A stretch of 64,000 bases of DNA, taken from the NCBI GenBank assembly GCA_030024085.1, contig JASEJE010000003.1, positions 1-64,000 on the forward strand, written 5' to 3'. The notes under the pieces were generated by a model that saw only the letters and a list, made by a program, of their open reading frames with translations, made no database searches and was not told the DNA's origin. This DNA is from Bacillota bacterium. Lineage in GTDB: Bacteria; Bacillota; SHA-98; UBA4971. This document shows positions 1 through 64,000 of this stretch, in pieces. A program made the translations under genes and the position numbers. Within the stretch, counting starts at the first letter, position 1; each line of letters begins with the position of its first letter.

Positions 1-117
1 CGGCAACCCGGAATCTTCTCCCAAACCGGCATGGATTTCTGAACTCACACTTAGCAAGCACCGGCAACCCCAACACCGTCAGGAGAAGCGGCGCGAACTC
101 ATACCGCCATACTCAGG
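1..117 (+). repeat. Palindromic element, copy A: two right ends, one nested in the other
   Basis: Positions 1-54 match the right end of one element (CGGCAACC then a run ending ACTCACACTTAG, the sub-type also seen in copy E). Positions 55-117 match the right end of a second element, starting GCAAGCACCGGCAACC and ending CCGCCATACTCAGG, as in copies B and D. The junction falls at the place where intact copies read CCCTAGCAAGC, so the first element appears inserted at that CTAG. The body of the first element lies outside the window. The outer end contributes the TGA stop (113-115) of the neighbouring minus-strand gene. Confidence 0.7.
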
Positions 118-850
118 CAAGGGGACGCAACCCGCCGTCCCACGCCACATAAAGCTCCTTCCGCGCGATCCTCGACGGGCGCACCTCCGGCGCGAGGCCG
201 GCCCGTTCGGCGATTGCCCGCGCCACATCGTCGGGCCGCGCGTGCCCCCGCGACCCGGTGGCCAGCACCATCTGAACCGGGAGACCCGGCCCGTCGCCCG
301 ACAGGAGGCGCAGATCGTAAATCAGGGGTCTCAAGTCGAATTCCCTCGTGCCTTTGGGCGTCGTGCGCGAAAATGGGATCGCATCGGCGTGCAGGATCCC
401 TCCTATTGCGCTGTCGAGGACGCCCGGCCCTCCCGCGATATCATCACGGTCGAAATCCACCTGGTAAGACGCTGCCGTGATCATGGAACTCAGGGATGGT
501 CCACCGGGAGGAAGCACCCGGCACCGGACGAGCTGAATCCCCGACGGCAGCACTCTCTCGAGCCTTCGCGTGATTTCGGCTGCATCAAGGCTTTCCCGAA
601 GGTCCACATCCACAAGCTCGCACTCGCTTTCCGCACCGACCGGGAGAGCCGGCCCAAACGACATGCGCGGGTGGGGGTGGAAGCCCCGAGTCAGCGCCAC
701 AGGGATGTCGGCTCGCCTTGCCGCCCTCTCGACGGCGCGCATGAAGTCCAGATGGGACATGAACCGGCAGGGTCCTGTCTTGGTGAGCCTGAGCCTGGCA
801 GTGGCGTGCAGCCTACAGTGAGGAGAGCCCTCACCGCGTCCCGTTCCCAT
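113..850 (-). CDS. TIGR03936 family radical SAM-associated protein (DUF2344)
   Basis: A 245-residue protein with the hallmark opening of the TIGR03936/DUF2344 family (RLTKTGPCRFMSHLDFMR near residues 21-38, then FHPHPRMSFGPALPVG). The biochemical role of the family is not established. In many genomes it is encoded next to, or fused with, a TIGR03960 B12-binding-type radical SAM protein, exactly as here: the start ATG directly follows the TGA of the upstream partner, so the two are translationally coupled. In Bacillota this pair usually precedes rng/rplU, which would lie beyond the left edge. The stop codon TGA is inside the end of palindromic element copy A. The N-terminal ~15 residues are poorly conserved, so a slightly later start is possible. 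Confidence 0.88.
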   Translation of the reverse strand: MGTGRGEGSPHCRLHATARLRLTKTGPCRFMSHLDFMRAVERAARRADIPVALTRGFHPHPRMSFGPALPVGAESECELVDVDLRESLDAAEITRRLERVLPSGIQLVRCRVLPPGGPSLSSMITAASYQVDFDRDDIAGGPGVLDSAIGGILHADAIPFSRTTPKGTREFDLRPLIYDLRLLSGDGPGLPVQMVLATGSRGHARPDDVARAIAERAGLAPEVRPSRIARKELYVAWDGGLRPLA

Positions 851-2731
851 TCACGACACCCCCTCAACGGGCCTTGCGAGGATGCGCGGCGCCACTTTCA
901 GTTGAGGGCAGACCCCGCACTTGACGCACTTTCCCAGGCGACAGTCGGGGGTCGGCACGCCTTCCACGGCCCGCCTCGACTCAGCCACCAGGTACTCTCT
1001 GGACACGCCGGCACTGAGATGGTCCCAGGGGAGCACATCATCGTAACTCCAGTGCGAGTTGGCATAAAACCGCGGGTCAACGCCTGACATTGCGAATGCT
1101 TCCTGCCACAGGTCGAAGCGGAACTCCTCGCGCCACGCGTCGAACCTGCACCCGAGAGCCACGGCATTCTCGAGCGTCGCGGCAAGGCGCCTGTCGCCCC
1201 TGGAGAACACGGCCTCGAGGAAACTGGTCTTGACGTCGTGCCATGCCAGTTTCAGCCCTCTGCCGCGCAGGTAGCGCTTGAGGTAGTCCTGCTTCGCAAC
1301 GAGTTCCTCCATGGGGGCCTGTGGGTGCCACTGGAACGGCGTGTGGGCCTTCGGCACGAAAGACGAAACGCTCACGGTGACCTGCGGCGACCGCGCCGCG
1401 CCGGAGCGCCTGAGTTCCTCCCTGCCGCATGCCAGGACCTCCCTCGCCAGGTTCACGATGCCTGCCAGGTCCTCCTCGGTCTCGGTCGGCAGCCCGATCA
1501 TGAAATAGAGCTTGATCGACTGCCATCCGGAGGCAAACGCCGCCCTTGTCGCATCCAGCAGATCGTCGCGGTTCACGCCCTTGTTGATGACGTCCCTGAG
1601 CCTTTGCGTCCCGGCCTCCGGAGCAAAAGTCAGCCCGGTTTTCCTGCCCTTCTCCACCTCCTTTGCGAGATCGACTGAGAACGAGTCCACACGGAGCGAC
1701 GGAAGGGAAACCGCCACGCCCGACCCGGCATAACGCCGGAGAAGGTCAGATGTAAGCTCCGTGATGCGCGAGTAGTCGGCGCTGGAGAGCGACATCAGGG
1801 ATATCTCCTCGTAGCCCGTGTTCGTCACGAGGTGCGTTGCAAGGTCGCACAGGTCTACCGGGTCCCTTTCCCTGACCGGCCGGTACACCATGCCCGCCTG
1901 GCAGAACCTGCAGCCATGGGTGCACCCGCGGAACACCTCGAGCATGATCCGGTCATGGATGACCTCCGCAAACGGCACCACGAACCTGTCTGGAAACGGC
2001 ACGGCCCCGAGGTCCCTGACCACTCTCTTCTCAACCGGACAGGCCGCAGCTGGACTGGTGGGGGAAACTGCGGCGATCTTCCCGTCCTCGCGATACACGA
2101 CCTCGTAGAGGGAAGGCACGTACACCCCGGGGACGGAGGCGAGGGCCTCGAGCATCCCCCGTCTGGAAAGGTTCTCGCGCTTTGCCCGCTTGTATTCGTC
2201 AACTATCTCGCCCACGGCCTCCTCTCCCTCGCCGAGGAGAACCGCGTCGAAGAATGGCGCCACGGGCTCCGGATTGTAGGCGCACGGGCCTCCTGCAATG
2301 ACGAGAGGGTCGCGTGGCCCCCTCTCCATGGAACGGGATGGGATGTCGGCGAGATCCAGCATGGCAAGGACGTTCGTGTACGAAAGCTCATACTGGAGGC
2401 TGAAGCCAAGGATGTCGAACTCGCGGGCAGGGAGGCGCGATTCGAGAGAGTACAGCGGGACGCCCTTCTCCTTCATGGCGGCGTGCATGTCCACCCATGG
2501 CATGAATGCACGCTCGCATGCAACGTCGTCACGCTGGTTGAGGATATAATACAGGATCTTCAGGCCGAGGTGGGACATGCCCACCTCGTATGTGTCGGGA
2601 AAGGCCAGGAGGACCTTGACGTCCACCTCGTCCAGGCGTTTGTGCACAGCGTTCCACTCGCCGTTCACGTAGCGCGCCGGCCTCTCCACGTCTTCAAGGA
2701 TCTCATATAGCAGTCGCGAATCTATCTCCAT
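851..2731 (-). CDS. TIGR03960 family B12-binding-domain radical SAM protein
   Basis: A 626-residue protein. The N-terminal part (about 35-200) resembles a B12-binding-like domain (VLLAFPDTYEVGMSHLGLK); the radical SAM core carries the cluster motif CTHGCRFC near residue 270 (Cys-x3-Cys-x2-Cys), followed by the GVAVSLPSLRVDSF segment typical of the family. The C-terminus has an extra cysteine group, CRLGKCVKCGVC, suggesting an auxiliary Fe-S site. Substrate unknown. It is upstream of, and abuts, the TIGR03936 partner. A 169-bp gap separates it from the spoIVFB stop on its upstream side, the usual Bacillota neighbourhood. Confidence 0.92.
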   Translation of the reverse strand: MEIDSRLLYEILEDVERPARYVNGEWNAVHKRLDEVDVKVLLAFPDTYEVGMSHLGLKILYYILNQRDDVACERAFMPWVDMHAAMKEKGVPLYSLESRLPAREFDILGFSLQYELSYTNVLAMLDLADIPSRSMERGPRDPLVIAGGPCAYNPEPVAPFFDAVLLGEGEEAVGEIVDEYKRAKRENLSRRGMLEALASVPGVYVPSLYEVVYREDGKIAAVSPTSPAAACPVEKRVVRDLGAVPFPDRFVVPFAEVIHDRIMLEVFRGCTHGCRFCQAGMVYRPVRERDPVDLCDLATHLVTNTGYEEISLMSLSSADYSRITELTSDLLRRYAGSGVAVSLPSLRVDSFSVDLAKEVEKGRKTGLTFAPEAGTQRLRDVINKGVNRDDLLDATRAAFASGWQSIKLYFMIGLPTETEEDLAGIVNLAREVLACGREELRRSGAARSPQVTVSVSSFVPKAHTPFQWHPQAPMEELVAKQDYLKRYLRGRGLKLAWHDVKTSFLEAVFSRGDRRLAATLENAVALGCRFDAWREEFRFDLWQEAFAMSGVDPRFYANSHWSYDDVLPWDHLSAGVSREYLVAESRRAVEGVPTPDCRLGKCVKCGVCPQLKVAPRILARPVEGVS

Positions 2732-2900
2732 TCACCGTCCCACCAGGTCCGCACCATCACGCAAGCCATAGTATTCACACACGAAAGCCAGCGAAACCAC
2801 GGCGGATCCGCCTCCTATCCGACCATCATTCTATCAAATTACACCCGTCGGCGCCATGGGAACCTGTAGCGCCCTCGCCGTGGCGTGCGGCGGCGCATCT

Positions 2901-3773
2901 CTACGGGATGGACGTTCCGACCGGGGCGTCCGGGCCATATCGCGTCATCGCCTCGAGAACGTCCATCTCCGTGGCAAGCCCGCGGGCGACGAACTCCCTG
3001 TCGAACACCACCACCACGTTGAGCTTTCCAGGAGTGAAAAGCCGCGCCACATCTCCGAGGGCCACCGTCTCGCGGGCCGCGAGAAGGTGCACCGCCATGG
3101 CGCCGGCTGCGAGAAACTCCTCCTTCTTTCCGAGGATGTCCCTCATCCTGGCCCACGATACCGCGCGAACCTCCCGGGATGCCGCGAACACGAGGAAACC
3201 GCCGAGCATCGGCACAATCACGTTACACCGCCCCAGGTATGCGAGGACACACCCTGCCAGGAGTATGCCCAGGCCGAACGCGCGCCCGAGTGCGGCGGCG
3301 ACCCACGTGGCCTTCACAGGACCCATTCGGGAGGCAAGGGCCGCCCGAAGAATGCGGCCCCCGTCGAGGGGAATGCCGGGAAGGAGATTGAACAGCCCTA
3401 TGGCCAGGTTCGTTTCCACGAGAAAGCGCGCGAAGCTGTCCGCTATGTGCCCATTGCGGCCAAGCACCGCTGCGAGGAATGCTAAGGCGAAGTTGTGAGC
3501 CGGACCGGCTGCGGCGATTATCGCCTCGCTCGCCGGGTTTGCGGCAAGCGGCCTCGCAAAGGACGCCACGCCACCGAAAGGCAGTAGTTCGACACGCTCG
3601 GCGCGCACCCCGACGCACGCGGCCGCAGCCACATGGGCAAGCTCGTGCAGCAGCACGACCCAGAACACGAGTACGGTCTCGCGGAGAAGGCCCACCGAGG
3701 CGTATGCGAGGAGGAGAAGCAAGAAGAAGGGGCTTACCCGGAACTCGATCCCATAGATACGGGCGATCCTCAC
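2901..3773 (-). CDS. spoIVFB: SpoIVFB-like intramembrane M50 metalloprotease
   Basis: Site-2-type membrane zinc protease that in sporulating Bacillota processes pro-sigmaK in the mother cell. The 290-residue protein has hydrophobic segments, the zinc motif HELAH at residues 43-47 and the second metal-ligand motif PGIPLDGGR near 132-140 (Asp137). The C-terminal ~100 residues look like a single CBS-type regulatory domain, as in family members that sense ATP. It starts at GTG, overlapping the spoIVFA stop (GTGA), and follows spoIVFA directly, the arrangement found in Bacillus. Assignment as SpoIVFB rather than a generic M50 protease rests on length plus this neighbourhood. Confidence 0.9.
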   Translation of the reverse strand: MRIARIYGIEFRVSPFFLLLLLAYASVGLLRETVLVFWVVLLHELAHVAAAACVGVRAERVELLPFGGVASFARPLAANPASEAIIAAAGPAHNFALAFLAAVLGRNGHIADSFARFLVETNLAIGLFNLLPGIPLDGGRILRAALASRMGPVKATWVAAALGRAFGLGILLAGCVLAYLGRCNVIVPMLGGFLVFAASREVRAVSWARMRDILGKKEEFLAAGAMAVHLLAARETVALGDVARLFTPGKLNVVVVFDREFVARGLATEMDVLEAMTRYGPDAPVGTSIP

Positions 3774-4765
3774 AACCTGTCACGCCTGACGCCCTCGAGA
3801 TGGGCGAATGGGTCACGGGGTTTACCGTCAATGGAGACCTCGAAATGGAGGTGTGGGCCCGTGGAAAGCCCGGTGCTGCCCACCTCCGCGATCTTCTGGC
3901 CCGCGCGCACCCTGTCCCCGGCCTTCACGAGCACCCGCGAACAGTGGGCGTAGAGCGTTGAGGCCCCCCCGCCGTGGTCAAGTTCCACGATATTGCCGTA
4001 GGTTCCACACGGCCCTGCGCGGAGGACCTTTCCCGCGGCTGCCGCGCGTATGGGGGTCCCGGTGGGTGCAGCGATGTCTATACCCTGATGGAAGAGGCGC
4101 CTCTTGTATATGGGATGGACCCTGTATCCGAACCCGTACGTGACCCGCCCGTTCACCGGGATCGTGAGCTTCAGCTGCTCCCGGCCCGCGCTTACAGCGG
4201 CAGCTGGGGCAGCTGCGACAGCGGGTGCCCTGCTTGCTATGACCGGCGGCCGTTCCCTGGGAGCAGGCGAAGCCTGGAGGTCTTGACCCGGAGGACTGGC
4301 CTGGCCCTGGACCTCAGCCTGGACCTGGGTTTGGCCCCGGGCTTGAACCTGCGCCTGAGCCCTGGGTTGTGACTGCGCGTTCTCGACGCCGTCTAGGACC
4401 CTCACGCCGCCATCCTCGGGAAGGTGCGCCAGGGAGAGTGCTGCCGACTCGACGATGCCGGACTCGAGGTCCGCGCCGTCGGGGCCTCCTCCCGGAGGCT
4501 CTCCCCCGTCCCCCTGAGCGCCGCCCGCCCCATTCCGCGCGTTCTCGCCCCTCGCCCCCTCCCGCCACGGATTCCAGCCCAGGAGGCGCAGGGATGCATC
4601 TCTCACAGCCCTGCGGATCTCCGCCAGGTCGGTGCTGCGCGTCAGAACGGCCTCGACGTACGATCTCGCGGTGGTCGAGATCGCCAGGTTGCTCCTGGTT
4701 ATCGCAAGTACGATGGCGAAGATGAGAAGCGAGATCGCCGTGTTACGGGCCAGCCTGGCCGGCAT
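3770..4765 (-). CDS. spoIVFA: SpoIVFA-like membrane-anchored M23/LytM protein
   Basis: A 331-residue protein with one N-terminal membrane segment (about 8-28), a low-complexity linker and a C-terminal M23/LytM domain (about 215-325) with HQGIDIAAP and GPHLHFEV metal-site motifs. In Bacillus, SpoIVFA holds and restrains SpoIVFB at the forespore membrane; its position immediately upstream of spoIVFB supports that role. The linker contains a striking Gln/Val/Ala run (QAQVQARGQTQVQAEVQG, DNA about 4290-4380) made of near-repeats of a six-base unit, probably produced by slippage. Whether the LytM domain is catalytically active is not clear from sequence. Confidence 0.85.
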   Translation of the reverse strand: MPARLARNTAISLLIFAIVLAITRSNLAISTTARSYVEAVLTRSTDLAEIRRAVRDASLRLLGWNPWREGARGENARNGAGGAQGDGGEPPGGGPDGADLESGIVESAALSLAHLPEDGGVRVLDGVENAQSQPRAQAQVQARGQTQVQAEVQGQASPPGQDLQASPAPRERPPVIASRAPAVAAAPAAAVSAGREQLKLTIPVNGRVTYGFGYRVHPIYKRRLFHQGIDIAAPTGTPIRAAAAGKVLRAGPCGTYGNIVELDHGGGASTLYAHCSRVLVKAGDRVRAGQKIAEVGSTGLSTGPHLHFEVSIDGKPRDPFAHLEGVRRDRL

Positions 4766-4998
4766 CGCGGTCCTCCTCCCGTGGAAAAGCCTCTCGCCGC
4801 CACGTTAAGAGTATATTGCCGCGCACCGCCTGCTATGCACCGGGGCCGAGACACGGATCCGGCCTGGGAAGATGCTCCGGCCGGACAGGCCCGGGCCGGG
4901 GGCGCTGGGGGGTATGGCAGCCTGCTACCTGCAAAGGGACCCCCGTGATCGCGTTTTCATCCCGCGATGGTGGCGACTGCAGCCCGCCATGGGGGACC
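4766..4998. other. Non-coding stretch between spoIVFA and element B
   Basis: Upstream region of spoIVFA. Apart from the candidate promoter at 4810-4838 I see no convincing gene, RNA or strong hairpin here. Confidence 0.5.
4810..4838 (-). promoter_or_regulatory. Possible sporulation (sigma-E-like) promoter for spoIVFA
   Basis: Read on the minus strand, GCATAGC is followed after 13 bases by CAATATACT, about 45 bases before the spoIVFA ATG. This loosely resembles a sigma-E pair (ATA-type -35, CATA-type -10), which would suit a mother-cell gene. The match is imperfect and a housekeeping -10 (TATACT) is an equally fair reading. Confidence 0.25.
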
Positions 4999-5208
4999 CT
5001 AAGTATGGCGTCATAAGTTTGCGCCACTTTTCCTGATGGTGTTAGGGTTGCCGGTGCTTGCTAGGGCGGGGCGTCGAGAATTTGGCTAGCCTTAAGCGCC
5101 AAATTCGAACGCATCTCACCGCACGCGCCGTCCCCGGAGTGCAACACCGGCAACCTGAACAGGACTTGCGCGCTGAAAAGTGGCGCGAACTTGTGGCGAT
5201 CTACCTAG
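4999..5208 (-). repeat. Palindromic element, copy B (full length)
   Basis: Full-length copy in minus orientation. Its two ends are a roughly 34-bp inverted repeat: one end begins CTAAGTATGGCGTCAT (4999 on plus), the other, read from 5208 on minus, begins CTAGGTAGATCGCCAC; both continue into GCGCCACTTTTC. Inside lies a second inverted repeat, GGTTGCCGGTG / CACCGGCAACC, and inside that a third, GAATTTGGC / GCCAAATTC. The 5205-5207 CTA of the outer end is the TAG stop codon of rodA. No protein is encoded. Confidence 0.85.
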
Positions 5209-6323
5209 AAGAGGATCTTCTGGCGCCTCATATAGATGTCGAGCACGAACCCGACGGCGATGAGGTTGGCCATGAGGGAACTACCGCCGTAGCTGAGGAA
5301 CGGTAGCGGGATACCCGTCACGGGCATGAGGCTCATGGTCATGCCGACGTTCACGAGTACATGGAAAAGCAGCATCGCAGCAACACCCGTCGCGACGAGC
5401 CGACCGAAAGCATCCTTCGCGCATGCCGCCGCACGCACGCAGCGCCACAGCACGAGGCCGTACAGCGCCAGCACGGCCACTGCTCCGATGAACCCGAGCT
5501 CCTCGCCGATGACGGAGAAGATGAAGTCGGTATGGTGGGCCGGCAGGAAATTGAGTTGCGCCTGTGTGCCATGGAAAAGCCCTTTACCGAAAAACCTGCC
5601 CGACCCGATAGCGATGGTCGACTGTATCACGTTGTATCCCGTGCCGGTTGGGTCGGCATACGGGTTCAAGAAAGCGAGCAACCGTGCCCGCTGATAGTCT
5701 TTGAGAAGAAAGAAGAACACCACCGGCGAAGCCAGCGCCCCCGCGGCCAGCACCGCCAGGAGGTCCTTCGCCTTAGCTCCGGCCACATACAACATGGCGA
5801 ACGTTATGCCCCCGAACACCAGGGCCGTCCCGAGGTCGTTCTGGAGCAGCACGAGCGCCGCAGGGATGGCCGCATGCGCAAACGCCAGCACAAGCCCGCG
5901 ACGAGTCGTCACATCCTCGGCTTCCGCCAGATGGTGAGCAAGTGTCAGAATGAGCGCCACTTTCGCCAGTTCCGACGGCTGCACCGCGACCGGGCCCAAC
6001 CGGAACCAGCTCTGCGCCCCCGAGATCCTGTGTCCCACCACGAGCACCAGCGCCAGCAAGCATATGTTCCCCACGTACAGCACCCGGTGGGCCTTCTCCG
6101 CGAGCCGGTAGTCCATGGTCAGGATCGCGACGCAGGCAAGTGATCCCAGGACGAACGCGGCCACTTGCTTCTTGACGAAGTACAGTGGGTCCTGCGAAGA
6201 CCCCGGACCTATGCCTCCGCGGGTCGCGCTGAACACGATTACAGACCCCACGAGGCAGAGGGCAAGCACCCCGAAGACGAGCGAGTGGTCAAGGTTTCGC
6301 AGTAGACGTCTATCAAGGAGCAC
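5205..6323 (-). CDS. rodA: RodA/FtsW/SpoVE-family lipid II polymerase (SEDS)
   Basis: Integral membrane SEDS glycosyltransferase that polymerises peptidoglycan for cell elongation with a class B PBP. About ten hydrophobic segments are visible, along with SEDS motifs such as RLGPVAVQPSELAKVALI and the C-terminal GIPLPFLSYGGSSLMANL. I chose the GTG at 6323 (protein starts VLLDRRLLRNLDHS, 372 residues): it has AAGGTGAGG upstream and the longer frame would run into minE. It is last in the mre-PBP2-min group, consistent with the RodA role alongside the PBP2 gene. The stop TAG lies in the end of palindromic element B. Confidence 0.92.
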   Translation of the reverse strand: MLLDRRLLRNLDHSLVFGVLALCLVGSVIVFSATRGGIGPGSSQDPLYFVKKQVAAFVLGSLACVAILTMDYRLAEKAHRVLYVGNICLLALVLVVGHRISGAQSWFRLGPVAVQPSELAKVALILTLAHHLAEAEDVTTRRGLVLAFAHAAIPAALVLLQNDLGTALVFGGITFAMLYVAGAKAKDLLAVLAAGALASPVVFFFLLKDYQRARLLAFLNPYADPTGTGYNVIQSTIAIGSGRFFGKGLFHGTQAQLNFLPAHHTDFIFSVIGEELGFIGAVAVLALYGLVLWRCVRAAACAKDAFGRLVATGVAAMLLFHVLVNVGMTMSLMPVTGIPLPFLSYGGSSLMANLIAVGFVLDIYMRRQKILF

Positions 6324-6333
6324 CGGCGTGCCC

Positions 6334-6639
6334 TCACCTTCTGCTCTTGCTGCGGCGCGCCTGGCCCGTCCGCCGCGTTCCAACCACGGGCACGCTCGCC
6401 ACGAGGGAAAGCCGCCTGTCCGACGAATCGAACCGGACCTTCATGCCCGCCTCATCGATCTCGACGTACTTTGAGACGGCCCTTGCGAGGTCTAGCCGGA
6501 GGCCTTCGAACACCTGAGGGGAAAGCTCGACGCGATCACATGCCAGTGCCAGCTTGAGCCGCTCTTTCGCGAGGCTCTTGCTTCGCGGCTCGCCCAACCT
6601 CGACTTGCCGCCCAGGATTCGTGACATAAAGTCGAACAC
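6334..6639 (-). CDS. minE: Cell division topological specificity factor MinE
   Basis: A 101-residue protein with the MinE layout: an N-terminal MinD-contact/membrane helix (MFDFMSRILGG), then SKSLAKERLKLALACDR and the C-terminal topological domain ending near VASVPV. MinE stimulates MinD ATPase and restricts MinCD to the cell poles. It starts at GTG behind GGGAGGGGA and follows minD by 19 bp. The basic tail (RRTGQARRSKSRR) is longer than usual. Bacillus lacks MinE and uses DivIVA/MinJ, whereas many Clostridia carry MinE; this organism is of the latter kind. Confidence 0.95.
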   Translation of the reverse strand: MFDFMSRILGGKSRLGEPRSKSLAKERLKLALACDRVELSPQVFEGLRLDLARAVSKYVEIDEAGMKVRFDSSDRRLSLVASVPVVGTRRTGQARRSKSRR

Positions 6640-6658
6640 GGCGCGTCCCCTCCCGGCG

Positions 6659-7456
6659 TTACCTTCCTACCCCGATGAACCGCTTGAACTTTGACCACAT
6701 GCTTTGGGCCTCCAGGGACATGAACGGGACATCCTCCCCATCGATCCGCGCGGCTATGCGCCTGAACGCCTCCCCAGCCCTGGACGCCCCGTCGAGCACC
6801 ACGGGCTCGCCCCTGTTGGTAGAGGTGATCACTGACTCGTCGTCGGGAACAACCCCCAGAAGGTCGATTGCGAGGAGATCCAGGACGTCGTCGATATCGA
6901 GCATGTCACCGCGCTTCACCATCTCAGGCCTGAGCCTGTTGATCACGAGCCTGGGATCGCCGAGGCCCTGCGCCTCGAGCAGGCCGACGATGCGGTCGGC
7001 GTCGCGCACCGCGGATACCTCGGGCATAGTGACGATGACGGCCTCGTCCGCGCCGGCGACGGCGTTCTTGAATCCGCGCTCTATACCGGCTGGGCAGTCT
7101 ATGACGACGTAGTCGAACTCCCTGGCGAGGGACGCGGTGAGCTGCTTCATCTGGTCAGGCTGCACGGCTTCCTTGTCTCTGGACTGGGCCGCAGGCATCA
7201 GGAACAGCGTCTGGACACGCTTGTCCCTTATGAGGGCCTGCCGCAACCGGCACTTGCCCTCGATCACATGCACGATGTCATATACAATCCTGTTCTCCAG
7301 GCCGAGTACGACGTCGAGATTGCGTAGACCGATATCTGCATCGACAAGGGCCACCTTCTTTCCGCGAGAGGCGAGGCCACACCCGATGTTCGCAACCACC
7401 GTGGTCTTGCCCACACCTCCTTTGCCCGAGGTGACCACTATAACCCTTCCTTCCAT
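6659..7456 (-). CDS. minD: Septum site-determining ATPase MinD
   Basis: A 265-residue ParA/MinD-family ATPase. The deviant Walker A motif GKGGVGKTT occupies residues 11-19, followed by VDADIGLRNLDVVLGLENR and a Walker B-type VIDCPAG. The C-terminal region FKRFIGV is compatible with the amphipathic membrane-targeting helix. It recruits MinC to the membrane and is displaced by MinE, whose gene is next. The start overlaps the end of minC by 19 bp. Confidence 0.97.
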   Translation of the reverse strand: MEGRVIVVTSGKGGVGKTTVVANIGCGLASRGKKVALVDADIGLRNLDVVLGLENRIVYDIVHVIEGKCRLRQALIRDKRVQTLFLMPAAQSRDKEAVQPDQMKQLTASLAREFDYVVIDCPAGIERGFKNAVAGADEAVIVTMPEVSAVRDADRIVGLLEAQGLGDPRLVINRLRPEMVKRGDMLDIDDVLDLLAIDLLGVVPDDESVITSTNRGEPVVLDGASRAGEAFRRIAARIDGEDVPFMSLEAQSMWSKFKRFIGVGR

Positions 7457-8214
7457 GCAGGCTCCTCCTCCAGCTCGGCCTTTCTCGCAGAGTATGTCTC
7501 GATGACTATGTGGTCCTCCTTGATGTGCGCCATCTCCGGGGTGCGCGGCGCCCTACTCTCGCCGTCCGGAGGCCTTGCAATGGCATCGGCTATCCGGAGC
7601 TGCGTCGGCATCAACCTGAGCGCCACCACTATGGCGCTCCTGTTCTCAGGGGTCCCCGCATGGGCCACACCGCGCAACGCGCCCACGACCACGATGTCGC
7701 CCCCGGCCACCACCTCGGCGCCAGGGTTGACATCGCCGAGGACCACCACGTTGCCGGCAAACGCCGCGCGCTGTCCGGATCGAAGAGTCCTTCTCACGAG
7801 AAGGGTACCACTACGCGCGTCGGACGCGCCTGCCCCCTCGCCCGCGGAACCGTGGCCCAAAGACCGCTGCTGTTGCTCGGAGTGTTGCTGCGCCGACGCA
7901 GGCCCGGACGGCAGATTGGCAGGTATGCGTCCCGGTGGTGCCTCCGCTGCGGTTGCGAGGCCAGCTCCGCCGGCGACACGCGAAACCGATATCCCGAACG
8001 ACTCGACTATGCCAACGAGCTCACGCACATCCTCCCCGGACAGGGCAAGCTCCCCGATATCGAGCACCGCACGGGTGGCCCCGGCGAAAAAGCCAGAGGT
8101 CTTCTCGAGCTTCTCCGCGAGCTTCCCTTTGAGCCTCGCGAAGTCCTCGTCGTGGGGCAGGATGATGCACAGGCCCTGCTTCGTTCCCTTGAATATGACA
8201 TCCTCCGTCTTCAT
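7438..8214 (-). CDS. minC: Septum site-determining protein MinC
   Basis: FtsZ-assembly inhibitor of 258 residues. The N-terminal domain (1-~95, VIFKGTKQGLCIILPHDEDF) is the FtsZ-binding part; the C-terminal beta-helix domain (about 145-235) shows LRSGQRAAFAGNVVVLGDVNPGAEVVA and GALRGVAHAG, the MinD-binding dimer domain. The two are joined by an Ala/Gly/Gln-rich linker of about 45 residues, longer than in Bacillus. It precedes minD in a tight operon. Confidence 0.95.
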   Translation of the reverse strand: MKTEDVIFKGTKQGLCIILPHDEDFARLKGKLAEKLEKTSGFFAGATRAVLDIGELALSGEDVRELVGIVESFGISVSRVAGGAGLATAAEAPPGRIPANLPSGPASAQQHSEQQQRSLGHGSAGEGAGASDARSGTLLVRRTLRSGQRAAFAGNVVVLGDVNPGAEVVAGGDIVVVGALRGVAHAGTPENRSAIVVALRLMPTQLRIADAIARPPDGESRAPRTPEMAHIKEDHIVIETYSARKAELEEEPAWKEGL

Positions 8215-8356
8215 GGGCAGCCATGCTCGCCTCCTCGAAAGCCCCGTTCGGGTGGTGCTACAATACTTTCACCAGAGGAAAACTCGATTCCTGCCCGCCG
8301 CCACGGAAAACGTGCCAGATGACGATCCCGGCGCGCGGCCCCTCCACGCCGAAGCC

Positions 8357-10285
8357 TTACCGCGAAATCGGCGGCCGTTCGGTCCCCGACGGAGCAAGAC
8401 CGGCCCCGGGCATGTCCTGAGCGCTTCCGGCCGGCCCGGGCCCCGGCTCCGCCCCGGTTCCGGACCCCGGAGTCTCCGGCTTCTCCCTATCGAGCCCGAA
8501 GTACGCATCCATTACCTTCCTCGCCACGGGCGCCGCCGCGAGGGATCCGCCGGTTCCGTGCTCCACCAGCACCACGACGACTATCTCGGGGTGGTCGAGA
8601 GGCGCGAATCCCGCGAACCACCCGTGGCTATCGCCTACAGGGTTCTGGGCCGTGCCGGTCTTTCCGGCCGTGGGCACAGGGAAGCCCGTGAAGGCCGCGG
8701 CAGCGGTTCCTTCCGAGACAACCTTCGCCAACCCCTGCTTGAGGATGTCCAGAGACTCCCGGGATACGTTTACGCTGCCCGCCACCTTCGGCGGGAACTC
8801 GCGCATAACCCTACCGTCCGGGGACACCACTCTCCGCACCACCTCAGGTACGTGGACCATCCCCCCGGCAGCTATGGTCGCGTATACATTTGCGAGCTGA
8901 AGCGGAGTGACCAGGAGCGCCCCCTGCCCAATGGCCACGTCCAGCGTTTCCGTGGGGTACCATCTCTGGTCGTACCCCTTGAAGTTCAGCCTCTTCCAGG
9001 CTCGGTCGGGCACAAGGCCGGATGCATCCCCGGGGAAGAGGTCTATACCGGTAGGCCGCCCGAGCCCGAACATCCTCGCATACATCGCCAGGTCGTCGAT
9101 GCCCACCCGACGCCCCAGCTCGTAGAAGACGATGTTGCACGAGTTGGCGATCCCCGTGATGAGATCCTGCTTCCCGTGGCCTCTCCCACGCTCGGCGGTC
9201 CAGCACAGCTTGCCTGACTCGGGGTCGCGGCCGGTGCACACGAACCTATCATCCATCGTCACCTTGTGGCGCTCGAGGGCAGCAAGCGTGGTGATGACCT
9301 TGAACGCCGACCCGGGCGGGTACGCATAACTCGTTGCCCGGTTCGGCTGGGGGCTCGGTGTGGAGGAAAGGAACTTGAGGTCCTCGGGGGAAACCTCGCC
9401 GACAAACATGTTGGGATCGTACGCGGGCTTGCTGGTCATCGCCAGGATCTCGCCGGTCCGCGGATCCATGGCAATGACCGCCCCGGCCCTCGCGTTTCGG
9501 GTTTTGGGAGACTTGGAAAGCGCCTCGAGTTGCTCCGAGAGGGCGCGCTCGGCTGCGGCCTGGAGTCTCTCATCGATGGTGAGCACAACATCGCTTCCCG
9601 GGACAGGCGCAAGACTCCCCAGCACCTTGATGGGTTGAGCCAGGCTGTTGACCTCCACCTGCTCGCCGCCATCGACCCCGCGAAGGTAATCCTCGCAGAC
9701 CCTCTCGATCCCCACTTTCCCTATGAGGTCGCCCGGTCTGTATCCTTTCTCTTTGTATGACTTGAGTTCGGAGGCATCGATCTCCCGTATGAAGCCGATG
9801 AGATGGCTCGCAAAGTCACCATAGACGTAGTTCCGCACGGGGATCTCCTCAACCACCACTCCCGGCAGGTCCGTCCTCTGCTCACCTATGGTGGTCACGA
9901 CCGCGGGGTCCACATCGGTCTTGAGCCTGATGGGCTCGAATGGCCGCCTCGGCGCAGCCAGCTTCTCCCTGATGCGCTCGGGCGGCATGCCGAGGATCGG
10001 GGCAAGACGGGCGACCGTCGCCTCCATGTCAGGAACGTCCTGGGGCACGATGGACACGGAGAACGCCATGCGGCTCGTCACAAGGGGCACTCCGTTTCGG
10101 TCGAGTATCTTGCCTCTCGGCGCCGGAACCGGGATCACGCGTACCCTGTTGCCCTGGGACAACGCCTCGTAAGCGTCTCCCCGCATGATCTGGAGGTACC
10201 AGAGGCGCGATGCGAGCACCACGAGCACCGCAACGATCACGTAGGCAACGTGCTTCAGCCGCTGTTGCACCGTGGACTCGGGCAT
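8357..10285 (-). CDS. mrdA: Penicillin-binding protein 2 (class B PBP, elongation transpeptidase)
   Basis: A 642-residue membrane-anchored transpeptidase that crosslinks peptidoglycan during elongation with RodA and MreBCD. It has an N-terminal membrane helix (about 10-28), the PBP dimerisation domain (RGKILDRNGVPLV), and a transpeptidase domain with GSAFK (SxxK, catalytic Ser, near 325), NSCN (SxN) and GKTGTAQ (KTG). The C-terminal tail of about 40 residues is Pro/Gly-rich. It sits between mreD and minC, the classic order in Bacillota. Confidence 0.95.
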   Translation of the reverse strand: MPESTVQQRLKHVAYVIVAVLVVLASRLWYLQIMRGDAYEALSQGNRVRVIPVPAPRGKILDRNGVPLVTSRMAFSVSIVPQDVPDMEATVARLAPILGMPPERIREKLAAPRRPFEPIRLKTDVDPAVVTTIGEQRTDLPGVVVEEIPVRNYVYGDFASHLIGFIREIDASELKSYKEKGYRPGDLIGKVGIERVCEDYLRGVDGGEQVEVNSLAQPIKVLGSLAPVPGSDVVLTIDERLQAAAERALSEQLEALSKSPKTRNARAGAVIAMDPRTGEILAMTSKPAYDPNMFVGEVSPEDLKFLSSTPSPQPNRATSYAYPPGSAFKVITTLAALERHKVTMDDRFVCTGRDPESGKLCWTAERGRGHGKQDLITGIANSCNIVFYELGRRVGIDDLAMYARMFGLGRPTGIDLFPGDASGLVPDRAWKRLNFKGYDQRWYPTETLDVAIGQGALLVTPLQLANVYATIAAGGMVHVPEVVRRVVSPDGRVMREFPPKVAGSVNVSRESLDILKQGLAKVVSEGTAAAAFTGFPVPTAGKTGTAQNPVGDSHGWFAGFAPLDHPEIVVVVLVEHGTGGSLAAAPVARKVMDAYFGLDREKPETPGSGTGAEPGPGPAGSAQDMPGAGLAPSGTERPPISR

Positions 10286-10328
10286 CGTCTCTCCCCTCCC
10301 TCCCCGATCTCCCTTGCATTCTCCCGTA

Positions 10329-10838
10329 TCAGACGGCCTGTCGGCGCTCGGCCATCCGCTTCATGTACAGGTCGAGTCTCGCCATCCCTTTCAGCAAGAG
10401 GGGCGCAAACGCCGCTGAGTAGAGCGCCTGGACCACGATTGTCTTGAAGCTTGCTACGCTGAGTAGAACGGGCACCCCGAAGGACGACAGGAGGAACACG
10501 TGGAGCACCCCACCGGCGAGCGCGCCGAGGAAAACGAGGACGACCGGGACGACCACGCGGTCCTGGAACACCCTGGCGTACGACATCCCCGCCCCCATGC
10601 CGACGACGGTGCGCGTAAGCATGAAGAGTCCCAGAAACTGTCCCGAGCACGCATCTTCGATGAAGCCAATGAAGAGGCCAACGAGAGCCGCAACCCTCCA
10701 GCCCCAGAGCATGCCCACGAGAACCACCAGGACGACCACGAGGTCCGGCCTCGCGCCGTGGATCGCCAGAAACGGCGCCACGGTTGTCTCCAGAACGACA
10801 AGCACAGTGCCCGCGCATAGCAGGAGAAGATGCCTCAT
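10329..10838 (-). CDS. mreD: Rod shape-determining membrane protein MreD
   Basis: A 169-residue protein with about five hydrophobic helices and few charged residues, typical of MreD. The segment DACSGQFLGLFMLTRTVVG is a recognisable family region. MreD links MreC to the elongasome. The start ATG overlaps the mreC stop (ATGA), supporting translational coupling. Confidence 0.93.
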   Translation of the reverse strand: MRHLLLLCAGTVLVVLETTVAPFLAIHGARPDLVVVLVVLVGMLWGWRVAALVGLFIGFIEDACSGQFLGLFMLTRTVVGMGAGMSYARVFQDRVVVPVVLVFLGALAGGVLHVFLLSSFGVPVLLSVASFKTIVVQALYSAAFAPLLLKGMARLDLYMKRMAERRQAV

Positions 10839-11731
10839 CAGCGCGCCTCCCCCTGTCGCCCATCGGCCGAAGATGAACCATCGGCCCCGGCGGGGATCCC
10901 GTCGGGAACTGGTGCACCTGTGATGACCACGACCTCCTCGAGCCGTACGAAGTCAACTACGGGCTTCAGACACGCCGCTCGACCGACGCCGTACTTTCCG
11001 GGCATGACCTCCACGACCTCGCCTATGACAAGACCCTTCGGGTAGACGCCCCCTAGCCCGGAAGATAGAACCCTGTCTCCCACCTGGATGTCGGACTCAG
11101 GGGTAAGGGTTTTCACGAGACACAGGCCCGGCCTCCCGGGGTCTCCCTCCACCAGGACGAGCGTGCGCGTACGCTGCACCATACCCCCTACCGCGCTCCG
11201 CGGGTCGAGGATGAGGAGCACCGTCGACGTGCGCGGCGTGGTTGAAATCACCCTGCCCACCAGGCCCTCCAGAGTCACGACGGCCGCGTTCTTCCTGACG
11301 CCATGGCGCGTCCCCTTGTTGATGGTGACCGTCCCGAGCCAGTTGCTGGGGTCCCGGGCTATGACCTCTGCTGCGCAGGTCGCGTAGTCGAGCCTTGCCT
11401 GAAAGTCCAGGAGCCTTCGCAGGCGCGCGTTCTCTAGCCTGTACTCCTCGAGACGGGCATTCTCCGCCATGAGGCGGGATATCTCCAGGTACAGGCGGTC
11501 GTTCTCGCGAACAAGGCGCCGGAGGTTCACAACGGTATGTGCGGCGCCGCTCACCTCGCTCGCGACCCGGAGGAAGACCCTCTCTATGGGCGCGAGGGCC
11601 TCGCGGACGGCGCACTCGGCCGGCGATAGCGCCTCCCTCTCGGCTGAGGTCACGAAAAGGAGCGCCACGAGCATCAGCAATACTGCGACCGTCATCAGGC
11701 CATAGCGCTTGCGGCCGGGGTCCTGTTGCAC
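10838..11731 (-). CDS. mreC: Rod shape-determining protein MreC
   Basis: A 297-residue protein with one N-terminal membrane helix (about 10-28), a coiled coil (about 65-115: VVNLRRLVRENDRLYLEI) and the extracytoplasmic beta-barrel domain (VIARDPSNWLGTVTINKG). It scaffolds the elongation complex outside the membrane and binds PBP2, encoded two genes downstream. It starts at GTG. Confidence 0.95.
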   Translation of the reverse strand: MQQDPGRKRYGLMTVAVLLMLVALLFVTSAEREALSPAECAVREALAPIERVFLRVASEVSGAAHTVVNLRRLVRENDRLYLEISRLMAENARLEEYRLENARLRRLLDFQARLDYATCAAEVIARDPSNWLGTVTINKGTRHGVRKNAAVVTLEGLVGRVISTTPRTSTVLLILDPRSAVGGMVQRTRTLVLVEGDPGRPGLCLVKTLTPESDIQVGDRVLSSGLGGVYPKGLVIGEVVEVMPGKYGVGRAACLKPVVDFVRLEEVVVITGAPVPDGIPAGADGSSSADGRQGEAR

Positions 11732-11758
11732 AGGTGCGTCACTCCCGCGGGCTTCAGG

Positions 11759-12808
11759 TCAACTTCTCTGTCCGACACGTGATGAACTTGCAAGCATCCG
11801 GCGGTAGCGATCCATCTCCTCGAGGGCTTTGCCTGCGCCCCGCACGACGCAGGTCAGAGGCTCATCGGCGCGGTGCACGGGCATGCCCGTCGCCTCCGAG
11901 AGCACCTGCTCGATGCCCTCCAGGAGCGAACCGCCCCCGGAAGCCACGATCCCCTTGTCGATGATATCCGCGGAGAGCTCTGGTGGAGTTCGTTCGAGCG
12001 TCATCTTCACTGCTTCTACGATGGCCGCGATCGGTTCCCGGAGGGACTCTTCGATCTCACCCGCAGAAATCCGGACGGTCTTGGGCAGGCCGCTCACCAT
12101 GTCGCGCCCCCTCACCTCCATGGTGGCTTGCGGGTCGCGCGGGCACGCCGAGCCGATATGCTTCTTGACCTCCTCCGCGGTCCTCACTCCGATGACGAGG
12201 TTGTAAACCTTCTTGACATGCTGCACTATAGCCTCGTCCATTTCGTCCCCTGCGATCCTGATGGACCTCGAGGCCACGATCCCTCCGAGCGATATCACTG
12301 CTATCTCCGTGGTGCCGCCGCCTATGTCCACCACCATGTTGCCGGAGGGTTCGAAGACGGGGAGGCCGGCTCCTATCGCAGCTGCAAGCGGCTCCTCGAT
12401 GAGGTACGCCTCGCGCGCTCCTGCCTGGAGCGCGGCGTCAATCACGGCGCGCCTCTCCACCTCCGTGACGCCCGAGGGCACCCCTATGAGAACCCTCGGC
12501 CGCACCACGCCGCGGCCCCTGTGCGCCCGGACTATGAAATGACGGAGCATCATCTCCGTAACGTCGAAGTCCGCTATGACGCCATCTTTCAAAGGGCGCA
12601 CGACGACGATGTTTCCTGGGGTCCTGCCAACCATGCGGTTGGCGGCGGATCCGACTTCGAGGATGGCCCCCGTGTCCTTGCGCATCGCAACCACCGAGGG
12701 CTCCTGGATCACTACCCCCCTGCCCTTCACATAGACTAGAGAGTTGGCCGTCCCGAGATCGATGGCGAGGTCCTTCGAAAAGAACGCGAGGATGGGGTCA
12801 AGAATCAC
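11759..12808 (-). CDS. mreB: Actin-like cell shape protein MreB
   Basis: Actin-fold ATPase that organises cell-wall elongation. It carries LAIDLGTANSLVYVKG (phosphate 1), VVDIGGGTTEIAVISLGG (phosphate 2) and the adenosine motif GIVASGGGSLLEG. The 349-residue version starts at GTG 12808 behind GGAAGGGAG and overlaps the radC stop as GTGA; a TTG seven codons upstream is the alternative. It opens the mreBCD run. Confidence 0.96.
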   Translation of the reverse strand: MILDPILAFFSKDLAIDLGTANSLVYVKGRGVVIQEPSVVAMRKDTGAILEVGSAANRMVGRTPGNIVVVRPLKDGVIADFDVTEMMLRHFIVRAHRGRGVVRPRVLIGVPSGVTEVERRAVIDAALQAGAREAYLIEEPLAAAIGAGLPVFEPSGNMVVDIGGGTTEIAVISLGGIVASRSIRIAGDEMDEAIVQHVKKVYNLVIGVRTAEEVKKHIGSACPRDPQATMEVRGRDMVSGLPKTVRISAGEIEESLREPIAAIVEAVKMTLERTPPELSADIIDKGIVASGGGSLLEGIEQVLSEATGMPVHRADEPLTCVVRGAGKALEEMDRYRRMLASSSRVGQRS

Positions 12809-13572
12809 AGCTCGTATTCTCCCTTCCAACCAACAGCACAGGCCTGAGGGACCGGCCAGGGCTCGTGCCAGGAAAACGCCGCCGGGGCGTTCGCCGGGGC
12901 AGGCGTCATGAGGCCCATCTCCTTCAGGCTCGAGTACCTGTTGTCTCCCACGATTACATGATCGAGCACCTCTATCCCGAGGATGAGACCGGAACTTGCA
13001 AGTCTGCGCGTTATTGCAACGTCGTCAGTGCTGGGCGTCGGATCGCCGCTTGGGTGGTTGTGCACCAGGATGATGCACGCAGAGTTCCTTCTCAGGCACT
13101 CCTTGAACACCTCTCGCGGATGCACCAGCGAACTGTCGAGGCACCCAACGGACACTGTCACGATGTCGATGATCCGGTGCTTTGCGTTGAGCAGCACCAC
13201 CCTGAAATGCTCCCTGTCAAAGTAGCGCATCTCGCCCATGAGAAGGCTCGCCACGTCGCGCGGCCCACTTACCTGGACGAGGTCTTCGGGCTCAAGGGTC
13301 ACCGCCCGCCTGCCCAGCTCGACGGCCGCCTTGAGCTGCACCGCCTTGGCCGTGCCGATCCCCCTGTGGCTGGCGAGGTCGCGGGTGGACGCGGCGGCTA
13401 TCCCGCGCAGGCCGCCGAACGCGCGTATGACCGAACCGGCAAGTGAAAGGGCCGTCTGGCCGCGGACCCCTGTTCCAAGGATTATGGACACGAGCTCTGC
13501 TGACGATAGAGCCTCGGCTCCCGCTCGCAGAAGGCGCTCTCTGGGTCGCTCCGTTGCGGGCATTTCCTTCAT
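12805..13572 (-). CDS. radC: RadC-family JAB-domain protein (DUF2466)
   Basis: A 255-residue protein with an N-terminal helix-hairpin-helix-like region (ERPRERLL, GIGTAKAVQLKAAVELGRR) and a C-terminal JAB1/MPN-type metalloenzyme domain with the metal motif HNHPSGDPTPSTDD. The physiological role is uncertain despite the historic DNA-repair name. The start is fixed by the ATGA overlap with the maf stop. Its place between maf and mreB is conserved in Bacillota. Confidence 0.93.
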   Translation of the reverse strand: MKEMPATERPRERLLRAGAEALSSAELVSIILGTGVRGQTALSLAGSVIRAFGGLRGIAAASTRDLASHRGIGTAKAVQLKAAVELGRRAVTLEPEDLVQVSGPRDVASLLMGEMRYFDREHFRVVLLNAKHRIIDIVTVSVGCLDSSLVHPREVFKECLRRNSACIILVHNHPSGDPTPSTDDVAITRRLASSGLILGIEVLDHVIVGDNRYSSLKEMGLMTPAPANAPAAFSWHEPWPVPQACAVGWKGEYEL

Positions 13573-14219
13573 CGTGAAGGACGATCCTCGTTGCCCTGGC
13601 TGCTCTCGTATACCCCACACCCCCCGAAGGCTTCATGCATGAGGTCCACGCCGATGGCGCGGGCGAGATCCACGAGGCGGGCGATGGGGAGGCCCACCAC
13701 ATTGAAGTAGCACCCGGAGATCTTCTCCACGAAAAGCGCGCCACGGCCCTGTATGGCATAAGAGCCCGCCTTACCCAGAGGCTCGCCTGTGGCGACGTAC
13801 GCATCGATGTCGGCCGGAGAGAGCCTCGCCATGCAAACCCCGGTCACCTCGTGGCACGCGGCCTCGCGGCCGGACCGCGCGTGCAGCACCGCAAGTCCGC
13901 TCGCCACCTGGTGCCATCGGCCGGACATCCGACCAAGCATCTTGCGTGCGTCATCGGCATCCGCCGGCTTGCCGAGAACCTCGCCGTCGAGCACTATGAT
14001 GGTGTCGGCTGCTATGACCACCGCGTCGGGCTCGTTGCGCGCAACGTGCCGGGCCTTGGCGAGTGCGACGGCCTCGACGGCTTCTCCGGGGTCATCCCCA
14101 TCGATCATGTCCTCGGCGACGCCGCTCGGCCGAACGTCGAACCGAAGCCCGATTTGCCTCAAGAGATCCGCCCGCGCAGGCGATGCGGATGCAAGAACGA
14201 GCCTCAACGTCGAATTCAC
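13569..14219 (-). CDS. maf: Maf-family nucleotide pyrophosphatase
   Basis: A 216-residue Maf/Ham1-fold protein. It shows LVLASASPARADLLRQIGL at residues 7-25, the E/K motif around VALAKARHVA, VVIAADTIIVLDG and the C-terminal KAGSYAIQGRGA. Family members hydrolyse non-canonical or modified nucleoside triphosphates and affect septation in Bacillus. The extra C-terminal ~20 residues are not conserved. It leads the maf-radC-mreBCD block. Confidence 0.95.
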   Translation of the reverse strand: MNSTLRLVLASASPARADLLRQIGLRFDVRPSGVAEDMIDGDDPGEAVEAVALAKARHVARNEPDAVVIAADTIIVLDGEVLGKPADADDARKMLGRMSGRWHQVASGLAVLHARSGREAACHEVTGVCMARLSPADIDAYVATGEPLGKAGSYAIQGRGALFVEKISGCYFNVVGLPIARLVDLARAIGVDLMHEAFGGCGVYESSQGNEDRPSR

Positions 14220-14234
14220 GCTCCCAGCTGCGAG

Positions 14235-15389
14235 TCAGTTCGCGCGGAACCCCGGCGAGAACGTCAGCTGCCCATCAGGACCGACCACCATTGCCGACAC
14301 GCCGTCCAATCCTGCCAGGATCTTCGGGCCTTCGACAGGCCCGAGTACGAATACCGCTGTGGAGAGCATGTCAGCGTCAAGCGAGTTCGGCGCGATGATC
14401 GTGGCGCTTTCCGCCCGGTCAGCGGGCCTCCCCGTCTTCGGATCGAAGATGTGGTGGTAGCGATGCCCGTCCTCTATGAAGAACCTCTCGTAGTCGCCGG
14501 ACGTCACCACCGCCTCATCCTCGACCTTGACCACAGGGCCGATGGTGTCGGTCGGGCTCGATCCCCTGGGATCTCTTATCCCGATGTGCCAGGGGCTGCC
14601 ATCAGGGCGGGTCCCTACTGCAACGATGTTGCCGCCCGCATCGATGAGGGCGTGCTTCACCCCGCGTCCCCGTAGAATCGCAGCGGCACGGTCCGCCGCA
14701 TAGCCCTTGGCGATCCCACCGAGGTCGATGGACATGCCCGGCGCGGCAAGCCTTGCCGTCTTCTGGACCGGGTCGAGTTCCATCGCGCGAAAATCCACAA
14801 GGCTTTGCGCCTTCGCCAGCACAGCGGGGTCGGGCACACGGGGGCTTCCGGTGCTGAACCCCCACGCGTCTACGACAGGGCCAACGGTGACGTCAAAGGC
14901 CCCGCCGGAAAGCTCCGAGCACTCCCGTGCCTTCTCAAGCAGCATGAAGGTCTCGTCGCTCACCTGGACGGGATCCAGGCCTGCCGCCTGGTTCACCCGC
15001 GAGACGTCGCTCGTCGGGACGAACCTGCTCGTCATGGCCTCGATGCGGCGCATCTCGTCGAAGGCCGCCAGGACGGCATCTCTGGCGCCCTGGCCGAACG
15101 CCTTGATGCTGACGTACGTGTCCATGAGGAACTGGCTGTCCACATACTCCCCGGGGTCGCCGGTGTCGGCCTCCGCAACCGTGCCGCCGCCCGCATCCGT
15201 GCTACTGCCTGCAACCGTGCCACTGCCTGCGTCGCCGTGCGCGGTGGCCGCGACCTTCGGCGGCCACGGAAGCACGCCGGATCTCATAAGAGCGTAACCA
15301 GCAACAGCAAGGGCGCCAAGGAGAAGGATGAGGAGAACGAGGAAGCGGTTCCCCGTCCTCTTCTTTCTGCGCCCGTACTCCCACTTCAC
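14235..15389 (-). CDS. apbE: FAD:protein FMN transferase ApbE
   Basis: Membrane-anchored enzyme that attaches FMN covalently to Ser/Thr of target proteins such as RnfG and RnfD, whose genes begin about 750 bp away. The protein (384 residues from the GTG at 15389) has an N-terminal membrane segment after a basic stretch (KKRTGNRFLVLLILLLGAL), a Gly/Ala/Thr-rich linker, and the ApbE core: MDTYVSIKAFG, AFDVTVGPVVDAWGF, IDLGGIAKGYAADRAA and YHHIFDPKTGRPA. The upstream in-frame extension to 15803 is rejected because it overlaps the SASP gene on the other strand and lacks conservation. It abuts maf with 15 bp between. Confidence 0.93.
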   Translation of the reverse strand: MKWEYGRRKKRTGNRFLVLLILLLGALAVAGYALMRSGVLPWPPKVAATAHGDAGSGTVAGSSTDAGGGTVAEADTGDPGEYVDSQFLMDTYVSIKAFGQGARDAVLAAFDEMRRIEAMTSRFVPTSDVSRVNQAAGLDPVQVSDETFMLLEKARECSELSGGAFDVTVGPVVDAWGFSTGSPRVPDPAVLAKAQSLVDFRAMELDPVQKTARLAAPGMSIDLGGIAKGYAADRAAAILRGRGVKHALIDAGGNIVAVGTRPDGSPWHIGIRDPRGSSPTDTIGPVVKVEDEAVVTSGDYERFFIEDGHRYHHIFDPKTGRPADRAESATIIAPNSLDADMLSTAVFVLGPVEGPKILAGLDGVSAMVVGPDGQLTFSPGFRAN

Positions 15390-15615
15390 CTGGATCGCAC
15401 CCCCCGACGGATTTCCCGGACACAGTGTATCACTTCTCCTAAACACTGACAAGCAGCCATTTGGGCTAGCCTCATCTGGCCCGGCCCCCGTCCGCTGCCG
15501 CGGGAGGGCCGCGCCATGACGCATCCGCGTGCAAAGAGGCGATCTCGCGTCATATGTTCCCGGGAGATGGCAATGATAAGAGCCAGAAAACTCAAGAGAA
15601 GGAGCGTCGACGCAA
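15390..15615. other. Divergent promoter region between apbE and the SASP gene
   Basis: A 226-bp spacer that must hold both promoters. On the plus strand CATATGTT near 15551-15558 resembles a sporulation -10, but I see no clear -35, so no promoter is called. No other gene is visible. Confidence 0.4.
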
Positions 15616-15843
15616 GTGGGAAGGAAGAAGAACAACGATCGGCTGAGAACGCTGCGCCAGGTCGACCGGCTGAAGTGGGAAACCGCAGAGCAACTTGGCC
15701 TCGCCGACGACATGAAAGACGCTGACGAACTCAGCGTCAGGGAGGCCGGAAAGGTCGGCGGCCAGATGGTGAGGAAACTGGTCAAGAAGGGCGAGGAGGC
15801 CATCGCGAAGGAGAGCGCCAGGAAGGCCGAGAGGAACCCCTAA
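15616..15843 (+). CDS. Alpha/beta-type small acid-soluble spore protein
   Basis: A 75-residue protein with the conserved second half of alpha/beta SASPs: LKWETAEQLGL (family KYEIAxELG region containing the GPR protease site, here WETA instead of YEIA) and VREAGKVGGQMVRKLVKKGEE (family VGGxMVKRLI). Such proteins coat and protect spore DNA. It starts at GTG with AGAAGGAG about 12 bases upstream. It is the only clear plus-strand gene in the window. The N-terminus is short and basic. The TAA stop (15841-15843) is formed by the first bases of palindromic element C. Confidence 0.85.
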   Translation: MGRKKNNDRLRTLRQVDRLKWETAEQLGLADDMKDADELSVREAGKVGGQMVRKLVKKGEEAIAKESARKAERNP

Positions 15844-16023
15844 GTGTGGGTTCAGAAACCACCGCCACTTTTCGAGGGTTGCCGGTGTTGCCCTCCGGGG
15901 AGGGCGCGTGCGGTGAGATGCGTTCGAATTTGGCGCTTAAGGCTAGCCAAATTCTCGACGCCCCGCCCTAGCAAGCACCGGCAACCCATCACAAAGTCGG
16001 GACACTTGTGCGCCCTCACTTAG
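15840..16023 (+). repeat. Palindromic element, copy C, with a gene stop codon at each end
   Basis: About 184 bp, plus orientation. The left end CTAAGTGTGGGTTCAG (15840) and the right end, read on minus from 16023 as CTAAGTGAGGGCGCAC, are inverted relatives. Inside are GGGTTGCCGGTG / CACCGGCAACCC, the hairpin CCCTCCGGGGAGGG, and GAATTTGGC / GCCAAATTC. The left TAA ends the SASP gene and the right TAA (minus) ends rnfB. As a stable bidirectional hairpin between convergent genes it could act as a shared terminator. Confidence 0.85.
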
Positions 16024-16847
16024 CTTGCCGCAAGGGCATCGGCGCTTGCCCTGGCACCCCTCATCACGATGCACTTCATCGGGCACTTCTCCACGCACTT
16101 GCCGCAGGCGTCGCACTTCGCCGGATCGATGACAGCGAGGTTGTTCTCCATGGTGATGGCCCCCGCCGGACAGACCTTCACGCAAAGCCCGCACCCGATG
16201 CACCCGACCTTGCATGTCTTGCGGACCTCCGCGCCTCGCGCGTACGACCTGCACACGACGGTCACGGACTGGGATGCGGGAACAAGCTGGATTATCCCCC
16301 TGGGGCACGCCGACACGCATCGGCCACACGACGTGCACTCGTCCTCGTCCACGACCGGGAGTCCGTCGGGCCCCATGTGTAGCGCGTCGAAGGTGCACGC
16401 CGCAACGCACGAGCCCAGGCCGAGGCATCCGTAAGTGCACGCTTTGGCACCGCCGCTTACAAGCTGCGCGGCTTTGCAGTCGGAGAGGCCGTCGTACACG
16501 AACCTCGACCCGCAGTTGTCGGAACTTCCCTGGCACAGGACCCTGGCGACTCTCCTCTCTTTCGCCGCACCAGCGTCCACACCCATGATGGCCGCAACCT
16601 TCGCAGCCACAGGCGCCCCGCCAACAGGGCACCCATCGACAGGCGCCTTGCCGGCGACTATCGCGGCGGCGAGCCCGCTGCACCCGGGGAAGCCACACCC
16701 GCCACAGTTGGCGCCGGGAAGGATCTCCGCAATCCTGTCTTGCCTTGGATCCTGCTCGACGGCGAATTTCCTCGCGGCGAAAGCAAGCGCAAGTCCGAAT
16801 ACCGCACCCATCAGCCCGAGGCTGAGCACCGCCTTGACGTAAATCAC
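16020..16847 (-). CDS. rnfB: Rnf complex subunit RnfB (ferredoxin-accepting Fe-S protein)
   Basis: Membrane-anchored electron-entry subunit of the ferredoxin:NAD+ oxidoreductase. The 275-residue protein has an N-terminal hydrophobic helix (about 5-27), the Cys motif CGGCGFPGCSG (residues ~48-58), a further group around CKAAQL and CTYGCLGLGSC, and two ferredoxin pairs (CTSCGRCVSACP; CIGCGLCVKVCP; CDACGKCVEKCP). Last gene of the rnf operon, as in other Clostridia. Its TAA stop lies in element C. Confidence 0.96.
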   Translation of the reverse strand: MIYVKAVLSLGLMGAVFGLALAFAARKFAVEQDPRQDRIAEILPGANCGGCGFPGCSGLAAAIVAGKAPVDGCPVGGAPVAAKVAAIMGVDAGAAKERRVARVLCQGSSDNCGSRFVYDGLSDCKAAQLVSGGAKACTYGCLGLGSCVAACTFDALHMGPDGLPVVDEDECTSCGRCVSACPRGIIQLVPASQSVTVVCRSYARGAEVRKTCKVGCIGCGLCVKVCPAGAITMENNLAVIDPAKCDACGKCVEKCPMKCIVMRGARASADALAAS

Positions 16848-16880
16848 TTCTTGCTCACCCCTCGCGAAATCCTACATGAG

Positions 16881-17480
16881 CTACATGACGCCAAAGAGCT
16901 CTTTGAGCCTGAACCCCACGAATCCCAGGAACGCTATGGACATGAGGCCCGCCGTTATCAGGGCCATCGGAAAGCCCTTCAGCGACTCCGGTATCGGTGC
17001 GAGGTCCATCCGCTCCCTGATCGCCGCGAACAGAACTATCGCCAGCGTGAACCCGGACGCGCCGGCGATGCCGTTCACCGCCGCCTCGAGCAGGCTGTAC
17101 TTCTCGGTTATATTCAGGATCGCAACGCCCAGCACCGCGCAGTTGGTGGTGATGAGCGGCAGGTAGATGCCGAGGGCCCTGTAGAGCACGGGGCTCACCT
17201 TCTGGATCACCATCTCCACGAGCTGCACCAGCGCTGCGATGACGAGAATGAAGGCGATTGTCTGGAGGTAGCCGAGGCCTAGCGGCACGAGGATGTAGTA
17301 CTGGACCATCCACGTGACCGCGGAGGCCACGCCAATCACGAATATGACGGCCATGCCCATGCCGGTCGCGGTCTCCACCTGCCTGGACACGCCTATGAAC
17401 GGACATATCCCGAGGAACCTCGACAGGATGAAGTTGTTGAGAAGCACCCCGCCGAAGAATATCACCAGTATCTCGCCCAC
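16881..17480 (-). CDS. rnfA: Rnf complex membrane subunit RnfA
   Basis: A 199-residue integral membrane protein with about six helices, homologous to RnfE and NqrE/NqrD. Family sequence is seen in FILSRFLGICPFIGVS and GIYLPLITTNCAVLGVAI; paired Cys in these segments are expected to coordinate an intramembrane Fe-S site with RnfE. Between rnfE and rnfB. Confidence 0.96.
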   Translation of the reverse strand: MGEILVIFFGGVLLNNFILSRFLGICPFIGVSRQVETATGMGMAVIFVIGVASAVTWMVQYYILVPLGLGYLQTIAFILVIAALVQLVEMVIQKVSPVLYRALGIYLPLITTNCAVLGVAILNITEKYSLLEAAVNGIAGASGFTLAIVLFAAIRERMDLAPIPESLKGFPMALITAGLMSIAFLGFVGFRLKELFGVM

Positions 17481-17515
17481 GCAGTATCCCTCCCGTCACG
17501 GTCCTGTGCCCGGCT

Positions 17516-18145
17516 TTATGCCTGCGCTGCCTTCTTGTTCCGCCGGGTCAGCGAGTTGAGAAGGCCGATCAGAAGTCCCAGCGTGATGAAACCTCCAGGG
17601 GGGAGGATCACCATGACTGCCGCAAGGCTGCGGTCGAATACCTTGAACCCGGGAAACCCGAAGTCCGGCACCGCAAGGAGCGTGCCGGTCCCCAGGAGTT
17701 CCCTGATGGCGCTCAAGCCCGTGAGCGCCAGGGTGAACCCGAGGCCCATGCCGATCCCGTCAGCCAGCGAATAGAGCACCCCGTTCTTGGACGCGAACGC
17801 CTCGGCTCGAGCGAGGATGATGCAGTTCACCACGATGAGCGGGATGAATATCCCGAGGACCTCGTGGAGCTTCGGCACGTATGCGGCCATGATGAGGTCC
17901 ACCATGGTCACGAACGACGCTATCACCACGATGAAGCACGGGATACGTATCCTCGACGGGATGACGTTTCTCAGCATCGATATGATGACATTCGACCCAA
18001 TGAGCACGAAGGTCGCTGCAATCCCCATACCTATCCCGTTCGAGATGGCGAGGCTCGTCGCCATCGTGGGGCACATCCCGAGGAGTATCCTGAACGTGGG
18101 GTTTTCCCTGACAAGGCCCTTCGTAAGCTCGGACTTAAAGCTCAT
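17516..18145 (-). CDS. rnfE: Rnf complex membrane subunit RnfE
   Basis: A 209-residue membrane protein. Typical RnfE sequence includes ENPTFRILLGMCPTMATS and LGIFIPLIVVNCIILARAEA; the two Cys face the counterpart residues of RnfA in the known complex. About six hydrophobic segments and a basic C-terminus. The start follows the rnfG stop directly. Confidence 0.96.
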   Translation of the reverse strand: MSFKSELTKGLVRENPTFRILLGMCPTMATSLAISNGIGMGIAATFVLIGSNVIISMLRNVIPSRIRIPCFIVVIASFVTMVDLIMAAYVPKLHEVLGIFIPLIVVNCIILARAEAFASKNGVLYSLADGIGMGLGFTLALTGLSAIRELLGTGTLLAVPDFGFPGFKVFDRSLAAVMVILPPGGFITLGLLIGLLNSLTRRNKKAAQA

Positions 18146-18742
18146 TCACCAGACCCCCTCTCTCGTGGCCAGCTCGAACAGGCGAAGTGCCTGGTCCACC
18201 GCGCCAGCGATGGCCCTCGACGAGATGGTTGCACCGGTGATGGCCTCAACATGACCGCCGTCTTTGGTGACCTTGACCGGGGTACCCGCCCGAAGGCCAA
18301 CGAACCGCATCTGGAAATCGCGACTGGTGACGTTCGCGCCAAGCCCGGGGGTTTCGGCGTGCTTGACCACCGTGAGTCCTGTCACGACGCCCTCGCGAGA
18401 CACACCGACCACTGCGTCGATGGGCCCGCCATAGCCCGACGGAGTGCAGGCGAACGCTGCTCCCACCATGGCTCCGTTGTCGTATCCCACGTAAACCTTG
18501 TTCACGACGGGAAACTCTGGCCGCCCGCCGTTGGATACTGCAGTCTCGAGCGCCAGCACCCTATCAGTCTCGTCCCTGAACTCCTCCGCGCCCGGAACCA
18601 CGCTTTCGAGCGCTTGCTCCAGCTTCAGGGCGGCCTGCGCCGCAATCCGCTCCTCGGTGATATCGTTCACGAACGCGAGCGCTCCCGCAGCGATGGCGCA
18701 TATCGCGAAGAGGATGAAACCCAGCCTCAAAACGTCACGCAA
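18146..18742 (-). CDS. rnfG: Rnf complex subunit RnfG (covalent FMN)
   Basis: A 198-residue protein with one N-terminal membrane helix (about 5-25) and an FMN-binding domain. The flavinylation motif is ITGATISSRA near residue 170, where the Thr of the GAT triplet carries FMN in homologues. The ApbE transferase that would attach it is encoded nearby at 14235-15389. Its start overlaps the end of rnfD by 8 bp. Confidence 0.95.
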   Translation of the reverse strand: MRDVLRLGFILFAICAIAAGALAFVNDITEERIAAQAALKLEQALESVVPGAEEFRDETDRVLALETAVSNGGRPEFPVVNKVYVGYDNGAMVGAAFACTPSGYGGPIDAVVGVSREGVVTGLTVVKHAETPGLGANVTSRDFQMRFVGLRAGTPVKVTKDGGHVEAITGATISSRAIAGAVDQALRLFELATREGVW

Positions 18743-19688
18743 CCTTCTTCACCTCCCCGAACTTGCGCGGTACCGTGTACCTGTCTATCAGGGCCGTGGC
18801 GGCATTCATTATGAGGATCGCATAGCAGACGCCTTCGGGGTAGCCCCCATACAGCCTGATGAACACCGTCAGCACGCCGCAGCCGATTCCGAACACGATC
18901 TGCCCTTTAGGCGTGACCGGGCTCGTGACGTAGTCAGTAGCCATAAAGAACGCGCCCAGCAGCAATCCACCGGCAAGCACATGGAAGAGGGGATCCTGCC
19001 CGAAGAGCGCCGCAAGCACCGCGACCGTTCCGATGAAGCTTACCGGGATGCGCCAGCTAATATGACCACGCCAGAGCAGGTACGCCGCACCGACCAGGAT
19101 GGCAAGGGCCGAGGTCTCCCCTATGGATCCTGCCACGTTGCCCAGGAAGAGGTTCAAGTACGGCGTCTTTATCCCACTGAGCTTCCATAGGGCGAGCGGG
19201 GTCGCAGAGCTTATCGCATCGAAATCCGGTATCCACGGCGCCTGGAAAATGGGCCACCTCCACCTCGTCATGAACACCGGCCACGAGGCCAGCAGCACGG
19301 CCCGCCCGATGAGCGCAGGGTTGAAGATGTTCTGCCCGAGCCCTCCGAAGATGAGCTTCGCTATGGCCATGGCGAACACCGCGCCGATTGCGCCCATCCA
19401 GAGCGGAAGATCAGGCGGCAGCACGAGAGCGAGGAGCAGGCCTGCGACGGCCGCGCTGTAATCCCCGATTGTAAGAGGCTTCCTCATGAGCCTCTCAAGG
19501 CCCGCCTCCGTGACGACTGCCGCCGCCACGCACACCACCATCATGGCGAGCGCCCGGAGCCCGAAAAACCATACCCCGGCGAGGGCCGCCGGCATGAGGG
19601 CGAGGATGACATCGCTCATGATGACAGGCGTCGACACGGCCGCCCGCTGGTGCGGCGACGAGGACACTATGAGTCCGGTTCCATCCAT
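18735..19688 (-). CDS. rnfD: Rnf complex membrane subunit RnfD
   Basis: A 317-residue membrane protein with about eight to ten helices and FMN sites. Family landmarks are SSSPHQRAAVSTPVIM at the N-terminus, GGLGQNIFNPALIGRAVLL and the C-terminal MATDYVTSPVTPKGQ. I chose the ATG at 19688, preceded by GGGGGGA about 8 bases upstream; the frame is open to 19760 but the extra residues do not look like RnfD. Unusually, about 410 bp containing element D separates it from rnfC. Confidence 0.94.
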   Translation of the reverse strand: MDGTGLIVSSSPHQRAAVSTPVIMSDVILALMPAALAGVWFFGLRALAMMVVCVAAAVVTEAGLERLMRKPLTIGDYSAAVAGLLLALVLPPDLPLWMGAIGAVFAMAIAKLIFGGLGQNIFNPALIGRAVLLASWPVFMTRWRWPIFQAPWIPDFDAISSATPLALWKLSGIKTPYLNLFLGNVAGSIGETSALAILVGAAYLLWRGHISWRIPVSFIGTVAVLAALFGQDPLFHVLAGGLLLGAFFMATDYVTSPVTPKGQIVFGIGCGVLTVFIRLYGGYPEGVCYAILIMNAATALIDRYTVPRKFGEVKKVA

Positions 19689-20097
19689 CAAACGATCCCC
19701 CCACTTGTACCGCTGTTCGAGAGTCTGCTGGCGCTGCTCCGGCCGCGGCGCCCCGGACAACCGACTAAGTAGATCGCCACGAGTTCGCGCTACTTTTCAG
19801 CGGGTGAGTCCTCGCCAGGGTTGCCGGTGTTGCCCTCCGGGGACGGCGCGCTTGCGGCGCGCCTCGTTCGAATTTGGCGCTTAAGGCTGGCCAAATTCTC
19901 GACGCCCCGCCCTAGCAAGCACCGGCAACCCCAACACCGTCAGGGAAAACGGAGCGGACTCGTGGCGCCGTACCTGGCACAGAACCCGGCCGGCCCGAAG
20001 GTGGCCGCATCCCGGGGGCCGCGTCGCGCAGCCGCCAGCAGCCCGATAGACGGGCCCGATGCTGCAGCGGCGCAGGCATGGGCCGCGCGACCGGGCC
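19689..20097. other. 409-bp gap inside the rnf operon
   Basis: Holds the rnfD ribosome-binding site, palindromic element D (19765-19977) and about 120 bp of GC-rich sequence following the rnfC stop in which I see no gene. Confidence 0.6.
19765..19977 (+). repeat. Palindromic element, copy D (full length), between rnfC and rnfD
   Basis: About 213 bp, plus orientation. Left end CTAAGTAGATCGCCAC; right end GGCGCCGTACCTGG is slightly decayed. Interior: GGTTGCCGGTG, a strong hairpin GGCGCGCTTGCGGCGCGCC, GAATTTGGC with partner GCCAAATTC, and CACCGGCAACC. Neither end overlaps a stop codon: the left end is about 77 bp upstream of rnfD and the right end about 120 bp past the rnfC stop. Confidence 0.85.
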
Positions 20098-21429
20098 TTA
20101 CTTCGCCCCGGACCTACGCCGCCTTGCCGTGATCTCGGACTTCGCAAGCCTGATGGCCTGCACCAGGCGCCGGCGCGACGGGCATACGAAGCTGCAGCAC
20201 CCGCACTCGATGCAGTCCAGCGCGTTCATGCGCTCGGCGTCGTCGAACCTCCCTGCCTCTGCATAGCTTGCGATCCAGAGGGGCATGAGCCTCATGGAGC
20301 ACGCCTCGACGCACTTGCCGCATCTCACGCACGGCATGGGCTCGATCTGGGCGGCTTCCTCCTTGCCAAGGAGCAGCACCCCGGACGTCCCCTTTGTAAC
20401 AGGGATGTCGGTCGTAAACTGCGCCACACCCATCATCGGGCCGCCGATTATGACCTTCGCCGGCGGGGCCGAGTACCCGCCGCAAGCCTCGATGACGTCC
20501 CTCACGAGCGTGCCGACCTTCACGAGCACGTTCTGCGGCTCTGCAATGCACGATCCCGCCACCGTGACGACCCGCTCAACGAGGGGCATCCCGGCAAAGA
20601 CGGCGTCCCTCACTGCCGCCGCCGTGCCCACGTTGTTCACGACCACTCCTACGTCTACAGGGAGTCCGCCCGACGGGACCTCGCGCCCGAGGATGGCCCA
20701 GATGAGTTGTTTCTCGGCACCCTGCGGGTACTTGACCTTGAGAGGCACGACCGAGATTCGGTCATCCTCCCCGCCAGCGTTCGACATCGCCTCGATGGCG
20801 TCAGGCTTGTTCTCCTCGATTCCGATGTAGGCTCTGTTCACGCCCGTGGCCTTCAGGAGAAGCCTCGCACCGTCCACGATGTCACGGGGCCGTTCCACCA
20901 TCAGCCTGTGGTCAGCCGAAAGGTACGGCTCACACTCGGAGCCGTTCAGGATCACGGTATCGAAGCTCTTGCCCGGCGGCGGTGTGAGCTTGAAATACGT
21001 CGGGAATGCAGCGCCGCCCAGGCCCACGATCCCGGCTTCGCGGATTATCGCCTTGATCTCGTCGGCGCCGAGGCTCGCCACGTCTGCGCGCGGTTCGACG
21101 TGCTCGTCGAGGGTTTCATTGCTGTCGGACTCAATGACAACGGAAAGAACGTCCCTCCCGCCCGGTTGCGGTTGGGGTGATATCCCGACCACCTTCCCGG
21201 ACACGCTCGCGTGGACGGGCGCGGTCAGCCTGGCGGAGCTGTCACCGATCTTCTGCCCGACCTTGACCTCGTCCCCCACCTTCACAAGGGGTTCGCACGG
21301 CGCGCCGGTGTGCTGGTGGAGCGGGATCACGACCCTGGCAGGAGGCGGAAGCTTCCTTATGGGTTTTGTGGCCGTGTCCTCCTTGTGATAGTGGGCATGG
21401 ACTCCTCCTCTGAAAGTCTTCGCTACCAT
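20098..21429 (-). CDS. rnfC: Rnf complex subunit RnfC (NADH-binding Fe-S protein)
   Basis: Peripheral subunit of 443 residues that exchanges electrons with NAD(H). It shows the RnfC N-terminal barrel-sandwich region (PARVVIPLHQHTGAPCEPL, KVGDEVKVGQKIG), the NuoF-like nucleotide/FMN region (GLGGAAFPTYFKL, NGSECEPYLSADHRLM) and two [4Fe-4S] motifs (CVRCGKCVEACS; CIECGCCSFVCP). The chosen ATG at 21429 has AAGGAGGAG upstream; the frame is open to 21633 but without conservation. First gene of the rnf group. Confidence 0.96.
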   Translation of the reverse strand: MVAKTFRGGVHAHYHKEDTATKPIRKLPPPARVVIPLHQHTGAPCEPLVKVGDEVKVGQKIGDSSARLTAPVHASVSGKVVGISPQPQPGGRDVLSVVIESDSNETLDEHVEPRADVASLGADEIKAIIREAGIVGLGGAAFPTYFKLTPPPGKSFDTVILNGSECEPYLSADHRLMVERPRDIVDGARLLLKATGVNRAYIGIEENKPDAIEAMSNAGGEDDRISVVPLKVKYPQGAEKQLIWAILGREVPSGGLPVDVGVVVNNVGTAAAVRDAVFAGMPLVERVVTVAGSCIAEPQNVLVKVGTLVRDVIEACGGYSAPPAKVIIGGPMMGVAQFTTDIPVTKGTSGVLLLGKEEAAQIEPMPCVRCGKCVEACSMRLMPLWIASYAEAGRFDDAERMNALDCIECGCCSFVCPSRRRLVQAIRLAKSEITARRRRSGAK

Positions 21430-21717
21430 AGTCGCAAAGCACTCCTCCTTACGCCCTTCAGCCCGGAATCGCCCTGGGACCGAGCACAAAGTTAAGCAGG
21501 CGCCACCTTGCGCCTGACTTGCGTCGTAAGTAACGAACCCGCAGCTTGTTGTCGTGTGGTTCGGGACGCTCCCGCGGACCAGAATATGTGATTCTCGGCC
21601 CTTGTCGCTTTTCCTGCTGTACTTTCGACGCATTTCGCTGCGTTGCCCGCACCGCCCGTCACCTCCGCCTCCCCGAGGGGCCGCCCGGGCGCACCGTCGG
21701 CCAGGGGCGAAGAGAGA
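21430..21717. other. Leader/promoter region of rnfC downstream of fdhD
   Basis: 288 bp holding the rnfC ribosome-binding site. I see no clear promoter, no Rex-type operator and no strong terminator after fdhD. Confidence 0.4.
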
Positions 21718-22485
21718 CTATACGACCCGCGCCGCGTGTGTGTACATGTTCATCCGCCCGCCTCTCGCGAACCCGACCAGGGTAATCCCGAGCTGCTCCG
21801 CAAGGGCGATGGCTTCATCGGTGGGGCCCGCCCTCGATACGACGAGGGGTAATCCCGCCCGGGCCGCCTTTCCCAGCGCCTCCTGGGACAGGCGGCAGCT
21901 TACAGCAAGGCCCGCGCGGCCCAGGTCATGCCCGCCCAGAAACGCACCGCCCACAGCCTTGTCGATGGCGTTGTGCCTGCCGATGTCCTCGAAGAAGACC
22001 ACCGGCTGACACCCGCGTGCAGGGTCCACGATCGCAGCGAAATGGGTCCCGCCCGTGCGCCGGAACACCTCTCCGCTTACGAGAAGCCTGTCCATGACGG
22101 CGAGGAGTTCGTCTGCATGAAAGCCCGGTCCCCCCTTGAGGGGAACCGGCGTCGCGTCTTGGGTCCGGCGAGCGGCATGAAGATCACCGGCCTCCTGCGC
22201 CAGCCTGGACGCCATGTGAACGTCTATGATGATATCACAACTTCTCAGGACATGCACGCTCTGGAGTTCATCCCTGGCCTGGAGAAATCCGGATGCCACA
22301 AGGTACCCGATGCCGAGGGCCTCGAGGTGAGTGGGGCTGCACAGGAACGTCGCCAGCCTCTCCCCGTTCGTCTCGAGATGGACCACCGCCTCCCTGGGCA
22401 CTTCGTCCTGAAACTCTGCACGCACACCCCGTTCGTATCTCATCACGCGGCACAGCCGCGTCGCGCCGCCACGCACACAGCACAT
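21718..22485 (-). CDS. fdhD: Formate dehydrogenase sulfurtransferase FdhD
   Basis: Accessory protein that transfers sulfur to the Mo/W-bis-MGD cofactor of formate dehydrogenase. The protein has the FdhD core ETNGERLATFLCSPTHLEALGIGYLVASGF, then HFAAIVDPARGCQPVVFFEDIGRHNAIDKA, and the ending VGFARGGRMNMYTHAARV. Two starts are plausible: ATG 22485 (255 residues, just where MobA homology ends) and ATG 22443 (241 residues). The usual catalytic Cys pair of FdhD is not evident in the stretch preceding FHADE, so mechanism may differ. It overlaps the long 3' end of mobA. Confidence 0.88.
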   Translation of the reverse strand: MCCVRGGATRLCRVMRYERGVRAEFQDEVPREAVVHLETNGERLATFLCSPTHLEALGIGYLVASGFLQARDELQSVHVLRSCDIIIDVHMASRLAQEAGDLHAARRTQDATPVPLKGGPGFHADELLAVMDRLLVSGEVFRRTGGTHFAAIVDPARGCQPVVFFEDIGRHNAIDKAVGGAFLGGHDLGRAGLAVSCRLSQEALGKAARAGLPLVVSRAGPTDEAIALAEQLGITLVGFARGGRMNMYTHAARVV

Positions 22486-23116
22486 GCGGGCACCCCCCCA
22501 TGAGCGCCGTCGCCCGCGCCAGGTCCCCGGGCGTATTGATGTTGAAGAACGATAGCCCGTCAGGGTCCATGCTGCGCCAGACGCCCTCGTCGACATACTC
22601 AACATGCACCTCATCGAAGAGCCTTGCGACGCGGCACGCGCCAGCCGACAACAGCCGCTCTATCGCCGAGATGCACGATCTCGAGTACGCCGCCGCCAGC
22701 GGCTCCACGAACCCGGTGCTGGCCATGCGGGGGACGACGGCGTCGGCCCTGGCGAGACGGCCCGCCAGGTGCGCAAGAAGTGGCGCCGAGAGAAACGGCA
22801 TATCGCACCCGACCACCACGCACCGCTCGGCGCGGGACGCCACAAGCCCGGCGTGGATGCCGGCGAGTGGCCCACCGCGCGGCACAAGGTCCGTGACGAC
22901 CTCCACCGCCCCCGGACGCTCCAGGAAGGCCATGGAGTCCCTGCCTTCGCGTCCCGAGGTCACCACCAGAACCTTCGCGGCCAGCGGCCTCACCCGGGCG
23001 ATGACGTGCTCGACGAGCGGCCGTCCCTCAAAGGATGTGAGGGCCTTCTCGCACCCCATCCGGGTCGCCTTCCCGCCGGCAAGGACGACCGCTGTGACAT
23101 CACTTGTACTTCTCAA
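22268..23116 (-). CDS. mobA: Molybdenum cofactor guanylyltransferase MobA
   Basis: Adds GMP to molybdopterin for the bis-MGD cofactor used by the adjacent formate dehydrogenase. It carries the nucleotidyltransferase motif VVLAGGKATRMGCEKAL (11-27), then LVPRGGPLAGIHAGL and VVGCDMPFLS, and the closing NINTPGDLARA near residue 200. Family homology stops about residue 208, yet the frame stays open for about 75 more codons over the start of fdhD in another frame. Start is TTG at 23116, overlapping the fdhA stop. Confidence 0.85.
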   Translation of the reverse strand: MRSTSDVTAVVLAGGKATRMGCEKALTSFEGRPLVEHVIARVRPLAAKVLVVTSGREGRDSMAFLERPGAVEVVTDLVPRGGPLAGIHAGLVASRAERCVVVGCDMPFLSAPLLAHLAGRLARADAVVPRMASTGFVEPLAAAYSRSCISAIERLLSAGACRVARLFDEVHVEYVDEGVWRSMDPDGLSFFNINTPGDLARATALMGGCPHVLCAWRRDAAVPRDEIRTGCACRVSGRSAQGGGGPSRDERGEAGDVPVQPHSPRGPRHRVPCGIRISPGQG

Positions 23117-26100
23117 GGATCCCCCGCACCTTTCGGGGCGTCAGCCTGCCGTATGTGTCGTCGTTGATCATCATCGTCGGCGCAAGACCGCACGCGCCGA
23201 GGCACGCCACAGGCTCCAGCGAGAAGCGCAGGTCCTCCGTGGAATCCCCGGGGCCGATCCTGAGCGCCTCCTGAACCTCCTTCAGAATGTCGCGCCCGCC
23301 CCTCACATGGCATGCCGTACCCTGGCACACCCGGACGATGTTGCGGCCGCGCGGCCTCAGGCGAAACTGCGCGTAGAAGGTCGCCACGCCGTACATGCGG
23401 GCAAGCGGCACCTTGACCAGCTCCGCTGCGCGCTCCAGGGCAGGCCTGGGAAGATACCCGTATGCATCCTGAAGTTTCTGAAGCATCGGTATCAGGATGC
23501 CTTCGCGCGATTCGAACCCCTCGTATATCTCATCCACCTTTGAGAGGTCGATGCCGTCCGCCGCGATGTGCTCGACCGCGGTACACCTTAACGTCCTTGC
23601 CGTCGCGGCGCCGCCGGATGCGACAGATGCGCCGGATGGGCCCAGGAGCTCCTCGGGCGGGCCCACGCGTTCGACCCTCACAGCGCACACCTTGAGCTCC
23701 GGGATCCTGGCGACTCTGTCGACGGCAGGGTTCGTGAGCACGTTGGCAGCGGCCTCCGCGAAGTGGAACGGCATGAACGCGGTGCGAGGCCCGATGCGCT
23801 CGCTCACCCGCGCCCGTGCCACGACCTCCCCACGTCTCGACGCCACCCTGACCAGATCACCGTCGGCGATGCCGCGCTCCCTCGCCGTCGCCGGGTCAAG
23901 CTCCACAAACGCCTCAGGACACAGCCAGTTGAGCCCCTGCGACCTCCTCGTCATGGACCCTGTATGGTAATGGTAGAGCACCCTTCCCGTGGTGAGGACC
24001 ACCGGGTACTCATCGTCGGGAAGCTCGTCGGGAGGGATGAACTCTACAACCGAGAACCTCCCGCGCCCCCTCGAAAACTTCTCTTTGTGCAGAAACTTCG
24101 TGCCTGGGTGGTCCAACGACGGGCACGGCCATTGGAGGCCCTCCGCCCGCAGCCTCCCGTGGCGGATTCCCGCGTAGATCGGCGTGAGGAGCGCCATCTC
24201 CTCCATTATCTCCGCGCTAGAGGTGTACTCCATGCAGTAGCCCATGCGGCGCGCGAGGTCTGCGACGATCTCCCAGTCGGCCCTCGCCTCTCCAGGCGGG
24301 TCCACGGCCTTCGACACAAGCTGGACACGCCGCTCCGTGTTGGTGAACGTGCCATCCTTCTCTGCAAAGCTCGCCGCGGGCAGGACGACGTCGGCGAGAG
24401 CCGCCGTCTCCGTAAGGAAGATATCCTGGACGACCAGAAACTCCAGCTTCTCCAGGGCCTCTCTGACGCGCGTCGCGTCAGGGTCAGACAGCACGGGGTT
24501 CTCGCCGCAGATGTACATGGCCCGCACCCGGCCCTCCTCCGCAGCCGCGAACATCTCGCCCACGGTGAGGCCGGGATGCCGGGGAAGCCTCGCTCCCCAG
24601 GCGTCCTCGAACCTTGCCCGCGCTCTCTCGTCATCCACCTTCTGGTAGCCAGGCAGAAAGTCCGGGAGCGCGCCCATGTCGCACGCGCCCTGCACGTTGT
24701 TCTGGCCCCGAAGTGGATTTACCCCCGTCCCCTCTCTGCCCACATTCCCGGTGAGCATGGCAAGGTTGGCGATGGCGAGCACGTTGTCCGTCCCGGTGGT
24801 GTGCTGCGTGACGCCCATCGTGTAAAGGATGGTCGCGCGCTCGGCCTTCGCGTAAAGCCGCGCCGCCCGCACGATGTGCCCCGCCCGCACGCCGGTGATG
24901 CCCTCGACGAACTCAAGCGTGTAGGGCTCCAGCGACCGCGCAAACTCCTCGAACCCCTCCGTCCTCGTGGCTATGAACTCCTCGTCGCAAAGCCCCTGCT
25001 TCAGGATGACCCTCATAATGCCGCACAGGAGGGAAACGTCGGTCCCGGGGACGTGTTGCAGGTGGACATCGGCCATCTCGGCAAGCTCGATCTTGCGAGG
25101 GTCGGCCACGATGAGCTTCGCCCCTCGTTCGACCGCCTCCTTGATCCTGAGCGCGATGACAGGATGCGTCTCCGTGGTGTTGGACCCGATGACGAAGACC
25201 GTGTCGGCCATAGGAATCTCGTCTATCGAGTTGGTCATCGCCCCGGACCCGAAGGCCATCGCAAGGCCTGCCACTGTCGATGCGTGGCACAGCCTCGCGC
25301 AGTGGTCGATGTTGTTCGTGCCGATAACGGCGCGCATGAACTTTTGGATGACGTAGTTCTCCTCGTTCGTGCACCTCGCCGACGAAAGCCCGGCCACGGC
25401 ATCCGGCCCGTGGTGCCGCTTCACCTCGCCGAGGCGCGAGGCCACGACATCCAGCGCTTCGTCCCAAGTGGCCAGGACGAGCTTGCCGTCGCGTCTCACA
25501 AGCGGCTGCGTGAGCCTCTCAGGGTGGTGAATGAACTCGTACCCGAACCTCCCCTTCACGCACAGCCAGCCGTGGTTCGCCGGGCCGTCTTTCGCCGGCT
25601 CTACCCCCACGACCTTTCCGTCCTCCACGAGGAGGAATATGGCGCAGCCGGTGCCACAATACGGGCATATCGTCCGCACCCTGGACTTCTCCCACGCGCG
25701 GCCCGTCATCTTTTCCATTTTCGGCGTGAGGGCCCCCACCGGGCAGACCGCCACGCAGTTGCCACAGAACACGCACGGGGATCCGTCCAGCCCCTCATCG
25801 TAAGCGGGCGTCACTTTCGAATCGAACCCACGGTAGGCGTAGTCGATGGCCCCGACCTGCTGCACCCCCTGGCACACCCGGACGCACCTTCCGCAGAGGA
25901 TGCACTTTTCGTCGTCTCTCTCGATGAAGGGATTGTCCTGATCCAGCGAGGGCTTCCTGGTCCGCCCCACGAGCCTCGGTGAGCGCACCCCGTACCTGTA
26001 CGCATACTCCTGCAGCTTGCAGGCGCCGTTCTTCTCGCACGTCAGGCAGTCCTTTGGATGGTCTGACAGCAGCAGATCAATGACAAACCGCCGTGACTCG

Positions 26101-26345
26101 GCGATCCTGGGGCTTTCGGTGGTGACCACGATTCCATCTGCAGCCGGCGCCGCACACGAAGCAACAAGCCCCTTTGCGCCTTCGACTTCCACCACACAAA
26201 GCCTGCACGCCCCTGCAGGGGGCAGCGCGGGGTCATGACAGAGGGCCGGAATGTCGATTCCGGCTGCCCTGGCCGCCTCGTAGATGGTCGTCCCTCTTGC
26301 GACCTCAACCTTCTTGCCGTCCACACTCAGGACGATCCCATTCAT
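23100..26345 (-). CDS. fdhA: Formate dehydrogenase alpha subunit fused to a C-terminal NuoE-like domain
   Basis: A 1081-residue cytoplasmic Mo/W-bis-MGD enzyme for CO2/formate interconversion. Domains: NuoG-like [2Fe-2S] (Cys36, 47, 50, 64); HxxxC-type cluster (Cys100, 103, 109); two ferredoxin clusters (Cys148/151/154/158 and 191/194/197/201); catalytic [4Fe-4S] (Cys227, 230, 234, 262); active site RLCHASTVAG with Cys353 where many relatives have selenocysteine. The last ~155 residues form a thioredoxin-like [2Fe-2S] NuoE/HndA domain (VCQGTACHVRGG; ACLGACGLAP). The fusion, together with the adjacent NuoF-GltD fusion, implies electron transfer to NAD(P) and possibly ferredoxin. RBS GGGGGTGA precedes the ATG. 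Confidence 0.92.
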   Translation of the reverse strand: MNGIVLSVDGKKVEVARGTTIYEAARAAGIDIPALCHDPALPPAGACRLCVVEVEGAKGLVASCAAPAADGIVVTTESPRIAESRRFVIDLLLSDHPKDCLTCEKNGACKLQEYAYRYGVRSPRLVGRTRKPSLDQDNPFIERDDEKCILCGRCVRVCQGVQQVGAIDYAYRGFDSKVTPAYDEGLDGSPCVFCGNCVAVCPVGALTPKMEKMTGRAWEKSRVRTICPYCGTGCAIFLLVEDGKVVGVEPAKDGPANHGWLCVKGRFGYEFIHHPERLTQPLVRRDGKLVLATWDEALDVVASRLGEVKRHHGPDAVAGLSSARCTNEENYVIQKFMRAVIGTNNIDHCARLCHASTVAGLAMAFGSGAMTNSIDEIPMADTVFVIGSNTTETHPVIALRIKEAVERGAKLIVADPRKIELAEMADVHLQHVPGTDVSLLCGIMRVILKQGLCDEEFIATRTEGFEEFARSLEPYTLEFVEGITGVRAGHIVRAARLYAKAERATILYTMGVTQHTTGTDNVLAIANLAMLTGNVGREGTGVNPLRGQNNVQGACDMGALPDFLPGYQKVDDERARARFEDAWGARLPRHPGLTVGEMFAAAEEGRVRAMYICGENPVLSDPDATRVREALEKLEFLVVQDIFLTETAALADVVLPAASFAEKDGTFTNTERRVQLVSKAVDPPGEARADWEIVADLARRMGYCMEYTSSAEIMEEMALLTPIYAGIRHGRLRAEGLQWPCPSLDHPGTKFLHKEKFSRGRGRFSVVEFIPPDELPDDEYPVVLTTGRVLYHYHTGSMTRRSQGLNWLCPEAFVELDPATARERGIADGDLVRVASRRGEVVARARVSERIGPRTAFMPFHFAEAAANVLTNPAVDRVARIPELKVCAVRVERVGPPEELLGPSGASVASGGAATARTLRCTAVEHIAADGIDLSKVDEIYEGFESREGILIPMLQKLQDAYGYLPRPALERAAELVKVPLARMYGVATFYAQFRLRPRGRNIVRVCQGTACHVRGGRDILKEVQEALRIGPGDSTEDLRFSLEPVACLGACGLAPTMMINDDTYGRLTPRKVRGILEKYK

Positions 26346-26363
26346 CTCCGGTCACCCCCATCC

Positions 26364-29300
26364 TCAGCGTGCCATCAGGCGATCCGCGTGCTCCGCCCCG
26401 GAGGAGGCAACGTCACACCGGAGGCACCTCTCTGACTCGTATAGCGCACAGGCCTCCGAGAGACCCGACACGACTTCGCGGAAACCCCCTTTCCTTTCAT
26501 CAATGGCGAGCTTCTCCGGCCGTTGACGCGCCATGCGCTCCTCGTGGATCTCCCCAGCAAGCTCTCTGCCGAGGTCAAGGCTTACCGGGATCTCGCCGGT
26601 GCCGCCCAGGAACCTGTCTATTTCCTCAGCGGCGCGCCTGCCGTCGGCAATCGCCTGGATGACGGTGTCCGGCCCGTTCACGCAGTCCCCACCGGCGAAC
26701 ACGCCGGGCTCGCCGGTCGCGTGGGTCCTCGGATCGGCGACTATCGTAGACCACTTGGTGACCTCGATGCGCGACCCGGCCGGCACCACCGAGGCGTCGG
26801 GCCTCTGACTGATGGCGGATATCACCATGTCCACGTCGATGATGAAGTTCGAACCCTCGATTGGCACGGGGCGCCTGCGGCCGGTCCGGTCGAACTCGCC
26901 CAGGGACATCCGCACGCACTCCATGTTCACAAGCTTGCCATTCCTGCCGATCATCCTGAATGGCGCGGTCAGGAAGTGGATCTTGACCCCCTCCCGCTCG
27001 GCCTCGGCGATCTCGTTCTTGTCCGCCGGCATGTCCTCGCGCTGGCGCCTGTAGATGATGTGCACCTCTTTCGCGCCGAGGCGCAGGGCCGTGCGGGCCG
27101 CGTCGATGGCAGCGTTGCCGCCCCCTATGACCGCGACCTTCTTGCCTACCTTCCGGCGACCGTTCATGTTGACCTCTCGCAGGAACTCCACCGCTCCGAT
27201 AACGCCCTCCAGATCCTCCCCGGGCACGCCCAGCTTCTGGCTGACGTTGGCGCCGACCGCGATGAAGATGGCCCTGTACCCCTGCTCCTTCAGGTCCTCC
27301 AGGGTAATGTCCTTGCCCACTGCTACGCCCGTGCGGATCTCAACGCCTCTGCGACATATGGCCAGGATCTCGGCGTCAAGAACGTCCTTGGGCAGCCTGT
27401 ACTCGGGAATCCCTGCCCTGAGCATTCCGCCAGCCTCGGGGAGCGCCTCGAACACCGTGACCTGGTAGCCGAAGCCCGCAAGGTAATACGCGGCTGTGAG
27501 GCCTGCAGGGCCGGACCCCACGATAGCCACCTTCGCATCCTTCCGAACCGCCGGCCGGTCAGGCGGAAGCGGGTTCATGAGCTCCCAGTCGGCCGCGAAC
27601 CGCTTGAGGTCGCATATGGCCACGGCTTCGTCGAGCTGCGAGCGCCTGCACTTGCCCTCGCACGGGTGGGTGCAGACCCGCCCGCACACCGCGGGGAACG
27701 GGTTCTTCTCCTTTATGAGCTTCACGGCGTCCTGGTACCTCTTCTGCCTTATCAGGCTGATGTACCTCGGCACATCAACTCCTGCAGGGCACGCGTTCTG
27801 GCACGGCGCCTCGAAGAGCGCCGCGCACACCGACGCGGGACACTTCTTATCGCGAATGTGGGCCTCGTACTCGTCTCGGAAGTAGCGTATCGTCGCAAGC
27901 ACCGGGTTGGGTGCCGTCTGGCCCAAGCCACACAGTGATAGCTCCTTCACCTTGAGGGCAAGCTCGACGAGGGTATCGATGTCCTCCATCGTGCCGAGGC
28001 CCTCAGTGATTCTGTTCAAGATCTCCAACATGCGCAGCGTTCCGATGCGACACGGCACGCACTTCCCGCACGACTCGTTCTGGACGAATTGCAGAAAAAA
28101 GCGGGCGAGGTCCACCATGCACGTGTCTTCGTCCGCAACGACGAGGCCCCCCGACCCCATGATGGCTCCGGCCCCGGTCAGCGACTCATAGTCTACAGGA
28201 AGGTTGAGGAGGACGTCGGGAAGGCATCCTCCCGAGGGCCCACCTATTTGAACGGCCTTGAACTTCTTCCCGTCCCTGATGCCGCCGCCGATGTCGAAAA
28301 CGATCTCGCCGAGGCTGATCCCCATCGGGACCTCCACCAGGCCGGTATTGCGCACCTTGCCGGTCAGCGCGAACACCTTGGTGCCCTTGCTTTTCTCAGT
28401 GCCGATGCTCGCATACCACGCAGCCCCGCGCCTTATGATCGGCGGCACGTTCGCGTATGTCTCCACGTTGTTGATATTGGTGGGCATGCCGAACAGCCCG
28501 CTAATCGCCGGGTAAGGCGGCCTCGGTCGCGGCATGCCACGCTCGCCCTGTATGGAGGCAATGAGGGCTGTTTCCTCGCCACAGACGAAAGCGCCTGCGC
28601 CTTCCTTTATGGCGATGTCAAAGGAGAACCCCGAGCCGAGGATATTCTCGCCGAGGAACCCGTACTCCCTCGCCTGCGCTATGGCGACCCTCAGCCTGGC
28701 GATGGCAAGAGGGTATTCTGCACGGACGTATATGTAGCCCCTTTGCGCTCCGATGGCATACGCAGCTATGGTCATCCCCTCAAGCACCGCGTGGGGGTCT
28801 CCCTCAAGCACGCTCCGGTCCATGAAGGCACCCGGGTCGCCTTCGTCGGCGTTGCACACCACGAACTTCCTCTCGCCCGACGCCCGCCTTGCGAACCCCC
28901 ATTTCATCCCGGTTGGAAACCCCGCGCCCCCCCTGCCGCGAAGGCCGGATCGCGTGACCTCCTCGATCACATCTTCCGGCCGCATCTGCAGGCTCTTTGA
29001 GAGGGCGAGATAGCCGTCCCGCACGAGGTATTCATCGATGTTTTCAGGATCTATGAACCCGCAGTTTCGAAGCACGACCCGGTGTTGCTTCGCGTAATAT
29101 GGTAGCTCCCTGTAAGGGTGTGCCTCGTCGGAGATCTCACCCACCACCCACTCTGCGACAGGCCTTCCCTGGACCACATGCTCATCGACGATTCTCGGGA
29201 TCATATCAGGCGTGACGCGTCCGTAAGTTACCCTCGACGCGCCCGGCAGCACCACATCCACCAGGACTTCCTGCTCGCACATGCCGATACACCCGGTGCG

Positions 29301-29579
29301 CTCGAGCGAGGCTGTCACCCCGGCATCTTCCAACTCTTGCTTGAGCGCATCGAAGACCTCCCACGCACCCGCGGCCATGCCGCAGGTGCCCATGCCCACG
29401 ATCACCCGTGCGGGCGCGTCCTCGTGTCTGACCCTGGCAACAAGGGTTTTCACAAGCTCCCGGCATCCGGGGTCGTCATGGCACAGGGGGCCCTCCACCC
29501 GGCATCTAACAAAGTCCCGGCAGGGATTACCGTCGAAGTGGGTACACTTATCGCAACACTTGAAAAGCAATACTCCCAT
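26364..29579 (-). CDS. HndB-NuoF-GltD multidomain flavoprotein (formate dehydrogenase partner)
   Basis: A 1071-residue protein. Order: an N-terminal Cys-rich patch (seven Cys in the first 39 residues), a thioredoxin-like [2Fe-2S] domain (GMGTCGMAAGA, TGCIGMCEQE), NuoF FMN/NADH domain (GRGGAGFPTGMKW, NADEGDPGAFMDR, GEETALIASIQGERG) with its [4Fe-4S] ESCGKCVPCR, then a GltD-type half: Fe-S entry motif CQNACPAGVDVPRY, FAD site [15 protein letters not shown] and NAD(P) site VIGGGNAAIDAARTA. The ATG at 29579 has GGTGAGGG upstream; the frame runs on to 29702 without homology. With FdhA it could form a two-polypeptide NAD(P)-dependent, perhaps bifurcating, formate dehydrogenase. Confidence 0.9.
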   Translation of the reverse strand: MGVLLFKCCDKCTHFDGNPCRDFVRCRVEGPLCHDDPGCRELVKTLVARVRHEDAPARVIVGMGTCGMAAGAWEVFDALKQELEDAGVTASLERTGCIGMCEQEVLVDVVLPGASRVTYGRVTPDMIPRIVDEHVVQGRPVAEWVVGEISDEAHPYRELPYYAKQHRVVLRNCGFIDPENIDEYLVRDGYLALSKSLQMRPEDVIEEVTRSGLRGRGGAGFPTGMKWGFARRASGERKFVVCNADEGDPGAFMDRSVLEGDPHAVLEGMTIAAYAIGAQRGYIYVRAEYPLAIARLRVAIAQAREYGFLGENILGSGFSFDIAIKEGAGAFVCGEETALIASIQGERGMPRPRPPYPAISGLFGMPTNINNVETYANVPPIIRRGAAWYASIGTEKSKGTKVFALTGKVRNTGLVEVPMGISLGEIVFDIGGGIRDGKKFKAVQIGGPSGGCLPDVLLNLPVDYESLTGAGAIMGSGGLVVADEDTCMVDLARFFLQFVQNESCGKCVPCRIGTLRMLEILNRITEGLGTMEDIDTLVELALKVKELSLCGLGQTAPNPVLATIRYFRDEYEAHIRDKKCPASVCAALFEAPCQNACPAGVDVPRYISLIRQKRYQDAVKLIKEKNPFPAVCGRVCTHPCEGKCRRSQLDEAVAICDLKRFAADWELMNPLPPDRPAVRKDAKVAIVGSGPAGLTAAYYLAGFGYQVTVFEALPEAGGMLRAGIPEYRLPKDVLDAEILAICRRGVEIRTGVAVGKDITLEDLKEQGYRAIFIAVGANVSQKLGVPGEDLEGVIGAVEFLREVNMNGRRKVGKKVAVIGGGNAAIDAARTALRLGAKEVHIIYRRQREDMPADKNEIAEAEREGVKIHFLTAPFRMIGRNGKLVNMECVRMSLGEFDRTGRRRPVPIEGSNFIIDVDMVISAISQRPDASVVPAGSRIEVTKWSTIVADPRTHATGEPGVFAGGDCVNGPDTVIQAIADGRRAAEEIDRFLGGTGEIPVSLDLGRELAGEIHEERMARQRPEKLAIDERKGGFREVVSGLSEACALYESERCLRCDVASSGAEHADRLMAR

Positions 29580-29733
29580 ACGTGTAACCCTCACCCCCGC
29601 GGGTCTTTGGCTCAAGCAGCCCGTCCCGCATGGTCCGCCAGCCCACGTGCCGCCCGGCTGAATCCAGGTGAAGCCAAAGGGGCCAACGATGGTGCCCAGC
29701 ATCTCCGCTGCCTCTTTGTCTTCGCAGGCTCTT

Positions 29734-30168
29734 TCATCGATCGATGCTTGTCAGACTTCCGGCTTCCTCGGGAAAGAAGATCCTGACCTCCCGCTCGTAG
29801 CTCTCAGGAGAGTCCGACGCGTGCACCACATTCTCCGGGAGCGTCCCGCCAAAATCCCCCCTGATAGTGCCCGGCAGCGCGTCCGCCGGGTTGGTAGCAC
29901 CAATTAGGCTCCTCGCAACCCTGACCGCATCGGCATCCCGCTCAAACACGAGGAGCGCCGAGGGTCCCCGCGTGACGTAATCCAGAAGCCCCTGGAAGAT
30001 CGGGCGGTCCGCGAGGTGCTCATAGTGGCGCGCGGCATCGGACCGCGCGATGGTCCTCATGTCCATCTTGACGATGCGAAAGCCTCTTCTCTCGAAACGC
30101 TCGATGACCGCTCCCACTAGTCCGCGCTCCACCCCGTCGGGCTTCACAATCACGAACGTGCGCTCCAT
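29734..30168 (-). CDS. ndk: Nucleoside diphosphate kinase
   Basis: A 144-residue NDK that balances NTP pools by phosphotransfer through a His. It has ERTFVIVKPDGVERGLVG at the N-terminus and the active-site stretch NVVHASDSPESYEREV, where His is phosphorylated. It lies downstream of fhs and upstream of the NuoF-GltD gene, with a GC-rich hairpin before it. Its place among acetogenesis genes looks incidental. Confidence 0.97.
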   Translation of the reverse strand: MERTFVIVKPDGVERGLVGAVIERFERRGFRIVKMDMRTIARSDAARHYEHLADRPIFQGLLDYVTRGPSALLVFERDADAVRVARSLIGATNPADALPGTIRGDFGGTLPENVVHASDSPESYEREVRIFFPEEAGSLTSIDR

Positions 30169-30188
30169 AACCCCCTCCTCGACGCAAG

Positions 30189-30218
30189 CCGGGGCCGGGC
30201 CGAAGCGCCCGGCCCCGG
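30189..30218 (-). terminator. GC-rich hairpin between fhs and ndk
   Basis: A perfect 12-bp stem (CCGGGGCCGGGC with GCCCGGCCCCGG) and a 6-base loop, 30 bp past the fhs stop. No T-tract follows, so it may be a terminator of the hairpin-only kind, a processing site, or an mRNA stabiliser. Confidence 0.4.
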
Positions 30219-30247
30219 GAAGTGCCTGGACCCGGATGCAACACGCC

Positions 30248-31945
30248 TTAGAACAGGCCGACGATCTTCCCCTCGTCGTCGATGTCCACGTTCTCCGCGG
30301 CAGGGTGCGTCGGGAGCCCCGGCATGGTCATCATCTGGCCGCACAGTGGCACCAGGAACCCCGCGCCGGCTGACGCCCGCACCTCGCGGACGGTGAGCTT
30401 CCACCCGCGCGGCGCGCCGCGAAGCGCCGGGTCGTCGGAGAGTGAAAGCTGTGTCTTGGCGGTACAGATTGGAAGGCGCCCGAGTCCCTGCTCCTCGATG
30501 ACCTTGATATCGCGTTCAGCGGTGCCAGCGTACACGACGCCGTCAGCGCCATAGATCTCGGTGGCGAGGCGCTCGATCTTCGCCTTCACCGGAAGGTCCA
30601 GGTCATACAGGAATCTGAAGTCGGCCTTCTCGTGCTCCAGGACGTCGAGCACCGCCTCGGCAAGCTCGATGCCTCCCTCGCCGCCCCTTGCCACAACCTC
30701 CGAGATGGCGGATCGCACTCCAAGCTCCTCGCAGTGCCTGCGAAGGTAATCGAGTTCCTCGGGGTCATCCGCGGGGAACCTGTTGATTGCCACGACGACT
30801 GGCAGCCCGAACCTCTGCGTCACGTTCATTACGTGCTTATCCAGGTTCCCGCAGCCCTTCGCGAGGGCCTCCAGGTTTTTCTCGGCGAGCTTGCTCTTGG
30901 CCACACCCCCGTGATGGTGCAGCGCGCGCACAGACGCAACCAGCACCACCACGTCGGGGCGCACGTCGGTTATCCGGCATACTATGTCGAAGAATTTCTC
31001 GGCGCCGAGGTCGGCGGCGAAGCCTCCCTCCGTGACCGCATAATCCGCAAGCCGCAGAGCCGTCTCGGTGGCGAGGATGGAGTTGTTGCCGTACGCGATG
31101 TTGGCGAACGGTCCCCCGTGCACGAACGCGGGCTGCCCCTCGAGGGTCTGCACCAGGTTCGGCTTGATGGCGTCCTTCATGATGACCGCCATGGCGCCGA
31201 CCGCCTTGAGATCCGCCGCCCGGACCGGCTTCCCGTCATATGTGTAGGCCACTACGAGCCTTGAGAACCGCTCCTTGAGATCTGACAGCGAGCGCGAAAG
31301 CCCGAGGCATGCCATGATCTCGGAAGCCACCGTGATGTCGAACCCGCTCTCCATCGGGAAGCCGTTGGCCTTGCCGCCAAGGCCGACCACGATGTTGCGG
31401 AGCTGTCTATCGCTTATGTCCATGACGCGGCGCCACACGACCCGCCTCGGGTCTATGCCAAGTTCGTTGCCCTGATGGATGTGGTTCTCGATCATGGCGG
31501 CGAGCAGGTTATGGGCCGCACCCACGGCGTGGATATCGCCGGTGAAGTGGAGGTTGATGTCCTCCATCGGCAGCACCTGCGAATACCCGCCGCCGGCTGC
31601 GCCGCCCTTGATGCCGAAGGTCGGCCCGAGCGAGGGCTCGCGCAGGGCAACCATGACCTTCTTGCCCAGCTTCCCGAGGGCCTGGGTCAGGCCCACCGCA
31701 GTGCAGGTCTTGCCCTCCCCGGCCGGTGTGGCAGTGATGGCCGTGGTGTAGATGAGCTTGCCGTACGGCCGGCCCTTCAGCCTCTCCACAGCCTCCAGGC
31801 TCACTTTGGCCTTGTACTTGCCGTAGAACTCGATGTCGTCCTCGGCCAGCCCCACCTTTGCCGCGATGCGTGCGATGGGCTCCAGCTTGGCGCCTTGTGC
31901 GATCTCGATGTCCGGAGGGATCCTGCCATACGTTGGTTCCGCCAT
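30248..31945 (-). CDS. fhs: Formate-tetrahydrofolate ligase (formyl-THF synthetase)
   Basis: ATP-dependent activation of formate to 10-formyl-THF, the second step of the Wood-Ljungdahl methyl branch. The 565-residue protein shows [18 protein letters not shown] (ATP site, family TPxGEGKxT), [36 protein letters not shown] and the family C-terminus near [19 protein letters not shown] 31945 is placed by AAAGGAG about 9 bases upstream, two bases after the nfnB stop. It is co-transcribed with nfnAB. Confidence 0.97.
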
Positions 31946-31947
31946 GG

Positions 31948-33360
31948 TCACTCGCTCCTTTCCCGCTTCGCACGAATGTACCTGTCTATGCCACGGGCGG
32001 CGATCTTGCCCGCCCCCATCGCGGCGATAACCGTAGCAGACCCGGTGACTATGTCCCCGCCGGCGAACACCCCGGGCACGCTGGTCTCGCCGGTCTCCTC
32101 ATTGACGATGACGTTCCCATGCCGCCCCAGCTTGAGCCCGGGCACGCTCCTTACGAGGAGCGGGTTCGGGTCGGTGCCCACCGCCGAGATCATCGTGTCG
32201 ATGTCGATGACGAACTCCGAGCCAGGCACCGGGACGGGCCTGCGCCTCCCGCTTTCATCCGGCTCGCCGAGCTCCATCCGGACGCACTCCATCCCCCGAA
32301 CCCACCCACGCTCGTCACCGAGGACGCGGATAGGGTTCGTGAGAAGCATGAGCTCGACACCCTCCTCCTCGGCGTTCTCGATCTCCTCGAGCCTTGCGGG
32401 CATCTCCGCGCGCGACCGGCGGTAAACGATTGAGACCTTCTCCGCGCCCAGCCGAAGAGCGGTCCTGGCAGCGTCCATGGCCACGTTGCCTGCGCCAACC
32501 ACCACGACACGCTTGCCCACCCAGACAGGCGTGTCATATTCGGGGAACCGGTACGCCTTCATAAGGTTGGAGCGAGTCAGGAACTCGTTCGCGGAGTATA
32601 CACCGTTCAGGTTCTCCCCTGGAATCCCCAGGAAATGCGGAAGCCCCGCGCCCGTCCCAAGGAAGATCGCGTCGAACCCATCGCGGAAGAGCTCGTCCAC
32701 GGTCACCGTCCTGCCTACGAGCGTGTTCACGCGGACCTCGACGCCCAGGCTCTTCACGTACGCCACCTCTTCATCCACGATGGCCTTGGGCAGACGGAAC
32801 TCCGGAATGCCGTAGCGCAGCACACCGCCTGTGGAATGGAGGGACTCGAAGAGCACCACGGAGTACCCCATCTTCGCGAGGTCCGCCGCGCACGTGAGCC
32901 CTGCCGGGCCTGAGCCCACCACCGCCACCCTGCCCGCCGCTCCGGAAGCGGGCGCTGGCTCTGACGCGGCCTGTGTGCCCGAGGCCCTTTCGTAGTCTGC
33001 GGCGAACCGCTCGAGGGCGCCGATGGCCACAGGTTTGCCCTTCTTGCCCAGGGTGCATCTTTCCTCGCACTGGGTCTCCTGCGGGCACACGCGCCCACAT
33101 ATCGCGGGCAGACTGTTCTTCTCCTTGATCTTCCTCGCGGCCTCAACGAACTTGCCCTCTGCGATGAGCTTCACAAACGAAGGGATGTCCACCTCCACAG
33201 GGCATCCTGCCACGCAAGGACTCTTCGGGCACCCGATACACCGCATCGCCTCCCCAACGGCTACATCGGCCGGGTACCCGAGGGCTACTTCGTTGAAATT
33301 GCGTATCCGCTCGCGGGGATCTTGCTTTGGCATCGGATGCCTGTCTACTTTCGCCGGCAT
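31948..33360 (-). CDS. nfnB: NADPH-binding subunit of NADH-dependent ferredoxin:NADP+ oxidoreductase (NfnB) / GltD-like
   Basis: A 470-residue GltD-family flavoprotein with an N-terminal pair of [4Fe-4S] motifs ([28 protein letters not shown]-like), an FAD site [19 protein letters not shown] and an NAD(P)-site [19 protein letters not shown]. Directly downstream of the DHOD-like NfnA gene, so the pair should form the bifurcating transhydrogenase that couples NADH and reduced ferredoxin to NADP+ reduction. The second ATG (33360) suits the GGAGGG spacing better than the first. A stand-alone GltD role is less likely given NfnA. Confidence 0.9.
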
Positions 33361-34196
33361 TTGCATCCCTCCGAATGTACCTGGTACCGCTCCATGGCAA
33401 GCTTCTCCTCAGCCAGGAACCGCGTCTGCCTCGCCATGAGCTCCTCGAAATCCACCTTGTGCCCATCGAACGCGGGCCCCTCAACGCAGGAAAACATGGT
33501 CTTGCCGTCCACGGTCACCCGGCACGACCCGCACATCCCCGTGCCGTCAACCATGATGGCGTTCAGGCTCACAATCGTCTTCACGCCGAACTCGGCCGTG
33601 ACCTTGCAGGTGGCGCGCATCATGGGCAGCGGCCCGATGGCTACGACCTCGTCAGGCCGAAGGCCGCCCGCAAGCAGGTCACGAAGGATCCCGGTCACGA
33701 ACCCGTGGTAGCCGAAGCTGCCATCGTCGGTGCTGTAGTGAACTTCGTCGCTGACCGCTTCCATCCTGTCTTTGAAGATGAGCATGTCTTTCGTCTGCGC
33801 GCCGACGAGCGATATCACCCTCGTGCCGAGTTCATGAAAAGCCTTCGCCTCAGGGTATATGGGAGCGACCCCCACGCCGCCTGCGACGCACACAACCGTG
33901 TCGAGACGCTTTATGTCCCTGGGCGTCCCGAGGGGGCCTACGATATCCAGAATGGAGTCCCCCTCCTCGAGAGTCCCGAGCTCACACGTGCTCTTCCCGA
34001 CCTCCTGGAACACCATGGTGATGGTCCCCGCTGCGGGATCGCTGTCTGCGATGGTTAAGGGGATCCTCTCGCCTTGCTCGTGCATGCGGAGCACGAAGAA
34101 GTGCCCTGGACGGGCGCAAGCCGCGATCTGCGGCGCCTCCACCACGAACAGCTTGATCCTCGGAGCCAGCTCCTCCTTCTTGACGATCCTGTGCAT
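33345..34196 (-). CDS. nfnA: FAD/NAD-binding [2Fe-2S] subunit NfnA (DHOD-electron-transfer-like)
   Basis: A 283-residue ferredoxin reductase-like protein with FAD-binding RIPLTIADSD, NAD-site VCVAGGVGVAPIYPEAKAF and a C-terminal [2Fe-2S] ligand set MCGSCRVTVDG plus a later Cys. With NfnB it forms the bifurcating transhydrogenase. ATG 34196 has GGGGAGAG upstream; 25 further upstream codons are open but not conserved. A basic CKCRRK tail ends the protein. It overlaps nfnB by 16 bp. Confidence 0.9.
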   Translation of the reverse strand: MHRIVKKEELAPRIKLFVVEAPQIAACARPGHFFVLRMHEQGERIPLTIADSDPAAGTITMVFQEVGKSTCELGTLEEGDSILDIVGPLGTPRDIKRLDTVVCVAGGVGVAPIYPEAKAFHELGTRVISLVGAQTKDMLIFKDRMEAVSDEVHYSTDDGSFGYHGFVTGILRDLLAGGLRPDEVVAIGPLPMMRATCKVTAEFGVKTIVSLNAIMVDGTGMCGSCRVTVDGKTMFSCVEGPAFDGHKVDFEELMARQTRFLAEEKLAMERYQVHSEGCKCRRK

Positions 34197-34220
34197 ATCT
34201 CTCCCCCTTGTCCCTCGTAC

Positions 34221-34252
34221 CAGGCCGCAGCGCCGTGCAGCGCTGCGGCCTG
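34221..34252 (-). terminator. Perfect 13-bp hairpin between the MaoC-like gene and nfnA
   Basis: CAGGCCGCAGCGC pairs with GCGCTGCGGCCTG around a six-base loop, 25 bp before the nfnA ATG and 67 bp after the upstream stop. No T-tract follows on minus. It may end upstream transcription or act as a leader structure/operator for nfnAB-fhs. Confidence 0.45.
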
Positions 34253-34319
34253 CCGGTTTCCCCGAGACCATTTACTACATTCGTCAAAGTTCCTGCTATT
34301 CCTTGTGGGTACGCTAAAC

Positions 34320-34805
34320 TTACGGGTAGTCTTCAAAAGCGTAGCTTAACACCGATGGGACTTTCGGAGGAGGCATCACCTCGGACTTGCCCGTCACCAC
34401 AAGCTCGCCGTTCTGGTTGCGGGCGGTCGTTCTCAGCACCACCCTGTTCTCGCGCTCCCGGACCTCGATGAGCTCGATCTCGCAGGTTATAACATCGCCC
34501 CTCTTGGCAGGGGCGACGAAGTTGAAGTGCTGGGACACGGTGATGGTCCCCTTGCCGGGAAGCTCGGTGCTGATGCCCGCCACGATGAGCCCGGCAAGGA
34601 GTATCCCGGGTACTATCGGCTCGCGGAACCTCGTCCTCGATGCATACTCCGAGTCCACGTAAATCGGGTTGAAGTCCCCGGTGATTCCCATGTAAAGATA
34701 GATGTCCTGGTCGGTGATGGTCTTCGTGAACGTCCCGTGGTCTCCCACGCGCAACTGGTCTATAGTCCTGCCGAGCTTTCTCGCCCCGGAGGAACCCTCT
34801 GACAT
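34320..34805 (-). CDS. MaoC-like (R)-hydratase / hot-dog domain protein
   Basis: A 161-residue single hot-dog protein with the MaoC hydratase signature: YMGITGDFNPIYVDSEYA contains the Asp/His-type catalytic region (here D-x-N-P-I-Y, with Tyr where the catalytic His commonly sits), then IVPGILLAGLI. Typical members hydrate enoyl-CoA, but the replaced His makes that activity uncertain. It starts at ATG 34805 after GGAGGAAGGGGGG. It follows acsE by 233 bp; a link to acetyl-CoA synthesis is not shown by sequence. Confidence 0.8.
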   Translation of the reverse strand: MSEGSSGARKLGRTIDQLRVGDHGTFTKTITDQDIYLYMGITGDFNPIYVDSEYASRTRFREPIVPGILLAGLIVAGISTELPGKGTITVSQHFNFVAPAKRGDVITCEIELIEVRERENRVVLRTTARNQNGELVVTGKSEVMPPPKVPSVLSYAFEDYP

Positions 34806-35038
34806 CGGCCTTCCCCCCTTCCTCCACGAAACGTTTCGGCGTCGGGCGTATCCACCCTGCTGCTCAAAATCGGTCACCCCAGACTCAAGCCGGTTCCGGG
34901 ACCGGCCCTCCATGTCGGGTTGCTGGCGGCACGCTCCAGGCACGGCGCGCCAGGCAGCGCGTCCCGACGGCATTCAGGGACCGGCACCGCCAACCCCCGT
35001 AAGCTGGCAGCAAGCAGCAGCGTGTCCTGAACCCGCAG

Positions 35039-35836
35039 TCAGCCTGCGTGCGCGCGACGGGCCACCTCGAGGTACGAGTCGCAGTATACCTCCTTGTTGA
35101 GAAGGATGTTGGCCGTGGCAACCACGTCCATGAGGTCCTGGTCGGTGACGTCGAGGATGGCGGCGTCGAGTCCGCAGGCCATAGCCATCGCCAGGAACGT
35201 TCTGTTCACGAGGCTCCTGTTTTTCGATTTCTGGGACACGTTGCTAAGCCCCACCACGGTGCGCGGCGGCGGGTCCGCGAGGAGGCGCACCTGCCGCAAA
35301 GTCTCCAGGACCTCCGGAGCATGCTCCTGGGCCACGGCCACCGGCAGTATCAGGGGATCCAGGTAAAGGTCTGCCGGGCTTATCCCATACTCATCGGCGG
35401 CGGCCACGATCTCCATGGCTATCGCGGCCCGGTCATTGGCGTCCTTGGGGACGCCCTTCTCGTCCATGGCAAGGCCTATGACCTGGGCGCCGTACTGCTT
35501 CGCCAGGGGAAGGATGGCGTCCAGCCTCGCCCTCTCGCCGGTGGTGGAGTTTATCAGGGCCCGGCCCTTGTGCGCTGCAAGGCCCGCTTCGAGGGCCTTT
35601 ACGTTCATTGTATCAATGGAGACCGGAGTGTCAACCGCCTCCTGGACAGTGCGCACGAGCCAGCCCATGACCTTCTCGGGATCGTCGACCGCAGGGCCGG
35701 TGTTCACGTCGAGGAAGTGTGCCCCTGCTCGCATCTGAGCTACAGCGAGAGCGTGAATGGGCTCAGGGTTCCGCTCCGCTATGGCCCGCCCCACGTCCCT
35801 GAAGAGCCCGTTGATTCGCTCACCTATGAGGATCAT
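35039..35836 (-). CDS. acsE: Methyl-THF:corrinoid iron-sulfur protein methyltransferase AcsE
   Basis: Transfers the methyl group from methyl-THF to the cobalt of AcsCD. The 265-residue TIM-barrel pterin-binding protein shows LIGERINGLFRDV at the start, HFLDVNTGPAVDDPEKVM, PVSIDTMNVKALEAGL, LINSTTGE and VGLSNVSQKSKNR. Start overlaps the acsD stop (ATGA). No B12 domain is present, as expected for AcsE as opposed to MetH. Confidence 0.96.
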   Translation of the reverse strand: MILIGERINGLFRDVGRAIAERNPEPIHALAVAQMRAGAHFLDVNTGPAVDDPEKVMGWLVRTVQEAVDTPVSIDTMNVKALEAGLAAHKGRALINSTTGERARLDAILPLAKQYGAQVIGLAMDEKGVPKDANDRAAIAMEIVAAADEYGISPADLYLDPLILPVAVAQEHAPEVLETLRQVRLLADPPPRTVVGLSNVSQKSKNRSLVNRTFLAMAMACGLDAAILDVTDQDLMDVVATANILLNKEVYCDSYLEVARRAHAG

Positions 35837-36807
35837 GCTACCCCCTCCTCCCTCGTCAGGAGTTCATCGATATGCCGCCTCAGGGCACGAGCGGCGTCCG
35901 GGTGCCGCATGACGAGTATGTCGGCCCCTGCCTGAAGAAGCGTGGTCGCGGTCACAAGCTCCCACGCCACGCCCCGGGCCCGCTGCGGGCCCCAGCCGGG
36001 GGCGGCCTCGTCGGGCTCCCTGGCCTCCTTGGCCCGCCAGGCCTCTTGCCCCACAAAGGTGATGACAGGCATTGCAAGCATCTTGTCGCCCTGGAGCGAC
36101 CCCAGGCGCACCCTTTCCATTATTGAGTAGCAGTACTCGATGCCGTACCCGAGTGCCCCGCTCATGGGGTCGATGACGATCCTCTCGGGCGGAAGCCCCA
36201 TCTCGGTGATGAGTATGTTGAGCTGCTTTGCGATGTTGATGTCCAGCGGCGACTGGGCGATGATGTTGTGGCCGTTCACCACGCACGTCGCCACCAGGGA
36301 CTTGTAGTTCTCCTGTTTCGCTATGCCTACGAGGCAGTTCTCCCCAGCAGCAGCCTCACCGACCGCGGGCATCACCTCGTTGTCCTTCTCGGGGTCGCCG
36401 CAGCCGACGATGATGAGCGGCACGCCCACGGCCGAGAGGACCGACTTTACAACCGCCTGCGCCTCACAAGGTCCCGTGTTCCCGCGGTCGGGGTCGCACG
36501 AAGCGAGCCTCAGCATCACGAGATCCGCCCCGCACTCCTCGACGCACTTCCTCGCCCAGGCGGCCGGGTCGGAGAGCACCCCCGCCCACGGCTCCCGAAG
36601 GACGTCGGGCCACTCCTCTGGAGGTGTATCCCAGATCTCCAGCGCGATTCTGGGTGGGTTCGGCGTTACGCCCTCGAAATGAAGGAATGGCAGACCTGTC
36701 TCTCCTCCCACCGTCACGGTGTGCGTGCGGGTGCCGCCGCGCTCAGGCGTTGCACCTACGGTCACTTCTCGTACTTTGCCGGTCCAGTTTTCCTTGAGAA
36801 GCTCCAC
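35833..36807 (-). CDS. acsD: Corrinoid iron-sulfur protein small subunit AcsD
   Basis: A 324-residue TIM-barrel subunit that pairs with AcsC to hold the corrinoid. It has GLPFLHFEGVTPNPPRIALE near the N-terminus, GCGDPEKDNEVMPAVGEAA and IVIDPMSGALGYGIEYCYS. It starts at GTG behind GGAGGGACGGGG. Next to acsE, within the acs operon. Confidence 0.95.
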   Translation of the reverse strand: MELLKENWTGKVREVTVGATPERGGTRTHTVTVGGETGLPFLHFEGVTPNPPRIALEIWDTPPEEWPDVLREPWAGVLSDPAAWARKCVEECGADLVMLRLASCDPDRGNTGPCEAQAVVKSVLSAVGVPLIIVGCGDPEKDNEVMPAVGEAAAGENCLVGIAKQENYKSLVATCVVNGHNIIAQSPLDINIAKQLNILITEMGLPPERIVIDPMSGALGYGIEYCYSIMERVRLGSLQGDKMLAMPVITFVGQEAWRAKEAREPDEAAPGWGPQRARGVAWELVTATTLLQAGADILVMRHPDAARALRRHIDELLTREEGVA

Positions 36808-36832
36808 CTTACCCCGTCCCTCCTCTCTGAGA

Positions 36833-37597
36833 TCAGCAACGAACCACGAGCCTATCGAATACCGCCCGGGATGCGAGCACGGCAGAGGACGACTCCGGAA
36901 GCTCGGTGAAAGGCCGCCCGGTCATGTCAAATTCCGCAACACTCGGGTCGTAGGGCACGACGCCGAGAAGATGCATGCCGGACCGGGTGATCTCCTCTTC
37001 GAGCACGCCGTCGAGCCCGCTCTCAGGGGCCCTTGTCACAACCAGGTGCCTCGCCCCGATCCTGGTCTTGAGGCTGGTCGCCAGCTGATCGATCCGCGCG
37101 GCCGCTTGAAGGCCCCGCACCGTGGGGTCGCTCGTCACGAGGAGCACGTCCACGCTGTCCGTGGTCCTTCGGCTCAAGTGCTCGAGCCCCGCCTCGTTGT
37201 CCATCACCACGAACCTGTAGCCGCCCGAAAGCTCTTCTATGAAGTGGCGGAGGAGGTTGTTCGCATAGCAGTAGCACCCTGGGCCTTCCGGGCCCCCCAT
37301 CACGAGAAGGTCCACTCCTCTCCCCTCCACCATGGCCGCCTGAAGGCGGTACTCGATGTACATCTCTTTCGTCATCGCAGGGGACTGCGCCTTCTGGGGC
37401 GATACCGCCTCATCCAGCAGCTCCGCGATGGTGACCTCCGGGCGCATGCCCAGGGTCTCTCCGAGGTTCGCGTTGGGATCTGCGTCCACGGCGAGTATCG
37501 GCTCCCCCCCGTGCTCGCGAAGGTATCTTACGAGCAGCGCCGCGAGGGTGGTCTTGCCCGTGCCGCCCTTTCCTGCGATTGCTATCGTGAATGCCAC
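36833..37597 (-). CDS. CooC/AcsF-type nickel-insertion ATPase (acs copy)
   Basis: A 254-residue MinD-type ATPase with the signature-Lys P-loop AGKGGTGKTTLAALL at residues 8-22, VDADPNANLGETLG, and the metal-binding CYCYA motif in GPEGPGCYCYANNLLR (Cys pair typical of CooC). Such proteins mature CODH or ACS nickel sites. Being placed between acsV and acsD it is the best candidate for ACS maturation (AcsF-like), while the copy at 46947-47780 is beside CODH. Confidence 0.93.
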   Translation of the reverse strand: MAFTIAIAGKGGTGKTTLAALLVRYLREHGGEPILAVDADPNANLGETLGMRPEVTIAELLDEAVSPQKAQSPAMTKEMYIEYRLQAAMVEGRGVDLLVMGGPEGPGCYCYANNLLRHFIEELSGGYRFVVMDNEAGLEHLSRRTTDSVDVLLVTSDPTVRGLQAAARIDQLATSLKTRIGARHLVVTRAPESGLDGVLEEEITRSGMHLLGVVPYDPSVAEFDMTGRPFTELPESSSAVLASRAVFDRLVVRC

Positions 37598-37695
37598 TTC
37601 CGTGATTTCACTCCCCGGTTCCCTGGATTACGGAGGCGCTGCAACGAAGCATCTGCAAAGCCTCTTCTTCCCGACTTCCCCGCTTCCCCGCTTCC

Positions 37696-39619
37696 CTACG
37701 CCGATACCGAAGGGAAGAGCGAAAGATCCGTGTGCGGCAGGAACAGCGCCGACACGAACTCGTCCATGAACGTGTTCCCGACGCTGAGCTCGAGGTAGGT
37801 CATGCGCCTTGCGACCAGCTCCACCTCGCGCCTGGCCTCGCGCTGAAGAAGGCACATCTTGGCGCCCTCCACAGATGTGTTGCCGACATATCGGTATACC
37901 GACTCCGGCAGGTCCGGCAGAAGCCCGATCTCTATAGCTTTGCGCACGTTGAGGTAGCTTCCGAAGCCGCCAGCGACGAGGATCTTCTTTATGTCCGCGA
38001 TGTCCTGATCCACCATCCTGAGCATCGACCGTATGCCCGCGTACACCGCGGCCTTCGACCTTATGAGGTTCTTCACGTCGGGCTCGGAGATGTATATGTC
38101 CTCGCCTGTGGCCGTCTCCTCCGCGAACGCCAGGACAAACTCGGGACCTGCGTCGCCTGCACGCATCCGCCTTCCCTCGTACCGCGTATCGAAGGACCCG
38201 TCCCGCGAAATGATGCCCGCGCGACGCAGCGACGCAAGGCAGTCTATGAGCCCGGACCCGCATATCCCGGCCGGCCTTGCGGCGCCGATGGTGCGATACA
38301 TCACCGCGTCACGGGACGGGTCAACCTCCACGCGCTCGATGGCCCCCTTCATGGCTCGCATCCCGTGGCGGATCCCGACACCTTCGAAGGCCGGTCCCCG
38401 CAGAGCACGCGCATGCAAGGAGCCAGTCCCTGTTGCCCAGGACCATCTCGCCGTTGGTGCCGATGTCGACGAACAGGACCAGGTCATCGGAGCTCGCCAC
38501 GCCGGTCGCCACCACCCCTGATGTGATGTCGCCTCCGACGTAACTTGCGACGCCCGGGAGGCAGAACACCCATGCGTCGGGCGCGACCGCAAGCCCGATC
38601 TCCCTCGCCTTGACGGGCGGGACCGATGTCGCCGCCGGGGTGTATGGCTCCAGCCTTATGTATGTCGGCGGGACCCCAAGGAGGAGGTGGGTCATGGTGG
38701 TGTTTCCGGCCGCGACCACCACCCGGATGTCCTCGCCCCTTATGCCGAGCTGGGACGCGGCCCCCGCGACGAGCGAGTTGATTGTCTCGATCACCGCCCC
38801 CTGGAGTTTCGCGAGACCGTCGCCGTTCTCGTCAGCGTAGATGATCCGCGATATGACGTCATCCCCATACCGCGCCTGTCTGTTGTACGCCCCACGGACG
38901 TCGAGGGTGTCGCCGGTAAGAAGGTTCACGAGGTGCGTGACGCACGTGGTCGTGCCCACATCCACGGCGAGGCCGTAGATGGGCGCATCGTCGCGGCCGG
39001 GCGATACGTCGACCGCCTCCGTCATGCCCCTGGCATCGACGCACGAGACCGTCACCTGCCAGGCTCCCTCCCTCATGACGCGTGGTATCTTCCGCAGAAG
39101 CTCCAGCCCCACCTGGAAGTTGCGGGATCCTTCCTCCTTCGCAAGCGCGGTATATAGCCGCGTGAGGTCGCTCGATGCGTCCTCCAGCCCGGGTTCGGGC
39201 AGCTTGAGCACTGTCTTTCGGAAAACCGGGCGAAGATGCACCCCTTCACCCTCACGCTCTCCCTCGGCCTCCCCCTCTCCCTCGCCCCCGACCCGACCCC
39301 TCGTGCGGCCCGCGGTGAGCACCTGGTGTTCGGAGAGAAGGGATGCCTCCGGCACCTCCACTTCAAGGTCGCTTTCCACCACAGCCTGGCACGCCAGGAC
39401 CATGCCGCGCGCTGCATCCTCATGGCGCACCCGCTGCGACCCGGGCGCGTCGACGTGTCCCAATCTCACCACGACCCTGCACTGGCCGCAGGTGCCGCTG
39501 CCCCCGCAGGCGCTTCGCAGCATGACGCCGGCCGCTAGGGCGGCATCGAGGATCGTCTTGCCTTCGGGCACGCATGTGCTCCTGCCGTCCGGCAGGAACC
39601 TCACGGTATGCTCGGGCAT
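37696..39619 (-). pseudogene. acsV: Corrinoid reductive activation protein AcsV-like, interrupted by a frameshift
   Basis: The first part (39619 to about 38396) encodes an N-terminal [2Fe-2S] ferredoxin domain (CGGSGTCGQC) and the ASKHA start (GLAVDVGTTTCVTHLVNLL) up to LACACSAG. The expected continuation (PAFEGVGIRHGMRAMKGAIE) lies in another frame through 37696, ending with DUF4445 sequence KILVAGGFGSYLNVRKAIEIG. An extra base at about 38395 (GGGGACCGG where GGGGCCGG would restore the frame) explains the break. Restored length is about 640 residues, normal for this family. The protein reduces Co(II) of AcsCD with ATP. The linker contains a Gly-Glu run (GEGEGEAEGEREGEG). A sequencing error is possible; the reading frames are otherwise intact. 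Confidence 0.85.
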
Positions 39620-39620
39620 G

Positions 39621-40967
39621 TTACGCCCCCCATCTCGTCTTGACAAAGGACGGGATGCCGCTGGACTCGCGCGGGCCGACCAGGATCTCCCACCCCGATT
39701 TCTCCTCGAGCTTTCCGCTCATCGCCGCAACGTACCCCGGCAGGACGACCCTGCGGTGTCGCACCCTGTCGGCTGCGCCTGAGACGGCGAGGGCATCAGC
39801 GATCTTCTCCGCGGTGAACTTCCCGGCAGCCCACGCCGTGAGCACGGACGTCCCTTCGGTGTCGATGACAAGGAGGTGCGAAGGCACCTTGCTCGCCTCG
39901 ATGTCCCCCTGGACCGTGAAGAACGTGAGGGAGAAGTTGCTTGTCACGTAGAGCGGCGCGTCGGGACCCGCCTCCCCACCTATGCTGTAGAGCTTCGGCT
40001 CCACCTGTATCGGCTTCTGCGGATCGGTGTAGATGTTCTGGCGGAGCGTGACGAGGGGGAGCACCTGCCATCTCTCGAAGGAGCGCATCATGACTATCGA
40101 GGCGTACTTGGCCACGTACACGCCGGCCTCGGCGATCTGAAGCTGCGGGTCCTCCGAGGTCACAAAGGCGATGGTCGGGTAGCCGAACGGCCGGAACTTC
40201 TTCCTTATGGCAAGCCGCCTGATCTGGGTAAGATCCGCGAGCGTCCTCGGAAGCTGTCGGCTACCCGGGTCCAGCACGATGTCCCTGCACCCGGCGCCGG
40301 CAACCTTCGTCGCAAGGTCCGCAAGCTCGTCGAGGTTCCTGCCTCGCACGGCGACGGGGCACCCGGCCTCCTTCGCAAGCCCGGCCATGGCCTCCCAGTT
40401 GTCTGCTGTGGCCGCGTAGATGAGAGGCCTTGCCGCACCCGCCACCTCAAGCCCGGCTTTCATGACGCCCGGGTCCTCCGCCATGAGCACGAGCGGCAAC
40501 CCGGGGGCGGCTCCGGCCACGGCCTTTACCGCTTCCCGAAACGAACCGGCCTCGCCTGTGTCAGAACGAACGCCGATGAGGTTCACCCGAAGGTGCTGGC
40601 CCACTCGCTCGAAGTCGAGCGACCAGATATCTCTCGCCTTCTCCGCAAGGACCTGCGGTCCCTCAGCGTCGCCAAGCTCAAACCCGAGGCCAGTCTCGTG
40701 AAAGAACGTCTTGTCGTGGCGGAAGAGCACAGTTTCATCGCCGACATCGAGCTTGCGCTCGCCGGTGCCGATAGTCACGAGCCTTATCGGCGGCGCCGAC
40801 GCAGACTCGAGCGCGGCCTTGGCTTCATCGGAGACGTAGGGGCACGCGTCGAGCGACGCCTTGCCTGCAGCAAGTGCCATGGCGAACGCAAGACAGGTAG
40901 GCGGCCCGCACTCGCGACAGTTCTTCTTCGGAAGCAGCTTGTATATCTCGAGTCCTGTAAGGCCCAT
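39621..40967 (-). CDS. acsC: Corrinoid iron-sulfur protein large subunit AcsC
   Basis: About 448 residues. The N-terminal [4Fe-4S] domain has the motif CRECGPPTCLAFAMALAAGK followed by CP; a TIM barrel follows, and the C-terminal ~110 residues form the B12-binding domain (TSNFSLTFFTVQGDIEASK, VLPGYVAAMSGKLEE). It carries the methyl group from AcsE to AcsB. The ATG at 40967 has better RBS spacing (GAGAGGGGG) than the one at 40973. The TAA is one base before the acsV ATG. Confidence 0.96.
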   Translation of the reverse strand: MGLTGLEIYKLLPKKNCRECGPPTCLAFAMALAAGKASLDACPYVSDEAKAALESASAPPIRLVTIGTGERKLDVGDETVLFRHDKTFFHETGLGFELGDAEGPQVLAEKARDIWSLDFERVGQHLRVNLIGVRSDTGEAGSFREAVKAVAGAAPGLPLVLMAEDPGVMKAGLEVAGAARPLIYAATADNWEAMAGLAKEAGCPVAVRGRNLDELADLATKVAGAGCRDIVLDPGSRQLPRTLADLTQIRRLAIRKKFRPFGYPTIAFVTSEDPQLQIAEAGVYVAKYASIVMMRSFERWQVLPLVTLRQNIYTDPQKPIQVEPKLYSIGGEAGPDAPLYVTSNFSLTFFTVQGDIEASKVPSHLLVIDTEGTSVLTAWAAGKFTAEKIADALAVSGAADRVRHRRVVLPGYVAAMSGKLEEKSGWEILVGPRESSGIPSFVKTRWGA

Positions 40968-41094
40968 TGGCATCCCCCTCTCTTACATCTCACGGAAGGC
41001 GCCCGCAAGACGGGCGCCCGCTAGACCCGGGTTCCCGGCGCGCCGCCCGGCCGGAGAAGCCACGCACGCGGCGCGCCGCGCTCCCCTAAGGCCG

Positions 41095-43215
41095 CTACAT
41101 AAGCGGAGGCATGGCAAGCGCCGGATGGCCTTTCTCCTCGAGTAACGGCAGGACCTCCTCGATGGTGGTCCCCACCGTCTCGTCGGCGATCTTGTCGTAG
41201 AAGCCCTCGAGGCCAAGCTCCTCCGCCCGCCGCGTGATGCCCTCCTTCAGGAACTCCTTGAGCTCCTGAGGCATCCATACGATCCTGGCAAGGCCACCGT
41301 CGGCCGCGATGAACTTACGCGACAGTACGTAGGACCTCCCGTGGCCCATGAACCCGGGCGTCTGCACCCCGCCGCCCACGCTCCCCGCGAGCGTGGAGAA
41401 CTTCATGCCGCACGGCGTCATCCCGCCGAACTCGCGGTTCACGATCATGACACCGTTTGCCTCGGGCAGGATCGCCATGATGCACTCGAAGCACCCGCAC
41501 GAGGTCATGGGGTTCTCGAGGAGCGTGTACAGGTTGACCGCTTCCAGCGTGTTGTGGGAGGCGACTTTGAGGAACTCGTTCACGCCGACCCACTGTCCCT
41601 TGACAGGCTCGATGCACTCGCCCTTCGCAATGGGCTGGTTGGGGCCTGTGGGAGTGATCTCGTACGACGCCTTGGCGTCGAGCCAGCTCACCGCGCCGCA
41701 CAAGCCGATCCGCTCCGGCGCCACGATGCATACGTGATTCGGGGCGAACGACTGGCATAGCGTGCAGGAATAGAAGGTATCGACGGATTCATCGGTGAGC
41801 CCGGCGAGGCGCGCGTCGCGCGCCGCATACTTCCGCCGCGCCACCTCGATCTGCTCGTGCACCTGGGCTTCATCGGTTATGAGCGTGACCTGCACCCTGT
41901 CCACGATGGCCGGGAAGTCCGACTTGAACTTGGCGTACAGGATCTCGCCGAAGTGGCGGATGCGGAAGCCCTTCGCAAAGGCGTCGCGGCTTATGCGCAT
42001 CCAGCAGATGTCCCTCTGCGCGATGTGCCAGCAGCCCTCGGCGTAGTTGATGAAGTAGTGGATGCGCCGCTCGAGCACGGGCTCGAAATCCTCCTGCATC
42101 TTACGGCCGGCCACGTCCACCATGATGCCGAGAGGCATCGCGGTCCCCGCGGCGACCTCGTCTATCTCGGGGCCGATGACGGTGATCTTCCCGTCCTCCA
42201 CTTCGTCCATGGGTATCATCCGCACGAGCTCGAAGGCGGGCGACCTCTGGCCTCCGAACTCCACGTGCATGTCCTCCTTGCGGATGCGTTCGCCCTCGAA
42301 CGCCGGCCCGAACGTGACCGGGATGGGGATGTCAACTATCTTGATCTTGATGTTCCGAAGCTCGAGCGCCCGCTGCACCATCTTCACGTAGTCCGGCTCG
42401 GCTACGAAGAGATCGGGGATCTCCTCGACCTCCTGGTCGGTCACCACCGGAAAGCCCAGGTGAATCGCGCCAAGCTCGGCGGCGATACGCACCTCGTCGA
42501 GCTCTCCGAGGGCAAGCACGAAGGCGTCCACCCTCTCCGCCTGGTACTTCAGCATCTCCTCGCGCTTGCCGGGGGCGATGCCGCCGAAGGCGAGCCCGGC
42601 GCGCAGGGCGAAGTTCACCGCGTGGATGGCCGCGGTGAAATGGCCGAGCGGGAACGCCATGTAGTCAACGCCAAGACGCATCCCCTCTTCCAGGAGTTGC
42701 TCGATTATGTCGTTGACCATTATCACGAGGATGCCCCGTTTCTGAAGCTCCTTGAAGACCGTCACGGCGTCCTTCGACGTGCGCGCCTTCCCGATTATCA
42801 CGGCGACCCCGGGGATGGTGTCGTCCACCAGGGGCACGCCCAGCTTGCGCAGGACCGCATCGGACACGAACCCCATGTACGGAGCCCTGTATGAGTTCCT
42901 GCCGTTTATGTACTTCAGCGCCTCGATGATCTCGGCCGCGAACAGCGTGGCCTCCCCTGCCAGCTTCGCGTTCTCGAGGGTGGGCTCGTGCCGTATGTTC
43001 GCCTTGAACCTGTTCAGCACGGCAGGGAGGTCCCCGATGGTCGGCGTGTCCTCCCCCGAGAGGCTCCGGATAACCGGCAGCCGGTAGGCGGTATCAGGGT
43101 AGCCCACGGGCGTGTCCTCGCCATGGCGCCGTATGGCCTGGTTGAGGAGGATCTCCGCGTAGCTTGCGGCGATTATGGAGCCCTCAATAGCCGCCTTGCA
43201 TAATTCTCTGGACAT
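41095..43215 (-). CDS. acsB: CO-methylating acetyl-CoA synthase AcsB
   Basis: A 706-residue ACS that joins methyl, CO and CoA at the nickel A-cluster. A-cluster ligands appear in YSCTLCQSFAPNHVC, GLCG and the SCGCFEC stretch (the Cys-Gly-Cys dinickel site). The N-terminal CODH-contacting domain is present (ELCKAAIEGSIIAASYAEIL), so this is the long bacterial form. ATG 43215 has AGGAGGGAGGG upstream; the longer open frame is rejected. It overlaps the upstream oxidoreductase gene by 32 bp. Confidence 0.97.
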   Translation of the reverse strand: MSRELCKAAIEGSIIAASYAEILLNQAIRRHGEDTPVGYPDTAYRLPVIRSLSGEDTPTIGDLPAVLNRFKANIRHEPTLENAKLAGEATLFAAEIIEALKYINGRNSYRAPYMGFVSDAVLRKLGVPLVDDTIPGVAVIIGKARTSKDAVTVFKELQKRGILVIMVNDIIEQLLEEGMRLGVDYMAFPLGHFTAAIHAVNFALRAGLAFGGIAPGKREEMLKYQAERVDAFVLALGELDEVRIAAELGAIHLGFPVVTDQEVEEIPDLFVAEPDYVKMVQRALELRNIKIKIVDIPIPVTFGPAFEGERIRKEDMHVEFGGQRSPAFELVRMIPMDEVEDGKITVIGPEIDEVAAGTAMPLGIMVDVAGRKMQEDFEPVLERRIHYFINYAEGCWHIAQRDICWMRISRDAFAKGFRIRHFGEILYAKFKSDFPAIVDRVQVTLITDEAQVHEQIEVARRKYAARDARLAGLTDESVDTFYSCTLCQSFAPNHVCIVAPERIGLCGAVSWLDAKASYEITPTGPNQPIAKGECIEPVKGQWVGVNEFLKVASHNTLEAVNLYTLLENPMTSCGCFECIMAILPEANGVMIVNREFGGMTPCGMKFSTLAGSVGGGVQTPGFMGHGRSYVLSRKFIAADGGLARIVWMPQELKEFLKEGITRRAEELGLEGFYDKIADETVGTTIEEVLPLLEEKGHPALAMPPLM

Positions 43216-44494
43216 TTCGCTTCCCTCCCTCCTGGAAGTAGCGACCCTTCTCGTCGATGACGTCCATGAAGGTGGCGTATGTGAAGTCGTCCGCAAGGAT
43301 CCTCTCCGGGGCGTCGTCGCGCCTCGCCCTCGCCCGTATGAGCGCGAGCACGACCCCTGCCTTGTCAACGACACCTGCAAAGACCGCCCCACAGATGACG
43401 CGGTCCTTCAGGACGACTTTCCTGTACCAGTTGCCGGCCCTTCTCCGTGCAAGCTCGACATAGTCGTTGCCGTCCCTGTCCCTCCTCGGGGACACGACCC
43501 CCATAGAGATGAACGGCACGCCGCAGATGTCGATGGAGTTCATGCCCACCGAGCCGGGGTACCTCGTGGGAATGCCTGCCATGTTGTGCGCCGCTACCTG
43601 GCCCTGTGACGTCGCAGCCGTCCACATGGCGTTGACCCTCGGCTCGCCCCACGCCATGTCATACGCCTCCGCCACGTCCCCGGCGGCGTGGATGTCAGGC
43701 ACCGACGTCTTCAGGTGCTCGTCGACGATGATGCCCCTTCCCACGCGCGCCCCGCACGCCTTCGCCAGGCCGACCTCGGGATCCACGCCTTTGCCGATGA
43801 CGACGAGGTCGGCGTCCACCCGGCGGCCGTCCTGCAGCCTCACCTGGCGCACCTCGTCGTCCCCTTCGATCTCCACCACGTCGCAGCGGGTATCGACGGC
43901 AAACCCATGCGCCTCCAGCAGGCGCCGGGCGATGGCCGCGGCCTCATCGTCGAGCGTCTGCGAGAGCACCCGCCCGGAGGCCACCACCACCCTCACCTCG
44001 AGGCCGGCGTCGCGAAGCGCCCCGGCGACCTTCATGCCAATGAGCCCGCCGCCCACCACCACTGCCTTTCGGGCGGTCTTCGCCCTCTCGGAGATCGCCA
44101 CCGCGTCGTCCCATGTGCGGAGGGTGAAAACGCCCCGCTTCCCTGCGCCCGGGATATCCGGCAGCTTCGGCCGGCCGCCGGTGGCAAGTAGAAGCCTGTC
44201 ATAGGGGATCTCCGAGCCGTCGTCAACGACGACCGCTTTCTTTCGCGGATCGACCGAGACGGCCTTTCTCCCCATGATGAGGTCCAGGCGGCGCGCCTCG
44301 TAGAACCCCGGGTCGCGAAGGAGCATGTCGCGCTCGCCGATCTTCCCGGCGATGTAGTACGAGGTCAGGCACCTTGAGTAAAACGGGCGCGCCTCATCAG
44401 AGATAATGGTTATCTCGCACTTCGGGTCGAGACGCCTCAGGGTCTCGGCGCAGCTCATCCCTGCGGCGCTCCCCCCGATGATCACGTGTTTCAT
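43184..44494 (-). CDS. FAD-dependent NAD(P) oxidoreductase in the CODH cluster (FNOR type)
   Basis: A 436-residue pyridine nucleotide-disulfide oxidoreductase-fold protein with an FAD site VIIGGSAAGMSCAETLRRL (3-21), RCLTSYYIAG (single Cys as in NADH oxidases/CoA-disulfide reductases), second dinucleotide site AVVVGGGLIGMKVAGAL and a C-terminal GDVAEAYD FAD motif. CODH clusters of the type cooF-cooS-FNOR are known in CO-utilising anaerobes, where the flavoprotein passes electrons from CO via CooF to NAD(P)+. Here it is enclosed between acsA and acsB. ATG 44494 follows AGTAGGGGGTGG. Confidence 0.85.
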   Translation of the reverse strand: MKHVIIGGSAAGMSCAETLRRLDPKCEITIISDEARPFYSRCLTSYYIAGKIGERDMLLRDPGFYEARRLDLIMGRKAVSVDPRKKAVVVDDGSEIPYDRLLLATGGRPKLPDIPGAGKRGVFTLRTWDDAVAISERAKTARKAVVVGGGLIGMKVAGALRDAGLEVRVVVASGRVLSQTLDDEAAAIARRLLEAHGFAVDTRCDVVEIEGDDEVRQVRLQDGRRVDADLVVIGKGVDPEVGLAKACGARVGRGIIVDEHLKTSVPDIHAAGDVAEAYDMAWGEPRVNAMWTAATSQGQVAAHNMAGIPTRYPGSVGMNSIDICGVPFISMGVVSPRRDRDGNDYVELARRRAGNWYRKVVLKDRVICGAVFAGVVDKAGVVLALIRARARRDDAPERILADDFTYATFMDVIDEKGRYFQEGGKRNVQRIMQGGY

Positions 44495-44507
44495 GAAAGA
44501 CCACCCC

Positions 44508-46451
44508 CTACTCCGCGACCATGGCCTCATCGAGGCTGGCCCTGGAGTACTTTCGCCTCCAGTTCCGGTAGTTCAGGGCCTCGATGAGCTTCTGTGCCGC
44601 CTTCAGAGGATCGGTCTCCAGGATAAAGTAGCCTCCGAAGACGTCCTCCGCTATCTTCGTCACCACCTCGGTGACGAGGCTGCTCCCGTACACCGGCGGG
44701 ATAACCCCCACGTGTGTCGGGAAACCCAGCGTAACGGCCCAGGCGCCGATGGAAACGGCTTTCTCGTGCATGGCCTCGGGCGCCGTCGCGACGAACGGGA
44801 TATCCGCCACGTCGCTGCCCATCTCCTTCGCGATGAGCACCGCAAGGTCCACCGGGCGCGAGTTGTCCACGCACGACCCCATGTGGAACGCAAGCGGCAG
44901 GCCCCCCTCGAACCCCGAGGCCTTGCCGAGCCTCTCGAGGAACCGCGTAAGCCCCGGCCCGGCAAACTCTTTCACCGCTCCCGAGGTCATGTAACCGGCC
45001 TTGGCCATGGCGCCTGCTGCGCACCCGGTCGCCACGATGAACACGTCGTTCCTCGCAAGCTCGCGGGCGATGGTGAGGTGGCCGTCGTCGTGCCTGGCCT
45101 TGGTGTTGGTGCACCCGGCAAAGAGGGCGATCCCCCGTATCTCGCCCTCCTCAATGGCGTCCACAAGGGCCCTGATAGGCTTCTCCCGGTTGACGGACGC
45201 GAAAATCTCGAGCATCGCCTCGAGGCTGAAGCCCGCCACGACCTCGTTCTTGACCTGCGGCACGTGGACCTTTGCGGGATCGCGCTCGCGGTAGGCCTCG
45301 ATGGCGAGCTTTACTATGCGCCGGGCGCTCTCCTTCGCCTTCTCCTCGCGGAAGTCCACGTGATAGGCCCCGGGGATCTTCGAGAACGGTATCGTCGTGA
45401 TGAGCCTCGTGTGGAAGCATTCGCATAGTGTTTTCAGAGCCGGCATGATGCACTGGAGATCCACGATTATGGCATCCACGGCGCCGGTCATTATCGCAAG
45501 CTCCTGGGCGATGAAGTTCGTGGCGAGCGGGATGCCCTTCCTCATGAGCACTTCGTTGGCGGTGCAGCATATGCCGACCACATTGATTCCTGCCGCCCCG
45601 GCTGCCCTCGCCTCGTCCTCCATCTCACGGGCGACGTCCACCACGATCTCGCTGAGGAGCGGGATGTGCCCGTGGACGGTGATGTTGACCTTCTCTGGGT
45701 CAATGACCCCGAGGTTCGCATAGCTCCTGACGGGGCGCGGCGTGCCAAACAAGATGTCGGTGAGATCGGTGCTGAGGTGGCACCCTGCGTAGTCGGCGAG
45801 CGCGCTCTTGAGCCCGCCGAAAATGAGGTTGACGGGATCGGCGTCCACGCCCATGGTGGACCTGTGCATGACCTCTGCGATGGCGCCGTTGATGTTGCTG
45901 GGCATGATAGCGCACTCTTCGAACTTCTCCGTCATGCCAGGAGTAACAGTGGACGTAACCCAGGTGCAGGGCTCCTCCTCGAGCCGGGAGAAGTCGCGAA
46001 GCGCGGCAAGGGTCACCTCGCGCGTTATCTCTTGCGGCGTCTTGCCGGCCGGGTCGAGCCCTATTCGCCTTGCTACCGCCTCAGCCTTGGCCGGATCGGC
46101 GATGCGATAGTCCGGCGCGTGGCCGTCCAGGTGCGCGAGAAGCGTGAGCGCCACATGCCGCCCGTGATCCGAGTGGGCGGCCGTGCCCCCGGCTATGCTG
46201 CGGATGAGGTTCCTGGCCACGATGGAATAGTCTTGTGCCCCGCATATACCCCGCGTGGCCCCCTCGCCGAACGGGTCGATCCGGCAGGGACCCTGGAGGC
46301 ATATCCGGCAGCACACGCCGAGGTTTCCGAATCCGCATAAAGGCTCCTGGGCACGGCATCTATCCCAGGCCGTCTCGAGGCCCTGCTCCTCGGCGTGCTT
46401 CAGCATCTCGAGAGCCGCGGGATCGACGGTCCTTCCCTCCAGCCTCCCCAT
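44508..46451 (-). CDS. acsA: Anaerobic carbon monoxide dehydrogenase catalytic subunit AcsA/CooS
   Basis: A 647-residue Ni-Fe-S CODH interconverting CO and CO2. Clusters B/D are in EPLCGFGNLGVCCRICLQGP and RGICGA; C-cluster Cys occur in GICCTANE, GCTNTKAR, ATGCAAGAMAKAG and GSCVDNSR. ATG 46451 is placed by CAAGGGGGG about 7 bases upstream; upstream open frame overlaps the Rex operator and cooF and is not conserved. Order cooC-cooF-acsA-FNOR-acsB suggests it serves both ACS and CO oxidation. Confidence 0.96.
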   Translation of the reverse strand: MGRLEGRTVDPAALEMLKHAEEQGLETAWDRCRAQEPLCGFGNLGVCCRICLQGPCRIDPFGEGATRGICGAQDYSIVARNLIRSIAGGTAAHSDHGRHVALTLLAHLDGHAPDYRIADPAKAEAVARRIGLDPAGKTPQEITREVTLAALRDFSRLEEEPCTWVTSTVTPGMTEKFEECAIMPSNINGAIAEVMHRSTMGVDADPVNLIFGGLKSALADYAGCHLSTDLTDILFGTPRPVRSYANLGVIDPEKVNITVHGHIPLLSEIVVDVAREMEDEARAAGAAGINVVGICCTANEVLMRKGIPLATNFIAQELAIMTGAVDAIIVDLQCIMPALKTLCECFHTRLITTIPFSKIPGAYHVDFREEKAKESARRIVKLAIEAYRERDPAKVHVPQVKNEVVAGFSLEAMLEIFASVNREKPIRALVDAIEEGEIRGIALFAGCTNTKARHDDGHLTIARELARNDVFIVATGCAAGAMAKAGYMTSGAVKEFAGPGLTRFLERLGKASGFEGGLPLAFHMGSCVDNSRPVDLAVLIAKEMGSDVADIPFVATAPEAMHEKAVSIGAWAVTLGFPTHVGVIPPVYGSSLVTEVVTKIAEDVFGGYFILETDPLKAAQKLIEALNYRNWRRKYSRASLDEAMVAE

Positions 46452-46534
46452 TGTCTTGTTCCCCCCTTGCTCGAGGCTCGCCAAGCCGTCCGACAACTCT
46501 CTCTTGGAGCTGGTATTCCCTTGATTGTGACGGC

Positions 46535-46552
46535 TTGTGATAGGCTTCACAA
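46535..46552 (-). promoter_or_regulatory. Candidate Rex operator upstream of acsA
   Basis: On minus, TTGTGAAGCCTATCACAA is an 18-bp palindrome with perfect 6-bp halves, the length and half-sites of known Rex operators. It sits about 84 bp before the acsA ATG, next to the cooF stop. A wider inverted repeat, TTGATTGTGA / TCACAATCAA (46521-46556), encloses it. TTGTGA with CACAAT 17 bases later could be a weak promoter overlapped by the operator. Confidence 0.65.
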
Positions 46553-46999
46553 TCAAACTACAAGGGCCCTCTCGTTCACGAGAAGGGCCCTTGTCGGACA
46601 ACCTCTCACACAGGCTGGTTCGTCTTCGTCCGGGCATCGGTCACACTTGAGCGCGACCTTTTGCCCCTCGTGGATCCGGATGCTGCCGTACGGACAGACC
46701 ATCACGCACATCCAGCACCTGACGCAGCGCGCAGTGTCACAGGCAACCGTTCCCACGTCCTCGTCGAGGTGCATGGCTCCGCTGATGCAAGCCCCGATGC
46801 AGGGCGCATCCTCGCAGTGGAAGCATCTGAGTGGGTAGTACTCGGAGCCTTCCCTCGTCACGCGCACCCGTTGCCGGGGTAGCGGCCTCTCCCAGACCGC
46901 CTGGTGTATGTCACGGCTTTCGGAGTGGACGAGGGCGCACGATATCTCACACTGCCGGCAGCCCACGCACCTCGCGAGCCTCACGAATATCTCCTTCAT
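46553..46999 (-). CDS. cooF: CooF-like four-cluster ferredoxin
   Basis: A 148-residue HycB/CooF-type electron carrier with sixteen Cys for four [4Fe-4S] clusters: CVGCRQCEISC, CFHCEDAPCIGAC, CVRCWMCVMVCP, CDRCPDEDEPACVRGCP. It takes electrons from CODH and passes them on, plausibly to the flavoprotein at 43184-44494. ATG 46999 has GGAAGGAGGTGG upstream, within the end of cooC. The last 11 codons (ALLVNERAL) form a strong hairpin in the mRNA. Confidence 0.93.
   Translation of the reverse strand: MKEIFVRLARCVGCRQCEISCALVHSESRDIHQAVWERPLPRQRVRVTREGSEYYPLRCFHCEDAPCIGACISGAMHLDEDVGTVACDTARCVRCWMCVMVCPYGSIRIHEGQKVALKCDRCPDEDEPACVRGCPTRALLVNERALVV
46561..46593 (-). terminator. Hairpin in the last codons of cooF (possible attenuator)
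   Basis: CAAGGGCCCT pairs with AGGGCCCTTG (10 bp), with an inner CTCG/CGAG pairing around a small loop. On minus it is followed by TAGTTTGATTG, a weak T-rich run, then at once by the Rex-type operator. It could terminate part of the transcription coming from cooC. Confidence 0.5.
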
Positions 47000-47780
47000 G
47001 TGGTCCCACCACCTCCTTCCCCACGAGCCGTGTGCATACATCGGCAAGGAGCGACCTCGCGATGGTCCCGATGGTCCCGGATGTGCCCCTGCCGTCCGAT
47101 GTGAACATGGAAGCCCCCCACAGCTCGTCGCTGAAGGGCACGAACCCGAGGAGTTCTCCCGCGCCAAAATGGGCTTCGAGCGCCGCGCGCTCCTCATCAT
47201 TTCGCACCTTGTTAGCGATGAACCTGACGTCGGCAACCCCAAGATCGCGCGCGAGGGTTTCGGTGATCCTGGCGGTGCGGAGGCTCGCCTGGCTGGGCTC
47301 CACGACAACCAGTATCACGTCGACCCCCCGCGCCGTGCCCCTGGTGAGGTGCTCGATACCCGCGCTCATGTCGAGGACCACGACTTCGTCGCGCTCGATG
47401 AGAAGCGCCCCCATGAGGCGTTCGAGGAAGGCGTTCTCCCGGCAGTAGCACGCCGTGCCTGCCTGCTTCACTCCGCCCATCCGCAGGAGCCGGATGTTTC
47501 CGGATTCGAGCGAGAAGGCGTCGAGGATATCGTCAACACGCGGATTGATGCGGAAGAACGCGCCATCGCCCATCTTCTCGCGAATGAGATCGTCCATCTC
47601 GACCACGGGGCGAAGATGTGCGAGGGTCTCCTCCGGGAATCCGAGGGCGAACCCGAGGTTCGCATCGGGGTCAGCGTCAACGGCGAACACGGGTCTCCCT
47701 GACTCTGCGATCCCAAGTATGATTCCTGCCGAAACAGTCGTCTTGCCCACTCCGCCCTTGCCCGATACAGCGATCTTCAT
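46947..47780 (-). CDS. cooC: CODH nickel-insertion ATPase CooC
   Basis: A 277-residue MinD-type ATPase: P-loop SGKGGVGKTTVSAGI (5-19), VDADPDANLGFALG, and the Cys motif AGTACYCRENAFLE for metal binding. It matures the Ni-Fe-S C-cluster of CODH. First gene of the coo/acs operon, overlapping cooF by 53 bp. ATG 47780 lies just after GAGCGGA; the open frame continues to 47855 without homology. Confidence 0.94.
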   Translation of the reverse strand: MKIAVSGKGGVGKTTVSAGIILGIAESGRPVFAVDADPDANLGFALGFPEETLAHLRPVVEMDDLIREKMGDGAFFRINPRVDDILDAFSLESGNIRLLRMGGVKQAGTACYCRENAFLERLMGALLIERDEVVVLDMSAGIEHLTRGTARGVDVILVVVEPSQASLRTARITETLARDLGVADVRFIANKVRNDEERAALEAHFGAGELLGFVPFSDELWGASMFTSDGRGTSGTIGTIARSLLADVCTRLVGKEVVGPHEGDIREAREVRGLPAV

Positions 47781-47959
47781 TCCGCTCACGCTGCGCAGGC
47801 TCGCCGCGCCCGGGACTGGAGCGCGAAGAGCCTGCGCTCTGCTACCCCCTCTCACGCCCTCGGAACGCTCCCGAGCTGTTGCTTTGATACTTCAACACGC
47901 CTGGCGAAAATCCTTCCTGATAAATGCAGGATATTGTGCAATCAGCTAATCTTCCCACG

Positions 47960-47989
47960 TGTATATGCAGTTTGAACTTTGTGTCACAA
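47960..47989 (-). promoter_or_regulatory. Promoter of the coo/acs operon
   Basis: On minus, -35 TTGTGA (47984-47989) and -10 TATACA (47960-47965) are 18 bases apart. The -35 is inside the Rex-type palindrome, so bound Rex would block polymerase. Predicted leader to cooC is about 170 bases. Confidence 0.6.
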
Positions 47990-47996
47990 TTCACAA
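47979..47996 (-). promoter_or_regulatory. Candidate Rex operator upstream of cooC
   Basis: On minus, TTGTGAATTGTGACACAA: perfect TTGTG/CACAA halves separated by 8 bases, 18 bp overall, matching the Rex operator layout. It overlaps the predicted -35 of the coo/acs promoter, and the rex gene is the next gene upstream. Confidence 0.65.
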
Positions 47997-48201
47997 GCCC
48001 CATGTACACCAGGCTTCACCCTAGTGTCGCCACGTGAAAGGGCAGGCCGTCGTCAAGTGAAGGTACGGAAGAGTGTCCGACTTCCCCTGCAGCCGCCAGT
48101 TCCGCCGGGCACGGCGACGGCTGTGCGCAATTCAAGCGGGCTACCTTGACATAACGACATAACGCGCGAAAGCTCCACAGTCTCTTGAGCAACTAGATAG
48201 G

Positions 48202-48232
48202 GTGAGTGAGTGAGTGAGTGAGTGAGTGAGTG
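48202..48232. repeat. Tetranucleotide microsatellite (GTGA, about 7.8 copies)
   Basis: Uninterrupted GTGA repeats; flanking GGGTGAG and GTGGGG look like decayed units. Located about 215 bp upstream of the coo/acs promoter. Confidence 0.95.
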
Positions 48233-48258
48233 GGGCGAGCGAGTGGTCGAGTGGGTGG

Positions 48259-48547
48259 GTGGTCCCGAGAGGACCAGGATACGTGCATAGGTGGGATCCT
48301 GGGGACAGGCTTCGTGCGGGATCTGGTCCCGGGCGATCCACCTTGCGGGGTTTTCGAGAGCGAAGCTAAGAGGGGTGGTCCTCACGGGATCAGGATCAAC
48401 GCCAAGCTGGTCCCCCAGGGATGGGGCTCGCCCGCGGATCTGGTCCTTGCGAGACCACCCCCCGTCAACTCACGCAATCTGGTTCCCAGGAGACCAGCGG
48501 TGCAGGTGACAATGTTACCAGGGGACCATGTGACCGGAGGACCCAGG
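48259..48547. repeat. Array of about eight to nine degenerate 18-bp palindromes
   Basis: Units begin near 48259, 48291, 48321, 48374, 48404, 48437, 48476, 48511 and 48532, mostly 30-39 bp apart. Plus-strand examples: TGGTCCCGAGAGGACCA, CTGGTCCCGGGCGATCCA, TGGTCCTTGCGAGACCA, CTGGTTCCCAGGAGACCAG. The common core is (C)TGGTC-N7/8-GACCA(G). Units differ but keep the inverted halves. No open frame explains the pattern. Confidence 0.65.
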
Positions 48548-48683
48548 CCGTCATAGAGATGATCCGCACAGGAGCAGCGTCCCAGGCGACCCGGTTCAAG
48601 GTGGCCAGGTTACGGGTGGCCGGGGTTCGGGCGTGAGCGGAAGGGCGCGCGCAATTCCTAACCTTGAGATTGGTTATGTAGGT

Positions 48684-48736
48684 GGCCCGCCGTCCCCACG
48701 TAAGGGGAATTACGGTCGACGGTCGCGCGGCGGGCC
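48684..48736 (-). terminator. Hairpin downstream of rex (possible terminator)
   Basis: Outer stem GGCCCGCCG / CGGCGGGCC (9 bp) enclosing an inner TCCCC / GGGGA hairpin, about 20-70 bp past the rex stop. There is no T-tract. Confidence 0.4.
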
Positions 48737-48743
48737 GACACAT

Positions 48744-48772
48744 CAAGAGGTAATACATCAGAGGTAATACGC
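48744..48772 (-). repeat. Tandem 14-bp duplication across the rex stop codon
   Basis: On minus TATTACCTCTGATG is followed at once by TATTACCTCTTGATG. The first copy encodes Tyr-Tyr-Leu-stop of Rex; the second is a near-identical copy with one inserted base. Confidence 0.8.
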
Positions 48773-49393
48773 TAGGTGCATGAGGTCAACGCTGAGGTCG
48801 GTGTTGTGAAGGCACACGCCCTCAGGAACCCTCAGCTTGACCGGGGCGAAATTGAGGATGGCTTCGATGCCTGCATTCACGCACGCATCGACGACCTTCT
48901 GAGCCGTTTCCGCCGGGACGGCCACTATGGCCATCCTGACCTGACGCTCGCGGGTGACATCAGGTATGCGGTCCACATGGTGCACAGGGACCTCTCCGAT
49001 CTTCATGCCCACCTTCGCAGGGTCCGCGTCATAGACCGCTGCCAGGCGAAGGTGGTAGTCTTTCTCGACCGCCCGCCGCCCGATGATGTACCTCGCCAGA
49101 GCCTGGCCGAGGCTGCCGGCGCCGATTATGGCGACGTTTATCTCCTTGTCCAGGTTGAGCACAGACCTGAGCTCGTCACGAAGGACGGCTATCTGGTACC
49201 CGACGCCCTGCTTGCCGAAACCACCAAGGAAGTTGAGGTCTTTGCGGACCTGCGCCGGGGTCACCCCGGCTCTCTCGCCGAGTTCGAACGAGGAGATGAG
49301 ACCGCCACGGACCTCCTCGTCCACGGTCTCGAGGACCCGGAGGTACAGGGGCAGCCGCCTGATGACAACGTCGGGAATGCGTAGCTTCCTCAA
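48758..49393 (-). CDS. rex: Redox-sensing transcriptional repressor Rex
   Basis: A 211-residue Rex protein: N-terminal winged helix (IPDVVIRRLPLYLRVLE; VTPAQVRKDLNFLGGFGKQG) and a Rossmann NAD(H)-binding domain (NVAIIGAGSLGQALARY), ending in the domain-swapped helix TDLSVDLMHLAYYL. Rex releases DNA when NADH/NAD+ is high. It starts at TTG behind GAGGGGG. Rex-type operators precede cooC and acsA just downstream; the adjacent hnd hydrogenase operon is another natural target, though no full operator is seen there. Confidence 0.96.
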   Translation of the reverse strand: MRKLRIPDVVIRRLPLYLRVLETVDEEVRGGLISSFELGERAGVTPAQVRKDLNFLGGFGKQGVGYQIAVLRDELRSVLNLDKEINVAIIGAGSLGQALARYIIGRRAVEKDYHLRLAAVYDADPAKVGMKIGEVPVHHVDRIPDVTRERQVRMAIVAVPAETAQKVVDACVNAGIEAILNFAPVKLRVPEGVCLHNTDLSVDLMHLAYYL

Positions 49394-49437
49394 TGTCGTA
49401 CCCCCTCAAGCGAAGTTGCAGCATCTCTCGCGGTACG

Positions 49438-49446
49438 AGTATAGCA
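49438..49446 (-). promoter_or_regulatory. Extended -10 promoter of rex
   Basis: TGCTATACT on minus (TG-N plus TATACT), about 45 bases before the rex TTG. No good -35 is present, which is normal for extended -10 promoters. Confidence 0.5.
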
Positions 49447-49589
49447 CATCCGGCTCGCGCCGAGGAGCAGGCCAGTTGTATGCAGCGTATTCGACATGTG
49501 GGCCCGCGTTCCTGCAACAATCAGCAGGCTGGAAAGACCTCATGGGAGTCATGGCACGGCGCCGCGGAAGAGCGGCCACTGCGGAAAGG

Positions 49590-49612
49590 CGGCGCAGGCA
49601 AACCCTGCGCCG
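49590..49612 (-). terminator. Candidate terminator after the hnd operon
   Basis: CGGCGCAGG / CCTGCGCCG stem with a 5-base loop, about 90 bp past the hndD stop, followed on minus by a short CCTTTCC run. A moderate intrinsic terminator at best. Confidence 0.4.
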
Positions 49613-49699
49613 CTCCCGGTCGCTCACAATCTCCCGATCTCCCAATCTCCCAATCATTGGAATCGTTGCTTCACGATTCAGGCCGTGGCACCGCGCCTA

Positions 49700-51457
49700 T
49701 CAGCCTGCGGCCTCGCCGCACACGGCCTTCGCCACCGCCGGATACTTCTCCCTCGGGGTGTAGTGCGTGTGCAGAAGGTGATGCGACACCTCGCCCAGCG
49801 GCTCACCCAGGAACTCTGCGTATATCTGCTTTATCGCCGGGTTCTCGTGGGACTTCCGGTAGGGAAGCCCCTTGTCTGCCTCGTAGAGCGCGGCGCCGCG
49901 GATCCCCCGGATCTCCATGGTCGTCGGGATGGGCTGGCCGCCGCCTCCGACGCACCCGCCCGGGCAGCACATTATCTCGACGAAGTGGTAGTTAGCCTGC
50001 CCCTCGCGCATGAGGTCGAGGATCTTCTTGGCGTTGCCGAGACCGTGCGCCACGGCCACCCTGACGTCGAGGCCCCCGACCCTGACAGTGGCCTCTTTGA
50101 TGCCGCCGAGGCCCCTCACCTGCTCGAAGTCGATCTTCGGAAGCTCGCTGCCCGTGGCAACCTCGTACACCGTGCGCAGGGCGGCCTCCATCACGCCGCC
50201 CGTCGCGCCGAAGATGGCCGCAGCTCCCGTGGAGATGCCCATGGGATCATCGTGCTCCTCCTCGGGCAGGTCGTCGAAGTTGATGCCCGCCTCGCGGAGC
50301 ATCCTGCCGAGCTCACGGCTGGTGAGCACCACGTCGACGTCCTTGTAACCGGAGTCGCGCATCTCGGGCCTATCGGCCTCGTACTTCTTCGCGGTGCACG
50401 GCATGAGCGACACCGAGAAGATGTCCTTCGGGTCGATCCCCGCCTTTTGCGCGTAGTAGGTCTTGACGAGCGCCCCGAACATCTGCTGGGGCGACTTGCA
50501 CGTGGAGATGTGCTTGAGAAGGTCCGGATAGAAGTGCTCCCCGAACTTCACCCACCCCGGGCTGCACGAGGTGATCATCGGAAGCACGCCGCCCTCCTTC
50601 AGCCTCTTCAGGAACTCGTTGCCCTCCTCGATGATGGTGAGGTCCGCGGTAAAGTCGGTGTCCATGACCTTGTCGAACCCCAGCCTGCGAAGGGCTGCGA
50701 CGAGTTTGCCCGTGATGATCTGCCCGGGGGGAAGGCCCATCTCCTCGCCAATGCTGACCCTGGTCGCAGGGGCGGTCTGGATCACCACGTGCTTGTTGGG
50801 GTCGGCGAGAGCCTGCCACACGCGCTCGGTGTCATCCCGCTCGGTGATTGCGCCCACGGGACACGCATGGATGCACTGCCCGCACAGGGCGCATGCCACC
50901 TCGTCGAGGCCCCTGCCGAAGACGGGCGTGACCAGCGTATGCGCACCGCGACGCGACGGGAAGAGCACTCCCGCCGCCTGCACATCGTGGCACATGGACA
51001 CGCAGCGGCGGCACAGTATGCACTTGTCCGGCTCCCGGACTATCGCCGGAGTGGAGTGGTCCTCGGGAAGCCCGCGCAGCTCGTGCTCGAAGCGGATCTC
51101 CCTCATGCCGAACCTCTCGGCGAGCGCCTGAAGCTCACAGTTGCGGTTCCTCACACACTGCAGGCAGTCCTGCGGGTGACGGGCCAGGAGAAGCTCGAGG
51201 TTCATCTTCCTCGCCTGACGGACGCGCGGCGTGTTGGTGTAGACCACCATTCCGTCCTGCACCGGGAAGGCGCACGCAGGCTGGAGCAGCTTCTGGCCTT
51301 CGATATCAACCACACATATGCGGCAGACGGCCTGCACTGCGAGATCTGGATGATAGCACAGCGTGGGGATGTCGATGCCGAGCTTTTTCGCGGCGTTCAA
51401 GATCGTCGTGCCGGCATCCACCTCGACCCTCCGGCCGTCTATGGTTACCATTGCCAT
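49700..51457 (-). CDS. hndD: [FeFe]-hydrogenase catalytic subunit of the NAD(P)-linked Hnd complex
   Basis: A 585-residue group A hydrogenase. N-terminal NuoG-like [2Fe-2S] domain (Cys34, 45, 48 region), HxxxC cluster (HPQDCLQCVRNRNC), two ferredoxin clusters (CILCRRCVSMCHD, CALCGQCIHACP) and the H-cluster motifs TSCSPGWVKF, MPCTAKKYEA and MCCPGGCVGGGGQP. A C-terminal small-subunit-like tail ends near HTHYTPREKYP. It makes or consumes H2 with electrons from hndABC. RBS AAGGAG precedes the ATG. Confidence 0.96.
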   Translation of the reverse strand: MAMVTIDGRRVEVDAGTTILNAAKKLGIDIPTLCYHPDLAVQAVCRICVVDIEGQKLLQPACAFPVQDGMVVYTNTPRVRQARKMNLELLLARHPQDCLQCVRNRNCELQALAERFGMREIRFEHELRGLPEDHSTPAIVREPDKCILCRRCVSMCHDVQAAGVLFPSRRGAHTLVTPVFGRGLDEVACALCGQCIHACPVGAITERDDTERVWQALADPNKHVVIQTAPATRVSIGEEMGLPPGQIITGKLVAALRRLGFDKVMDTDFTADLTIIEEGNEFLKRLKEGGVLPMITSCSPGWVKFGEHFYPDLLKHISTCKSPQQMFGALVKTYYAQKAGIDPKDIFSVSLMPCTAKKYEADRPEMRDSGYKDVDVVLTSRELGRMLREAGINFDDLPEEEHDDPMGISTGAAAIFGATGGVMEAALRTVYEVATGSELPKIDFEQVRGLGGIKEATVRVGGLDVRVAVAHGLGNAKKILDLMREGQANYHFVEIMCCPGGCVGGGGQPIPTTMEIRGIRGAALYEADKGLPYRKSHENPAIKQIYAEFLGEPLGEVSHHLLHTHYTPREKYPAVAKAVCGEAAG

Positions 51458-51502
51458 TCGCGTATCACTCCTTCCGTGCTATCCTGCCTGAGGCAGGCTG
51501 GC

Positions 51503-53113
51503 CTAGGTCCCGCACGTCCCGGTGGGACAGAGCCTGTCGTTGATGTGGGCCTCGAACTCGTCGCGGAAGTACCTGAGCATCGTCTTGATCGGAACCGGCG
51601 CCGCCTGGCCGAGGCCGCAGAGGGACGATACCTGCATCGCCGAGCCGAGCTCATCGAGAAGCTCGAGGTCCCCGGGCTTCCCTTCGCCGCGGGCGATCTT
51701 CGCCACGATCTCGTGGAGGCGCGCGGTGCCCTCGCGGCACGGCGTGCACTTGCCGCACGATTCATGCTCGAAGAACCTCATGAAGCATTCGGCTATGTCC
51801 ACGATGCAGTGGGTGTCGTCCATGATGAGAAGGGCGCCCGAACCGAGGGCCGAGCCGTGCTCGGGCAGGGTAAAGTAGTCCATGGGGACGTCGAGGAGTT
51901 CCTTCGGGAGGCACCCTCCGGACGTGCCGCCGGTCTGGGCCATCTTGAACCCCCTGCCGCCGGGTATCCCGCCGCCGATCTCGTATATCACGCGGCGAAG
52001 CGTGATGCCCATGGGCACCTCGACGAGGCCCTTGTTGTTGATATCGCCGGTGAGCGTGAAGACCTTGGTGCCGGGACACCTCTCCGTGCCGAACTTCCTG
52101 AACCAGTCAGCCCCGTTCAGCAGGATGGGCGGTACGTTCGCGATGGTTTCCACGTTGTTGACCACGGTGGGCTTTCCGTACAGCCCCTCGGTGCCGGGGT
52201 ACGGCGGCTTTACCCTGGGTTCGCCGCGCTTACCCTCGATGGACTCGATGAGGGCGGTCTCCTCGCCGCACACGTATGCGCCCGCGCCCTTCCTGATCTC
52301 GACATCGAACGAGAAGCCCGAACCGAAAATGTCGGCCCCGAGCAGGCCAAGAGCTTTCGCCTGCTCGATAGCTTTTCCCAACCTCTCGATGGAGAGGACG
52401 TACTCGCCTCTCACGTAGATGAAACCTTTATCCGCTCCCACTGCATAGCCCGCTATGGCCATTCCCTCGAGGATGCTGTGGGGATCGCCCTCAAGGATCA
52501 GCCGATCCTTGAAAGTGCCCGGCTCCCCCTCGTCGGCGTTGCACAATATGTACTTCTGGTCGGCGTCGGCCCTCGCGGTGAAACTCCACTTAAGGCCCGT
52601 CGGGAAAGCCGCGCCGCCCCTGCCGACGAGACCGGACTTCTTCACAGCCTCGATGACGTCTGCGGGCTTCATCTCTGTAAGGCACTTCGCAAGCGCCCTG
52701 TATCCGTCGCGCGCGATGTATTCCTCGATAGACTCGGGGTCGATGGTCCCGCAGTTCCGCAGGACAATCCGCTCCTGAACCCCAAGGTATGTCGGCTCCT
52801 CGTACTTGACGACCCCGGCCTGGACGCCCTCACCGGCAAGGCGAGTCACGACCCTGCCCTTGAGAAGGTGCTCCTCGACGATCTCGGGGACGTCGGATAC
52901 ATGGACCTTCTGGTAGAGCGTGCCCTCGGGGTAGACCACGATCACCGGGCCGAGGTCGCACGGCCCGAGGCAGCCGGTCTCCACCACTTTCACTTCCCTG
53001 TCGAGGCCCCGCCGCTTCACCTCGGCGATGAGCGCGTCGCGGACCCCCTTGCAGCCCTCCAGCACACACGGGGTCCCTCCGCAGACGAGGACGTGTGAAC
53101 GGTAGAACTCCAC
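51503..53113 (-). CDS. hndC: NuoF-like flavoprotein subunit of the Hnd hydrogenase
   Basis: A 536-residue subunit with an N-terminal thioredoxin-like [2Fe-2S] domain (CGGTPCVLEGC; TGCLGPCDLGP), NuoF FMN/NADH region (GRGGAAFPTGLKW, NADEGEPGTFKDR, GEETALIESIEGKRG) and a [4Fe-4S] site (ESCGKCTPCREGT with LCGLGQAAP). It stops at RLCPTGTCGT, exactly where HndC/HydB relatives usually continue into a two-cluster ferredoxin domain; that domain is missing here. It starts at GTG behind AGAAGGGAGG. Confidence 0.93.
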   Translation of the reverse strand: MEFYRSHVLVCGGTPCVLEGCKGVRDALIAEVKRRGLDREVKVVETGCLGPCDLGPVIVVYPEGTLYQKVHVSDVPEIVEEHLLKGRVVTRLAGEGVQAGVVKYEEPTYLGVQERIVLRNCGTIDPESIEEYIARDGYRALAKCLTEMKPADVIEAVKKSGLVGRGGAAFPTGLKWSFTARADADQKYILCNADEGEPGTFKDRLILEGDPHSILEGMAIAGYAVGADKGFIYVRGEYVLSIERLGKAIEQAKALGLLGADIFGSGFSFDVEIRKGAGAYVCGEETALIESIEGKRGEPRVKPPYPGTEGLYGKPTVVNNVETIANVPPILLNGADWFRKFGTERCPGTKVFTLTGDINNKGLVEVPMGITLRRVIYEIGGGIPGGRGFKMAQTGGTSGGCLPKELLDVPMDYFTLPEHGSALGSGALLIMDDTHCIVDIAECFMRFFEHESCGKCTPCREGTARLHEIVAKIARGEGKPGDLELLDELGSAMQVSSLCGLGQAAPVPIKTMLRYFRDEFEAHINDRLCPTGTCGT

Positions 53114-53137
53114 GAGCGTATACCTCCCTTCTGGGCG

Positions 53138-53617
53138 TTACTTGTATTCTTTAAGGATCAGCGGAACCCGTTCAGGGGTGAGATTGCCGTACACCGCCTC
53201 GTTGATCATGATGGCCGGCGCAACGCCGCATACGCCGAGGCAACTGGTGTACTCCAGCGTGAACTTACCATCGCTGGTGGTGTCGCCCATGGGGATGCCG
53301 AGCTCCTTCTCGAGCGTCTCAACGATGGCCTTCGCGCCAAGCACATGGCACGGTGCATCCTGGCACACGCGTATTATGTACTTGCCTTTGGGCCTGGTCG
53401 AGAAGAGTGTGTAGAACGTTGCCACTCCGTACACCTTCGAGACGGGAATGTCCAGCCGCGAGGCGATCTCGGTGATCGCTTCCTCCGGAATGTAGCCGGC
53501 TTCCTTCTGGACATCGTGAAGGATGGACACGAGGGCGTCGGGTCTCCGCGAATACTTTTGGAGAATTTCGCTGACTTTCGCGGAGCATATGCCTGCACTT
53601 TTCGCCGCTTGCTCCAT
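53138..53617 (-). CDS. hndA: NuoE-like [2Fe-2S] subunit of the Hnd hydrogenase
   Basis: A 159-residue thioredoxin-like ferredoxin. Helical N-terminus (ALVSILHDVQKEAGYIPEEA), VYGVATFYTLFSTRPKGK, and the four Cys in CQDAPCHVLGA and SCLGVCGVAP. It lies between hndB and hndC, so operon order is B-A-C-D. Confidence 0.95.
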   Translation of the reverse strand: MEQAAKSAGICSAKVSEILQKYSRRPDALVSILHDVQKEAGYIPEEAITEIASRLDIPVSKVYGVATFYTLFSTRPKGKYIIRVCQDAPCHVLGAKAIVETLEKELGIPMGDTTSDGKFTLEYTSCLGVCGVAPAIMINEAVYGNLTPERVPLILKEYK

Positions 53618-53650
53618 GCGCTTTGATCCTCCTTTCTCATCAGAGTGGGC

Positions 53651-54013
53651 TCAGGCGCTGGCTATGACCCACTCGCCCACAACCTGGCCGTTAACGATGT
53701 GGCTTGCCACGATCTGGCGGGCCTTCTCCTTCGTCACCTTCCCATATGTCACTTTGGTAGCGCCGGGCTTTATCACGTCGACGATGGGCTCCTGCTCGCA
53801 CAGGCCGATACACCCTGTCTGGGTCACCACCACATCCTGGATGTTACGCTTCGCGAGTTCCTCCATGATGGCCGCGAGCGTTTCCCGCGCCCCTGCGGCG
53901 ATGCCGCACGTGCCCATGCCCACCACGATCCTCGTGGTCTCCTTGCCCTCACGCAGCCTGGTCATGGCCTGGGCCTGCTTCCTGATGCGATCCAGTTCCT
54001 CAACGGTCTTCAT
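53651..54013 (-). CDS. hndB: Small [2Fe-2S] subunit of the Hnd hydrogenase
   Basis: A 120-residue thioredoxin-like [2Fe-2S] protein with GMGTCGIAAGARETL and TGCIGLCEQEP, closely resembling the N-terminal domain of the NuoF-GltD fusion at 26364-29579. First gene of the operon; ATG 54013 follows CAGGAGGTG. Electron-transfer role in the hydrogenase complex. Confidence 0.92.
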   Translation of the reverse strand: MKTVEELDRIRKQAQAMTRLREGKETTRIVVGMGTCGIAAGARETLAAIMEELAKRNIQDVVVTQTGCIGLCEQEPIVDVIKPGATKVTYGKVTKEKARQIVASHIVNGQVVGEWVIASA

Positions 54014-54471
54014 CGCGGACACCTCCTGAGCTTTCCCCTCTCGGCACGGTTGCGTCGAGTGTACACCTAGTTTCGCCAACTTCGTACATACTTGAGGACT
54101 TCGCGCTTTCCTTCACAATCCCCCTTCCAAAGAGACGCTCCGGCCCGTAGCCCACACAGCACCTATGATACCATCGGGTAGACTCCCCAGGCAACCAGTA
54201 TTTCCACGCACCTGGCCGGATTCCTCCATGGCTTTGCCCGCCAGGCGCGATCTCTACGTGTGAGTTCGTAGATCCATGCCGGCTTGGGAGAGACTGCCAG
54301 TTTGCCGGTGCTTGCTCGCCGGGGCGCTCTCGATCTGGCAGGCCTGAATGCTAGGCCTGACGAGGCGCGCCGCAAGTGCGCCGTCCCCGGAGTGCAATAC
54401 CGGCAACCCCTGGAAAAGTGGCCGTGATTTCTGAACCCGCACTTGGATTCATGACGCCACACAACGGCCGA
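54014..54471. other. 458-bp region upstream of hndB, containing element E
   Basis: Must contain the hnd promoter, but I see only a Rex half-site (TTGTGAA on minus near 54114-54120) and no convincing -10/-35 pair. Palindromic element E occupies about 54255-54447. Confidence 0.5.
54255..54447 (-). repeat. Palindromic element, copy E (divergent sub-type)
   Basis: About 193 bp, minus orientation. Read on minus: end CCAAGTGCGGGTTCAG, then GCCACTTTTCC, GGTTGCCGGTATTGC, hairpin GGCGCACTTGCGGCGCGCC, hairpin CAGGCCTAGCATTCAGGCCTG-like core (7-bp arms CAGGCCT/AGGCCTG), GCAAGCACCGGCAAAC, then a decayed end near CTACGTGTGAGTTC. The inner hairpin has a different sequence from copies B-D but the same pairing. 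Confidence 0.75.
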
Positions 54472-54894
54472 TCAAGGGCCGAGCACCCTCGTTACCTCGG
54501 CCCGAAACCGGGCCGGGTTGACCCGCCTGCCGTACGCGTAGACAACCCCGTACGAGACCCCGAGAAGCGCAAGACCCAGCACCGCCCCGAAGAGGGACGC
54601 GGATCCCGCCCGCCCCGTCGCTCGCGCCAGGACGGTCCCCAGGTATATGCCGACCACCATGAAAAGGAGCGGCAGCATGTAGGCAACGAACGCCGCCCCG
54701 AGCACGCGGGAGCTTTCGAGTTCCAGCTCCACCTCGTCGCCTGGACGCGCCCCCGCGCGGTTCGTCGCCTCCACCACGATGCTGTCGGTGCGACCGAAGT
54801 CGCAGGCATTGCAGTGACGGCATGCCTCATGGCGTGTGACTTCTACCGTGGCGACCTCGCCCTGTACCCTAATTACCTTGCCACGTTCTTCCAC
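54472..54894 (-). CDS. SoxR-reducing protein RseC/MucC-family membrane protein
   Basis: A 140-residue protein with an RseC layout: N-terminal soluble part with the Cys group CRHCNACDFG (about residues 24-33), then two hydrophobic helices (about 70-90 and 95-115). RseC relatives act in Rnf/Rsx-linked SoxR reduction or as redox-responsive membrane factors; here it starts the regulatory hydrogenase cluster. GTG 54894 has GGAGG 9 bases upstream; the frame opens at 54933. Confidence 0.82.
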   Translation of the reverse strand: MEERGKVIRVQGEVATVEVTRHEACRHCNACDFGRTDSIVVEATNRAGARPGDEVELELESSRVLGAAFVAYMLPLLFMVVGIYLGTVLARATGRAGSASLFGAVLGLALLGVSYGVVYAYGRRVNPARFRAEVTRVLGP

Positions 54895-54942
54895 CCGAGA
54901 ACGACCTCCTGCGCACTCCCCGCCGTCCTCCACCCGTAACGC

Positions 54943-55488
54943 TCACGCACGCTGAACCGGGGCGAGGCCTTCCCGGATGACCTCTTTCAAGACGACCGCG
55001 AGCGCGGGGCTCGTCGGGGGGATATCCCCGAGCATGCGCCTGAACTCGGCCGAATCGAACGAGAACCCCAAAGTCCCCCGCGTGTGCCTGTACCTGAACC
55101 TCACGTCAGGGTTGCACACCACGAGAAGCGCCACGGTCTCGGCCATGTCACCGAGCGGGGCCCTGTCTATGTGGCTCGTCTTGAAAGTGGCCTGCACCCT
55201 CGTGCCCCGGCCCGGACTGGACTCAATGTCGAGATCCCCCCCGGCCGCCCTTGCAGCCTCGCGAAAGAGCGGAAGCCCAAGCCCGATTTTGCGGGTTGTG
55301 CGCGTCGTATAGAAAGGATCCAGCACCGATTGTAGTATGTCCGGCGGGATCCCGGCGCCGTCGTCAGCCACTTCTATCGTAAGAGTGTCGGTATGCTCGT
55401 CCTCCGAGATACTGACGTCCACCGTTCGAGCCCCGGCGGCGATGGAATTCTGGACGATATCCAGGATGTGCAGGGAGATCTCTCGCAC
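54943..55488 (-). CDS. HATPase_c ATP-binding protein of the hydrogenase regulatory cluster
   Basis: A 181-residue GHKL ATPase domain: HILDIVQNSIAAGA (N box), VADDGAGIP (G1), KIGLGLPLF (G2-like) and GDLDIESSPGRGTRVQATF (G3). No sensor or H-box dimerisation domain is present, so it is a bare kinase ATPase core. Genes of this kind accompany PHP, DRTGG and sensory [FeFe]-hydrogenase genes in Clostridia. It starts at GTG behind AGGAGG. Confidence 0.88.
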   Translation of the reverse strand: MREISLHILDIVQNSIAAGARTVDVSISEDEHTDTLTIEVADDGAGIPPDILQSVLDPFYTTRTTRKIGLGLPLFREAARAAGGDLDIESSPGRGTRVQATFKTSHIDRAPLGDMAETVALLVVCNPDVRFRYRHTRGTLGFSFDSAEFRRMLGDIPPTSPALAVVLKEVIREGLAPVQRA

Positions 55489-55603
55489 GTGGAATCCTCC
55501 TAAAACCCGCGCGAGGCCGGGGTCTACCGTCCGTCAGCCGCTTTCTGGTGCAGCGTCCCATGCACGACGTGGGCTGGTCGGCTCCACCGCCCGCGAGCCG
55601 TCG

Positions 55604-56347
55604 CTAAGCAGGCACAATCTCCCGGCCGCCGGTCGATGCGAGCGCCAGCCTGACCTCGTCAAAAGACGGCCGCTCCAGGAGAAACCCTGTATGCCCGCGA
55701 ATGTCGTCCAGTCTGTGCGCATCCGACGACACGATCACGGGAAGGCCCGCGATCTGCGGGAACAGATCCCTCGCCCGCGCGGCGCCGGTCCTCGGCGAGA
55801 CCTCGACAGCATCGGGCTGTAGGCCCGGCGGGATGAAGCCCAGGTTCCTGATGAGGCTGAACGAGGGCCTATCCACGTGCGCCGGCACCACAAGGCCTCC
55901 AAGCTGGCGAACGCGCCTCCCCACATGGTCGATGCCCATCGAAGCAGACGACAGGAGGAGGCGGCGAAGGCGGCCCCTCACGGCGCCCCTCGAATCCAGG
56001 ATGAGTTCCTCGCCGAACCTCTGCTCGTCGTTGTCGATGTCCGGCAGGCTTGCGTAAACTTCCTCTTGCCACTTGAAAAGCGCTCCCGGATCGCCGAAAA
56101 ACGTGAGAACGTGGACATCCTCGCGGGTCTGTACCTCCATGCCCACCATCACGGCGACCCCCGCGGCTTCGCCCACCTCGGCCACTGCGATGGCGTTTTC
56201 GGCGGAATTGTGGTCGCATATCCCGAGTATCCTCACTCCGCGCTCCGCTGCAGCCGTCACGATGGCAGGCGGGGTCATCTCTGCCTCCGCGCACGGCGAA
56301 AGGGCTGTATGGACGTGAAGGTCCGCAAGGTACACCTCCACCAGCAC
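55604..56347 (-). CDS. PHP-domain metal-dependent phosphoesterase-like protein
   Basis: A 247-residue PHP protein with metal motifs LADLHVHTALSPC (8-20), GICDHNSAEN, PAHVDRPSF and SSDAHRLDD. PHP proteins act as phosphoesterases; the substrate here is unknown. In hydrogenase regulatory clusters a PHP gene typically lies between the ATPase and DRTGG genes, as here. It starts at GTG behind AAGGAGGAG. Confidence 0.9.
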   Translation of the reverse strand: MLVEVYLADLHVHTALSPCAEAEMTPPAIVTAAAERGVRILGICDHNSAENAIAVAEVGEAAGVAVMVGMEVQTREDVHVLTFFGDPGALFKWQEEVYASLPDIDNDEQRFGEELILDSRGAVRGRLRRLLLSSASMGIDHVGRRVRQLGGLVVPAHVDRPSFSLIRNLGFIPPGLQPDAVEVSPRTGAARARDLFPQIAGLPVIVSSDAHRLDDIRGHTGFLLERPSFDEVRLALASTGGREIVPA

Positions 56348-56460
56348 AGCGCTCCTCCTTGACCGGCCCTATACTTGGGTGGGCTGAGATCCGGATGACT
56401 CGCCCAGGCCCCAATGTTGGCGTTGGCCACCCCTTTTCAGGCGCTGCAAGACACGAACCT

Positions 56461-56823
56461 TCAGTCGGCCCCCGGTCTTGCTCGGATGCCGGCCACGTAG
56501 AGGCGGCCGACAACCTCGAACGCCGGCAGACGACTCCTTAGAAGAGGGATACCCTCCTCCTCAGCCCTACGGGCGGCCTCGGGTTCGCACTCCACTCCCC
56601 CCGCCACCACAACGCATGCCAGACTCACCAGAGTCGCCACGGCGACGACGTTCTGGTGCGCCTGTACCGTCACCCAGACGTCACCCTCGCCGGCGTGGGC
56701 CATGACGTCGCTGAGGAGATCCGACGCATAGCCACCCTTCACCTCATTGTCGAGGCCGGCCGCCCCGGCCTCGACCCTACATTCGAGCACATCGAGGAGA
56801 TCTCGAACCCTCACGCATCTCAC
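56461..56823 (-). CDS. DRTGG-domain protein (short)
   Basis: A 120-residue single DRTGG domain (VRVRDLLDVLECRVEAGAAG; YASDLLSDVMAHAGEGDVWVT). Ligand unknown; DRTGG domains occur beside CBS and phosphotransacetylase domains. The ATG overlaps the stop of the upstream hydrogenase gene (ATGA). It lacks the catalytic features of any enzyme. Confidence 0.85.
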   Translation of the reverse strand: MRCVRVRDLLDVLECRVEAGAAGLDNEVKGGYASDLLSDVMAHAGEGDVWVTVQAHQNVVAVATLVSLACVVVAGGVECEPEAARRAEEEGIPLLRSRLPAFEVVGRLYVAGIRARPGAD

Positions 56824-58169
56824 TCCTTGCGTCCCTTCGCCCCGTCTTCGGCGCTCATTGCAGAAGGGTTCTTCTTCGCAAGGTCGAAAAGCTGTTCGGC
56901 CAGGATCTTCACCTGGTCGCGCAACTTGAACACACAGTCGGTGTCCACGGCGAGGCCCTGCACGATATCCTCAGCAAGGGCCCTGCAGTGCGGCGATCCG
57001 CACGAACCGCAGTCGAGGCCGGGGAGGTCCTTGACGACCTTCTCGATCATCTCCGCCTTGGAGATCGCCCGCGACACGTCGTGGTCCAGGCGGAACGCCG
57101 GGACCGCCGCGATGTCCTGGCGCATGTCGAAGCCCCCGGCGCGGGCGCGTCGCCTGAGATCCTCCTCTTCGCTGGCGGCAAACGCCGGGAGGTCGCCAAA
57201 CCTCTTGACCAGTCTTTCGAGGTGCACGTGGGCGATGAAGGGGTTGCGCACCGTGAGCGCGCCCCCCACGCACCCGCCGACGCACGCCTGCGCTTCGATG
57301 AAATCAACGTCGGCGAGCCTGCCCACCTCGACCTCTTCGAGGACGCCGACGACGCTATGGATGCCATCCACTACGATGTAGTTCCCAAGGCCCACCGCTG
57401 CGTTCTCACCGCCTGACCCGCCCCAGCCGATGCCCGCCCCCGACGCCTTACGCCGCGCTGGAGCCGGGGCGGGACTTGCGAGGCGGCGGGAGACCTCCCC
57501 GTACACGTCGGAGATGGAGATCGCCCCGTCCACGGATGAGAAGCCGCGCCTCACAGCCTCGCGCACCCAGGTCACCTTGGCCGGGCACGGCGTGATGAAG
57601 AACGCCCCGATGTCTTCGGGCGGTATCCCAAGTTCCCTGCTCTTGCTCTCCTTGGCCAGCTTGCCGGCGCACGTCATTGGGGAGTCCACTGGGATAAGAT
57701 GGTCTATGAGCGCGGGAAACCGCACCTGAATGAGCCTGACCACCGCCGGGCACGCTGCCGAGATCATTGGCCTCACCTCGCGGTGGGCCCGAAGGTATTC
57801 GCGAGTCACCAGGGTGGCCACATCCGCTCCCCGCGCAACCTCGTAGACGTCGTCGAAGCCCATGTCGATAAGGGCCGCGAGCACCTGGTCAGGCTCGACG
57901 GTCGGGCCGAACTGGCCGTAGAGCGCAGGTGCAGGAAGCGCAATGGTGTATTTGAAATCTCTCAGGCGCTCGAGCGAGTCAGTGATGGCGGTTTTGGCAT
58001 GATTATCACAGGTCCTTATGCACTCTCCGCAGTCAGTGCACCTTTCCGCATTGATCCGGGCCTTGCCCTGCCGTACCCGGATGGCCTCTGTGGGACAGTT
58101 CTTTATGCACCGGGTGCAGCCGCGGCACTTCTCTTCGATCAGGAGGACCGAGTGGAACAGGCCGGTCAT
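56820..58169 (-). CDS. Atypical (presumed sensory) [FeFe]-hydrogenase
   Basis: A 449-residue protein. Two N-terminal [4Fe-4S] motifs (CRGCTRCIKNCP, CTDCGECIRTCD), an H-cluster domain with changed motifs (AACPAVV for TSCSP, TPCPAKV for MPCxxK, ACVGGCVGGALTV for MxCxxGCxxGGGQP) and a C-terminal Cys group CGSCGSPHCRALAEDI. The altered residues, including replacement of the Cys that acts as proton relay in catalytic enzymes, match putative sensory hydrogenases rather than H2-producing ones. No PAS domain. ATG 58169 follows AAGGAAG. Confidence 0.88.
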   Translation of the reverse strand: MTGLFHSVLLIEEKCRGCTRCIKNCPTEAIRVRQGKARINAERCTDCGECIRTCDNHAKTAITDSLERLRDFKYTIALPAPALYGQFGPTVEPDQVLAALIDMGFDDVYEVARGADVATLVTREYLRAHREVRPMISAACPAVVRLIQVRFPALIDHLIPVDSPMTCAGKLAKESKSRELGIPPEDIGAFFITPCPAKVTWVREAVRRGFSSVDGAISISDVYGEVSRRLASPAPAPARRKASGAGIGWGGSGGENAAVGLGNYIVVDGIHSVVGVLEEVEVGRLADVDFIEAQACVGGCVGGALTVRNPFIAHVHLERLVKRFGDLPAFAASEEEDLRRRARAGGFDMRQDIAAVPAFRLDHDVSRAISKAEMIEKVVKDLPGLDCGSCGSPHCRALAEDIVQGLAVDTDCVFKLRDQVKILAEQLFDLAKKNPSAMSAEDGAKGRKE

Positions 58170-58597
58170 GTCTGACTTCCTTTCGAAGCGATCTTGATAA
58201 CCATTCTGACGCTCGTGCCCCGTCCGACCACGGATTCTATGCGGAACTCGTCCGAGTATCTCTTCATATTGGGCAGGCCCAGCCCTGCGCCGAACCCCAT
58301 CTCCCTTATGTGCTCGGGCGCCGTGGAATACCCTTCTTGCATCGCGAGCGGTATGTCGGGAATGCCAGGCCCTTCGTCGTTCGCGAGGATCTCGATGCAT
58401 TCCGGCGAGATCTCAACTGACAGGACCCCGCGAAGCGCGTGGATCACGATGTTCATCTCAGCCTCGTACGCAACAATCGCGGCCCTCCGGCCCGTCTCCG
58501 CGTCGATGCCCACCTGGCGCAGCGTCCGCTTGAGTTTCGCAGCAGCCTCCCCAGCAGCCTGGAAATCGCCGCCGGTAACCCGGCATTCAAGGCGCAT
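58166..58597 (-). CDS. Anti-sigma/SpoIIAB-type ATP-binding protein
   Basis: A 143-residue GHKL ATPase of the anti-sigma-factor type: AYEAEMNIVIHA (N box), ANDEGPGIPDI, GAGLGLPNMKRYSDEF and SVVGRGTSVRMVI. Part of the hydrogenase regulatory cluster, overlapping its downstream neighbour by 4 bp. It may phosphorylate a partner or sequester a sigma factor; no such partner is next to it. ATG 58597 chosen, with GGGGG upstream. Confidence 0.86.
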   Translation of the reverse strand: MRLECRVTGGDFQAAGEAAAKLKRTLRQVGIDAETGRRAAIVAYEAEMNIVIHALRGVLSVEISPECIEILANDEGPGIPDIPLAMQEGYSTAPEHIREMGFGAGLGLPNMKRYSDEFRIESVVGRGTSVRMVIKIASKGSQT

Positions 58598-59261
58598 CGC
58601 GCAGACCCCCGACCGTTCCTTGCGGCCTGCTGTCGGTGTCGCTGCCAGCCCAGGTCTCGGCCTTGGCCTCAGCCATGGCAACAGTCCCAGCCGCGCCCCC
58701 GTCTCCGGCCACGTGTGCGGCGCCTGTGCCGGTGCCCGTGTCAGTGCGGGTGCCGGTGCCAGTGCCACTGGCAATACCGGTGGCAGGGGCGCTGCCAGTG
58801 CCACTACTGGCCCTACTGCCAGCCCGAGTGTCAGCGTCGGAGCCAGCTTCGGTGGTGGCGTCGGTACTCACCCGGGTGCCGGCAGCCGAGCCTTCGCGAG
58901 CTTCAGCACGGGGCCAGGAACACTTGCCCCGCAGGCCAGCCTCGAACAGCAGGCCCGCCGACTCGTAGAGCGGATACGATGTGCACAAGACAGGGATGCC
59001 TGCATCCGCGGCCATGGCTACGATCTCGGGCGTGGGCTTCTTGCCGCGGACGAAAACGATGCCCGAGAGGTCCATCATCTCGGCCGCACGGATGATCTGA
59101 GGGGTGATAAGCCCTGTAAGAACCAGCATCCTGGCCGTCGTAAAGGCCAGGAGATCGCTGATGAGATCGCAGCCGCACGCAGCCTCGATCTCCTTGTCGA
59201 GCTTGTCCTCCCCCGTGAGGATCCTGGCATCGAGGATCCTCATCACATCACGCAATCGCAC
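58587..59261 (-). CDS. DRTGG-domain protein with long low-complexity tail
   Basis: Residues 1-110 form a DRTGG domain (LRDVMRILDARILTGEDKL; CDLISDLLAFTTARMLVLTG; IVFVRGKKPTPEIVAMA). Residues from about 118 to 224 are Gly/Thr/Ala/Ser-rich (TGTGTRTDTGTGTG and similar) with DNA made of GTGCCG/GTGCCA-like six-base units, 58640-58920. First gene of the presumed regulatory operon; it overlaps the ATPase gene start by 11 bp. Relatives end near residue 115, so the tail looks like a recent expansion. Confidence 0.83.
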   Translation of the reverse strand: MRLRDVMRILDARILTGEDKLDKEIEAACGCDLISDLLAFTTARMLVLTGLITPQIIRAAEMMDLSGIVFVRGKKPTPEIVAMAADAGIPVLCTSYPLYESAGLLFEAGLRGKCSWPRAEAREGSAAGTRVSTDATTEAGSDADTRAGSRASSGTGSAPATGIASGTGTGTRTDTGTGTGAAHVAGDGGAAGTVAMAEAKAETWAGSDTDSRPQGTVGGLRDAP

Positions 59262-59299
59262 TCTTCATCATTCCTTCCAGCCACATCAAGCGGGCCGAG

Positions 59300-59461
59300 C
59301 CGCATGTACAAGTTTGGAGACCACTTCTGCTTCGGCGAAGGTTACCGGTGTTGCACCCCCGGGGACGGCACGCCAGGCGGGGCGCCTCGACAGAAATGCG
59401 GTACCGGCGACGCCGAACCTCGCGGGAAAACCGTCGCTGCAAGGCCAGGAACGTGCGCTCA
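59300..59461 (+). repeat. Palindromic element, copy F (degenerate)
   Basis: Recognised from GGTTACCGGTGTTGCACCCC and GGGGACGGC, with later parts strongly diverged. The right side, read on minus from 59461 as CTGAGCGCACGTTCC, resembles the CTAAGTGTGGGTTC end and again contains the stop codon (TGA) of its neighbour, the SPOR gene. Confidence 0.45.
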
Positions 59462-60001
59462 GCGCATCACCACGACAGTGTAGCCCTTCGCTTCGAGCTC
59501 GGCGGCGAGCCTGTCGGCGTTGGCCTTCTCTGCGAAAGCCCCCACCTGCACCCTGTATGGAGCACCGCCGGTCACGAACCCTGCATACCCTGCGCCCGCG
59601 AGCTCGTGGGCCAGGGTCTCCGCGCCCGTCCTGTCGTCAAACTCGCCCACCTGCACCCGGTAAAGGAACTGGCCGGGGGGCGCCGCGGGCGCCTGGGCGC
59701 TTTCCTCACCCGGGTAGGGCACCGTGACACCGGACCCCTGCACTTCGTCGGACGTCCCACGAGGGACCGGGACACCGGGCTTCGCGGGAGACGTCGAGGC
59801 AACATCATCGGTTGCACCTGCGGGCGCGGCCGGAGTCGCTACCTGCGACGCCCGTCCGCCATCCGGCTCCGGGCCTGATGCAAGGAGGCCAAAGGCGTAC
59901 CTGCCCATGAGCACGCCGAGGCCGATGGCAAGCGCCGCCATGATCACCAGCATCAGCACCATGGACAGGCTCTGGCCCGCCCCTCCCCTTCTTTCAGGCA
60001 T
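59459..60001 (-). CDS. SPOR-domain membrane protein (SpoIIB-like position)
   Basis: A 180-residue protein with an N-terminal membrane helix (about 14-36), a Pro/Ala-rich linker and two SPOR-type repeats (FLYRVQVGEFDDRTGAE; YRVQVGAFAEKANADRLA). SPOR domains bind denuded glycan at septa. In Bacillus the SPOR protein SpoIIB is encoded between folC/comC and maf; this gene follows folC but the maf block is about 45 kb away. ATG 60001 with GGGGGGA upstream. Confidence 0.85.
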   Translation of the reverse strand: MPERRGGAGQSLSMVLMLVIMAALAIGLGVLMGRYAFGLLASGPEPDGGRASQVATPAAPAGATDDVASTSPAKPGVPVPRGTSDEVQGSGVTVPYPGEESAQAPAAPPGQFLYRVQVGEFDDRTGAETLAHELAGAGYAGFVTGGAPYRVQVGAFAEKANADRLAAELEAKGYTVVVMR

Positions 60002-60030
60002 CTTCGATCCCCCCTCAAGCGTTCCTGTCA

Positions 60031-62079
60031 CTATATTACTTCCTGGTGCGGGCGAATTCCTCCTGTCGGCGGCGGAGGAAGCAAATCATGCGCCCACGGA
60101 GGACGCATGTGAAGCTCGAGCACGACGAGGCGGGTATCGCGGACGGCCTCGCCAAGCCCTGCCAGCACATCCCCCACAGCAGATGCGAACACCACAGGGA
60201 GGTTCCGCCTGCCGGCAACCGCCTTCGCCACCTCGATCCCCCGCAGCACGTCCGCGGGGGTCGTCTCGTCGCCCATGTGGGTGTTGCTCACGATCCCGGA
60301 GAAGCTCAGCCTGGACGAGTCCTCGATGGATTCGAGCATGGCCTCGGCTCCCGGGACGTCCCTCGTGAATGGGCGGTTGGTGTTGAGCACGAAGAACATG
60401 TCGTATCCCGCCGCCTCGAACTCCGCCGAGTATCTTGCAAGGACCCTCCCGCCGACCGGGTCACCGCCGACATCGAACACGACCGTAGTGCTCCTGTCGT
60501 CGAACGCCTGGAGTATCCCGGGAGCGAGGGCCGGAAGGTCCGCGGCCTCGAAACCAGGCGCCGACGACACGACCTTGATGCCTTCGCGGTCCATGATGCG
60601 TGCCGCCTCGCGGGATCTGAAGTAGGGGTTGACGATGTCGAGGTCAACCACGATCACCCGCGCGCCCTCCCGGCGCCTCATCCTGGCGAAGTTCAAAGAA
60701 ACCTCTGTCTTGCCCGATCCGTACGCGCCGCTGAAAACCACGATCCTGCTAGTCATGGGGAGCCTCCCTGCGACGGACAGCAGGTGGTTCCTGACCTCCC
60801 CGACAAGATACAGGGACCCGCACACAACGAGGGCCCCAGCCCCGTCGTCGCCTGCGCGTGCAAGGCCCTCGTCCACGGCCTCAGTAGCGCTGGATGACAC
60901 GACCGCCTCCCGCCCCTCGCTCGCTGCAAGCATGGCAATGGTTGAAGGCTCGGCCCCCCCGAGCCTCGACGACGAGGCCCCGGTCGCGATGATGCATGAA
61001 GCGAACCCGGCCACCTGGTGGACCATCTCCGCGACAGGTTTATCCCGCGATACCCCGACGACAGCCGTGACCGGGCGGTCTCCGACCACTTCGGGAACGG
61101 CCTCGGCAAGCCTTTTCATGCCGTCGAGGTTGTGGGCGCCGTCCACCAGCACGAGGGGCTGCCGCTGAAGCACCTCGAGCCGGCCGGGCCACCGGGTGAG
61201 CCTGAGCCCTCGCCTCAGAGCGTCTCCACCGCCCATGTTCACGCCGAGGCTACGGAGCGCCCCGATGGCGCCCACAGCGCACGCGGCGTTCTCGACCTGA
61301 TGGGGGCCGAGAAGCGATATCTCGAGCTGGCCCAGGTCATCGCCGCCCATGCGGGCCCGGAAGGTCTGCCCTTCAGCGCCGTGCCCGGTCCGCTCGTACC
61401 ATATGTCTTCGCCCACTACGTAAATCCGGGCGGCTCTCTCCGCGGCAACGCGCTTTATCACAGCCAGGGCCTGCGGGTGCTGCGCGCCGACGACTACCGG
61501 GACGCCGGGTTTGATGATGCCGGCTTTCTCGAAAGCAATTTCCTCGAGTGTGTCGCCCAGTTTCTCGCGGTGGTCCATGTCCACATGGGTGATGACCGAT
61601 ACCAGTGGGGTGATCACGTTCGTGGCGTCGAACCTGCCTCCGAGCCCCACCTCGACGACCGCGTAGTCCACGTCCTCCTCGGCGAAGTGGAGAAACGATG
61701 CGACAGTCCCCATCTCGAACTCTGTCGGGGGTCCCAGGGCGGGATCGCGCCCGACCTCCTCGAAGTGCGGGCGCAGCCTGGTGATGAGATCGGCCAGGCA
61801 TGCCCTGGGGATGGGCCTGCCGTTTACGGTGATGCGTTCGGTGTACGACGCAAGGTGCGGGGACGTGTACAGTCCCACGCGAAACCCGGCGGCGCGAAGG
61901 ACAGAGGCCGTCATAGCGGCGACCGACCCCTTGCCGTTGGTGCCTGCCACGTGGACGGCTTTGAGCTTCAGGTGGGGCGAGCCTGTGCGGTCAAGGAGAG
62001 CGAGCGTGCGGCCGAGGCCCAGGTTCACTCCGAACTTGCCCAGGCTATGAAGGAATGCGATGGCTTCCTCGTAGTCCAT
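60031..62079 (-). CDS. folC: FolC folylpolyglutamate synthase fused in frame to a P-loop ATPase
   Basis: Residues 1-~435 are FolC: AVHVAGTNGKGSVAAMTASVL (P-loop), TSPHLASYTERI, FEMGTVASFL and VDGAHNLDGMKRLA, ending LYLVGEVRNHLLS. Residues ~442-682 are a separate CobQ/MinD-like ATPase: VVFSGAYGSGKTEVSLNFA (P-loop), VDLDIVNPYFRSREAARI, VFDVGGDPVGGRV. An internal ATG (60756) has GGGAGG six bases upstream, so the second part may also be made alone. FolC adds glutamates to folates used by the Wood-Ljungdahl pathway. The ATPase has no known role. Confidence 0.88.
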   Translation of the reverse strand: MDYEEAIAFLHSLGKFGVNLGLGRTLALLDRTGSPHLKLKAVHVAGTNGKGSVAAMTASVLRAAGFRVGLYTSPHLASYTERITVNGRPIPRACLADLITRLRPHFEEVGRDPALGPPTEFEMGTVASFLHFAEEDVDYAVVEVGLGGRFDATNVITPLVSVITHVDMDHREKLGDTLEEIAFEKAGIIKPGVPVVVGAQHPQALAVIKRVAAERAARIYVVGEDIWYERTGHGAEGQTFRARMGGDDLGQLEISLLGPHQVENAACAVGAIGALRSLGVNMGGGDALRRGLRLTRWPGRLEVLQRQPLVLVDGAHNLDGMKRLAEAVPEVVGDRPVTAVVGVSRDKPVAEMVHQVAGFASCIIATGASSSRLGGAEPSTIAMLAASEGREAVVSSSATEAVDEGLARAGDDGAGALVVCGSLYLVGEVRNHLLSVAGRLPMTSRIVVFSGAYGSGKTEVSLNFARMRRREGARVIVVDLDIVNPYFRSREAARIMDREGIKVVSSAPGFEAADLPALAPGILQAFDDRSTTVVFDVGGDPVGGRVLARYSAEFEAAGYDMFFVLNTNRPFTRDVPGAEAMLESIEDSSRLSFSGIVSNTHMGDETTPADVLRGIEVAKAVAGRRNLPVVFASAVGDVLAGLGEAVRDTRLVVLELHMRPPWAHDLLPPPPTGGIRPHQEVI

Positions 62080-62093
62080 GGGAAGTGTTTTCG

Positions 62094-62786
62094 CTACTCG
62101 AGAGCGTTTTCCTTCCCAAGTACACACTCGAGGGCCAGAAGGCACCCATCGCACCTGGGCCGTTGCGGCCTGCACCGGCGCCGGCCGTGGGCGATCATGT
62201 TGACATGAAGGGGGTAGACCAGCTCCGGCGGGACCATGGAGGCCATGGCCTCGTGGGCGGCCTCGGCCCCACACCGGCCGCTTATGAGCCCAAGGCGCCT
62301 GGCCACGCGCAGCACGTGCGTGTCCACAGGGAACACGGGCAGGCCGCACCCGAAGAGGAGAGTGCAGGCGGCGGTCTTCGGGCCGACGCCCTCGAGGGAC
62401 ACGAGGTAGTCCTGCGCTCCGCGGGTGCCGAGGCGTTCCAGGAAGTCCAGGGACGTAGATCCTCGCTCGCGGTGCAAGCGTTCGAGGATCCTCTGTATCC
62501 TGGCGGCCTTGACGTCAGCAAGGCCGCCGCTCCTTATCGCGTCCGCCACCTCATGCACGCCCGCCGCGCGCACAGCCTCCCACGACGGAAACCTCTCCTT
62601 GAGGCTCCGGAAGGCCCTCCCGGAGTTGACGTCCGACGTGTTCTGAGAGAGCACTGTCTCCACGAGGGCGTCCAGCGGGTCCTCCCGCCGGGCGGGAGGG
62701 ACCCCGTACATCTCCTCGAGAATCGCTGCAATCCGCCGTATGCGCTGCTTACTGGCGCCGTAACTGCACAAACCGGCAGCCTCCAT
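62094..62786 (-). CDS. nth: Endonuclease III-like DNA glycosylase
   Basis: A 230-residue HhH-GPD glycosylase with LSQNTSDVNSGRAF, the helix-hairpin-helix GVGPKTAACTLLF (catalytic Lys region), VDTHVLRVARRLG (catalytic Asp) and a C-terminal [4Fe-4S] loop Cys-x6-Cys-x2-Cys-x5-Cys (CRPQRPRCDGC). Repairs oxidised pyrimidines. Between valS and folC. Confidence 0.9.
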   Translation of the reverse strand: MEAAGLCSYGASKQRIRRIAAILEEMYGVPPARREDPLDALVETVLSQNTSDVNSGRAFRSLKERFPSWEAVRAAGVHEVADAIRSGGLADVKAARIQRILERLHRERGSTSLDFLERLGTRGAQDYLVSLEGVGPKTAACTLLFGCGLPVFPVDTHVLRVARRLGLISGRCGAEAAHEAMASMVPPELVYPLHVNMIAHGRRRCRPQRPRCDGCLLALECVLGKENALE

Positions 62787-62820
62787 CGACCAGGCTGTCC
62801 TCCTCCCCCTGAACCTGCAC

Positions 62821-64000
62821 TCACCCCTTCAGGTCCGCAAGCCTCGCAGCAAGGCGCGCCCGTTTTTCGGCGTACTCGTCGCGCCTGGCACGCTCGCGAT
62901 CCACGACCTCCTCAGCGGCCTTCTCCACGAACGTCGGGTTGGCGAGCTTTCGCTCCGCGGCCTCCAGCGCGGCCTCGGCCGCCCGGAGGTCCCTCTCCAG
63001 CCTGCGGATTTCAGCGTCGAGGTCGATGACACCTGCAAGCGGCACGTACACCTCGGCGCCGGTTACGATAGCGGACGCTGCCTTTTCGGGCTTGCGAGCG
63101 AGGCGTTCCTCGATGGCGAGGCGTGCGAGGCCCGCAAGGCGCGTCACGAAGTCGCCGCCCGCCCGGAGTACCTGGGCCATGCCGCCGGTCGCGACCACGA
63201 TGGCCTCCACCTTCTTCTGAGGCGGCACGTTCATCTCCGACCTTATGTTGCGGATGGCACGCGTGACGTCCATGAGCGCGGCCATATCCGCCTCGGCGTC
63301 GGGGTCATCGAGTCGCTCTTCGAACTCGGGCCACGCCGACACCATGATACTTCCCCTGGCGCCAGGCAAGCGCTGCCAGATGCCCTCGGTTATGAACGGG
63401 GCGAACGGGTGCAGAAGGCGGAGCACCTTGCCGAGGGTCTCCGCGAGCACGTACTGGGCGGTCGTCCGGGCGCGCGCGTCATCACCGTAGAGACGCGCCT
63501 TGGAGATCTCGATGTACCAGTCGCAGAACTCGTCCCACGTGAAATCGTAGAGGGTGCGCGCGGCCTCTCCGACCTCGTAGTCGCGAAGATGTGATGAAAC
63601 CTTCTGCGCCACCCTGTTAACCCTGCTCCGTATCCACCTGTCCGCGGGCAGAAGGTCGAGATCCTGCTCGCCCACGGCGGCCCGGTCGAAGCCTCCGAGG
63701 TTCATGAGGACGAAGCGCGACGCGTTCCAGAGCTTGTTGGCGAAGTTGCGGCTGGCCTCGAGCCGCTCCTCTCGGAAGCGCATGTCGTTGCCGGGAGTGT
63801 TTCCGGTCACGAGGGTGAACCGCAGCACGTCGGCGCCGTACTTATCCACGACCTCGAGGGGGTCAACGCCGGTGCCGAGGGACTTGCTCATCTTCTTGCC
63901 GCTCGAGGCCCTCACGAGCCCGTGGATGAACACATCGCGGAACGGCGCCTCGCCCATGAACTCGAGGCCCATGAATATCATCCTCGCGACCCAGAAGAAG
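62821..64000 (-). CDS. valS: Valyl-tRNA synthetase (partial, 3' part)
   Basis: The C-terminal ~390 residues. KMSKS motif is in SSGKKMSKSLGTGVDPLEVV, followed by the anticodon-binding domain (RWIRSRVNRVAQKV, EFCDWYIEISKARLYGD) and the C-terminal coiled coil (RRLERDLRAAEAALEAAERK). The rest runs past the right edge. It heads the conserved valS-folC neighbourhood. Confidence 0.97.
   Translation of the reverse strand, partial: FFWVARMIFMGLEFMGEAPFRDVFIHGLVRASSGKKMSKSLGTGVDPLEVVDKYGADVLRFTLVTGNTPGNDMRFREERLEASRNFANKLWNASRFVLMNLGGFDRAAVGEQDLDLLPADRWIRSRVNRVAQKVSSHLRDYEVGEAARTLYDFTWDEFCDWYIEISKARLYGDDARARTTAQYVLAETLGKVLRLLHPFAPFITEGIWQRLPGARGSIMVSAWPEFEERLDDPDAEADMAALMDVTRAIRNIRSEMNVPPQKKVEAIVVATGGMAQVLRAGGDFVTRLAGLARLAIEERLARKPEKAASAIVTGAEVYVPLAGVIDLDAEIRRLERDLRAAEAALEAAERKLANPTFVEKAAEEVVDRERARRDEYAEKRARLAARLADLKG

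Follow-up and report, generated by a model that had tools for sequence, protein, structure and literature searches.

Stop codons supplied by short palindromic repeats at CTAG sites in an uncultured Bacillota bacterium: probable miniature transposons of the IS630 family

The window analyzed here is a whole stretch of 64,000 nucleotides, read from base 1 of contig JASEJE010000003.1 (C33 in our labels) in assembly GCA_030024085.1. The source is a draft genome of 3.11 Mb in 65 contigs (95.7% complete), labeled G000, from an uncultured Bacillota that carries a spore-protein gene. Short palindromic repeats of one family recur along this stretch, and several of them supply the stop codons of the genes beside them. 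The features concerned are the following.

1–53, no strand assigned: right-hand portion of an element whose ends are of another type (...CTCACACT plus the TA copy), sitting in the core CTAG of the next element and cut by the contig start.
54–116, minus strand: right-hand portion of a type A element, whose terminal CTCAG supplies the TGA stop (113–115) of the TIGR03936 gene.
113–850, minus strand: gene for a TIGR03936/DUF2344 radical-SAM-associated protein, ending in the element.
4999–5208, plus strand: full-length type A element, C-TA-AGTATGGCG...GATCTACC-TA-G.
5045–5155, plus strand: conserved core, GGTTGCCGGTG...CACCGGCAACC, common to every end type.
5205–6383, minus strand: rodA, with its TAG stop made by the element end.
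15616–15843, plus strand: alpha/beta-type SASP gene, with its TAA stop made by the element's left end.
15840–16023, minus strand: element with ends of type B/D and the common core; both ends are stops of convergent genes.
16020–16847, minus strand: rnfB, with its TAA stop from the right end of the element; in G001, a second species of the genus, the protein has its last residue at the same position.
19765–19977, minus strand: full-length type A element in the rnfC–rnfD gap, making no stop codon.
54255–54447, plus strand: degenerate type B copy with core.
59300–59461, no strand assigned: degenerate copy, weak, with its end on the TGA stop of a SPOR-domain gene (59459–60031).

A first-pass annotation made from the letters alone had grouped six loci of the window into one family of nested palindromes whose outer ends form the stop codons of flanking genes. 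The family is real: its arms, 111–126 nt long, are 85%–98% identical between loci, and a 210-bp copy used as the query finds 43 matches within the same genome, the full-length ones at 89%–94% identity. The stops it named are likewise the ends of open reading frames, at 113 (TGA), 5205 (TAG), 15843 (TAA), and 16020 (TAA), and so is the fifth that it had thought likely, at 59459 (TGA). The outline of the six members needed some revision. What had been taken for a single element at 1–117 is a nested pair of elements truncated at the contig start, and the loci at 54255–54447 and 59300–59461 are members but degenerate ones, the former with ends of the second type and the latter missed by the family profile search. 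That the contig begins within a nested element pair (window 1–116) is worth recording for assembly, and the repeats probably cause some of the breaks in the draft. Elsewhere in the window, positions 29221–29399 and 53742–53923 hold diverged copies of one stretch (71%–88% identical as DNA), the second of them falling within a [2Fe-2S] ferredoxin-like gene; these are apparently paralogous domains.

The elements are short (~210 bp), lack a transposase gene, and are bounded by terminal inverted repeats, CTAAGTA/TACTTAG, on the scheme C-TA-AGT...ACT-TA-G. Read from the outside in, each consists of the flanking C, the TA, AGT(A/G), imperfectly pairing arms of ~35–45 nt (the outer arms are 79% complementary), and an inner stem, GGTTGCCGGTG/CACCGGCAACC, that encloses two hairpins. 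Within G000, one core is found inside three main sets of ends (A, B/D, and C), all of which begin CTAAGT(A/G); type A accounts for 43 complete copies, and counts made by inspection give ~12 for B/D and ~15 for C. One chimeric element joins a type A end to a type C end. The 110-bp core common to all end types also occurs in a different genus and in a different family of the class. Several genomes share a further short inverted repeat, with ...GGGGAATATCAACAGTCTCGT ends (L125:330–455, L126:1850–1975, and C44 near 59020 and 103944), and in a few G000 copies it seems to substitute for the CTAAGT end of the core element.

Family counts in G000 cover 842 kb of the 3.11 Mb, in which the family profile has 94 matches, 47 of them near full length, and the density is ~110 copies per Mb; G001 has 110 copies in 1.28 Mb. 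Among 17 genomes of the class, the family is present in 6/6 species of the genus, 6/7 of the sister genus, and one other family, and it is absent from all 44 genomes belonging to other classes of the phylum. One congener, G005, yielded 16 first-look candidates, compared with 88–376 in the other congeners, so the family has expanded or been lost unevenly across the genus. The literature that we searched holds no description of it, and its host class is composed of little-known, uncultured Bacillota.

The core itself contains CTAG, and elements inserted into the cores of their siblings provide a direct view of the target site. At C44:27790–28127, one element lies within the core of another and both junctions are present: intact siblings read CTTGC-TA-GGGCGGG, and the filled site reads CTTGC-TA-AGTATGG...CACT-TA-GGGCAG (with a longer right junction, CTTGC-TA-AGTATGG ... 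CACT-TA-GGGCAGAG). Further junctions into the core CTAG show the same pattern, including one at window 49–54, where the right junction of the element at 1–53 reads ACT-TA-GCAAGCACC, compared with CCTAGCAAGC in 32 intact cores. Set against intact siblings, the nested junctions thus show insertion in CTAG with the TA duplicated. Across the family, 81 of 119 resolved ends read CTAA (63) or CTAG (18), and the remaining ends are mostly transitions (e.g., CTGA or CCAA). The stops of orthologs that lack the element read CTAG in 5/20 cases, against a background of 4%–8% (P = 0.006). Duplication of TA, together with inverted ends of the double-strand type, points to a DDE transposase rather than to the REP-associated tyrosine transposase (RAYT, Y1_Tnp) of REP/BIME repeats, and IS630 prefers TA within CTAG, by the title of Tenzen and Ohtsubo 1991 (cited in PMC2170065).

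How often do such insertions become stop codons? Using gene calls from an in-house caller, we counted the elements with a resolved end for which the TAR (or TGA) of an end is the exact stop of the adjoining gene. Exact coincidence was found for 20/75 elements (27%) in G000 and 20/89 (22%) in G001, compared with ~0.4% expected under uniform non-coding insertion and 8% at random TA (P = 1e-6 and 2e-5), in agreement with the earlier observation that insertion falls exactly at stops. Such rates would be expected if stop codons or gene ends themselves drew the element (for example, via translation termination or a gene-end factor), beyond any sequence preference. However, random non-coding CTAG sites overlap stops at 19.5% in G000 and 20.6% in G001, from which the observed rates do not differ significantly (P = 0.08 and P = 0.37), and the nested insertions use the CTAG of sibling elements, away from genes. 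No copies were found inside called genes, though coding sequence contains about half of the CTAG sites that lie outside elements, an absence that we attribute to selection against coding insertions. Because a preference for CTAG combined with the loss of genic insertions gives the observed rate, the mechanism aimed at stops that had been suggested at first is unneeded, and we regard it as very improbable.

Comparison between species shows both which sites are occupied and what insertion does to the protein. We compared 20 reciprocal-best ortholog pairs of G000 and G001 in which one gene has an element at its stop. In 20/20 the other gene lacks it there, and 0/20 share it, which argues against ancestral sequence retained at these places. 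By tail comparison, the C-terminal end lies at the same residue in 13/20 pairs, compared with a background of 68% of 391 pairs; in a fourteenth (C11:84558), which the aligner had split, the final residues are in agreement as well. Having an element at its stop thus costs the protein nothing, and the early claim that proteins are left intact holds. A different account would have elements inserting at random into the 3' parts of genes, the protein being truncated at the first stop within the element. A few cases in G000 fit it, the stops lying within the element at +5, +15, and +35 (5/25), but truncation predicts equal use of the three frames, and a single frame, that of the TAR of the end, holds 20/25 of the stops inside elements in G000 (P = 2e-6) and 20/20 in G001 (P = 3e-10). 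With protein ends exactly matching those of element-free orthologs in the same share as the background, truncation is barely credible as a general explanation.

The individual loci of the window were also followed in up to five congeners. At syntenic sites, the elements of the window are missing from the same place, except for one SASP stop in G004, which is the end of another element of a different type; in the gap between rnfC and rnfD, G003 and G004 carry a related but different element. In all five congeners, rodA terminates at the corresponding codon, which reads TGA, TAG, or TAA, and no element is present there. G001 has an element of its own in the region downstream of rodA (G001:C4 near 133,266–133,374), at a different place, and this is an independent insertion. 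The double stop shared by the SASP gene and rnfB would follow if both genes once overlapped in one CTAG.

Strong nested pairing at gene ends could also mark a domesticated transcription terminator or structured RNA that serves the host, the second model put forward by the first-pass annotation. In a set of 228 unique cores from 12 genomes, for which a strand-neutral structure was obtained by folding the consensus, 37 pairs are 88% Watson-Crick and 14 show compensatory changes, above a shuffle mean of 4.8 and maximum of 8; conservation of the core across two families of the class speaks for the same model. However, G-U mismatches are matched by A-C mismatches in these cores (305 versus 299 cells; 108 versus 99 distinct cases, P = 0.58), the orientation to tandem genes is near even (same:opposite 33:24 and 37:30 in the two species), 13/89 and 15/91 copies lie between divergent genes, and element positions are not conserved between species. 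An Rfam search returned no match near threshold and only a chance hit in a flank, and the sequence has no T-run adjoining the stems. A reading as RNA drawn from 25 representative cores (G-U 44 versus A-C 17) was dropped, as the excess vanished in the 228 cores. We consider a terminator or RNA function quite improbable. The parity of mismatches and the near-even orientation fit a palindrome maintained at the level of DNA, whether for a cruciform function or through replicative template-switch correction of quasi-palindromes, and not one selected as a transcript.

The remaining evidence concerns the enzyme. A DDE_3 (PF13358) search of the source draft genome (95.7% complete) found no gene, and the genome holds only a decayed IS630 match of 55 residues with an internal stop, at C8. 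The DDE_3 search of the class led to relatives that carry IS630 transposase genes or fragments (NF033545, DDE_3). The genes sit at contig ends, and fragments in G009, G013, and G004 adjoin CTAAGTAAGGTTCCATTAGTTTTC-type ends. The main end of our elements, CTAAGTATGGCGCCATAAGTTTGCG or ...TTTTC, agrees with the IS630 end of G009 at 20–21 of 26 positions, a match equaled by 0/20,000 random controls with a CTAAGT start; for the opposite end (A2), agreement with the opposite IS end is weak (16/26, P ≈ 0.006). For end types B and C, no partner was clearly identified. A search with the end pattern found ends of both kinds, and its reversed control gave 0 hits. In G010 and G004, internally deleted IS630 copies have such ends on both sides, which is the expected route from a transposon to a miniature element. 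The class yielded no complete IS630 in which both ends flank an intact gene; G014 has a 280-residue IS630 gene with such an end on one side only. The DDE_3 loci L119–L124 and L127–L129, which have no clear CTAAGT ends, were set aside as partners. A transposase with matching ends is thus found in relatives, and the source genome contributes the decayed fragment alone. The ends borne by these relatives favor the original suggestion of a MITE-like element, and mobilization in trans by an IS630 transposase is what we infer from them.

The elements are very probably non-autonomous, miniature transposons (MITEs) of the IS630 family (Tc1/mariner-type). In the mechanism we propose, an IS630 transposase, now decayed in G000, would have excised elements by cutting at the inverted ends and inserted them at the TA of a CTAG, with duplication of the TA. 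Where the CTAG holds a TAG stop (NNC TAG), insertion would leave C-TA followed by the first base of the element, A (or G), and would so produce TAA or TAG at the same codon, with the protein unchanged. As CTAG is palindromic, the outcome would be the same for a gene that reaches the site from the opposite direction. Genic insertions would be lost by selection, and with stops at about one-fifth of non-coding CTAG sites, insertions at stops would be common.

Several known systems share parts of this behavior. RUP of Streptococcus pneumoniae is a 107-bp MITE of IS630-Spn1 with ~110 copies, and it resembles the present family as a short repeat with IS630-matching ends, a TA target, and proposed movement in trans (PMC2229807, PMC3049150). 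RUP is densest 50–150 bp from genes, whereas here a quarter of copies lie on stops; the present family, unlike RUP, has ~110 copies per Mb, is GC-rich, and has a single conserved core framed by three types of end. BOX repeats of Streptococcus pneumoniae also provide the stops of genes (36 of them, with no strong evidence that these are truncated), but they are modular (boxA-B-C), with ends loosely like another IS (ISSpn2), and in that account the supply of stops was not tied to a target sequence (PMC3049150). IS630 of Shigella sonnei and ISY100 (IS630/Tc1/mariner) duplicate TA, and IS630 prefers TA within CTAG, by the title cited above (PMC2170065); unlike the present family, these elements are autonomous and encode a transposase. 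Correia elements, ERIC/RU-1, and other TA-ended bacterial MITEs are short palindromic repeats with TA ends (PMC2229807). Their sequences, however, are unlike the present family. We know of no comparable CTAG preference or stop-codon rate among these TA-ended MITEs. A literature search, conducted mostly without subscription papers, found no paper joining CTAG targeting to stop codons.

The family is therefore large, old, and of a known kind, an IS630-derived MITE, and its position is clearly explained. The part that the MITE model leaves unexplained remains the conserved core with its interchangeable ends. A possible, if rather doubtful, reading is that the conserved unit is the 110-bp core rather than the ends; kept across families while the ends change, it may act at the DNA level and outlive each transposase. 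Its role may be that of a cruciform, of a site for a host protein, or of a feature enabling pickup by successive IS630 lineages. For the positions of the elements, the analysis offers a simple quantitative reason why bacterial MITEs can end up as the stops of genes: the CTAG palindrome overlaps TAG stops on either strand, and the TA duplication restores a stop, so that insertion at a gene end does no harm. From this rule one can predict the IS families that should build up at stop codons elsewhere, and it warns annotators that the stop codon of a gene may belong to a transposon.

Follow-up and report, generated by a model that had tools for sequence, protein, structure and literature searches.

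RUP of Streptococcus pneumoniae is a short, non-autonomous element with TA termini that is thought to be mobilized in trans by the transposase of IS630-Spn1 (PMC2229807). The ERIC/IRU (RU-1) sequences of enterobacteria are long, imperfect, intergenic palindromes with TA termini and a TA duplication; they are spread over related genera and reach up to 711 copies, in Photorhabdus (PMC2229807, PMC10969869). The Correia/NEMIS elements of Neisseria have terminal inverted repeats, duplicate TA and give stable stem-loop transcripts (PMC2229807, PMC10969869), for which processing by RNase III has been demonstrated, and ERIC RNAs, like those of Correia elements, are known to serve as sites of mRNA processing (PMC10969869). 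Insertion sequences of the IS630 family duplicate TA as well (PMC2170065), and a preference for TA in CTAG is stated in the title of Tenzen and Ohtsubo (1991), which is cited in PMC2170065.

Here we describe a family of palindromic repeats in a 64-kb window (the whole stretch of DNA analyzed, 64,000 nucleotides) and in the remaining genome of a member of Candidatus Fermentithermobacillia, a little-studied, heat-loving lineage of Bacillota. The family is new, and its kind is already known: its members are very likely palindromic DNA transposons of the MITE/ERIC/RUP type, non-autonomous and high in copy number, which are mobilized in the way proposed below. The family resembles RUP in its short length, its TA termini and the proposed action of an IS630 transposase in trans. 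It differs from RUP in that it folds into a Y, has arms of three types, numbers hundreds of copies and is GC-rich, and no IS630 gene with matching ends was found here. ERIC shares the long palindrome, the intergenic location, the TA termini and duplication, the high copy number and the spread over related genera, but is 127 bp long and belongs to another host phylum; the likeness is one of anatomy, and no sequence relation is claimed. Correia/NEMIS elements share the terminal inverted repeats and the TA duplication, and have different termini. With ISY100 and IS630 the family has in common the TA duplication and the preference for TA in CTAG, while the element encodes no transposase.

Anatomy and distribution of the family

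The genome (3,114,874 bp in 65 contigs) was read in stretches amounting to 857,541 bp (∼28%), which contain 102 core matches and 80 elements with both ends paired. A loose first look at the whole genome, in which only the best 13-40 matches per search were scored, gave about 350 candidate copies (334-356 depending on the query). The 80 end-paired copies fall into three subfamilies, a, b and c, with lengths of mostly 205-209, 188-191 and 193-195 bp, respectively. The element is thus short (about 190-207 bp), non-coding and present in many copies, as is typical of a MITE. The window contains the following features:

1..51, no strand assigned: copy A, a b-subfamily copy (3' half) that has inserted at the CTAG inside an a-subfamily copy, with TA following at 52-53
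54..113, no strand assigned: the rest of the a-subfamily host copy around copy A
5002..5205, minus strand: copy B, a-subfamily; flanks TA (5000-5001 and 5206-5207)
15843..16020, plus strand: copy C, a chimera of a b left arm and a c'-like right arm; flanks TA (15841-15842 and 16021-16022)
19768..19974, plus strand: copy D, a-subfamily; flanks TA (19766-19767) and TG (19975-19976)
54257..54443, minus strand: copy E, a b-subfamily element of 187 bp that is missing from the orthologous site of three congeners
54326..54363, minus strand: tip hairpin P5 of copy E, with register-shifted CAGGCCT/AGGCCTG and a partly broken homologous register
59340..59408, plus strand: a partial, decayed copy (core positions 2-68)

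Copy A is broken off by the contig end at base 1. Many contigs of the assembly start or stop inside copies, as at 1-113 of the window, and the element probably limits assembly of the genome.

Three pairs of outer arms (a/a', b/b' and c/c') surround one shared core and define the subfamilies. All arms begin with AGTR and form terminal inverted repeats, as in other MITEs. The core consists of a stem, GGTTGCCGGTGTTGC…GCAAGCACCGGCAACC, and two tip hairpins, and its predicted fold is Y-shaped on either strand. Since the subfamilies misalign in mixed alignments, folds were derived from subfamily consensus sequences and per-subfamily alignments. The letters of tip P5 differ between subfamilies and are paired in all of them (GAATTTGGC/GCCAAATTC, AGATTTGGC/GCCAAATCT and AAAATCCGGC/GCCGGATTTT), and those of tip P4 are likewise paired (GGCGCGC/GCGCGCC and GGCGCCC/GGGCGCC). 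Because both tip hairpins and the Y palindrome are paired across the three subfamilies, the structure is kept at the level of the source lineages. The core varies less than the outer arms in subfamilies a and c.

Some copies are chimeras, and in some the arms have traded places around the core. At L062:6343, L101:5932 and L105:11084 the outer arms are exchanged as if the core had been inverted between them. One end of four further copies (L003, L016, L062:10338 and L109) has the terminal CTAAGTG replaced by ATCAACRGTCTC, two of them with similar flanks; these ends perhaps reflect another repeat family or recombination.

The family is present in all five congeners (up to 272 candidates), in most genomes of a sister genus and, within a second family of this class, in two genomes, while it was not found in 44 genomes from elsewhere in the phylum. 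Records carrying the core are Bacillota MAGs, one of them named Candidatus Fermentithermobacillaceae. At orthologous places in relatives, copies E, B and D are absent, the gaps being too diverged for clean junctions. The place of copy C is occupied by a different sequence, which in one relative (G004) is another element of the type.

Insertion into CTAG and restoration of stop codons

The element ends read C-TA-RGT...ACY-TA-G, and the letters farther out are random. Of 69 copies, 44 have the same dinucleotide on both sides, compared with 34 expected (permutation p = 0.0004), and the agreeing flanks include TG/TG five times and GT/GT once. For other duplication lengths or registers no flank agreement beyond chance was observed, which leaves the 2-bp register only. 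Nested insertions at the CTAG of the family's own core show the same 2-bp TA duplication, C-TA-[AGT…ACT]-TA-G; genome-wide, dozens of these core sites are intact (GGTGCTTGC-TA-GGGCGGGG) and represent empty sites, and about ten are occupied. In one nested element (C44:27929-28074) both junctions are visible, with TA on each side. TA duplication and CTAG preference together are those of an element mobilized by IS630/Tc1-mariner enzymes.

Copy E is flanked by TA (54255-54256) and TG (54444-54445), between C54254 and G54446, and the TG is taken as a mutated TA. It occupies an intergenic gap, with an RseC/MucC-like gene on one side and a [2Fe-2S] thioredoxin-like ferredoxin gene on the other; both genes are encoded on the minus strand.

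Based on a simple, uncurated set of hexamer-scored open reading frames, the distance from the element to the neighboring gene is exactly -2 in 22 of 66 stop-side junctions and in none of 70 start-side junctions. A third of the neighboring stop-side junctions therefore fall exactly in the stop codon, which is restored by the terminal purine of the element. An FtsW/RodA-family gene owes the G of its TAG stop codon (5205-5207) to the terminal base of copy B, and the terminal bases of copy C complete the TAA stops of two convergent genes, one for a SASP (plus strand) and one of the 4Fe-4S ferredoxin type (minus strand). Copy C occupies the entire gap between these two genes (stops 15841-15843 and 16020-16022). 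Only 11 of 80 copies lie within predicted genes, compared with 158 of 289 free CTAGs (p = 1e-11).

We propose that a DDE transposase, most likely of the IS630/Tc1-mariner superfamily, acts in trans, and that this enzyme would excise the element at AGT...ACT and insert it into the TA of CTAG, thereby duplicating TA. Both ends of the element start with A or, less often, with G, and insertion at a stop codon within CTAG would therefore regenerate TAA or TAG. Such insertions would be tolerated, while those inside genes would be lost. The Y palindrome, composed of the terminal inverted-repeat stem, the core stem and the two tip hairpins, would be retained in lineages that still propagate, and after insertion each copy would decay regardless of pairing. 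Stop-regenerating ends, seen here in a large family of MITEs from an uncultured class of Bacillota, offer such elements a clear route to toleration.

Tip hairpins and the pattern of change between copies

According to the preliminary description, copy E differs in its tip hairpin from copies B, C and D, which hold GAATTTGGC...GCCAAATTC, and yet keeps a perfect 7-bp pairing through compensatory change. The letters are as described, and the tip of copy E does hold CAGGCCT and AGGCCTG. The nearest relatives of copy E are b-subfamily copies, whose tip hairpin is AGATTTGGCATTCAGGCTTGCCAAATCG, while copy E has AGGCCTAGCATTCAGGCCTGCCAGATCG. In the register of these relatives, the successive pairs of copy E are G-C, G.T, a C.A mismatch, C-G (compensated), T-A, an A.C mismatch, G-C and C-G, so that one pair is compensated, one is G·T and two are mismatched. 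The 7-bp hairpin joins the left arm to former loop bases; its pairs are non-homologous, and it is therefore not a change at the same pairs. Hence, an RNA-type compensatory change does not hold for copy E. In a simulation with seven random changes, ∼9% of sequences retained some perfect hairpin of at least 7 bp, and 0.5% did so in a shifted register, so that one shifted-register hairpin among hundreds of decayed copies is not surprising.

A similar problem affects the covariation claimed for the left inner hairpin of copies C and D, as the segments compared are 12 nt apart and non-homologous. The CCCTCCGGGGAGGG of copy C is located at core offset 15, 12 nt upstream of the hairpin of copy D with which it was compared; its homologue in copy D, also at offset 15, is CCCTCCGGGGACGG. 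At core offset 27, copy D has GGCGCGCTTGCGGCGCGCC and copy C the weaker GGCGCG--TGCGGTGAGATGCG; the hairpin energies at this offset on the two strands are -10.5 and -4.0 kcal/mol for copy C versus -18.4 and -15.4 kcal/mol for copy D. Apparent compensatory change in repeats can thus arise from register shift and from the comparison of non-homologous segments. The predicted fold exceeds chance in a b copy (L010, z = -6.3) and in copy E (z = -2.8). Family and fold go beyond chance, while the specific compensation claim does not. From the wider proposal that covariation points to a folded RNA or a cruciform, the pairing of the tip hairpins across subfamilies with different letters remains; the examples cited for it and selection for a folded RNA do not.

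The elements could instead encode a functional structured RNA (a processing site, stabilizer, terminator or sRNA) that is selected copy by copy. The fold is predicted to be strong on both strands, the copies sit in gaps beside stop codons where they may be transcribed, copies that point against the operon are in weak excess (26 to 12, p = 0.03), and ERIC and Correia RNAs set the precedent as mRNA processing sites (PMC10969869). However, a tree-based version of the covariation test that the preliminary description had suggested was nearly empty, with 1 of 45 structural pairs significant among 130 a/b cores and 0 of 40 among 69 c cores, which is not the result expected of a structured RNA; recombination between copies weakens any tree-based null. 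The strongest covariation signals form blocks of neighboring columns. An independent count in 26 b copies gave 8 doubly changed pairs versus a shuffled mean of 7.1, a number reached in 186 of 500 shuffles. Tolerated mismatches show no strand bias of the kind that selection on an RNA would leave (G.U 195, A.C 165, p = 0.13), and no Rfam family matches the element. Within subfamilies, changes on one side of a pair are ∼14 times as frequent as Watson-Crick doubles (515 to 37). With 50 observed, doubles slightly exceed the 27 expected under independence, in part owing to a single inherited G-C/A-T difference.

Paired columns are also unprotected from private mutations, of which 176 fall on 312 paired and 137 on 279 unpaired columns; among these singletons the mismatches are balanced (G.U 38, A.C 39) and only 2 doubles are compensated. 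In the larger alignment, individual copies therefore vary in their inner arms without keeping pairing, the outcome that the preliminary description had named as evidence against its own reading. Variants shared by at least 3 copies are depleted at paired columns, in contrast to private ones (Fisher p = 0.0005), although part of the shared set may be due to other causes of core conservation, and the private changes include assembly errors. Since private changes ignore pairing and shared variants avoid paired sites, the structure is kept in propagating lineages and not in resident copies. Most copies are unlikely to act as a functional RNA, and we regard selection for such an RNA copy by copy as highly improbable. 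More generally, this copy-level test (private versus shared changes, G·U versus A·C) distinguishes selection acting on a mobile element from selection acting on an RNA.

Retention of the palindrome and candidate enzymes

The palindrome may be retained because it is needed for mobility, or as a by-product of arm-to-arm copying. In the first case, a DNA cruciform or single-stranded hairpin would be selected for mobility of the element, for instance through recognition or excision of a folded strand. This would agree with the retention of the palindrome in shared but not in private variants, with folding on both strands, and with a core stem and tip hairpins that are conserved between two families of the class. 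However, the known enzymes that act on single strands in folded form (HUH/Y1) are not known to duplicate TA. None was found in the source genome, and TA at CTAG points to a DDE enzyme; we consider this explanation possible but doubtful.

In the second case, template switching or conversion between the palindrome arms (quasipalindrome correction), together with recombination between copies, would preserve pairing without any structural selection. The neighboring-column blocks that dominate the covariation signal would fit this process, as would the chimeric and arm-swapped copies. Private changes are nearly free of arm-to-arm correction, so the process would have to be rare or confined to active copies, and it appears rather unlikely as the explanation.

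Extragenic palindromes in high copy number would also fit REP/RAYT-type repeats spread by a Y1 transposase. We consider such an origin hardly credible, as no Y1_Tnp domain was found in the source genome, while control genomes gave matches, and the elements are about 190-207 bp long, have a 2-bp duplication and contain no GTAG-tagged stem.

For the DDE transposase preferred here, the class is suggested by target and duplication, and the element was probably once mobilized by an IS630/Tc1-mariner enzyme. No IS630-type catalytic domain (PF13358, DDE_3) was found in the whole source assembly, and in the 28% of the genome covered by end pairing no element bounded by these ends carried a transposase gene. 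IS630-type genes or remnants do occur in relatives (L138, L143 and L146-L149 in G015; L140-L142 and L144 in G001, G002 and G004), none of them with the ends of this family. Because no IS630 gene with shared ends was found, the element is described as working like a member of IS630 and is not filed as one. A search for DDE_Tnp_1 gave one weak match, at C36:936.

Three arm types and a core that is better kept than the arms would be unusual if only the ends were recognized. A speculative reading, in our judgment quite unlikely, takes the Y-shaped core instead of the ends as the conserved unit. With arms that can be exchanged and a folded core retained in two bacterial families, mobility would then require that the folded core be recognized in addition to CTAG/TA targeting, and the terminal purines would have been retained for their regeneration of stop codons, which would provide a 'safe haven'.

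Elsewhere in the window, alignment with one congener (G003, contig C2 20418-20839) shows ∼420 bp extra in the congener relative to ∼48259-48262, where the alignments overlap by 4 bases. A 41-bp stretch at 29359-29399 is 88% alike to 53883-53923, which is located inside the [2Fe-2S] thioredoxin-like ferredoxin gene; the two probably belong to paralogous ferredoxin genes.
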